Source of the DNA: a virus
DNA length: 30,068 nucleotides
Virus record (IMG/VR): IMGVR_UViG_3300030012_002049
Coordinates: 1 to 30,068 of that record
Direction: 5' to 3' (one strand)
Part shown: positions 1 to 30,068 of the stretch, in pieces
How positions within the stretch are numbered: position 1 is the first letter of the stretch
Layout of the letters: each line of letters starts with the position of its first letter
Program-made: the position numbers and the translations under genes
Notes under the pieces: generated by a model
Databases searched by the model: none
The model's input: the letters and a program-made list of their open reading frames with translations, nothing else
What the model was told of the DNA's origin: nothing

Positions 1-98
1 TTTTTAATTTTTTTATTGTCCATAATATATATAATTTGAACCACTTGGTTCTTCATGTTGTTTGTACTTAACTTCTTTTAATGTTTCATCTTTTTGAT
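1..98. repeat. Terminal direct repeat, left copy (circular contig overlap)
   Basis: These 98 bases are identical to 29968-30065 when aligned base by base. The match continues to 101 bases with one mismatch (C at 99, T at 30066). The repeat covers the 3' end of the 397-aa virion gene and its short downstream spacer, an unlikely place for a packaging terminus. The simplest reading is an assembly overlap of a circular or circularly permuted genome of about 29,967 bp. A true short terminal repeat is the alternative. Confidence 0.93.
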
Positions 99-1206
99 CA
101 ATATACAATTTGCCTTCTTCAATTTGACCATTTATAACAAAAAAGTTCTGTGTCGCAGAATTCGTTGTTGCTCCATATCTAAAATTATAAAAGAAATTTC
201 CTTTACTTAATACTGTTCCCGAAGCATCTATACTTTCTGGGTTCCAAGCTGTTGCAAATGCACTTCCATAATTAAAAGGCGTTGAAGGTACTAAAAACAA
301 ACGAGAACCATTAGTTCCCCATACTTTTGATCCTGTTCCTGCATTACCACCACTAGCATCATATAAAGTTAATTCAAAAGCATTAGAGATAGAAGTTTCT
401 AAAAGTATATTAGTGGTTTGTGGTTTACTTGTTATTTCGGTAATTTTATAATAATTATTAGGATTTATGTTATCTTCAAAATCATATGAGTAACCAACAG
501 GAGCATTACTTTTTATCGTTATTACCATTCCTGTGTCAATAGTATTAACTGCAATTACTTCAAGCCATCGTGTTCCATCAGCTTGTGCTTGTACTTGTGT
601 AATACCTTGATTTGCAAAAGAATTATTTATTGCAGTTCCATCTAATGCAGACATATTGAAATAATACGTGCCTGTTTCTAAATCTGTAACTTTCAAATCT
701 TTATAATATGTAGCTCCAATTAGTTGTGTTGTTGCTTTAATATTACCTGTGTTAAAATTACTTTTACGTACAGTTAATGTTCCAATTTGTCCATCACTTT
801 TTAATGGATGTGTTATAACACTTCTATGTGTTATTGCAACAGGAGATGTAGCTTCAAAAACTTTATATTTGTAATATCCAACAGGCAATCCTACGAAAAA
901 ACCATTTAGAATTGCATTAATTCTGTCTTGCAATGCTATAAATGCGAATGGAGATAACGTTAATCTTGTATATCTGTCTTTAATTGTAGGTTTATAACCA
1001 TAAGCAAATTGTGTACTACTTTCTGTTGTTGTTGCATCAGGATTGTGTAATTCCAAAGAATAAGTTTGACCCATATCATTTGTAATCTCAAACAAATATT
1101 TAATATGGAATTCATTTGAAGAAACTGTTGTGTCAATTCTTTTATCCTCAGTTGTTATATAAACAAAATTGCCTTTGGTAGGTGTTTCGTAATCAAGATG
1201 TATCAT
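13..1206 (-). CDS. Virion structural protein, 397 aa, possible domain insertion
   Basis: The function is not established; it is probably a virion protein. The N-terminal ~130 residues contain a beta-rich region ending in GYYKYKVFEATS, and the last ~35 residues contain EVKYKQHEE and end in YIYYGQ. In Bacteroidetes phages I associate these two ends with a shorter (~150-aa) structural protein. Here roughly 200 extra residues, rich in T, N, S and G, lie between them, which suggests an inserted beta-sandwich domain. There is no signal peptide or membrane segment. It is the first gene after the terminator at 1253-1273. In the circular genome it sits 12 nt upstream of the 92-aa gene starting at 29967, so it likely begins the block leading to the portal and lysis genes. 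The start directly follows the leader motif at 1204-1219. Confidence 0.7.
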   Translation of the reverse strand: MIHLDYETPTKGNFVYITTEDKRIDTTVSSNEFHIKYLFEITNDMGQTYSLELHNPDATTTESSTQFAYGYKPTIKDRYTRLTLSPFAFIALQDRINAILNGFFVGLPVGYYKYKVFEATSPVAITHRSVITHPLKSDGQIGTLTVRKSNFNTGNIKATTQLIGATYYKDLKVTDLETGTYYFNMSALDGTAINNSFANQGITQVQAQADGTRWLEVIAVNTIDTGMVITIKSNAPVGYSYDFEDNINPNNYYKITEITSKPQTTNILLETSISNAFELTLYDASGGNAGTGSKVWGTNGSRLFLVPSTPFNYGSAFATAWNPESIDASGTVLSKGNFFYNFRYGATTNSATQNFFVINGQIEEGKLYIDQKDETLKEVKYKQHEEPSGSNYIYYGQ

Positions 1207-1219
1207 AATATATAATAGA
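1204..1219 (-). promoter_or_regulatory. Start-codon leader motif, copy 1
   Basis: A 16-nt sequence, TCTATTATATATTATG on the minus strand, ends in the start codon of the 397-aa gene. It is identical at 4368-4383 and 13810-13825, each time at a start codon that follows an intergenic gap. It may be a translation-initiation leader in a genome without Shine-Dalgarno sites, or a -10-like element for leaderless transcripts. The function is inferred. Confidence 0.4.
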
Positions 1220-1242
1220 AAAACTATTAATTTATTTGTATT

Positions 1243-1273
1243 ATAAAAGAAAAAGAGGGCATATAACCCTCTT
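1243..1273 (-). terminator. Intrinsic terminator after the capsid/tail-tube genes
   Basis: AAGAGGG (1253-1259) pairs with CCCTCTT (1267-1273) in a perfect 7-bp stem with a 7-nt loop. Read on the minus strand, the stem is followed directly by a T-rich stretch (TTTTTCTTTTATAA), the classic form of a Rho-independent terminator. On the plus strand no T-run follows, so it acts in one direction. It lies in the 107-nt gap between the 206-aa tail protein and the 397-aa virion protein, and would end the long transcript from the early promoter. Confidence 0.82.
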
Positions 1274-1313
1274 AATCAATCAAAAAATATATAAAAACAT
1301 TACTGTTTAGAAT

Positions 1314-1934
1314 TTATGATATATCTACTGTTACGTTAGCAAATGCATTATTGTCAAATGGCACCGTAGTATAATCAGCTACAACCTGTGTAACATCTTC
1401 TTCCATTCCATCGAAAGTCCAAGAATAACCATTATGATCTCCAAAACCTGCTCCACTTAAATTAGTTCCACTATTTAAACGCATACCATTTCTAATACCC
1501 ATGCAAAGTATAATATTTTTACCATTTGCTTTTAATTGATTTAGTTCTGCAAATATAACTAATTTTACTGTTGATAATAATTTTAACTCATTTTGATCTG
1601 CAGTGCTTAAATGATTTAATTTAATAGTTATTTGTGGTGTGTAATGTACAGTTCCATTTTCTGTAGAACCAACAATTGTTTCTGTAAAACTACTTTCACC
1701 ACGTGGTAAACTGTATCTCCTTAAAGCCGAACCATTTGCCATATTAATATCAGTAACTTCTTGGTCTGGTGCTGTACCTGTTATAATTATACCTGTTCCA
1801 AGTATTTCACCAGTACCTGCGTTAGCATCGAAATCATCATATTGTCCAAAATAAACATTTTTAATACCACCAGCAATTCTATCGCATTGTAATTGCCTTC
1901 CTTTTGTTAAATTGCTACAAGATGTTGTACTCAT
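1314..1934 (-). CDS. Putative major tail tube protein, 206 aa
   Basis: This is probably a major structural protein, most likely the tail tube subunit. The N-terminus has CSNLTKGRQLQCDRIAGGI followed by VYFGQYDDFD, a Cys-rich opening that I associate with a protein encoded next to the capsid gene in many Bacteroidetes phages. The rest is beta-rich, with no membrane segment. The C-terminal half carries GFGDHNGYSWTFDGMEED, matching the 'GD..GY.lTf...E' ending of those proteins. It lies 58 nt downstream of the major capsid gene, separated by an imperfect hairpin, and is followed by a strong terminator, as expected for abundantly made virion proteins. A capsid-decoration role is the alternative. 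Confidence 0.6.
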   Translation of the reverse strand: MSTTSCSNLTKGRQLQCDRIAGGIKNVYFGQYDDFDANAGTGEILGTGIIITGTAPDQEVTDINMANGSALRRYSLPRGESSFTETIVGSTENGTVHYTPQITIKLNHLSTADQNELKLLSTVKLVIFAELNQLKANGKNIILCMGIRNGMRLNSGTNLSGAGFGDHNGYSWTFDGMEEDVTQVVADYTTVPFDNNAFANVTVDIS

Positions 1935-1954
1935 GTTATTTATTTTTAAGTTAA

Positions 1955-1978
1955 GGTAGAGGTTTTTACACCCCTACC
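1955..1978 (-). promoter_or_regulatory. Imperfect hairpin downstream of the capsid gene
   Basis: GGTAG-A-GG (1955-1962) pairs with CC-C-CTACC (1971-1978), giving 5 + 2 base pairs around one A/C mismatch and an 8-nt loop. It sits between the capsid stop codon and the tail-tube start. No strong T-run follows it on the minus strand, so partial termination, an RNA-processing site or protection of the capsid mRNA end are all possible. Confidence 0.4.
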
Positions 1979-1992
1979 ATTATTCTAGTTTA

Positions 1993-2907
1993 TTATGCTA
2001 CTAAAACGATTTCAGAACCAATACCTTGTTTTGTACCACCACTATATCTTGCTACTACTCTCATGTTATCTGAACCATCTAAGTTTGCCATATCCATAAT
2101 TTGTATTCTTGTATGATCACTTAGTAAGTCAGTACCAAAAAATAAGTTGGATTTTTGAGCACATACTAAAACATCATCTCTCATTCCTGGACATACTGCA
2201 AGTTTTAATCCTTCGAAAACAGGCTCGTAGTCTCCTGTCATTGTATAAGCATTTAAGTAACCTTGTGAAGAAACTTTAGATACATATAATCTGTAAGACT
2301 TAGGTGACATATAAATATATAAATCTTCTTTTGTATATACAGTAGTTGGAATTGCCGCAGATAAATTTTGTAAGTTAGTAACAATGTTAGAAACATCATA
2401 AGCAGTTCCTGCACCACCTACGTTTGCAACATCAATAACTGTTGCATCATTAATTAAATGTCCATTACCTGCATGAGCAAAACCTGTAAATTGTCCTGCT
2501 GTTGTGTTGATACCATTCCAAATAGAACCTTCTACTCCATCTGCAATAATACCACCTAAGTAAGATATAACATAATCTTCAAAACTTGCTGGTGGTGGTG
2601 CACCTGCTCCTGCTCTCATTTGTAATGCTTCCCAACTGTCAAGTAATTCTTTCTTACAAAGATCAGTGTTAATCATTAATAGTTTTGGTTCAAGAACATT
2701 CTCAGTTAGATTCAAATCTCCTGCACCATTAAAATTACAAGTAGCGTCTTGTATCATTGACGTAGCATCCATTTTTTGGATGTTTGTTTTAAACTTAATA
2801 TTTTCTATCGAAGTTAAAAAGTCTAAAGATTTTGCTTCCTTTAGTGCCGCGGAAATATAAAATCCTGCCGCCTTTCCACTAAAGTTTGATGTTGTGTTCA
2901 AAGCCAT
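1993..2907 (-). CDS. Major capsid protein, HK97-like, 304 aa
   Basis: This protein forms the icosahedral shell. Its length and position directly after scaffold and XkdF-like protease genes fit a major capsid protein. Visible features are an N-terminal region likely trimmed or helical (SGKAAGFYISAALKEAKSLD), an acidic/helical domain with SIWNGINTTAGQFTGFAHAG around residues 125-145, and a YIYMSPKSYRLYVSK segment near 205-220. A late beta-strand region ends in the short C-terminus GIGSEIVLVA. These are typical of HK97-fold capsid proteins of Bacteroidetes phages. It starts 18 nt after the scaffold stop, behind an A/T-rich leader without a Shine-Dalgarno sequence. A hairpin at 1955-1978 follows. 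I see no internal frameshift or insertion. Confidence 0.88.
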   Translation of the reverse strand: MALNTTSNFSGKAAGFYISAALKEAKSLDFLTSIENIKFKTNIQKMDATSMIQDATCNFNGAGDLNLTENVLEPKLLMINTDLCKKELLDSWEALQMRAGAGAPPPASFEDYVISYLGGIIADGVEGSIWNGINTTAGQFTGFAHAGNGHLINDATVIDVANVGGAGTAYDVSNIVTNLQNLSAAIPTTVYTKEDLYIYMSPKSYRLYVSKVSSQGYLNAYTMTGDYEPVFEGLKLAVCPGMRDDVLVCAQKSNLFFGTDLLSDHTRIQIMDMANLDGSDNMRVVARYSGGTKQGIGSEIVLVA

Positions 2908-2925
2908 TTTTTAAAATTTTAATTA

Positions 2926-3618
2926 TTATTTATTTAAATTATATAAAAACTTTTCTTGTTTAGAAAGTCTGTTCCATTCTCTTTTGCTTATTTCAGGTTT
3001 GTCAGTACTGAACTTATTTGTGTTTATAGGATTATCTGCAGGTTTTTCACTTAATTGTACTTTAAGTTTTTCATTTTCTGCTTTTAATTCTGCTATTAAG
3101 TCATCATGTGAAAACTCAACCACTTCTGTTGTTTTTGTTGTAACAGTTTTTGGACTATCACTTTTTTCCTCTACTGTTTCTGGAGTTTCTACAGAAAGTT
3201 CTTCGGACATTTCCTCTTTATCTTTACCAAATTCTTTAGCAAGTTCATCAATTGCTTGTTCTAATTTAGTCATTCTTTCTTCTATTTCCTCGTATTTGTG
3301 GTCAGGTTTGTGTTTCATTTCTTCTTCATTCATTTCTTCTTCTTCCGCTTCCACTTCTTCTTCTTCTTCTTCCATAACCATTGCCACTTTTCCTTCTTCC
3401 TCTACTTTAAATGTTTTACCATCTTCTGTCTTATAAGTTCCAACAGGTAATGGTATTGTAGTTCCATCTTCTGTTAATACAGAAATTTCGATACCTTCTG
3501 CTAAACCTTCTGCTTCAGAAACAATAATTGTTCCATCTTCTAATTTAGCTTGGTATTCTAATTGCACTTCTTTTTCTTCAAGTCCTAAGGCTTGTTTTAT
3601 TTGAGTTTTTAGATCCAT
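2926..3618 (-). CDS. Capsid scaffolding protein, 230 aa
   Basis: This is a highly charged, mostly helical protein placed between protease and capsid genes, the usual spot for a scaffold. Residues 15-80 form a small beta-rich domain with repeats such as LEDGTIIVSEAEGLAEG and TYKTEDGKTFKVEEEGK. Residues 82-101 are an almost unbroken Glu run. Residues 108-140 and 170-192 look like coiled coils. The C-terminus (SKREWNRLSKQEKFLYNL) is a basic helix-turn-helix-like tail, in scaffolds often the part that binds the capsid protein. It probably directs shell assembly and is cleaved by the upstream protease. Its start is 26 nt from a CTATTATAT sequence resembling the leader motif of the protease gene. 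Confidence 0.8.
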   Translation of the reverse strand: MDLKTQIKQALGLEEKEVQLEYQAKLEDGTIIVSEAEGLAEGIEISVLTEDGTTIPLPVGTYKTEDGKTFKVEEEGKVAMVMEEEEEEVEAEEEEMNEEEMKHKPDHKYEEIEERMTKLEQAIDELAKEFGKDKEEMSEELSVETPETVEEKSDSPKTVTTKTTEVVEFSHDDLIAELKAENEKLKVQLSEKPADNPINTNKFSTDKPEISKREWNRLSKQEKFLYNLNK

Positions 3619-3656
3619 AGTTTTTACTTTTTTAATATAATAGAATTGTTAGTTGT

Positions 3657-4370
3657 TTATTTGATTTCTTTAATTATTTCATTTAATGCGCTAAGTATAT
3701 CATGATCACTTGGTTGCTTTTCTGACATTTTTTGCATCTTATCTACAAAATAACCTTCTATACTTAATCCTTTAAGTTCACCTGATTTAATTTTTTTCCA
3801 CAACTCATCATTTTCTATCTTCATTTTTACAAACCAAGTTCCATTTGGTAAATCATAACCATATAATTTTGACTTATCCATATCTCCTTCTTTTACCCAA
3901 CTTTCTACAGTTAGTACACCTGCCACTCTATCTTGGTGTTCATACGTTGCTTTGTGGTGGTTATTATGTTTTAAATATAACTCAGATGCCTGTTTTACTG
4001 TTTCAGGACTAAAGTACACATAATATTCTGTATCTGTGTTAGGATCATACCTAAATATTTGTTTATTTGGTATAAGTGCAGGACTAACAAGCATTCTTTT
4101 GTCATCATCAACTTTTGCGAATGTTAAATTATGCTTTTCTTTACCAAAAAACACAAAATCTTGCTCAATTGCAGGTGCTGACACTAAAGATATAGCATCA
4201 ATTGCTAATTCTTTGCTTGTGTCCTCTATAATTAATTCAACTATTTTAGTTGTTTTTTCTTCTTCGTAATAATCTTTGTTTGCTTCACGACATTCTTCTA
4301 TCGTTTCATATTCACAGTTTCCTGTGTTTCCATGTTTGTATTTTCCGTTATTGCATTTTTTACAAGGCAT
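3657..4370 (-). CDS. XkdF-like prohead serine protease, 237 aa
   Basis: This is the capsid maturation protease, expected to cut scaffold and capsid proteins inside the prohead. The core (about residues 42-210) matches the XkdF-like serine protease family (Peptidase_S78_2): AIDAISLVSAPAIEQDFVFF at 56-75, a candidate catalytic His145 in TYEHQD, Glu156 in VESWV, and candidate nucleophile Ser203 in GLSIEGYF. The N-terminus (residues 3-27) carries four Cys in PCKKC...GNC...EEC, a possible zinc-binding knob. The gene lies 37 nt after the tape measure gene and 38 nt before scaffold. Its start codon is the end of leader motif copy 2. Catalytic residue assignments follow the family pattern and are not proven here. 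Confidence 0.85.
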   Translation of the reverse strand: MPCKKCNNGKYKHGNTGNCEYETIEECREANKDYYEEEKTTKIVELIIEDTSKELAIDAISLVSAPAIEQDFVFFGKEKHNLTFAKVDDDKRMLVSPALIPNKQIFRYDPNTDTEYYVYFSPETVKQASELYLKHNNHHKATYEHQDRVAGVLTVESWVKEGDMDKSKLYGYDLPNGTWFVKMKIENDELWKKIKSGELKGLSIEGYFVDKMQKMSEKQPSDHDILSALNEIIKEIK

Positions 4371-4383
4371 AATATATAATAGA
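4368..4383 (-). promoter_or_regulatory. Start-codon leader motif, copy 2
   Basis: This is the same 16-nt sequence as at 1204-1219 and 13810-13825, ending in the start codon of the XkdF-like protease, in a 37-nt intergenic gap. It is either a translation leader or a promoter-like element. Confidence 0.4.
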
Positions 4384-4407
4384 TTTTATAGTTATTTATT
4401 TGTTTTT

Positions 4408-5847
4408 CTAAATTGTTGATCTCCTTCTTATCGTTTCTAATTTGTTTTGACTGTTTGTCATGTCATCAGTAACCACAAATGCTTGAACAGGTTCAGGTGC
4501 TTGAACTCCACCTAAATCAAATGATCCTGATAATAAACTTGGTGTTGGTGTTCCACCACCTCCTGCTCCTGCTCCTGCTGAACCTTCTCCACCTGGTCCT
4601 TGTCCTGATGCTATTTTTCTAATCTGTAATGCTGCAAAAGTACCAGCAATTCCTGCTTGTATAAAATTATATCCTGGTATTAGGATATTTAATGGAGATG
4701 CAGATGCAGTTTTAAATGCGTTTTGTACAGATTCAACTCCACTTATAGTTGCTTGTGTTATTGCTACACCTTTTGCTAATGCTGTTCCTTTTCCTGCCGC
4801 TTCACCTAAAATTGCTAATCCTTGCTTAGCCATTGATTTTTTAGCATCAAGAACCATTTTTTCATTTTCTGCTTCTTGTTTTTTCCTTCTTTTTTCATCT
4901 TCAAATGCTTCGGTGTTTGCTTCTGCTAATTCAGTAACAGCTTCCATACCTAATCTTGGTATAGTTATTAGAGTACCTGTAAGTTGTGCATCTTGGTCTT
5001 TTAATTCTTGTAACTCCTCATCTCGTTTTGTTTGCGCTTCTTTTTTTATTGCATTAATTTTGTTATTAAGTTCGATTTGTTTTGTTAAACTTTCTCCTCT
5101 AATATTTGCTAAATTAATTTCTAATTGTGCTTCTCTATCTAAATCTTCTTGGTTTTTTATTTTATCTTTGTTTCTGTCTTTTTCTATTTGTACAGCTTTT
5201 TCTGCATTTGCAATCCTTTTTGCTAATAAATTATTTTCAATATCAAAAGCATCTTGTGCCGCTTTTAACCTTACTTGTTCTGACTTTGTAGTATCTTCTG
5301 CAATCAATTTTAATTCCTCTATATCCGCCCTACGTTTTGCTGTTTCTACAGATAGGTCTCTTTCATCATCTCGCAATTTTTGGAATGCTTTAGATAAGGC
5401 TAACGCTGATAAAGTATCTGTTTTTATTTCTGTTCCCATTTTTTTGAAAGAATTACCCATATCTGATAATCCTTCTTTAAATTTACCATCTAATATTTTT
5501 GCTATACCACCACCAAATTGTGCTACACGATCAATTAATACTCTAAATGTTGCACTTAATCCAGCCATTGCTGTTTCAAAAATCTCTGCACCTCTTTTTG
5601 TTTGTGTAAAATATGTGGCTAACGATCCAATAGCAACTACAAATGCACCAATTCCTGTTGATATTATACCTGCTTTTATTGATCTAAAAGATTTTTTAGC
5701 TGTTGCTGTCATTGTAGCAAAACCACCCTTAACATCTTTCAAAGATACACCCATAAAACTTATTTCTTGTGCTAATTCTTGTGCATCTTTTGTAGTGTCT
5801 TTTATATCCGATTTAACTTTTAACGTTACTTCCTGTGTTGTACTCAT
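4408..5847 (-). CDS. Tail tape measure protein, 479 aa
   Basis: This protein sets tail length and is likely threaded through the tube. It has the expected architecture: an N-terminal region with a hydrophobic stretch (about 58-80, GIISTGIGAFVVAIGSLATY), a long charged coiled coil (about 150-340), then an Ala/Gly-rich hydrophobic region (340-411, with ALAKGVAITQATISGVESVQ). A Gly-rich linker (415-434) and a tail ending in ETIRRRSTI follow. The ending VQAFVVTDDMTNSQNKLE is one I associate with tape measures of Bacteroidetes phages. At about 1.5 angstrom per residue the tail would be roughly 70 nm, short for a siphovirus. Unusually, it follows the baseplate and fibre genes and precedes the head protease. 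Confidence 0.85.
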   Translation of the reverse strand: MSTTQEVTLKVKSDIKDTTKDAQELAQEISFMGVSLKDVKGGFATMTATAKKSFRSIKAGIISTGIGAFVVAIGSLATYFTQTKRGAEIFETAMAGLSATFRVLIDRVAQFGGGIAKILDGKFKEGLSDMGNSFKKMGTEIKTDTLSALALSKAFQKLRDDERDLSVETAKRRADIEELKLIAEDTTKSEQVRLKAAQDAFDIENNLLAKRIANAEKAVQIEKDRNKDKIKNQEDLDREAQLEINLANIRGESLTKQIELNNKINAIKKEAQTKRDEELQELKDQDAQLTGTLITIPRLGMEAVTELAEANTEAFEDEKRRKKQEAENEKMVLDAKKSMAKQGLAILGEAAGKGTALAKGVAITQATISGVESVQNAFKTASASPLNILIPGYNFIQAGIAGTFAALQIRKIASGQGPGGEGSAGAGAGGGGTPTPSLLSGSFDLGGVQAPEPVQAFVVTDDMTNSQNKLETIRRRSTI

Positions 5848-5850
5848 AAT

Positions 5851-6756
5851 TTACGATATTAATGTTTCACTTATTACCTCATGTAATGTAACTGACGCGC
5901 TCCATAAGTTTTGTACATTATTTCTGTCTTGTACATTTACACTAATTGATGGAACTCCACCTGTTGTGCTATCTGCCATAACACAAGTTCCATTTTGTCC
6001 TATTTTTGCAATATTCCTACTAAAACCTACTACAAAACTCATATTTCCTGCTCTGTCAATTTTTACTGCTCCTCTAATATTACGATATGAATAATTTCCA
6101 TTTACTCCACTTGTACCTCCTAATTCTAATCTAGTTATATATATATCGTAACCAATTATTGAGTTGTTTTGTACATTTATGAAGCTAGAACCATCTCCTT
6201 GTATAGTCATGTTTGTTGCTGTATTATCTCTAGTGACACAACTTAGTTCTAATGTTGATGTTTGCCTTCTACTGTTAAAAGATATGTCAGGTATATCTCC
6301 ACCATCACCTAAATTAGTTACTTGTGTTTGTCCTCCTGCTATTAATATTTCTCCCTGTCTTTGTAATTTACCATTAGAGCCACCTATTATTGCTGAATTT
6401 TTAATCCCTGTTACTGTTTCATGATCACTTCCTAATAACATGGTATTACAATTATAACTTTTATTAGTGTTGTTTGTTCCTACTATTAAATTGTTTTGAG
6501 AAAATGCTTCAATGTCATTTTTAACACCTAAAACTTTTTTATCTCTACCTCTTAACGCCTTCATCATGTCAGGTTTAGGAACAAATGCACTACAAGTACC
6601 TGTAGCAACATTGTATCTATATCCATACGCTTCACAAGTAATTTGATCAGCAGGTAAATCTGTCAATGTTCCATCTGTAAACGTAACCAATCCTGTGTCA
6701 TCAACAGAATGTGGTGTTAATACTAATCCTCTTTTTTTTGTTATTGTTCTGCTCAT
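5851..6756 (-). CDS. Putative tail fibre/adhesin, 301 aa
   Basis: This is probably a trimeric fibre or receptor-binding protein. Residues about 86-150 show short repeats of the kind seen in YadA-like heads and phage fibres (NNLIVGTNN, NTMLLGSDHETVTGIKN, NSAIIGGSNGKL, GEILIAGGQ), a left-handed beta-roll pattern. The C-terminal ~140 residues form a separate beta-rich domain (TIQGDGSSFINVQNNSIIGY, NLWSASVTLHEVI), likely the binding head or trimer tip. The N-terminus (MSRTITKKRGLVLTPHS, then CEAYGYRYNVATGTC) may anchor it to the tail. The stop lies 3 nt before the tape measure start, and the start overlaps the preceding stop, so expression is coupled to the baseplate genes. Confidence 0.65.
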   Translation of the reverse strand: MSRTITKKRGLVLTPHSVDDTGLVTFTDGTLTDLPADQITCEAYGYRYNVATGTCSAFVPKPDMMKALRGRDKKVLGVKNDIEAFSQNNLIVGTNNTNKSYNCNTMLLGSDHETVTGIKNSAIIGGSNGKLQRQGEILIAGGQTQVTNLGDGGDIPDISFNSRRQTSTLELSCVTRDNTATNMTIQGDGSSFINVQNNSIIGYDIYITRLELGGTSGVNGNYSYRNIRGAVKIDRAGNMSFVVGFSRNIAKIGQNGTCVMADSTTGGVPSISVNVQDRNNVQNLWSASVTLHEVISETLIS

Positions 6757-9635
6757 TATGGTAATAATATAAATTCTACGTTAGACAATCCATTTGGTGT
6801 ATATTCTATCTTATTTACACGATATACTTGGTTTTTTATCATAACTTTATCTCTAAAGTCAAATGTATTTATATCTGACGCATTTAGATAAACTTTTGCT
6901 TTCATTATTCTTGTATTTACGTCGTATAATTCATCATAATATGGTTTATGATATATATTATATAAATTATTTACTGGCATAGTGTTTCCTGCAACACCTG
7001 GAAACAATGGACATGAACCAAAATTATAGTCATAAGAAGTATTATCTGCAGGTAATGTTGGATTAAAATGTGAGAATTGTAAATAATCTGTTTTTGTACC
7101 ACCATCTACACCATTTTGTCCTGGTACTACATAATCAACCGAAGCACCTAAATAATTATCTATTCTACCATTATTGTATAATATTCTTGGTTCATTGTTT
7201 ATTGCATTGAATTTTAATCCATCATCTGAACTTCCATATATTACAGGTATTATAAAAGCAGGAAATACATCTTGGACAGGTTTTATAATAGTTGCACTAA
7301 ATGGTTCTGCTTCTATTTCATCTTGTCCTGATAAATTACTTACTTGATTTGTTCCTGGTTGTGCTGTCGATCCATCGAATTCATAACTACCATACTCAAA
7401 ACCTTGTGCTGCATTTCTATATTGGTTAAGTGCGTAATCTTCTTCGTCAAATTTATACTTAAATTTTACAAATCTAGACAAGTCAAGAGGTTCTAATATT
7501 ATATTAGATATATCAATTTTATCTGTCCAATCATGTTTAATACTACGTTCTGTTAATGTTGTACCACTTGTATCAGTAACAAACATATCAGGATATGGTT
7601 CAAATATTATATTGGTAGGATTAGTAGGATCAGGCATTGTTATAAGATTAAACATTTTCATAATGCCCTTTATAAAATCCCATTGTTTTAATTTTCCTCT
7701 TTCTGCATTAAAGATCGAACTTGTAGTTAATTCTGCATTATTATATACTGTTCCTGATAATTTACTTTCTTTATTACCATAGATACTTATTCCTAAATTA
7801 TTTTGTCTTAATGCTGTTGCTGTATCACTTTCCCATTCTATATATAATTCATCTGCACCTGATCCTGATTTGCCCAATGGAATAGGAAAAGTATATGTAA
7901 CATAATCCCATAGTTGTCCAGCAGGAATAGTGTAATTTGTTACCTCATTAAAATAATCAAAAGTACCTATTGCACCAAAAACTCCACTTAAATTTTTACG
8001 AACAAATCTTATATAATTTACTGTCGCAGAACTTCCTGATGAGTTTAAAATACTACAACGACAACTAAGTTCATAATAAGTATTGGTTTGTTGTGCTATA
8101 AATTTGTTTTGTGCTAAACTCCAACCTGTATCTGCATCAAAACTATCTGTACCATCATGCACCCAAACCCATGTAGTGGCACTTGTACCTGCATAATGGT
8201 TTCCATGGTCATCATGATAAATTGCTTTTCCTGTATGTGTAAAATCTGTAGGACCATCTTCACTACCCCAATTAAAATCCATGTATAATTTACTAAATTC
8301 TGTACTATCAAAAAATTCAGATTTAAAAGTATAACCAGCATCTCTAGCTATATTATCTAATAAATATTTAATACTGATCCATGGTCTAAAAGCATCTTCT
8401 AGCCTGTCAATTTCAGGCTCTGTACCTGTGCAATCAATATTGCCTGTCCAATCACAAAAAGGATATTTTAAAACATTTGTAGTAAAACTTGACGCACTAT
8501 TCTTTGCAAAACTATCAGGTGCCAAAGCGTTTTGAACTTGCAATATTCCTTCCCACGAATTTACAATGTTATTGTAGTTATATTCATGATCAAGTTCTTG
8601 TAGATTTAGATTTGCTATTGTTCTGCCTTCTAAAACTTCTTTAAGTACAATAGTTTCGGAAAATAAATTTACATTATAACTTATCTCTCCTTCATTGTCT
8701 TTTATATTTATTAATCTTAATGAACCTTCAAATATTAATAATCCATTTTGTTTTAATATTGCTTTTGTTTTAACATAAGGATTAAAGTCAAACACATTAT
8801 TACCAATTTTTTTTTGTACATCAAAAATGTGCGTAAATATCTTATTATTACGTTTTGTAGCAGGTAAATCAAAATCTTTAGAATAACTTTGTGTTTGTTC
8901 AATTGCATTCTTAAAATTATCTATACTTAAAGTTAATGGTATATCTTCTTGTTCGTATAAATCACATATTACCGAACCATCATTTAAATTTTCTGCTAAA
9001 ACAGGCATTGTACTAGGTTCTTCTGTTACAGTACAACTTGAAATAGTAATTGATGAAGTATTTGCGTTTAAATATGTAACAACAATATTAGATACTGTAC
9101 TTTGTGCAGTAAAACTAAATGTTGTTTGCGTGGTACCTGCTGTTTGGAAAGTTGTTGGCATATTACCAACAGTACCTGGGTAATTATGATCAAAACTTGC
9201 ACTTATTATTCCACCTACTACACCTATTTGTATGATGCTTCCTGTTGGTAAAGATGAATGATTTATAGTAAGCAAATATTGTTGTCCTACTAATGTAGTG
9301 TTCATTTTTTGGTAAAATCCTGATCGTGAACCTTCTGCTGTTACTCCTATTGCACTTGATGTTAATGTTAAATTACCATTACTTACTGTTGGTGCAATTG
9401 TGGCACTAAATGTTGATGTTGCTGTGCCTGTATAAAATACTCTAAAATTACCATTAACTGCTGGAAATATACCAAATAGACCGACTGCATATGGAAAACC
9501 TAATGCACTTATATCTTGTATCATTAATGGTTGGAATGTAAATGTCTTATTACCTAAATAATCATTTATTTGTTGGACATTTGTAAAAGAATAACCATTA
9601 TAATCTTGTGGATATAGTATTAATTGTGTACTCAT
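6756..9635 (-). CDS. Large tail tip/baseplate protein, 959 aa
   Basis: This is probably a structural baseplate or tail-tip protein; its exact role is unknown. Residues about 1-212 form an extra beta-rich, Ser/Thr-rich region (for example SGFYQKMNTTLVGQQYLLTI) resembling a carbohydrate-binding jelly roll. The core begins near residue 213 with GSVICDLYEQEDIPLTLSID and SYSKDFDLPATKRNNKIFTH. I recall this pattern in large baseplate proteins of Bacteroidetes phages. The C-terminus (DKVMIKNQVYRVNKIEYTP, ending VEFILLP) also fits that family. No peptidoglycan hydrolase motif is visible. It is 1 nt from the upstream 503-aa gene and overlaps the fibre gene by 1 nt. The N-terminal domain may touch host surface glycans, an inference. 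Confidence 0.68.
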   Translation of the reverse strand: MSTQLILYPQDYNGYSFTNVQQINDYLGNKTFTFQPLMIQDISALGFPYAVGLFGIFPAVNGNFRVFYTGTATSTFSATIAPTVSNGNLTLTSSAIGVTAEGSRSGFYQKMNTTLVGQQYLLTINHSSLPTGSIIQIGVVGGIISASFDHNYPGTVGNMPTTFQTAGTTQTTFSFTAQSTVSNIVVTYLNANTSSITISSCTVTEEPSTMPVLAENLNDGSVICDLYEQEDIPLTLSIDNFKNAIEQTQSYSKDFDLPATKRNNKIFTHIFDVQKKIGNNVFDFNPYVKTKAILKQNGLLIFEGSLRLINIKDNEGEISYNVNLFSETIVLKEVLEGRTIANLNLQELDHEYNYNNIVNSWEGILQVQNALAPDSFAKNSASSFTTNVLKYPFCDWTGNIDCTGTEPEIDRLEDAFRPWISIKYLLDNIARDAGYTFKSEFFDSTEFSKLYMDFNWGSEDGPTDFTHTGKAIYHDDHGNHYAGTSATTWVWVHDGTDSFDADTGWSLAQNKFIAQQTNTYYELSCRCSILNSSGSSATVNYIRFVRKNLSGVFGAIGTFDYFNEVTNYTIPAGQLWDYVTYTFPIPLGKSGSGADELYIEWESDTATALRQNNLGISIYGNKESKLSGTVYNNAELTTSSIFNAERGKLKQWDFIKGIMKMFNLITMPDPTNPTNIIFEPYPDMFVTDTSGTTLTERSIKHDWTDKIDISNIILEPLDLSRFVKFKYKFDEEDYALNQYRNAAQGFEYGSYEFDGSTAQPGTNQVSNLSGQDEIEAEPFSATIIKPVQDVFPAFIIPVIYGSSDDGLKFNAINNEPRILYNNGRIDNYLGASVDYVVPGQNGVDGGTKTDYLQFSHFNPTLPADNTSYDYNFGSCPLFPGVAGNTMPVNNLYNIYHKPYYDELYDVNTRIMKAKVYLNASDINTFDFRDKVMIKNQVYRVNKIEYTPNGLSNVEFILLP

Positions 9636-9636
9636 T

Positions 9637-11148
9637 TTATACTGCTTGTGTTCTTTGGTTAGCGTTTCTTTCTATATCTATAGTATATTGGATCAATTTG
9701 TCATTTGCTTTAGTTTTTCTTATATAATTAGATGTTTTTAATATTACAGGTTCTACATATTTGTTTATTATTCCTGGTGTATCATCTGCAGAATATTCGT
9801 TTATTATGTAAACCTCTGGACTATTGATCAATTCTTCCATCCATACACTTTCTAAATCATTTAAATAATCTGTATTTAATTTAATGCTTTCTTTTGCATT
9901 AACTCTAAAATTCTTTAATCCACCTTTATATCCATGTGGACTATAAGCTGATTTATTCCATGAACCATAATTCTGAGTATATTGTTTTTTCTTTGTATCA
10001 ATTGATCTAACGGATTTTTGGTTAAATGTATAATAATCCCAAGCACCAAATTTATTTAACCATGCTAGTCGTATTCCTTTGTAACCAAAACTATTTTCAC
10101 ATATTATATTAATTCTATATTCTTTTGTTATTGGATTCTGTGCAACACCAAAACCTTGTACTGTATAATAACTCATCGCATTAATTTGCGCTTGGAAATC
10201 TGTACTCCAACCCCTTAAATTAGCAGGATAAGCACCATAAAATAAATATTTAGTAGGTGAATAATCTTCTTTATTATGATAGCCACCAGAAGTGTTTCTG
10301 TTTCGCACTACAATTGTGTTTCCAAGTTGTGTATTATTGCTGTCATACATTTTTATTTTTATATCATCTAAACGAAACGTATTTGACTGTGGCATACCTG
10401 TACTAAAACTCCTGTCTATTGTGTTAAATGTAGCAATTGTTCCATAGTCACTTATTCTTGCATATTGTTCTGATGGACAATTAGTTAAAAATCTAGCTGT
10501 TGCAACATTTTGGATATAACTTATTGTATTACCTCCAAGATCAAAACCTGCTTTTTCTAAATTCCATCCAAAATTATTACTATGTGTACTTCCTGTAAGT
10601 ACATCTTGTTTACTTAAATATCCATTAAAATACAAATATGAACCAGTAAACAAAAAATCAGGATCAATATTTACTTCATTTGGCTCACTTGCATCTGCAC
10701 CTAAATATTCTATCTTAAATCTTACTTTTAACCATTTAACTGTATGTTTTGCCCAACTGTATTTGTCAATTAAATGTATTGGAAATTGGTTGTTGTTTGC
10801 ATATACATTTGTCTTAAACCTTGGTTGTCCATTATTCCAACCTGGTATTATTGAATATTGCGTATCTGTTGCGTGTTCAGGAATATTATCTGAATTAACA
10901 TAACTTTCTAATATTGGTCTTAAATCAAACATTCCTATACCTGCATTATTTGGTGTAGTTTTAAGTGTTGCAATTAAACTTACTGCTGTTCCTAAATTTG
11001 CTTTGTTCCAATCTATATATACATTTGCTATAAATTTTACTCTATTTTGATTTGCTACTATATTATTTTCCGATACTGCAAATATTACATCTTGAGATGC
11101 AGGAAATGGATTAAATTTAGGTTGTTGTTCTAATACTATTGTCGCCAT
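9637..11148 (-). CDS. Tail/baseplate structural protein, 503 aa
   Basis: The role is uncertain; it is most likely a distal tail or baseplate component. The N-terminus (PFPASQDVIFAVSENNIVAN, then VKFIANVYI) and the mid-late region (FGYKGIRLAWLNKFGAWDYYTFN, about 365-390) are patterns I associate with conserved virion proteins in Bacteroidetes phages, where a 'NkfGa.dyy.F' segment lies in a baseplate subunit. It is beta-rich, with no membrane segments or enzymatic motif. It overlaps the upstream HK97 gp10-like gene by 1 nt and is 1 nt before the 959-aa baseplate gene, so the three are probably translated together and act in the same part of the tail. Confidence 0.62.
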   Translation of the reverse strand: MATIVLEQQPKFNPFPASQDVIFAVSENNIVANQNRVKFIANVYIDWNKANLGTAVSLIATLKTTPNNAGIGMFDLRPILESYVNSDNIPEHATDTQYSIIPGWNNGQPRFKTNVYANNNQFPIHLIDKYSWAKHTVKWLKVRFKIEYLGADASEPNEVNIDPDFLFTGSYLYFNGYLSKQDVLTGSTHSNNFGWNLEKAGFDLGGNTISYIQNVATARFLTNCPSEQYARISDYGTIATFNTIDRSFSTGMPQSNTFRLDDIKIKMYDSNNTQLGNTIVVRNRNTSGGYHNKEDYSPTKYLFYGAYPANLRGWSTDFQAQINAMSYYTVQGFGVAQNPITKEYRINIICENSFGYKGIRLAWLNKFGAWDYYTFNQKSVRSIDTKKKQYTQNYGSWNKSAYSPHGYKGGLKNFRVNAKESIKLNTDYLNDLESVWMEELINSPEVYIINEYSADDTPGIINKYVEPVILKTSNYIRKTKANDKLIQYTIDIERNANQRTQAV

Positions 11149-11690
11149 TAATTTATACTTACTTTAAATTGGTTATCTATCATGTCAATAAAATCTTCTT
11201 TTACTGCTGTTAATATATCAGGACCAAACCTTTGCATACCTAATTCCAATGGTCTTTGAAAAAAACCAATGCCTTTTATACCATTAAAAAATATACTTCT
11301 AGCCATTAAAAATGCTAATGATTTATCTTTTATAAACCTTCCTTTAGCATCTCTACCTTTTATTCCTCTAGCTTTTATCCATTTTTGTAATGAATTAATT
11401 GGTGGCATTTTGCTTGTATATTTATATGGACTATTTTCTGTTTGTCCTTCAAAATTTCTAAACTGTTGTATATTGTTCTTACCACTTACACCTTTATCAA
11501 CAAATGTTCCATAAGTATTCATGTAAAAATCTACACTAAATCCTTTTTTGTTAATCACAACCTCGAACTTTAAAGAATTATATAAATCTTTACTTACATT
11601 TTTTTTACCTTTTGTAAGTTTAGTTCTTGTTTGTTGTATTATATACTTACCAAAACTTTGTAAATATTTTTCTGTGTTTGTGGTTTTCAT
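11148..11690 (-). CDS. HK97 gp10-like head-tail joining/tail completion protein, 180 aa
   Basis: This is likely a neck or tail completion protein of the HK97 gp10 type. The N-terminal half contains helices and KDLYNSLKFEVV, then YGTFVDKGVSGK (about residues 60-71), matching the 'YA.fvE.G' region of the family. The middle PPINSLQKWIKARGIKGRD and the later FLMARSIFFNGIKGIGFFQRP fit the same fold. It overlaps neighbours by 1 nt on both sides. In most siphoviruses this gene lies just after the capsid gene; here it is with baseplate genes some 8 kb away, part of the unusual gene order. Confidence 0.7.
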   Translation of the reverse strand: MKTTNTEKYLQSFGKYIIQQTRTKLTKGKKNVSKDLYNSLKFEVVINKKGFSVDFYMNTYGTFVDKGVSGKNNIQQFRNFEGQTENSPYKYTSKMPPINSLQKWIKARGIKGRDAKGRFIKDKSLAFLMARSIFFNGIKGIGFFQRPLELGMQRFGPDILTAVKEDFIDMIDNQFKVSIN

Positions 11691-12139
11691 TATACAAGTC
11701 CTGCAAATATTTCTACTTGTGCATCAGTTGAACCTGCAGGTCTGACTTGTACACTTGTAACATCTTCTAATGTTCCAAAAGCTGGTGTTGTATCAGTTTC
11801 TCCTATTGCACCATTTTCTGCTTGGAATAATACATGAGAAGTACCTGATCTTAAAGTAATTTGGTAATTTGTGTTTGTTGTAACAAAACTTACTTTAATT
11901 TCTTCTGTTGTACTTAAATTTGTAACTCTTAAATATTTACAATTTTCTACATCTAATGCACCTGCAGATGCGTGTGGTGTAGAACCAAATACTGCAATTG
12001 TAGTTGTTTGTGAATGTGAACAAGTCAAAATACGTTCAAACACATCAACTATATCTGTTGTGTTTACAATGTTTGTACTACCTCTTGTAGAACCATTTAA
12101 TGTTAAACTTTCGCTTAATGTTGTTGTTAATGTTGCCAT
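11690..12139 (-). CDS. Small beta-rich virion protein, 149 aa
   Basis: I do not recognise a named family. The protein is rich in Thr, Ser and Val, with alternating hydrophobic residues throughout (TTTIAVFGSTPHASAG, KYLRVTNLSTTEEIKVSFV, NYQITLRSGTSHVLFQ), and ends in VQVRPAGSTDAQVEIFAGLV. This points to a beta-sandwich virion protein such as a decoration, neck or tail component. There is no signal peptide or membrane segment. The start lies 2 nt after the stop of the 118-aa gene and has an ATTATG context. The gene overlaps the gp10-like gene by 1 nt, suggesting a neck or tail role. Confidence 0.6.
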   Translation of the reverse strand: MATLTTTLSESLTLNGSTRGSTNIVNTTDIVDVFERILTCSHSQTTTIAVFGSTPHASAGALDVENCKYLRVTNLSTTEEIKVSFVTTNTNYQITLRSGTSHVLFQAENGAIGETDTTPAFGTLEDVTSVQVRPAGSTDAQVEIFAGLV

Positions 12140-12141
12140 AA

Positions 12142-12498
12142 TTATTTTTTCTTTTTATCTATTTGTTTTAATTTACTTATTGCCCAATTTACACCACTAG
12201 AACCACCCCAAGCATCCCACATTAATCCACCACAACCTTCACTATATGGTACATCTTTATGTTGTTGATGCCTTTTGAATGATGCCATTCTACCTATTGT
12301 ATCTCTACTAATTTTTTCTCTTCTAGCTAATTGTCCTGCTCTTGTCCAACCTACTCTTGTTCCACAAGTTGTGCCATTTTCTTCTTTGTATTTTATAGCC
12401 CTTTTTGCGTTGTTTGTTGCACTTTGTGGATAATCATTATAAGTTTCTAATTTAATGCTTATTGCCTCTAAATGTTCTAGTAATTCGTTATAATCCAT
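12142..12498 (-). CDS. Phage conserved domain of unknown function, stand-alone, 118 aa
   Basis: This protein carries a strongly patterned block: AKRAIKYKEENGTTCGTRVG, then GWTRAGQLARREKISRDTIG, RMASFKRHQQHKDVPYSEGC and GGLMWDAWGGSSGVNWAISK. I recall the same pattern as a C-terminal module of portal, protease or capsid polyproteins in many phages; its function is not known to me. Conserved Cys, His and Trp residues might bind metal or nucleic acid. Here it is a separate gene among tail completion genes, while the portal carries other Cys-rich modules. The Lys-rich C-terminus (KLKQIDKKKK) would favour nucleic-acid contact. The start overlaps the end of a 22-residue micro-ORF. Confidence 0.7.
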   Translation of the reverse strand: MDYNELLEHLEAISIKLETYNDYPQSATNNAKRAIKYKEENGTTCGTRVGWTRAGQLARREKISRDTIGRMASFKRHQQHKDVPYSEGCGGLMWDAWGGSSGVNWAISKLKQIDKKKK

Positions 12499-12556
12499 AA
12501 GTTATTTTTGGTGGTATTAGTTGTATTGTTAATTTTCCTATTTTAAATTTTATCAT
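12488..12556 (-). CDS. Candidate micro-ORF, 22 aa
   Basis: This small reading frame encodes MIKFKIGKLTIQLIPPKITY plus GL. Its ATG overlaps the stop of the 164-aa gene (ATGA), and its stop lies inside the first codons of the 118-aa gene. It thus fills the 54-nt gap exactly, in the coupled style of the surrounding genes. The sequence is beta-prone with a Pro-Pro turn. It could be a true small virion peptide or only a translational bridge that carries ribosomes to the next start. No function can be assigned. Confidence 0.4.
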   Translation of the reverse strand: MIKFKIGKLTIQLIPPKITYGL

Positions 12557-13047
12557 TTTCCTATCGCTGTATTTTCCATTGGTATTGTACAAGTTTGGAA
12601 ACTATTTTCAACAGTTATTCCTATTGTAAAAGTCCAACCTGTTACTGCTTGATCAAAACGTTCTTTAAATGGTTCGAGTGTAAAATCTCCTTCTGCAAAA
12701 TATACAGGAGCATTAATATCTAAAGATAATTGTGATTGAAACTGTGAGTTTGATAATATACTTATTATATCAACGCATACCTGTAATAAATCACTATATA
12801 CTTCTTGCTCATTACTTAAATCAGGTTCTACCAAATCCATAATAAACACTTGGAAATTATATACTAATTCTGTTCTTCTTGTTTGTACATTAACAGGATT
12901 AAGGTGCATTAATGGATATTTTGTATTTTTCTCTAAATCAATGTCAAAAATATCTCCGACTGTAGTTGTCTGTATTTGTGCATGATTTGTGCCTAAATTT
13001 TTAAGAGTGTCTATTACGTTATTATATGTTTTGTTATTAATTGCCAT
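12553..13047 (-). CDS. Putative tail terminator/completion protein, 164 aa
   Basis: This is probably a tail terminator or tail completion protein. The N-terminal helix (YNNVIDTLKNLGTNHAQIQT) is followed by beta strands and PLMHLNPVNVQTRRTELVYN, FQVFIMDLVEPDLSNEQEVY, a long helix (LLQVCVDIISILSNS), and a last strand pair around PFKERFDQAVTGWTFTIGI. This alpha-beta layout and the 'D...GW.f.i.i' ending recall small tail-terminator-like proteins in Bacteroidetes phages. It follows the tail assembly chaperone: its start overlaps the end of the -1 frame reading by 11 nt, and its stop overlaps the micro-ORF start. The family assignment comes from pattern and position. Confidence 0.6.
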   Translation of the reverse strand: MAINNKTYNNVIDTLKNLGTNHAQIQTTTVGDIFDIDLEKNTKYPLMHLNPVNVQTRRTELVYNFQVFIMDLVEPDLSNEQEVYSDLLQVCVDIISILSNSQFQSQLSLDINAPVYFAEGDFTLEPFKERFDQAVTGWTFTIGITVENSFQTCTIPMENTAIGK

Positions 13048-13291
13048 TTATATTTACTTTATTTAAACTATCCAAATCTGTTTCATAACATAACCAAGTA
13101 AATGCTTCCATCAAATTAAGTTTTGTTATTTGTTCTAATTTACTTATATCTCCATTTGTTAATCTATACATTATACCAAAATATCCCCATTTGTCTGCAA
13201 ATGTTTCTCCTGCTTCGATGTTGTCATTTTCGCTATATTTTCGTTCAAATATGATAGCAAAGTCGTTGATAATACGCTTACGAAAGTCCAA
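13037..13291 (-). CDS. Tail assembly chaperone, -1 frame extension (T-like part), 84 codons
   Basis: This frame overlaps the 213-aa chaperone ORF by 121 nt and has no plausible start of its own. The only initiator-like codon at its left end is TTG inside the T-run, the next upstream in-frame codon of note is a stop (13334-13336), and the first ATG is 40 codons in. It is therefore best read as the second half of a frameshift product. A -1 slip on the T-run joins residue 174 of the upstream ORF to this segment, giving about 258 aa. Recognisable parts are ADKWGYFGIMYRLTNGDISK and LMEAFTWLCYETDLD. The stop overlaps the start of the next gene. Confidence 0.75.
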   Translation of the reverse strand: MDFRKRIINDFAIIFERKYSENDNIEAGETFADKWGYFGIMYRLTNGDISKLEQITKLNLMEAFTWLCYETDLDSLNKVNINGN

Positions 13292-13812
13292 AAAAAAACC
13301 ATTGCTCCTTGTACTTGTTCTGCTTTCATTTTCTTAAATTTCTCTGCCCTTATATTTATATTACCATTATATGCTTTTATTGTATATATATTTTGTTCTT
13401 TCTCTGTTATTTCTCTATACAATATTGCCATAATTTCAGGTAAACTTTTGTTGATGCCTTTTTGTACAAATGTTTCTATATCTGCCCACTCACCTAAAGT
13501 TATATCCTCTAAATTTGGATGAAAACCATATTCTACACCATCTATTTTAACTATATGCTTAAAATTTGTTTTTGTTTGTTTTTCAATGTTTTTGATCTGT
13601 TGCATAACTCTTGCAACATCACTTATACTTAATTGCCGAATTATTTTTTTTGGTATATTAGACAAAGCATAGATACTTTCTATTGCTTCTTGACTTGGTG
13701 ATAATCCTTCTAAGGCAATCAATTGCAACCATTTTTCTAATGTTACATCACTCCAAGTATTTATTAAGTTATATGTTTTCTTTTTACCGTCTTTTTCAAT
13801 TTTGACTTTCAT
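13171..13812 (-). CDS. Tail assembly chaperone, zero-frame product (G-like), 213 aa
   Basis: This is the likely lambda gpG-like chaperone that coats the tape measure during tail assembly. It is an alpha-helical protein with TWSDVTLEKWLQLIALEGLS near the N-terminus and GFHPNLEDITLGEWADIETF near residues 95-120. Residues 160-174 (KAEQVQGAMVFFW) run into a 9-T tract. Past this point the zero frame continues for about 40 residues and ends at 13171, while the -1 frame encodes the conserved-looking T part. It is the first gene after the large terminase, 30 nt downstream. Its start codon is the end of leader motif copy 3. Confidence 0.75.
   Translation of the reverse strand: MKVKIEKDGKKKTYNLINTWSDVTLEKWLQLIALEGLSPSQEAIESIYALSNIPKKIIRQLSISDVARVMQQIKNIEKQTKTNFKHIVKIDGVEYGFHPNLEDITLGEWADIETFVQKGINKSLPEIMAILYREITEKEQNIYTIKAYNGNINIRAEKFKKMKAEQVQGAMVFFWTFVSVLSTTLLSYLNENIAKMTTSKQEKHLQTNGDILV
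13291..13310 (-). promoter_or_regulatory. Probable programmed -1 ribosomal frameshift site
   Basis: On the minus strand nine T residues (13298-13290) lie in zero frame as GTT TTT TTT TGG. The heptamer T TTT TTT (13297-13291) fits the X XXY YYZ slippery pattern. A -1 shift continues as TTG GAC TTT CGT into the 84-codon frame. AAGGAG (13305-13310) sits 6 nt upstream of the T tract, a Shine-Dalgarno-like element of the kind that stimulates -1 shifting in E. coli dnaX. No strong downstream hairpin is apparent. Confidence 0.78.
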
Positions 13813-13825
13813 AATATATAATAGA
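13810..13825 (-). promoter_or_regulatory. Start-codon leader motif, copy 3
   Basis: This is identical to the 16-nt sequences at 1204-1219 and 4368-4383 and ends in the start codon of the tail assembly chaperone. It lies in the 30-nt gap after the large terminase gene. Confidence 0.4.
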
Positions 13826-13842
13826 AATTTGTTTAATTTAGT

Positions 13843-15177
13843 TTAATGTACATAATATTTACCATAATTACCATCTATCTCATAATACATTCGCATAGCA
13901 ATCGCGTCTGCATAATCAGGTGACCTACCTATTATTGTTTTAATATTATCTTTTGGTATTATTTGTAATTTATTGTCTTTGTCTGCATCTTTTGTTCTGA
14001 CTTGTTCCAATTCTTCTATAATTTCATGTTTAACACTAACATCTTCACAATTTATGCCTATTTGTCCTTTGTTGATCAAATCAGCCATTTTATAGTAACA
14101 TTGTGTTTTAAGGTTTTGGTAATTTTCTCCTTTTAATGCCCTGCTATTGTTTACAAAACCCTGGCAACGTAAATAATCTTTAGCCCCTCCACCTACTCCA
14201 TCTTCATCAATTATAATATTCCTTAATGGTACACTATTTTCTTGTTGCAATTGTCTAACTTCGCTTACAACATCATTTATAGCCGATTTAAGCAATGTTT
14301 TTATCTTTTTAATATGTAACCCTTCCCAATACATAATAATCGTTCTATCATTACCAAAACGCGCTACATCGCAACTTATGTATTTATCACCACTTATGCC
14401 TTGTTGTTCAAACATATTTAGTATAGCATCATATTCTATCAGGTTGTCTTTTGTTGCATCATATTCCCAATTACCAAATAATAATCTTTGTTTTGATAAT
14501 TCATCTAAAGTTTCTAATTGTTTTTTGTAATATTTGCTTATATATTCATTATCATCTACTAAACTTTGTATAAATTGTCTATATGGTTTTTGTTTGCCTT
14601 CTTTTGCAGGTCGATAGTATTGAGTGTAAACCCAATTTTTAGCAGGGTTGCAAGTCATTAACAATTTTGGTATTAGATTATTCTCATCAAGTTTATACCG
14701 CAACCTAGATGCTACAATGTTTTTTGCTTTTTCGGTTATTTGGTTTGCTTCATCAATAAAAGCACCTGTAATTTCTAAAGAACCTAAATTGTCAAAATTC
14801 TTATCTGATGGATATAAGAATAAATCTTTTAATATGATTTCTGATTTATTGTAAAATGTTATAATATTAGAACCTGCGTTAAAATGGTAATGCTTATTTG
14901 CTTCTAAGTTCCAATGATCACAAACTTCGAAAAATGTATTTAATGTAGTTTTCTTTAAACTGTCTAATTTAGATCTACCCATTAAATATCTAGTTTTATG
15001 GTTTTGTAGGCACATAAATATTAACCACGCACAACCTACCCACGATTTACCTCCACCTGCCGCACCTCCAAAAAGTATTTCTGTTGTTACATTGTCAAAT
15101 AGATACTTTATTGCTTTTTGTTGTGTATGCGTAAACTTAATATCTTGCCAACCTGTTTCATTGCTCAATTCCATCAA
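13843..15177 (-). CDS. terL: Terminase large subunit, 444 aa
   Basis: This is the DNA packaging motor with ATPase and nuclease domains. The ATPase shows Walker A GGAAGGGKS (37-45), Walker B AFIDEA (139-144) with the catalytic Glu, and coupling motif TCNPA (175-179). The RNase H-like nuclease shows Asp270 in SCDVARFGNDRT, Asp324 in IIIDEDGVGGG, and Asp421/Asp424 in SPDYADAIAM. The length is usual for compact TerL proteins. It overlaps the small terminase by 20 nt and precedes the tail assembly chaperone rather than a portal gene. Residues MM at the start leave two possible initiators one codon apart. Confidence 0.95.
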   Translation of the reverse strand: MMELSNETGWQDIKFTHTQQKAIKYLFDNVTTEILFGGAAGGGKSWVGCAWLIFMCLQNHKTRYLMGRSKLDSLKKTTLNTFFEVCDHWNLEANKHYHFNAGSNIITFYNKSEIILKDLFLYPSDKNFDNLGSLEITGAFIDEANQITEKAKNIVASRLRYKLDENNLIPKLLMTCNPAKNWVYTQYYRPAKEGKQKPYRQFIQSLVDDNEYISKYYKKQLETLDELSKQRLLFGNWEYDATKDNLIEYDAILNMFEQQGISGDKYISCDVARFGNDRTIIMYWEGLHIKKIKTLLKSAINDVVSEVRQLQQENSVPLRNIIIDEDGVGGGAKDYLRCQGFVNNSRALKGENYQNLKTQCYYKMADLINKGQIGINCEDVSVKHEIIEELEQVRTKDADKDNKLQIIPKDNIKTIIGRSPDYADAIAMRMYYEIDGNYGKYYVH

Positions 15178-15511
15178 TGTTAATTCTTAATTTTACAGGT
15201 TCGTTTCCTGATGTTAAATCTAATTCTGATTTCTCTACATATCCTCTTTTCTTACCTTTTGTTTTTAAATAGAATATCGTTGCAGGTGTACTACCATCTT
15301 TTATTTGGTTATGTAATTGACTTTCTGCAAAATCAAGTGCTATATTTTCTATTTCTTTTACCTGTTTAGCAAACTCTATGTCCTCTTTTAACCATTTGTA
15401 ATATGTGCTACGAGGTATGTTTGCTTGTTTACACGCAATAGTAACTACACCTAAACTATTTTCTAATGCTTGTAATATTGCTTCCTTTTTTATGTGTCTA
15501 CTTTTGTCCAT
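15158..15511 (-). CDS. terS: Terminase small subunit, 117 aa
   Basis: This protein recognises phage DNA and recruits the large terminase. The N-terminal helix-turn-helix (KEAILQALENSLGVVTIACK, then QANIPRSTYYKWLKED) is followed by a helical oligomerisation region (EIENIALDFAESQLHNQIKD) and TPATIFYLKTKGKKRGY, the pattern seen in many small terminases. The last part (SGNEPVKLRINIDGIEQ) may contact TerL. Its ATG overlaps the glycosyltransferase stop (TAATG), and its end overlaps terL, so the three genes are translationally coupled. Confidence 0.88.
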   Translation of the reverse strand: MDKSRHIKKEAILQALENSLGVVTIACKQANIPRSTYYKWLKEDIEFAKQVKEIENIALDFAESQLHNQIKDGSTPATIFYLKTKGKKRGYVEKSELDLTSGNEPVKLRINIDGIEQ

Positions 15512-16857
15512 TATTTACAATATTTATCTATATTTATATTATAATTAAATCCTCTTTCACTTAATATCCTTTTTATTTTTGTTTGTGGAAAAGCTTGACT
15601 TGCATAACCTAACTTAAATATAAAATTCTTAAAATCATTTAATACTATATTATTGTTATTGTCTAAATAATTTTTTATTTTTTTCCTAGATGTTTCTTTC
15701 TTAATATTGTCAATTATATTTTCTTTACCACCTTTAACCATATCTAAAAAATATTGATCAATTTTTTTTGCATGAGTATCTAATAACAATTTATCTTTTT
15801 CTTTATATTTATATTCTCTTATATTGTTATCTAACAATTTTGTAAGTATATTATATTGTTCTTCTTCTGTTTTAAATAAATATGGATAATCTTTATCTAC
15901 TAATTCAGGAAAAGTTACTTTGTTTGGAGCAATTATAAGTTGGTTGTTCATGATGCTTTCTGCTATACTAATACAAAATGTTTCGTGTTTACTATTTATT
16001 ACGTTTGCATGGCATTTGGATAATTCTTTTAAATAATCTGAATGTAAACTAAATGCCTTAATTTCTACGTATGGTTTATTTTCTACTTGTCCTAAATTAC
16101 CTCTATCTCCTGCTGTAACTATAACTTTAAATTTATGTCCTTCATCATGCAAACGATCAAACATAGCAAATGTGTCTTTCCAATTTTTATAACCATCTAA
16201 TCTGTGGTTGTATATAAACGTAAAAATATCATATTTGTTTTTACTATCTATTTTGTTGCAATATCCACCTATATCAACTATACTTTTTTCTTTTATTTTT
16301 TTTATTTGTTGTTCTGTCAAAACATCTTGTGCTTCTTCCATTAACATATTGTAGCAATGTTTTGTATGAAAATAATTTACGTCAGCACAAATACTACCCA
16401 TTAATTGATCTAGTAATATATGATAGCATGGTAAATAATTTGTAATTCTTTCCAGGCTCCTGTGTATTACATAATGGTGATAATTAAACACTTTTGTTCT
16501 AAAGTCATCAACAATAGTATCTTGAAAATACCTAAAATGATGTCCTTGTTCTACAACATTGTTCCATATTATATCAATTGCGTACTTATTATATATTTGT
16601 CTAAATACATTTGTATTAAGATGGATAACTTGATGTTTTTTACTTCTTGGAAAAGGCATCTGTAATATTTTAATATTCTTATCCAAATCATCTTTGTAGT
16701 ATTTTCTGTTCTTATCTAATATTAAGAAAAAATTATAATTACCTGTTTTTATTAATTTATTACATAATTGTTTTATTATTATATAATTGCTATCTGCGTT
16801 TATATTATCCACAGAAAACATTGGATATATTAATATGTTTAGTTTCGTACGTTGCAT
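15511..16857 (-). CDS. Glycosyltransferase, GT-B (group 1/GT4-like), 448 aa
   Basis: This is probably a GT-B fold transferase that adds a sugar to an unknown acceptor. The C-terminal Rossmann half begins with FTFIYNHRLDGYKNWKD (about 212-228) and contains the EX7E nucleotide-sugar signature, Glu292 and Glu300 in SKHETFCISIAESI, then NNQLIIAPNKVTFPELV. The N-terminal half (LNILIYPMFSVDNI) is divergent. Residues about 385-448 form an extra Lys-rich tail (IFKLGYASQAFPQTKIKRIL) that looks like a small helical binding domain. It lies between a ParB-like gene (18-nt overlap) and terS (TAATG overlap). The acceptor could be phage DNA, a virion protein or the host surface; no base-hydroxylating enzyme is seen. 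Confidence 0.78.
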   Translation of the reverse strand: MQRTKLNILIYPMFSVDNINADSNYIIIKQLCNKLIKTGNYNFFLILDKNRKYYKDDLDKNIKILQMPFPRSKKHQVIHLNTNVFRQIYNKYAIDIIWNNVVEQGHHFRYFQDTIVDDFRTKVFNYHHYVIHRSLERITNYLPCYHILLDQLMGSICADVNYFHTKHCYNMLMEEAQDVLTEQQIKKIKEKSIVDIGGYCNKIDSKNKYDIFTFIYNHRLDGYKNWKDTFAMFDRLHDEGHKFKVIVTAGDRGNLGQVENKPYVEIKAFSLHSDYLKELSKCHANVINSKHETFCISIAESIMNNQLIIAPNKVTFPELVDKDYPYLFKTEEEQYNILTKLLDNNIREYKYKEKDKLLLDTHAKKIDQYFLDMVKGGKENIIDNIKKETSRKKIKNYLDNNNNIVLNDFKNFIFKLGYASQAFPQTKIKRILSERGFNYNINIDKYCK

Positions 16858-17366
16858 GAAATATTATTAAATTTATCTATTAATGTTGTTAATTCAGAAA
16901 ATAAACTTTCATATTCTGTTCTTGGCACTTTCAATGTTATTACCACTTCGTTATTTTCAAAAGCATCTGTTCCTTCATCAAACATTTCCTCCTCGTAATT
17001 ATCATCTTCATTCTGCCATACATCTAATCCCCATTCGGCTAATTCTTTGGTGTTCCAATCATTGCCTAATAGATCCCAATCCCATTCACCAAAATTTACG
17101 TTATCTTTTACTATAAACTCTTGTTTTTGTTGATCACTTAATCCTGTTGCTATTTTAATAGGTATTTCTTTTAATCCAGCTTCTATACAAGCCTTATACC
17201 TCATGTTACCTCCTAATATAACTTTATTTTCATCAACAACTATTGGTCTTAGTTCTAACATTTCAGGAAATTCTTTTATACTATTTACTAATTTAGTAAA
17301 CTTGTCATTTTTTATAATCCTTGGATTATCACTGTTAGATGTTAATTCATGTATTTTTACTTTCAT
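16839..17366 (-). CDS. ParB/sulfiredoxin-like domain protein, 175 aa
   Basis: The N-terminal ~90 residues match the ParB/Srx nucleotide-binding fold: HELTSNSDNPRIIKNDKFTK, LRPIVVDENKVILGGNMRYK (the GG-N-RY turn corresponds to the ParB GEHR box), and EAGLKEIPIKIA. The middle IVKDNVNFGEWDWDLLGNDW is the segment that in many phages links this domain to a DNA methyltransferase; here no methyltransferase is attached. The C-terminal ~35 residues (EVVITLKVPRTEYESLFSEL) form a separate small domain. No ParA or centromere is visible, so partitioning is unlikely. Related phage proteins are linked to DNA modification or nuclease activity. The overlap with the glycosyltransferase suggests joint function. 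Confidence 0.8.
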   Translation of the reverse strand: MKVKIHELTSNSDNPRIIKNDKFTKLVNSIKEFPEMLELRPIVVDENKVILGGNMRYKACIEAGLKEIPIKIATGLSDQQKQEFIVKDNVNFGEWDWDLLGNDWNTKELAEWGLDVWQNEDDNYEEEMFDEGTDAFENNEVVITLKVPRTEYESLFSELTTLIDKFNNISCNVRN

Positions 17367-17375
17367 ATTATATAT

Positions 17376-17633
17376 TTAAAAATTATCGTTTATTCCTTTT
17401 TCTCCTGTTAGATTTTCTTTGGCTCTTTCCCAAAGTATATCTCTGTTTTTTGTTAATGTTGGTTCTGTTCTAATTAAATTAGGAAAACCATCAAACTCTT
17501 TTTCTATTTCTTGCATATATTTACCACAACTGCAAACAGCTTCTACTGTTCTAACTTTACCATCAATTACTTTTATGGTTGCTTTCTGCAATTCTTTTAT
17601 TTCTTTACAACATTTACATATAAATTTAATCAT
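17376..17633 (-). CDS. Small zinc-ribbon protein, 85 aa
   Basis: The function is unknown. Paired cysteines at residues 6-9 (CKCC) and 34-36 (CSCG) suggest one zinc ribbon, separated by a beta hairpin (TIKVIDGKVRTVEAV). The C-terminal part, FDGFPNLIRTEPTLTKNRDI, is a pattern I recall from small proteins of Bacteroidetes phages. It overlaps the end of the DUF3310 gene by 8 nt and lies 9 nt before the ParB-like gene. A role in DNA binding or as a small regulator is possible; nothing in the sequence decides it. Confidence 0.65.
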   Translation of the reverse strand: MIKFICKCCKEIKELQKATIKVIDGKVRTVEAVCSCGKYMQEIEKEFDGFPNLIRTEPTLTKNRDILWERAKENLTGEKGINDNF

Positions 17634-17850
17634 GTTTATTAATTTTATCTAATTCAAAATACAAATGATTAATTGCTTTTTCTATACATTCTTTTGGTGT
17701 TTTGTGTTTGTTGTTTGCTCTTAATAGATATGTAACAGCATTGCCAACATTATATCCTAAATTATAATCTTCTATAATTTTACGAGCCTCATAACCATAT
17801 ACTTTACCAATATAGTAATTAGGTATTGGAAATTTTTTCTTGTTCTTCAT
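17626..17850 (-). CDS. DUF3310-family protein, 74 aa
   Basis: The protein matches DUF3310 over most of its length: PIPNYYIGKVYGYEARKIIE, DYNLGYNVGNAVTYLLRAN, then a helix ECIEKAINHLYFELDKI. DUF3310 occurs in phage T7 gp1.7, a nucleotide kinase, but most short members have no tested activity, and this one lacks the longer T7 N-terminal part. It may act in nucleotide metabolism during phage replication. It starts within the end of the membrane protein gene (32-nt overlap) and overlaps the zinc-ribbon gene by 8 nt. Its closeness to the ParB-like and glycosyltransferase genes is noted as a possible functional link. Confidence 0.8.
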   Translation of the reverse strand: MKNKKKFPIPNYYIGKVYGYEARKIIEDYNLGYNVGNAVTYLLRANNKHKTPKECIEKAINHLYFELDKINKHD

Positions 17851-17971
17851 ATTTTTTTAAGTTGTCTTTTAGTTTGTGCATTTCATGTAGGTCTGCTTTA
17901 TATTCTAAATAACTAATAATTATAAATGCAAACACAAAAAAACCTACTATTATTCCTATTATTATTGCCAT
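17819..17971 (-). CDS. Small single-pass membrane protein, 50 aa
   Basis: I chose the ATG at 17971 because it follows the upstream stop by one base (TAATATG), the same junction as between the genes at 29689 and 29687. An ATG at 17983 or a longer form to 18016 is possible. Residues 2-21 form one membrane helix (AIIIGIIVGFFVFAFIIISY), followed by a charged helix of coiled-coil type (EYKADLHEMHKLKDNLKKYE). This is the layout of a small inner-membrane protein such as an i-spanin or superinfection-exclusion peptide, but it lies far from the lysis genes. The function is unknown. Confidence 0.6.
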   Translation of the reverse strand: MAIIIGIIVGFFVFAFIIISYLEYKADLHEMHKLKDNLKKYEEQEKISNT

Positions 17972-17972
17972 A

Positions 17973-18371
17973 TTATTCATATTGTTTGTATAATTGTGTA
18001 ATACCTTTTCTAACACTATTTAGACAAGTACGACAGTTTGTTCCTTGATCATAATTAGTATTAAATATTGTATTATATAACTCAATCATTTTTTTCTTTG
18101 TTTCAACATCTTTTGCTTTACCTGTTTTTATATCAGGATATATATTTTTTATTTCCTCTATTATTTCATTTGGTAATGTATCTGGTATTTCTATATCTGT
18201 TGTTTTATTCCAATATTTCTTTGGGCATGATAAATGCGATAAACGTGCTTTTATTTTCATAAAACACAAACAAATTCCACATTGTCCTGTCAATTCAAAA
18301 TAGTGTTTGCAACTTTTACAGATAGCTAACCTATCTTTATAAACCTCATCTGTTGTAAAAAATCTATTCAC
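17973..18371 (-). CDS. Cys-rich zinc-binding phage protein, 132 aa
   Basis: The function is unknown. The N-terminal half has a treble-cleft or zinc-ribbon pattern: CKSC (residues 18-21), CGICLC (31-36) and CPKKYW (49-54). A second Cys pair, NCRTC, lies near residue 115 in the C-terminal helix. I recall similar proteins in Bacteroidetes phages, often near late regulators. The start overlaps the end of the sigma-like gene by 8 nt, which suggests the two are made together. The zinc-binding part could contact RNA polymerase or DNA, an inference from neighbourhood only. Confidence 0.68.
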   Translation of the reverse strand: MNRFFTTDEVYKDRLAICKSCKHYFELTGQCGICLCFMKIKARLSHLSCPKKYWNKTTDIEIPDTLPNEIIEEIKNIYPDIKTGKAKDVETKKKMIELYNTIFNTNYDQGTNCRTCLNSVRKGITQLYKQYE

Positions 18372-18918
18372 TAATTTCTTTTTTTATTATTTCTCTTACC
18401 TTGTCAATTGTAGTAAATAAACTGTTTCTGCTTATTTTTGTTTTTTTTGCTAAACTATCCAACGTATTATCGTCATAATAATATAACTCAAATACTTTTT
18501 TTTCGTACCAATGTACTGTGTCCAATATCGCATCTATTTTATCTAATTTTATTATTTGACTATTATCCACTTTAATTTCAGGTAAATTTTGTAAATATTT
18601 TCTAATTGTTTTATGATTTAATGTGGTGTTTGTTTCATATATACTATCTATATGAGTATAATATTTTTTGTACTTATAATAAAATGGACTTCTTGTTGAT
18701 GTCAAGGCTCTTTTTAATACAACCGCACCAAAACCTATAATTCCTTTTTTACCATCTTTATCATATATTTTTTTAAGTGTTTGTGGGTTCATTTGTAAAA
18801 AATAAACCATAAGTTCCTGTACTGCGTCCTCTATATCTGTGGTGTTTGTTGTTAATCCATAACACATTTTTTTAAAATGATCACTCAATTTTGATATTTC
18901 ATAATATATTTTATTCAT
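18364..18918 (-). CDS. Sigma-70-like phage transcription factor, 184 aa
   Basis: This is probably a divergent sigma factor that redirects host RNA polymerase. Residues about 8-90 are helical and resemble region 2 (TTDIEDAVQELMVYFLQMNP, later VLKRALTSTRSPFYYKYKKY). Residues about 135-182 fit region 4, with a helix-turn-helix (HWYEKKVFELYYYDDNTLDS, then LAKKTKISRNSLFTTIDKVR). The length matches small ECF-type sigma proteins, but the family match is weak and the linker is unusual. It overlaps neighbours by 8 nt on both sides. If real, it would switch on structural genes; the repeated leader at 1204, 4368 and 13810 is a possible target. Confidence 0.65.
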   Translation of the reverse strand: MNKIYYEISKLSDHFKKMCYGLTTNTTDIEDAVQELMVYFLQMNPQTLKKIYDKDGKKGIIGFGAVVLKRALTSTRSPFYYKYKKYYTHIDSIYETNTTLNHKTIRKYLQNLPEIKVDNSQIIKLDKIDAILDTVHWYEKKVFELYYYDDNTLDSLAKKTKISRNSLFTTIDKVREIIKKEISE

Positions 18919-19267
18919 GTGTTGGTTTAATATTTTCCATCTTGTTCACTACATCTTGTAGTATTTCATTTAATAGAATTTTGTAGGAATTTATTTTTTT
19001 TTCGTTTCTTTTCGTTTTAATACCTGCAAAATATCCATTTACCATTACAGACATATTTACTGGTATGATCATCAACCAATCGTACCAATTATTTTGTTTT
19101 ACGCTTTCACCATATCCATTATGGTACTCTATAATAATATGATATACTTCCATAAAATCATTCCATTTGTTATCGTTGGAAATTTCTCTTACGAACTCTT
19201 TAATAAGTGTTAAATAATTATTGATGGTTGTTTTATGCAGATTATTAGCATAGATCGGTTTGTCCAT
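18911..19267 (-). CDS. Hypothetical protein, 118 aa
   Basis: I do not recognise this gene. It encodes a mostly helical protein with a hydrophobic middle (WYDWLMIIPVNMSVMVNGYF, about 61-80) that is too broken by polar and Pro residues for a confident membrane segment. The C-terminus is basic and helical (KTKRNEKKINSYKILLNEIL). It lies 22 nt after ninG and overlaps the sigma-like gene by 8 nt. Position suggests an early or middle function in recombination or transcription control, but nothing in the sequence proves it. Confidence 0.6.
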   Translation of the reverse strand: MDKPIYANNLHKTTINNYLTLIKEFVREISNDNKWNDFMEVYHIIIEYHNGYGESVKQNNWYDWLMIIPVNMSVMVNGYFAGIKTKRNEKKINSYKILLNEILQDVVNKMENIKPTHE

Positions 19268-19289
19268 GCAAACAAATGTAAGAAAATTT

Positions 19290-19703
19290 TTATATAATTC
19301 CTTTTTCTTTTTTTAAGTTATTAACAAGTGCTTTATAATAACGTATGTTATGTTCGTATTCTACTCTAGAAATTTTTACTGTTGATGTGGATAATATTTT
19401 TAACTCATTTGCTGTACCATCACCGTATTTTGCATTGATATTTAAACCAAATTTCCATTGCTCTCCTTGTCCAAACATATTACATTTTACGCATTGGACT
19501 TGGCAATTTTGCTCATTCCAACGAGTAGCATGATGTCTACGACTTTGGAAATGCCCACATTGTAATTTTTTATAATGATCAATTTTACCACAAGTAAAGC
19601 ATTGACTTATTCCTTCTACAGTTGCTTCTCTTAATCTTATGTATAAACTAAACCATTTGTCTAATTCTTTTTTAAGTTTACTAATAGATTTAGTAGGTGT
19701 CAT
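19290..19703 (-). CDS. ninG: NinG/Rap-like recombination protein, 137 aa
   Basis: This matches the phage lambda NinG (Rap) family, which acts on recombination intermediates (Holliday junctions and D-loops). The zinc/nuclease core is clear: CFTCGK (residues 35-40), QCGHFQSRRHHATRWNEQNC (48-67), and QCVKCNMFGQGEQWKFG (70-86). The spacing of Cys, His and Asn residues is that of a His-Me/HNH-type fold. The protein is shorter than lambda NinG (204 aa), lacking part of the termini. It overlaps the upstream gene by 14 nt and sits in the recombination/replication block with the ERF-like and SSB-like genes. Confidence 0.88.
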   Translation of the reverse strand: MTPTKSISKLKKELDKWFSLYIRLREATVEGISQCFTCGKIDHYKKLQCGHFQSRRHHATRWNEQNCQVQCVKCNMFGQGEQWKFGLNINAKYGDGTANELKILSTSTVKISRVEYEHNIRYYKALVNNLKKEKGII

Positions 19704-20061
19704 ATTTACCTATAACGTATGGTCTTGTTGATTTGTTCGGTAATTCACAACTAAGATTTATATTATATCCTAATTTTGCTTTCATTTTATCTTGTTGTTT
19801 TGTTTGTCTGTTGTTGTACATATTACCTCTTAGATGTTTATTTTCTTCTTGTACTTTTCTTCTCATTCTTGTAATACCTTCAGGACTTTTAAATTGTTTG
19901 TTAGCTAATAAAGATAGGAATTTATGTGCTGTTATTTCTTTAGTATCTATACCATTAACATTGCATTGATTTGTCCAATATCTAGCTAATAGTTTAAAAT
20001 CACAATCTCTAAGTCTAATATCATTCGTTAATAATGTTTTAATAATTTGTTTTGATTTCAT
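19690..20061 (-). CDS. Conserved phage protein near ninG, 123 aa
   Basis: The function is unknown. The N-terminal helix contains LTNDIRLRDCDFKLLARYWT, and the middle contains SPEGITRMRRKVQEENKHLR with a later RPYVIGKYDTY ending. The 'RDdD..L...yW' and 'I.R.RrklQE..p.LRG' patterns are ones I recall from small conserved phage proteins in replication/recombination blocks. The many Arg and Lys residues in the C-terminal half suggest nucleic-acid binding. It overlaps the 122-aa gene by 4 nt (ATGA) and ninG by 14 nt, so it is co-translated with NinG and may assist in recombination. Confidence 0.65.
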   Translation of the reverse strand: MKSKQIIKTLLTNDIRLRDCDFKLLARYWTNQCNVNGIDTKEITAHKFLSLLANKQFKSPEGITRMRRKVQEENKHLRGNMYNNRQTKQQDKMKAKLGYNINLSCELPNKSTRPYVIGKYDTY

Positions 20062-20426
20062 TTTAATAAATTTTTAGGTTCATGATAATATGGTACTTGT
20101 TTTGGATTTACATTACATCTATGCACTTGATGTTCTGCATAATCAACAACTTTTTTGTGTTTGATCACCCATTTAAAATAAGTAGGTATATTTAATTTAA
20201 GATAAGTTTGTGTTATATCTCTAACTCCTTCATAAAAAGCGTCTTGTATTTGATAAACATACATATTTTTGAATTTATTATTTATTTTTAAATCATTTGC
20301 AAATATTTTTGCTTGTCCAACCATTGTTTCAGCTTCTAAATTACCATCCATTTCTACATTTGCTTTTGCTATAAATTTGTATATGTGTTTGTTCAGTTCT
20401 TCTAAACTTATATCTTTTATATTCAT
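20058..20426 (-). CDS. Hypothetical helical protein, 122 aa
   Basis: I do not recognise a named family. The protein is alpha-helical: an N-terminal helix (SLEELNKHIYKFIAKANVEM), a middle segment (AKIFANDLKINNKFKNMYVY), and a basic C-terminus with VDYAEHQVHRCNVNPKQVP. It lies in the replication block, overlapping the neighbouring genes by 4 nt on each side. Such mid-size helical proteins beside a replication initiator are sometimes helicase loaders, but no ATP-binding motif is present, so that is not claimed. Confidence 0.6.
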   Translation of the reverse strand: MNIKDISLEELNKHIYKFIAKANVEMDGNLEAETMVGQAKIFANDLKINNKFKNMYVYQIQDAFYEGVRDITQTYLKLNIPTYFKWVIKHKKVVDYAEHQVHRCNVNPKQVPYYHEPKNLLK

Positions 20427-20635
20427 TTGCAGTTTTTACATTGTGTTAAATATTCAATAATCATTTGATTAAATTGTTCTGGATTATCTTTTTGCCATTT
20501 ATCTAATTCATAATCTGTCCATGGTTTACCATTTTCATCTTCTGCATAAGATAAATAAGCATCACAAAATTTAGGATAATCACTCATTTTGATGTTGTCA
20601 ATTTCATAACATTTTAAGTCCTTTTTCATATTCAT
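20423..20635 (-). CDS. Small conserved phage protein, 70 aa
   Basis: The function is unknown. The sequence has the pattern IDNIKMSDYPKFCDAYLSYA, followed by a helix (YELDKWQKDNPEQFNQMIIE) and a C-terminal CKNC. I recall the 'DYPdFCDA...A...g..ltd.EL' pattern from small uncharacterised phage proteins. It overlaps the replication initiator by 32 nt and the next gene by 4 nt. ATGs at codons 1 and 3 are both possible starts; the N-terminal part looks conserved with relatives, so I keep the long form. Confidence 0.6.
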   Translation of the reverse strand: MNMKKDLKCYEIDNIKMSDYPKFCDAYLSYAEDENGKPWTDYELDKWQKDNPEQFNQMIIEYLTQCKNCK

Positions 20636-21221
20636 TTATTTGATTTTTAAGTTTACCTTTGTTTTTATCTCTACGTTCCCATGTTCTAACAGCTGATTTC
20701 CAACATTTCATTTTATTTTTACCTATCATCCAATTTTTACTTTCATAAAAATCCATAAAAGCAAAAGCATCAACATAATTTTTTCTTTCAAAACAATACA
20801 AAATAATATCATTAATTTTAGGTTTAACAAAACGTTTATTACTATATGTAATATTATTACTATCATATACTTTAGTATTATTATTATCAGTTAACTTTTC
20901 TTTATTAGATGTAGTTAACTTTGGTTGTGTAGGCTCATTAACTATAGTTATATACCTAATTTCTATTTCTTTGCTATCATTTTTGTAAACAACTTTGCGA
21001 TTAATATAATTTTTTTGTTCTAATGCTTTTAACCATTTTTGTATTGATACCTTAGATACATTGTACAAATCAGCAAAATATTTGGTACTTGCAGTGCATT
21101 TGCCATTCATGTTGCACAATGCAGAAATTTCAGCATATAACAATTTTGCATTTGGTGGTAAATCATGATCATAACGCACATTTGCAGTTAATACAGCATA
21201 GTAATTAGGTTTATCCTTCAT
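20604..21221 (-). CDS. Winged-helix replication protein, 205 aa
   Basis: This is probably the replication initiator or organiser. The N-terminal domain is a winged helix of the HTH_36/replication-protein type: NYYAVLTANVRYDHDLPPNA, KLLYAEISALCNMNGKCTAS, YFADLYNVSKVSIQKWLKAL (about 45-70), then EQKNYINRKVVY. A polar, Asn/Thr-rich linker (about 95-130) follows. The C-terminal domain (YVDAFAFMDFYESKNWMIGK, then NKMKCWKSAVRTWERR) is the DnaD-like ending common in phage replication proteins, thought to bind DNA or recruit host helicase. The start overlaps the DnaA-like gene by 11 nt. The Asn-rich linker is the kind of place where phage origins sometimes lie, but no clear iterons are visible. Confidence 0.82.
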   Translation of the reverse strand: MKDKPNYYAVLTANVRYDHDLPPNAKLLYAEISALCNMNGKCTASTKYFADLYNVSKVSIQKWLKALEQKNYINRKVVYKNDSKEIEIRYITIVNEPTQPKLTTSNKEKLTDNNNTKVYDSNNITYSNKRFVKPKINDIILYCFERKNYVDAFAFMDFYESKNWMIGKNKMKCWKSAVRTWERRDKNKGKLKNQINEYEKGLKML

Positions 21222-21759
21222 AAGTTTTATACTTTATTTTTATTTTATATTCATTAAAAACATTTTTTATAATTGCTATATCATCTGTAAAATTAAAACA
21301 ATCACTAAAAAAATGATGTTCTACAACTCCATCGAATGTTGTTTTTGTTTGCAATATTATACAGATATCTGGTATATTATATGTTTTTATATTTACTTTA
21401 CTGATAAATATATTAAATTCTTCTGTATCTAAAAATTGTTTTTTGTCTAATTCAATTTTTTTATACGTTTTTAATATTTCAAAATAATCTTTTCTATATT
21501 CCTTATTATATAAACCTGCACCTTCCATATTTGATTTATGTTGTTTTATATAATAGTACATACCTGTTCTATCCCTGTTTAGTTGTTTAGCTACAATTCT
21601 TTTTCTTATATTTGTTTTGTATATTGCAATATATCCAACCATTTGCCTTGCAGTTGATAATTCTCTTTTTCTACTTTTTGTTTTAAAATCATCTTTAGAT
21701 ATTTTAAAATAATTGCAAGTAATATCTATTAAATTTTCTAATTCTTTTATTTCATTCAT
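21211..21759 (-). CDS. Stand-alone DnaA domain IV-like protein, 182 aa
   Basis: Residues about 5-80 resemble the C-terminal DNA-binding domain of DnaA: ITCNYFKISKDDFKTKSRKR, ELSTARQMVGYIAIYKT, and IVAKQLNRDRTGMYYYIKQH. The last aligns with the DnaA signature GRDHSTV.HA, with Arg kept and His-Ser replaced. No AAA+ ATPase domain is present, so it cannot be a full DnaA. The remaining ~100 residues (EYRKDYFEILKTYKKIELDK, later CIILQTKTTFDGVVEHHFFS) are of unknown fold. It may bind DnaA-box-like sites in the phage or host origin and help load, or compete with, host DnaA. It is directly upstream of the replication initiator. Confidence 0.78.
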   Translation of the reverse strand: MNEIKELENLIDITCNYFKISKDDFKTKSRKRELSTARQMVGYIAIYKTNIRKRIVAKQLNRDRTGMYYYIKQHKSNMEGAGLYNKEYRKDYFEILKTYKKIELDKKQFLDTEEFNIFISKVNIKTYNIPDICIILQTKTTFDGVVEHHFFSDCFNFTDDIAIIKNVFNEYKIKIKYKTYEG

Positions 21760-21769
21760 AATATTTTAT

Positions 21770-22105
21770 TTAAAAAGGTAAATCATCATCTTCACTATTA
21801 TTTAATACATTAGTAGGTATTTGATCACTTAAATCTTTGTTACCAAAAAACCAACCTCTTATTTTGTTGTAATATTTTCCATTGTATTCTTGTGAATATA
21901 CATTAGCAAATATTGTAATAGTTTCTCCTATATCAAATTTATCTAATTTATCCACTTTATCTCCAAAAGCTTCAACACTAATAATTTTATTATATTCTTC
22001 TTGTGGTCTTTCTATAATTGCTTCTTGTACACGCCATTCTTTACCATTTTTACCAACCCCTGTTTTTAATTCAGTTTTCTTAATTATAATTCCTTCTATT
22101 TTCAT
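21770..22105 (-). CDS. DUF3127-family SSB-like protein, 111 aa
   Basis: The protein matches DUF3127, an OB-fold family common in Bacteroidetes: MKIEGIIIKKTELKTGVGKN, EWRVQEAIIERPQEEY, FDIGETITIFANVYSQEYNG, YYNKIRGWFFG. The tail ends in EDDDLPF, an acidic tip like that of bacterial single-stranded DNA-binding proteins, which recruits partner enzymes. It likely serves as the phage SSB in replication and recombination. It is next to the ERF-like annealing protein (4-nt gap), a common SSB/annealase pairing. The start has an ATATTATG context. Confidence 0.85.
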   Translation of the reverse strand: MKIEGIIIKKTELKTGVGKNGKEWRVQEAIIERPQEEYNKIISVEAFGDKVDKLDKFDIGETITIFANVYSQEYNGKYYNKIRGWFFGNKDLSDQIPTNVLNNSEDDDLPF

Positions 22106-22109
22106 AATA

Positions 22110-22748
22110 TTATTTTTTAATTTGTTTTAATTTATTTTTAACTTTATTCATTTCAGCTTGTTGCATTTCAAATATTTCTACATCATGATAATCTGCAATA
22201 GTATTATCTAATTTATCTATAATATCATTAACAGTCGTAACATTATTTTCTAATAATTGATCAAGTTCCTTTTTTTGTTTACCATTTAAGATATAGTTTT
22301 TCATTTTCTTTTTAACAATATCTTTTTTACCATCTTGTATTGCTTTTTTCATGGCATCAAATTTTTTATCTGTCAATATAACATTTTTTTCTTTTGTTTT
22401 TTTCATGCTATTTTGCACTTCAATTGCTGTTTTTACCTCATCTGCACTTGCTATATTTGTGTCAATACCTATACCTAAATTACCTAACGCCCTACCCCAT
22501 GCAGATGTCTGACAATTTTCTATAAATGATGTTTTATTTATATGTGAACTACCTTTTATTTCTTCTGCAATTCCATCAGCAATTATTCTATTTTTTTCAT
22601 TTAATACAGTTGCTTTCATAACACATCTATTATCTGTTAATTCAATGAATTCTGTTACTAAACTGTAATTTTTATAATTTTGTCTAAAATATAAAATCCT
22701 TTGATTTACTTCGACATAATCTTTACCATGTATTTTTATTTTTTTCAT
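22110..22748 (-). CDS. ERF-like single-strand annealing protein, 212 aa
   Basis: This is probably a single-strand annealing recombinase of the ERF-like group. The core is a beta-rich region (LVTEFIELTDNRCVMKATVL, RIIADGIAEEIKGSSHINKT) followed by the diagnostic helix SFIENCQTSAWGRALGNLGI (about 74-93); such 'N..ENaeTSAiGRALa..G' segments mark this group. Residues about 110-212 are Lys-rich helices (KKDIVKKKMKNYILNGKQKK) with a likely DNA-binding role. It lies next to the SSB-like gene and upstream of ninG, forming an annealase, SSB and resolvase-type set. Exact subfamily and activity are inferred. Confidence 0.72.
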   Translation of the reverse strand: MKKIKIHGKDYVEVNQRILYFRQNYKNYSLVTEFIELTDNRCVMKATVLNEKNRIIADGIAEEIKGSSHINKTSFIENCQTSAWGRALGNLGIGIDTNIASADEVKTAIEVQNSMKKTKEKNVILTDKKFDAMKKAIQDGKKDIVKKKMKNYILNGKQKKELDQLLENNVTTVNDIIDKLDNTIADYHDVEIFEMQQAEMNKVKNKLKQIKK

Positions 22749-22972
22749 AAGTTTGTTTTTATATATTTGATTAAAGTTTCTTTTATGTGTTGCATATTAT
22801 CATGATCAAGCCACGATAGAAATTCGTAAGCATCAAAATTAATAGTAAAATCGTTTAATTTTTCATCTTTACCACTAATTGTTACATCATTTTCAAAGGC
22901 ATGGAATGTGTCTATTGTATGCAATCTTTTGTGTATATGTTTTTTGACAATAAGTTCTACATTTTCACTCAT
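22745..22972 (-). CDS. Hypothetical early protein, 75 aa
   Basis: I do not recognise this gene. It encodes a small acidic alpha-beta protein: MSENVELIVKKHIHKRLHTI, then strands with VTISGKDEKLNDFTINFDA and a C-terminal helix (YEFLSWLDHDNMQHIKETLI). It overlaps both neighbours by 4 nt (ATGA junctions), supporting real translation. Position near the early promoter suggests a host-takeover or early accessory function. Confidence 0.55.
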   Translation of the reverse strand: MSENVELIVKKHIHKRLHTIDTFHAFENDVTISGKDEKLNDFTINFDAYEFLSWLDHDNMQHIKETLIKYIKTNL

Positions 22973-23259
22973 ATTATATAAGCATTTTTATTATTATTAA
23001 TATATCGTTTTGTTAATGTATCTAGAAAAATAGGTTTTATATCATCTGTAATATCAAAACATTCATCTAAAGCTAAATTGTGTTTTTTTACATATTTTTT
23101 GAATAATACATCATTTTGTTTTTCTGTTCCAACAATAACAATACTTAATCCTGATAACTCAGGTACATCTTCATATTGTCGTTTTCCTGTTGTTTTTTGT
23201 ACATTATCATAAAAAACGCCATCATTGTAAAATGTATATTTTTCTACGATTATATCCAT
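22969..23259 (-). CDS. Hypothetical early protein, 96 aa
   Basis: I do not recognise this gene. It has an N-terminal beta-strand region (MDIIVEKYTFYNDGVFYDNV), a central hydrophobic strand (LSGLSIVIVGTEKQNDVLFK), and a C-terminal helical part (LALDECFDITDDIKPIFLDT). It overlaps the preceding membrane protein gene by 10 nt and the next gene by 4 nt. As the second gene of the long minus-strand operon it is probably expressed early. No catalytic motif is visible. Confidence 0.55.
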   Translation of the reverse strand: MDIIVEKYTFYNDGVFYDNVQKTTGKRQYEDVPELSGLSIVIVGTEKQNDVLFKKYVKKHNLALDECFDITDDIKPIFLDTLTKRYINNNKNAYII

Positions 23260-23525
23260 AACATTATAATATCTGAAGCGTAAATTACAAATAAAAATGT
23301 TAAGATACCTAAAGAAATTTTGTTTAGATCATTTTTTTCTTCTGCATCTAAATCAATAACTTCATAATCTTCACGATTATTTATTTTACCAACTGCATGA
23401 TAATTATAGTAAACATCATCATGTTTTTTTTGATCAACACCAAGTATTGGTGTAAAGAATGTATTTTTTTCTTTTTCTGTTAATACAAAACAGTTTCCTG
23501 TGTTTTTGTTTATTACTTTGTACAT
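23250..23525 (-). CDS. First operon gene: small C-terminally anchored membrane protein, 91 aa
   Basis: I chose the ATG at 23525 because it follows an A/T-rich leader (AATAAATAAAATG) and lies about 28 nt after the -7 box at 23553-23560; longer in-frame starts at 23549 and 23594 would overlap the promoter. Residues 1-68 are soluble (MYKVINKNTGNCFVLTEKEK, later YHAVGKINNREDYEVIDLDA). Residues about 71-91 form one hydrophobic helix (KISLGILTFLFVIYASDIIM), so the protein probably sits in the inner membrane with the N-terminus inside. The function is unknown. As the first gene of the early operon, it could act in host takeover or exclusion of other phages. Confidence 0.6.
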   Translation of the reverse strand: MYKVINKNTGNCFVLTEKEKNTFFTPILGVDQKKHDDVYYNYHAVGKINNREDYEVIDLDAEEKNDLNKISLGILTFLFVIYASDIIMLWI

Positions 23526-23714
23526 TTTATTTATTTTTTGATTAAACATAGTCAAATATATAATAGTTCTACAAATTAAACAAACATTTAACATTTATTT
23601 TAACATAGTTATAAACACTTAAGATGTTAATAAGTAAGTTAGGTATTTTGTTTATAATTTTTTTCTATTGTAGTATCTGTGTATATTTACACTATAAATA
23701 TTAAAAAAAACATT
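23526..23714. promoter_or_regulatory. Divergent intergenic control region
   Basis: This is the longest stretch without a gene and the only divergent junction. It holds the minus-strand promoter (separate entry), a weak plus-strand -7-like box TATATTTA (23681-23688), and a cluster of AACAT words (two in 23583-23600, one near 23602-23606). An imperfect dyad around CTTAAG (23614-23628, AACACTTAAGATGTT) also lies here. The cluster could be an operator or part of a replication origin; neither can be shown from sequence alone. No GC-rich hairpin or iteron series is present. Confidence 0.45.
23553..23583 (-). promoter_or_regulatory. Bacteroidetes-type promoter for the early operon
   Basis: On the minus strand TTG (23583-23581) is followed after exactly 20 nt by TATATTTG (23560-23553). 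This matches the Bacteroidetes housekeeping promoter form (TTG, about 17-23 nt, TAnnTTTG). Transcription would start near 23545-23549, about 20-25 nt before the ATG at 23525. It would drive the whole minus-strand block towards the terminator at 1253-1273, more than 22 kb away. Confidence 0.65.
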
Positions 23715-23891
23715 ATGAAAAAATTAAAAATCGGTTCAAAAGTACAATATCTAAAACAATTTATGTTTGGTAAAGAAAACTTAATTACTGCAAAAATTGT
23801 AGCTATAAATGGTTACAAAATACTTTTAGATAATGGTGATGAATTTAATAACGTTTCAAATTTATCAATGTATTTAACAATAATAAAATAA
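23715..23891 (+). CDS. Small plus-strand protein, SH3-like, 58 aa
   Basis: The function is unknown. I start it at the ATG at 23715, which has an A-rich leader and ATTATG context; a GTG at 23679 would add 12 residues overlapping the promoter-like region. The sequence is a compact beta barrel pattern, LKIGSKVQYLKQFMFGKENL, TAKIVAINGYKILLDNGDEF, resembling small SH3-like or KOW-type folds that bind nucleic acid or protein. It is followed after 11 nt by the 155-aa gene in the same direction. The two form the only plus-strand unit, so they are probably regulated separately from the rest. Confidence 0.62.
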   Translation: MKKLKIGSKVQYLKQFMFGKENLITAKIVAINGYKILLDNGDEFNNVSNLSMYLTIIK

Positions 23892-23902
23892 ATAAAAAAA
23901 TT

Positions 23903-24370
23903 ATGAAAGCAAAAATCAAATTAGGAGGAAACAATTATGAAAAAGGACATTCTATAATTGATATGGAACTTAAAGAAACTGCTAAAGGATTATGTTTTAG
24001 TGCTAGTGGATTACACGATTATCAATATTGCAGATACAAAAAAGATTGGGATTATCAAGGAGCAGGACAATGTATAGATGCAATTGCAAAAGATTATCCA
24101 AAAAATAATGATGTAAAAATTATTTTAAAATTATGGAAGAAACACCATCTTAACGATATGAACCCAGGTACACCAAAACAAACTAAATATCTTGAAAGTT
24201 TAGGTAAATATAAATCTTATGAGTGGGCGTGTGAAGAATTGGAAAAAGCAAATTTATTATATGATAACGAAATGCTTGGTTACCGATATGGAAGTGCATG
24301 GTTATACAAAGAAATACCTGATCAAGATATTAAAATAATAAAACAACTTATTAATAAATATAATTCATAA
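23903..24370 (+). CDS. Conserved phage protein of unknown function, 155 aa
   Basis: I recall this pattern from uncharacterised proteins of phages and plasmids: SASGLHDYQYCRYKKDWDYQ, GAGQCIDAIAKDYPKNNDVK, ILKLWKKHHLNDMNPGTPKQ, then a helix with SYEWACEELEKANLLYD, and YRYGSAWLYKEIPDQD near the C-terminus. The central 'GQC.D.I......L...W...HLND...GT..Q' and the 'yG..WLy..IP' ending are the conserved parts. No enzyme motif is obvious; conserved Trp, His and Cys residues might form a binding pocket. It converges on the phosphoesterase gene and overlaps its end by 6 nt, leaving no room for a terminator between them. Confidence 0.7.
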   Translation: MKAKIKLGGNNYEKGHSIIDMELKETAKGLCFSASGLHDYQYCRYKKDWDYQGAGQCIDAIAKDYPKNNDVKIILKLWKKHHLNDMNPGTPKQTKYLESLGKYKSYEWACEELEKANLLYDNEMLGYRYGSAWLYKEIPDQDIKIIKQLINKYNS

Positions 24371-25099
24371 AGACATCAACAAATTAATTGGTAAAGTTCC
24401 ATTGTTTAATACAACACCACAACCAATTGCAGGTTTCTTTCCATATTTTGCATAAGCCATGGCATAACTAGAGAAATCTATACCGCAACCGATTTGCATT
24501 CCAAAGACACGAAATTTCCGACCTACAAAATGCTGACAACCTGCTAACGTATGCAAATGTCCTTGGACTGTGTTCATTAAATCAGCTTTACACTTTGTAT
24601 AGGCTTGTCCACCTTCACCATGTATATATTGCACTCCATCTTGCTCAAATCTTTCAACAAAATTCCAATTAGGTACTTCAAGAACATCTTTGTAAGATTT
24701 AATCCATTTACTTGGTATTGCTGATGTTTGTGCTTTACGCATGATCATTCTATCGTGGTTTCCAATTATAACAGTTGCTTTAGGAAATGCACGATACCAC
24801 CTAGAAATACGTTTAATTGATAAATCTAATTCTTGTGCACCACCCATTCCATCTGCAGATGTTTCATGGTAACTACTATAATGGTTATCTATTATATCTC
24901 CAATAAATATAACTTGGTTACAATGGTATTTTTTGTATTGATGTAAACAAAAATCTAAATATTCGTTAAGACAAAATGGTTCATGAAGGTCACCAATAAC
25001 TAGAACATTCCTATTATTGGTTGCCCTCATGTTCCTAATTACCTCAATTTCATGAGGTTTTAATCTGTATCTATTATTTCTTTGCACTACTATCTGCAA
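24365..25099 (-). CDS. Calcineurin-like metallophosphoesterase, 244 aa
   Basis: This is a two-metal phosphoesterase. All core motifs are visible: GDLHE (Asp37, His39), GDIIDNH (Asp68), GNHDRM (Asn114, His115), IHGEGG (His160), and GHLH (His181, His183). The C-terminal part (VFGMQIGCGIDFSSYAMAYA) resembles phage members of the family. The substrate is unknown; phage relatives include nucleic-acid and nucleotide phosphoesterases. It is the last gene of the minus-strand lysis block, overlapping the putative holin by 26 nt, and meets the plus-strand 155-aa gene tail to tail with a 6-nt overlap. Confidence 0.9.
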   Translation of the reverse strand: MQIVVQRNNRYRLKPHEIEVIRNMRATNNRNVLVIGDLHEPFCLNEYLDFCLHQYKKYHCNQVIFIGDIIDNHYSSYHETSADGMGGAQELDLSIKRISRWYRAFPKATVIIGNHDRMIMRKAQTSAIPSKWIKSYKDVLEVPNWNFVERFEQDGVQYIHGEGGQAYTKCKADLMNTVQGHLHTLAGCQHFVGRKFRVFGMQIGCGIDFSSYAMAYAKYGKKPAIGCGVVLNNGTLPINLLMSL

Positions 25100-25271
25100 T
25101 TCCTTGTCCGATAACTAATGCAATTATAGAATATAGTATTGCTTGTGTTTCTTCAGGATTTAATCCAAATTGTTCATGTAACAATTGAACTATAATTCCT
25201 GCAATAGTGTACCAAACCTTTTTAGATTTTAGAATTTTGCCTAATAAAAAATTTTTTAGTAATTCGTTCAT
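25074..25271 (-). CDS. Putative holin-like membrane protein, 65 aa
   Basis: This is a small membrane protein directly downstream of the endolysin gene. Two hydrophobic segments are visible: about 19-32 (VWYTIAGIIVQLLH) and about 43-58 (TQAILYSIIALVIGQGIAD). Charged ends (NELLKNFLLGKILKSKK, SAKK) flank them. The 'SKK.WYtiaG......E.......iiay.iGQG.AD..kk' pattern is one I associate with holin-like proteins in Bacteroidetes phages. It likely makes or helps make the membrane hole that releases the endolysin. It lies 32 nt after the endolysin and overlaps the phosphoesterase gene by 26 nt. Confidence 0.65.
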   Translation of the reverse strand: MNELLKNFLLGKILKSKKVWYTIAGIIVQLLHEQFGLNPEETQAILYSIIALVIGQGIADSSAKK

Positions 25272-25303
25272 TATATTTAATTTTGGTTAATATTCAAAGT
25301 TAT

Positions 25304-25750
25304 TTAATTATACATCCACATTACGTTGGCATCTTTTGACTTATCAAGATCACAATGTAGAAAAGTTTTACCTATTCCTATTCTATTAATACCAACACTT
25401 AACAAAGCGTTTATAATTATAAATCTATCTCTACTTCCTACACAATGTATATCCACTGCTAATCCTTTTTTGTGGCTAGAACCAACCCTAGCACCTAAGA
25501 CATTATCGTTATAATGTGCAGTTCTATAACCACTATTTATTTTAAATGGAATACCTGCATTGCCACGAGCATAATCAAGTTTTTCTAAGAAAGTATAATT
25601 CATTTTATTACCACTTCCTTGTTGATCAGGACTATCGAACTCAGATAATTTAAAATATTTTAAATCCAAATTATATATGGTATATTTTATAAACTTTAAC
25701 CCCTTTAACTTTATGCACAAATTCTTTACGAATTTTAGGAGTTTCTTCAC
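25304..25750 (-). CDS. Endolysin, peptidase M15 family, 148 aa
   Basis: This is a zinc peptidase of the M15 type (D-Ala-D-Ala carboxypeptidase or L-Ala-D-Glu endopeptidase) that cuts peptidoglycan stem peptides. The core is GIPFKINSGYRTAHYNDNVL, then GSSHKKGLAVDIHCVGS, giving the metal ligands His and Asp of HxxxxxxD, and a third ligand in FLHCDLD. The start is GTG; no ATG precedes the conserved KYFKLSEFDSPDQQGSG segment. The N-terminal 25 residues are strongly basic and hydrophobic (KKLLKFVKNLCIKLKGLKFI), possibly a membrane-targeting or SAR-like segment or a wall-binding stretch. Candidate holin genes lie on both sides. Confidence 0.85.
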   Translation of the reverse strand: MKKLLKFVKNLCIKLKGLKFIKYTIYNLDLKYFKLSEFDSPDQQGSGNKMNYTFLEKLDYARGNAGIPFKINSGYRTAHYNDNVLGARVGSSHKKGLAVDIHCVGSRDRFIIINALLSVGINRIGIGKTFLHCDLDKSKDANVMWMYN

Positions 25751-25776
25751 TTTTTGTTCTGTACTTAGGGTTTTTA

Positions 25777-25944
25777 CTATTTAGTTTTCTTTTTTTTGTC
25801 ATATTTTACAAACTTGTAAATAGAAAATGCTATTGCTAAACATAAGGATATTAATGTTAGTATATGATTAATTTCTACTATAGAAATACCTATCGCTGTA
25901 CCATTAGCGAGTATTACTTGTCCGCTGTCTTGTAACTCTTTCAT
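25777..25944 (-). CDS. Small membrane protein, second holin candidate, 55 aa
   Basis: This gene is short but well formed: ATG at 25944, TAG at 25777. The N-terminus is soluble (MKELQDSGQVILANGTAIGI), followed by one hydrophobic helix (about 28-44, ILTLISLCLAIAFSIYKF) and a strongly basic end (VKYDKKKKTK). One membrane helix plus a Lys-rich tail just upstream of the endolysin is typical of small holins or anti-holins. It lies 26 nt before the endolysin GTG start. I do not know its family by name; the lysis role is inferred from topology and place. Confidence 0.6.
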   Translation of the reverse strand: MKELQDSGQVILANGTAIGISIVEINHILTLISLCLAIAFSIYKFVKYDKKKKTK

Positions 25945-26026
25945 TTTTATTTTTTTTATCCTTATTGCTTAAATAAGTTTTTAATTTTGTTTTGTTGATC
26001 TCTTTTATTTTATAGTGTTTCTTCAT
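25901..26026 (-). CDS. Possible small basic peptide, 41 codons
   Basis: An ATG overlapping the connector gene's stop codon (TAATG) opens a reading frame for a very basic peptide (MKKHYKIKEINKTKLKTYLS, then KDKKNKNERV). It overlaps the start of the 55-aa membrane protein by 44 nt in another frame. The coupled start is in keeping with this genome, but the low-complexity content means it may be a chance frame in A-rich DNA. Confidence 0.25.
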
Positions 26027-26592
26027 TAGTAAGATATATCAGGAGTTAGGAAATTTCTTAATGTTATTTCTGTTCCTTTTTGTCTAGGTCTTTCTAAATT
26101 CATTCCACTATAGTATGCTTCTCTATCAGGACTAATATCCTCTCCACTATTGGTGCTATATTCAGGAAAACTTGCTAAATTATTTTTTATATGCTCAATT
26201 AATCTTTCTGTATAATATTCTGCAGTATTTCTAACTTCTTCTCTAATGTGTTGTGCTTCTTCTGTAGATAATGCTGTTCCTGTTTCTGATGTTTTTGCAT
26301 ATATATTACCATTTTGTACTTTAAATCTTAAAAATGGAATACAATGATAAAATGCCCAATTTGGTAACATATCACCAATATACTCATCTACAAGTGTTTT
26401 GTATGCACCAGTTAATGTTCCTGCAGTAATATCTGCTTCTATTTTTTTATATAAATCTGTTCCAAGTTTTGGTTCAACGTAAAGTTTCTGTGCTTGTCTT
26501 ACATAAGGTAAAAGTATATCTACATCTACGTTCATGTTTATTGCTGTGCTTTCTTTTAGTTTGTTCTCGGAAACGAATAATACGTATGCCAT
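26026..26592 (-). CDS. Head-tail connector/adaptor protein, 188 aa
   Basis: This is probably the ring protein that sits under the portal (gp6-like adaptor). The N-terminal half has the pattern SENKLKESTAINMNVDVDIL, LPYVRQAQKLYVEPKLGTDL, YKKIEADITAGTLTG, and YKTLVDEYIGDMLPNWAFYH, which I recall from helical adaptor proteins of Bacteroidetes phages. The later part (EEAQHIREEVRNTAEYYTER) is a long helix, with a flexible C-terminus ending in RNFLTPDISY. It lies 6 nt after the portal gene, as expected for a portal partner, and precedes the lysis group. Confidence 0.75.
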   Translation of the reverse strand: MAYVLFVSENKLKESTAINMNVDVDILLPYVRQAQKLYVEPKLGTDLYKKIEADITAGTLTGAYKTLVDEYIGDMLPNWAFYHCIPFLRFKVQNGNIYAKTSETGTALSTEEAQHIREEVRNTAEYYTERLIEHIKNNLASFPEYSTNSGEDISPDREAYYSGMNLERPRQKGTEITLRNFLTPDISY

Positions 26593-26598
26593 CTTTTT

Positions 26599-28752
26599 TT
26601 AATTTAAAAATCCATTATTTACCATAGTTTTAGGTGCTTTTGCAACCAAACTATCATTTCTTTTTATTGTAAATCCTTCACTTCTTGCCTTTGTTACACT
26701 AATGCTAATATTACTTTCTATATTACTCGGATATACTACATTATCATCTTCACTTGCAATTGTTTTAAAAATTCTGCGTTTCCAATAATGGTGACAATTT
26801 GCGCCTCCTTTAAAGAGCCAGACATTGTAAGTGTTTGCTCCATTTGGTCCCCAACCAGGATTTACAGACAAATTATTCATTCTAATAATATCCTCTTTAC
26901 GATACAACTTATTAGCGTTCATCATTAATCTACAAAATTCTCTACTAGGATATTTCCTTGACAATGATCTATTTTCTGCATATTGATATCTAACTTTATA
27001 GAATGCAGTTTGTTTTTTGTTTAGTCCATCTTGTTCACTTCTAGTGTTTTTATTGGACCTTCCTGTTGATGCTAATTCTATTTTTTCGTTTGCTATTTTA
27101 TTTAATTCTTCTTCAAAATTAAAATCTTCATGCTCATTACCTACATCTTCTTCATCTATCAATTCCCAACCATCAGGAATATTCTCACCATAATCCTCAA
27201 TAAATTGTCCTAATGCTGTTTTATTAGAAAATCTTTTTATTTCCTTAGCGTTTACAGGAACACAATTAGGAACCTCTTTACCATCTTTTATTTTTGTACC
27301 TATTGCTTCATATCCAGGCCAACATGGATTTGGTGTAATAAATTCTTCTTTACAATTACAATCTTTTAAATTTGTAATTTGTTCATGATCACTACATGGC
27401 ATATATACTGTTTGTCCATTTAGTTCATGTTCATGATAACCTTCGCAACCTAATTCCTTTGCTTTTGTTTCTGCTTCTTCTATTGTGCTATATACAGGTA
27501 AACCATCAATATCTCCTACTTTACTAAACTCTTCTTTTACTTGTACTTTTTCTGTTTCTTCTAATGGTTTTAAACCTAATTCCTCTCTAATTTCTTCTTG
27601 TGTCATTACCTCTTTCATGTCCTCATAAGTCCATTTAGTGGTTATTGGTTTTAATTGTACAAACTCTAAAGGTAAATTTATGTTATTTACTTCCAATATA
27701 GTGGATAAAGTTTTAAGTATATGTTTTTGGTATGGTCTAACGACTGTATTATTGTAAAATTCTGCAGATGCGTTTAATTCATCAACATTTGATCCTAAAC
27801 CTGTATCATTCTTAATTCCCATTAACATTGGACTTGTAACTCTATGTGCTGTTAAAATATTCTGTACTAATAATTCTTGTAGTGCCAAATATTGTTTGTC
27901 TGCATTACTTACAGCAATTGGTGTAATTTCAGGAACTCTATTTCTATCTTCACTAAATGTTAATACAAACCTACCTGCTGTTTCACTTCCTGTAAACTTT
28001 TCTGCTAAACTTTTTTCGATTTCAAACCTTTCTTCTTGTGTTGGAATACCATTAGCGAAAGATATAAAGTATGAACCCGAGAAACCATTAGAAATGTTGT
28101 TTAGATGGAACTCAGCAACTTTCTGGTCTACAAGTGCCCAATTACATCCTGCTTGGTAATCAGGAGTGTGGTATATATCCATGTTAGGACTATAAGCACC
28201 AGTATATAACAATTGACTAGGATTTGTTCTGTCATTAACATTAAATGCTTTTATTGGATATGGTTTATTCATTCTTGTATTTGACCAATCTGCGCTTATA
28301 TAATATGTGTCTATTTTACCCATTTCATTTGGTCTACCTGCTCTAACTCTTTCTACAGGTACATGATATATTTCCGCTATTTCTGTCCTTGCATTATTCC
28401 ATATTATATGTATTGCGTAGGCTCCTTGTAGTTTAAAATCAAATGCTAATTTTCTTACTATTTGATGTAAACTTTCTTTACCATTAGCATGAGCCATAAA
28501 CTTTTTAAGTTTTACAAATGTATCTAATGAGTGTTCATCTTCACAAATTATATCTTCTCCTGCAATCATATCACTTGTAGCATTTATTATTGCCGCATGA
28601 GTGGAACTATTATAATACAAATCAATTAGAAACTGTGGATATAAATTTCTCCAATCTTTTGTGCCATACTCCATATAATCTTTTCCTCTTACTTCTTGTA
28701 TTTCAGGAGCAGTTTGGCTTTCTAAATTTATATTTAAAATATTGTTTTTCAT
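26599..28752 (-). CDS. Portal protein with Cys-rich C-terminal modules, 717 aa
   Basis: The first ~395 residues are a portal: KDWRNLYPQFLIDLYYNSST, a helical/beta core with VPVERVRAGRPNEMGKIDTY, and the stem region QELLVQNILTAHRVTSPMLM followed by GLGSNVDELNASAEFYNNTV. The remaining ~320 residues hold extra modules: GCEGYHEHELNGQTVYMPCSDH-type (about 435-456, shown in part), NPCWPGYEAIGTKIKDGKE with VPNCVP (475-499), and a C-terminal domain (584-664) with SREFCRLMMNANKLYRKEDI and GGANCHHYW. These modules recur in Bacteroidetes phage portal or protease polyproteins; their Cys/His content suggests metal binding. The gene is far from terL and downstream of the capsid gene, which is unusual. Confidence 0.85.
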   Translation of the reverse strand: MKNNILNINLESQTAPEIQEVRGKDYMEYGTKDWRNLYPQFLIDLYYNSSTHAAIINATSDMIAGEDIICEDEHSLDTFVKLKKFMAHANGKESLHQIVRKLAFDFKLQGAYAIHIIWNNARTEIAEIYHVPVERVRAGRPNEMGKIDTYYISADWSNTRMNKPYPIKAFNVNDRTNPSQLLYTGAYSPNMDIYHTPDYQAGCNWALVDQKVAEFHLNNISNGFSGSYFISFANGIPTQEERFEIEKSLAEKFTGSETAGRFVLTFSEDRNRVPEITPIAVSNADKQYLALQELLVQNILTAHRVTSPMLMGIKNDTGLGSNVDELNASAEFYNNTVVRPYQKHILKTLSTILEVNNINLPLEFVQLKPITTKWTYEDMKEVMTQEEIREELGLKPLEETEKVQVKEEFSKVGDIDGLPVYSTIEEAETKAKELGCEGYHEHELNGQTVYMPCSDHEQITNLKDCNCKEEFITPNPCWPGYEAIGTKIKDGKEVPNCVPVNAKEIKRFSNKTALGQFIEDYGENIPDGWELIDEEDVGNEHEDFNFEEELNKIANEKIELASTGRSNKNTRSEQDGLNKKQTAFYKVRYQYAENRSLSRKYPSREFCRLMMNANKLYRKEDIIRMNNLSVNPGWGPNGANTYNVWLFKGGANCHHYWKRRIFKTIASEDDNVVYPSNIESNISISVTKARSEGFTIKRNDSLVAKAPKTMVNNGFLN

Positions 28753-28973
28753 ATTTCGTCATTATGTGTCCAATCAGGACTGTTAAGTATTTCCATTATA
28801 CCATTATAATCATATAATACTTTACCATTCAAAAAAGCAGGTGTGTTGCCTTCAAATTTAAGTAAAAATTCTGTATTTGCATTATTGTATCTTAGCGTCT
28901 TTGCTGATGTTTCTAATACTTCATCAAAATTAACACTATCTAATTCTTCTGTATTTAAAATTGTATATTTCAT
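28749..28973 (-). CDS. Hypothetical small protein upstream of portal, 74 aa
   Basis: I do not recognise this gene. It encodes a small alpha-beta protein: MKYTILNTEELDSVNFDEVL, ETSAKTLRYNNANTEFLLKF, EGNTPAFLNGKVLYDYNGIM. The pattern of a strand, helix and 'T.eFllKF.G..P.fL.g' segment suggests a compact virion or assembly factor. It starts directly after the LamG-like gene's stop (adjacent codons) and overlaps the portal start by 4 nt (ATGA), so it is translated with the portal. Confidence 0.62.
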   Translation of the reverse strand: MKYTILNTEELDSVNFDEVLETSAKTLRYNNANTEFLLKFEGNTPAFLNGKVLYDYNGIMEILNSPDWTHNDEI

Positions 28974-29687
28974 TTATCCAGCTTTAAAAGGTACATCTGT
29001 TGTATATATTGTATTATTATTTAAAACACCATTATTTTCAAATCCAGTACTATCTAAGGCAACAGTACCGCTTCCTTCGTCAAGTTTATAATATGCAACC
29101 AAATCGTCCATTCCTGTTAAATCAAATGGTTCTTGATTAGTTTTGTAAATATTTAATACTTGACCTTCTGTTAATACTTCCTTAAATAATCCTAATTGTG
29201 CAATTTTACCATGAAAATAATTACCATTTAATGTATTTTGTCCTATAAAAGAATTAGCAAAAGCTCCTGTAAATGTTCCACTAAATGTATTAAAAGCTTG
29301 TAATGTGCCATCTACATACAATTCTATTCTACTTGGTGTCCATGTTGCTACTATATTGTGAAAAAGACCGTCATTTTCAAAATTAACTGTATGTGAAGCT
29401 AATTTAGTAGAACCACCCAAACGATATGCTATTCTTAATTGTGTTGTACCATTATGATAGAAAACATTAACATAATTATTACTATCCACTCTAGCTTGCC
29501 AAATTGTAGCACTTGTATTGACATTATCAAGTTTAAACCATACAACACAAGAACCTTTTTGTCCTGTAATTCTGTCTTTACTTTCGTTTAAACTAATATA
29601 AGCATCAACACCATCAAGATCAGTAGAAAAAATATTGTAACCTGTTTTTAAGTTTTCTATGCTATTTCCTAATTTATTTACTAACAT
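28974..29687 (-). CDS. LamG/concanavalin A-like virion protein, 237 aa
   Basis: Most of the protein (about 20-175) is a LamG-like jelly roll: DGVDAYISLNESKDRITGQK, GSCVVWFKLDNVNTSATIWQ, NDGLFHNIVATWTPSRIELY, VDGTLQAFNTF, and NYFHGKIAQLGLFKEVLTEG. The C-terminus contains DDLVAYYKLDEGSGTVALDS, a second partial LamG-like motif. Such domains bind glycans or act as exposed decoration. I prefer the ATG at 29687, 1 nt after the previous stop with AGGAGG 11 nt upstream; ATG 29711 or GTG 29729 would add 8 or 14 residues. Lying just upstream of the portal, it may decorate the head or neck and touch host polysaccharide. Confidence 0.8.
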   Translation of the reverse strand: MLVNKLGNSIENLKTGYNIFSTDLDGVDAYISLNESKDRITGQKGSCVVWFKLDNVNTSATIWQARVDSNNYVNVFYHNGTTQLRIAYRLGGSTKLASHTVNFENDGLFHNIVATWTPSRIELYVDGTLQAFNTFSGTFTGAFANSFIGQNTLNGNYFHGKIAQLGLFKEVLTEGQVLNIYKTNQEPFDLTGMDDLVAYYKLDEGSGTVALDSTGFENNGVLNNNTIYTTDVPFKAG

Positions 29688-29688
29688 A

Positions 29689-29967
29689 TTATCTACTTCC
29701 TCCTTCGTCATAACCAACACCAATTCCACTTGAAAGTGTGATGGCTGTTATATTCATAAATAGTGTAGTTCCTGCAGGTATAGTAGTTTGTAGTATAGTA
29801 TCACCTGTTGCGTTTGCTATTGTTATTGCACTAATTACTGATGTAACAGGAAAATATACTGCATAAAAATCTTTACCTGTTTGTGCACCACTACTTGCGT
29901 TAAATATTTCTACTGAACCTTTACCTAATTGTTCTCTTAATAAATCATTATTACTGTCTATTGCCAT
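29689..29967 (-). CDS. Small virion protein, 92 aa
   Basis: This is probably a small structural (decoration-type) protein. After a helix (NNDLLREQLGKGSVEIFNAS), the sequence is beta-rich: KDFYAVYFPVTSVISAITIA, DTILQTTIPAGTTLFMNITA, ITLSSGIGVGY. I recall this 'fyaIyFpv.svi..it......l...ipaGttl...it.itLssG' pattern from small virion proteins in Bacteroidetes phages. The C-terminal codons (DEGGS) also encode the AGGAGG element upstream of the LamG-like start. In the circular genome it begins 12 nt after the 397-aa virion gene, behind an A/T-rich leader. Confidence 0.65.
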   Translation of the reverse strand: MAIDSNNDLLREQLGKGSVEIFNASSGAQTGKDFYAVYFPVTSVISAITIANATGDTILQTTIPAGTTLFMNITAITLSSGIGVGYDEGGSR

Positions 29968-30065
29968 TTTTTAATTTTTTTATTGTCCATAATATATATA
30001 ATTTGAACCACTTGGTTCTTCATGTTGTTTGTACTTAACTTCTTTTAATGTTTCATCTTTTTGAT
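29968..30065. repeat. Terminal direct repeat, right copy
   Basis: This is the exact second copy of bases 1-98. Bases 30066-30068 continue the match except for T at 30066, where the left copy has C. Joining the copies places the 397-aa gene stop directly upstream of the 92-aa gene, with consistent spacing, supporting circular closure. Confidence 0.93.
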
Positions 30066-30068
30066 TAA
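29980..30068 (-). CDS. Partial second copy of the 397-aa virion gene end
   Basis: This fragment encodes the last ~29 residues of the virion protein at 13-1206 (NQKDETLKEVKYKQHEE and on to YIYYGQ), with its start beyond the window edge. It is the same gene seen across the circular join, not a paralogue. The T at 30066 turns the Asp codon (GAT) of the left copy into Asn (AAT). Confidence 0.6.
   Translation of the reverse strand, partial: NQKDETLKEVKYKQHEEPSGSNYIYYGQ

Follow-up and report, generated by a model that had tools for sequence, protein, structure and literature searches.

The marine phage record analysed here, a stretch of 30,068 bases that we call the window (GC content of 23-33% in 2-kb windows), has nearly all of its large genes on the minus strand, and two overlapping reading frames among them raise the question of whether they are two genes or one and, if one, which machine carries expression from the first frame into the second. 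The frame-0 ORF (13171..13812, minus strand) begins with an ATG and encodes a protein of 213 aa, G, that is conserved in 251 loci. The second part, the T domain (13037..13291, minus strand), comprises 84 codons in the -1 frame; it lacks an upstream start codon and would be reached only via a frame change, and the first codon of its ORF is a TTG at 13291, where a run of T's ends. Over 121 nt (13171..13291, minus strand) both frames are read, giving the tail of G in frame 0 and the start of the T domain in the -1 frame, and the final 39 residues of G are the tail translated 3' of the run. The site of the frame change is a tract of nine T's (13290..13298, minus strand) read in frame 0 as GTT TTT TTT TGG, within which the heptamer T_TTT_TTT (13291..13297, minus strand) forms a possible slip site for tandem tRNA-Phe. 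A -1 join at the tract gives a fusion of 174 + 84 = 258 aa. The window's coordinates and sequence bear out what the initial annotation had claimed here: ORFs of 213 aa and 84 codons overlapping by 121 nt, the reading of the tract with its heptamer at 13297-13291, and a fusion of about 258 aa. A large terminase gene (13843..15177, minus strand) lies directly upstream of G, as it also does in Nonlabens phage P12024S, and a 164-aa gene (12553..13047, minus strand) lies just 3' of the T domain, its start overlapping the T-domain end by 11 nt. The comparisons below indicate that this is one recoded gene, not two, and show that the frame relation is conserved.

The frame relation among relatives

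We collected close relatives by protein-pattern scans of viral contigs with either gene part and, since the queries were peptides rather than the run, there was no selection for the T-run itself. This close group comprises 251 loci; the window is one of them, and three others are contigs that had been binned into metagenome-assembled genomes (MAGs) and were the only matches of a prokaryote-genome scan. These contigs of the phage group (L164, L165 and L166) have been assigned, probably through binning errors, to MAGs that bear the labels Pseudooceanicola and Euryarchaeota. Both parts are encoded in 250 of the 251 loci, the exception (L079) ending within G, and the second part stands in the -1 frame to the first in 250/250. 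Some loci are repeat fetches of single contigs, so our counts use unique 420-nt segments (n = 157). In 151 of these segments nine T's start from codon position 2, in five nine T's start from position 1, and one has ten. The two Phe residues at the run are invariant in the close-relative alignment, and the T domain of close relatives has an invariant W, a G.MYRL-like motif and a TWL.YE motif.

More distant relatives were reached through protein structure. When G was modelled with AlphaFold (mean pLDDT 76), the model matched gp38 of the cultured flavobacterial phage P12024S among predicted viral structures (E = 1e-11). This gp38 directly follows the large terminase and ends in ATA CTT TTT TTT TAT CAT, with nine T's, from which the -1 frame runs on into a T domain whose end alone is annotated, as gp39. 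Profile comparison with P12024S gave E = 4e-16 for G and E = 4.5e-6 for T, and phrog_32199 and phrog_38404 match gp38/gp39 over their full length. The deposited genome (NC_018271.1, 23136-23830; L259) lists gp38 and gp39 as two unconnected hypothetical proteins; by sequence they belong to one recoded gene, whose T-domain start is unannotated. An alignment including P12024S added 80 loci, most of them of 26-37% identity, with overall identity down to about 25%, and all 77 of sufficient reach have both parts, the -1 relation and a join at nine or ten T's. Sixty-five of these 77 are unique, which together with the 157 close segments gives 222 unique sequences. One relative of 54% GC (L338) keeps the nine T's although its fetched coding sequence contains only two T-runs of at least five, this T9 being one of the two; the T8 run of this relative (4851-4858), in an open frame about 390 nt 3' of the T9, may mark a further recoding site or have arisen by chance.

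A direct tblastn of phage-collection isolates found no match to G or T, and isolates with similar terminases (11b, phi10:1, Versailles, P12002L and BS-TP3) have no G or T recognisable by tblastn. We did not count Flavobacterium phage 6H, in which a protein with a weak fold match to G has TGT TTT TTC TAT near its ORF end and the -1 frame closes at once. In the same phage (L260, 10352-10927, minus strand) there is a T-like open stretch past a -1 stop, for which another joining scheme is possible.

The homologue alignment proposed as a check on the initial annotation finds the T-run and the -1 relation kept in 250 close and 77 distant loci. It had named one continuous ORF in relatives as the result that would speak against a frame change, and no such in-frame version occurs among the 327 loci. 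Since homopolymers are error-prone and mutable, one might suspect a miscounted homopolymer, a pseudogene or a T-run that varies in phase at the DNA level. However, the identical -1 relation in 327/327 loci, from independent assemblies and with an isolate genome besides, and the conservation of both parts at the protein level make this the least probable of all the readings that we considered, and we reject miscount and pseudogene on that conserved relation. We likewise regard it as very improbable that T is expressed as an independent gene from a TTG or another weak start that lies within the run or immediately ahead of it. The window does have a TTG at 13291, and the end of T has been annotated as a gene of its own in P12024S. 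However, from the upstream stop to the end of the run the second frame has no ATG, GTG or TTG in 118/222 sequences and an upstream ATG in 0/222, and the first in-frame ATG of T mostly lies about 42 codons in, past conserved residues. This start-codon survey rejects an internal start and agrees with the earlier statement that the second frame has no usable start. Sequencing error, pseudogene and internal initiation are, on these sequence comparisons, effectively excluded.

Past the run, frame 0 reaches its stop after a median of 38 codons, versus 6 when the -1 frame is recoded synonymously, in a test whose rows are not independent and whose mean tail probability is 0.17; the third frame meets a stop after a median of one codon. 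Frame 0 has seemingly been kept open, and the tail of G may therefore matter in itself.

Shine-Dalgarno elements and RNA structure as candidate stimulators

The initial annotation had described a programmed, G/GT-like frame change and, as its Shine-Dalgarno (SD)-like stimulator, an AAGGAG resembling that of E. coli dnaX. The frame change joining two conserved coding parts stands, but the stimulator does not. The hexamer (13305..13310, minus strand) is indeed upstream of the heptamer, at a distance of seven nt rather than the 6 nt given, and it also occurs in two relatives (L218 and L223). However, AAGGAG is found in 3/157 unique close relatives (1.9%, versus 0.4% for 14-nt windows across that gene) and absent from the other 154, and AGGA is less frequent at the site than in windows drawn at random from the gene (1.9% versus 5.6%). 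An AGGAG, GGAG or GAGG leader was found in 0/28 window genes tested, the leaders being A/T-rich. Ribosomes of Bacteroidia fail at SD recognition, the 3' tail of the 16S rRNA that holds the anti-SD being sequestered (PMC9976891), and the prfB shift, which an SD sequence drives, is inefficient in Flavobacterium johnsoniae (PMC12421855). Because the element is unconserved and the window genes lack SD leaders, we reject an SD stimulator, judge the hexamer non-functional and hold a dnaX-like ribosomal shift stimulated by AAGGAG to be highly improbable. The resemblance to E. coli dnaX comes down to a heptamer of one repeated base and a hexamer that lies upstream in the window rather than in the group at large, whereas the SD element is unconserved, a downstream hairpin is absent and the host class lacks SD pairing.

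RNA structure fared no better as a stimulator. Pseudoknot-free folds of single sequences downstream of the site were no better than the control (mean z of -0.25 versus -0.05), 36 aligned sequences shared no pseudoknot-free consensus structure, and Rfam had no match at the locus. On these pseudoknot-free folds we reject an RNA stimulator.

The length of the T-run and the probable slipping machine

Runs of nine T's are not above chance in the window (3 on both strands versus 11.6 expected from shuffles), and the significance of the tract comes from its conservation across relatives, not from its frequency in the window. Among the 222 unique sequences the run has nine T's in 207 and ten in 15, and never fewer. 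Three registers are used: NTT TTT TTT T.. in 210 sequences, TTT TTT TTT followed by G or C in 10, and AAT TTT TTT TTG in two. A tree of 81 representatives, a quick tree with long branches flagged, has at least six changes of register, or at least nine when register and length are taken together. Codon 1 is TTT in 7/7 representatives whose codon 4 has a first base other than T, compared with 0/74 of the others, although these tips are not independent. This pattern and the register changes indicate that the residues at the ends of the run vary while its length is constant. Elsewhere in the coding sequence of these loci, about 640 kb in all, nine T's occur once. The Phe codons of G upstream of the run are TTT in 84% of cases, a share at which codon preference alone is insufficient to explain an invariant TTT TTT across lineages. 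Both frames being coding limits what the run may become, and register changes are few, two points that count against the polymerase slippage favoured below.

Two side observations concern runs in general and one variant in particular. With synonymous shuffling as the reference, runs of at least nine A's outside G are strongly depleted in related loci (22 found, 105 expected), and T9 runs outside G are rare in both (1 found, 2 expected). The variant CGG TTT TTT TTT GCT TTA GGG occurs on separate tree branches (L124, L175 and L218), which suggests short-segment recombination or recurrent change; it may have been spread by recombination.

We consider that the frame change is caused mainly by RNA polymerase slippage on the T-run, with a probability of about 60%. 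What favours polymerase slippage is the floor of nine T's in three registers, which is beyond the need of a heptamer, since T_TTT_TTY requires merely six or seven T's. RNA polymerase is known to slip once a run reaches nine, as in Shigella mxiE and Thermus dnaX. Ribosomal shifts frequently depend on an SD element or an RNA structure, and the lack of a conserved one points the same way. In many bacteria selection against A/T runs likewise sets in at nine nt, and in Shigella mxiE one inserted U joins two ORFs (Baranov et al., PMC1088944). Translation of altered runs was computed for our locus: ten U's lead to the 258-aa product, and eight or eleven to a stop at 177-178 aa.

Under this proposal most expression would yield the 213-aa frame-0 protein G, and a minority would enter the -1 frame at the T9 tract to yield the 258-aa GT, which would have residues 1-174 in common with G followed by the 84-residue T domain. 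RNA polymerase would slip on the nine T's so that part of the mRNAs carry ten U's, and ordinary translation of these would produce GT; the heptamer within the tract may let ribosomes contribute. The likely role would be that of lambda gpG/gpGT, with two forms of a tail assembly chaperone made in a set ratio, the ratio being our extrapolation.

Alternatively, two tRNA-Phe could slip together on T_TTT_TTT in a programmed but unstimulated -1 ribosomal frameshift of the lambda kind, with an identical GT product. Other tailed phages recode G/GT on the ribosome (PMC5009743), and the heptamer is in register in 222/222 unique sequences, including one with CTT TTT TTT TTC (L063). This presence of T_TTT_TTT or T_TTT_TTC in every sequence is a point against a polymerase-only reading, and a longer U-run could raise ribosomal slippage too. 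However, the run never has 7 or 8 T's although the heptamer requires only 7, neither an SD element nor an RNA fold was found as a stimulator, and in E. coli U_UUU_UUU reportedly shifts far less readily than A_AAA_AAG (PMC5009743). On balance we regard a ribosomal origin as possible but somewhat doubtful, and polymerase and ribosome may both contribute. One added U and a -1 slip yield the identical 258-aa product, so protein data cannot separate the two mechanisms.

Protein identity and comparison with known systems

G is likely a tail assembly chaperone acting like G/GT, a label that we infer from weak fold matches and genomic setting; membership in this class is plausible. Against solved structures G had no significant match (HK97 chaperone 2ob9 at E = 5), and neither profile nor fold searches against solved structures gave a significant chaperone match. 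There were weak matches to two predicted viral proteins that carry the name tail assembly chaperone (probabilities of 0.87 and 0.99, E = 0.03 and 0.17, respectively), phrog_166, a tail protein family, matched weakly in 4/36, and Pfam had nothing above cut-off for either part. The T-domain model is of low confidence (pLDDT 63) and its best matches are unnamed short viral proteins. The setting is that of a phage, with portal, head protease, terminase and probable tape measure genes in one direction. The candidate tape measure protein (4408..5847, minus strand; 479 aa), with which a tail chaperone would be expected to pair, lies about 7 kb downstream and matches a phrog for tail length tape measure (E = 1e-5).

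The protein ratio that tail building requires is set, in lambda, by G/GT recoding. Our gene resembles lambda gpG/gpGT in its overlapping frames with a -1 join near the end of the first, in its short product and longer fusion, in a second frame without a start of its own and in its place in a phage structural gene cluster. In contrast, slippage would take place on an invariant run of nine or more T's rather than on a heptamer of the G_GGA_AAG type, the gene follows the large terminase instead of lying between major tail protein and tape measure, and frame 0 runs on for about 38 codons past the site; neither its sequence nor a comparison with solved structures ties it significantly to gpG or HK97 gp13. 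Shigella mxiE, like Thermus dnaX and IS elements with A9 or T9, shares the nine-base homopolymer that joins overlapping ORFs by one added nucleotide, with SD or structure unnecessary. Unlike mxiE, ours is a phage virion gene for an unrelated protein, has a tandem-slip heptamer as well, and its slippage is predicted from sequence. A further known system is gp38/gp39 of the Nonlabens (Persicivirga) phages P12024S and P12024L, with homologous G and T, the same -1 relation, nine T's and post-terminase position. These differ in being about 23-25% identical and in being annotated as two unrelated hypothetical proteins, with T cut at a downstream ATG.

We hold it an even bet that, throughout a superfamily of marine Bacteroidota phages to which P12024S belongs, polymerase slippage on at least nine T's fixes the ratio between two chaperone forms and replaces the ribosomal G/GT scheme. 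A G/GT-like gene fixed on a nine-T run at about 25% identity suggests that the same outcome may be attained at the transcription step, and recoding at this step would fit Bacteroidia hosts, whose ribosomes cannot sense SD stimulators. We found no report of transcriptional slippage in tail chaperones in the open-access literature. The T domain of such phages, including at least one cultured phage, has been annotated as an orphan ORF.

The host is probably a member of the Bacteroidota, given that the large terminase is nearest to those of Flavobacterium phage 11b (52.7%) and Cellulophaga phage phi10:1 (51.2%) and that the recoded gene is common to a Nonlabens phage; both agree with the earlier view of a probable Bacteroidetes phage. 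The portal protein (window 26599-28752) is of unusual length, at 717 aa, and has a C-terminal extension with a DUF3721 match.
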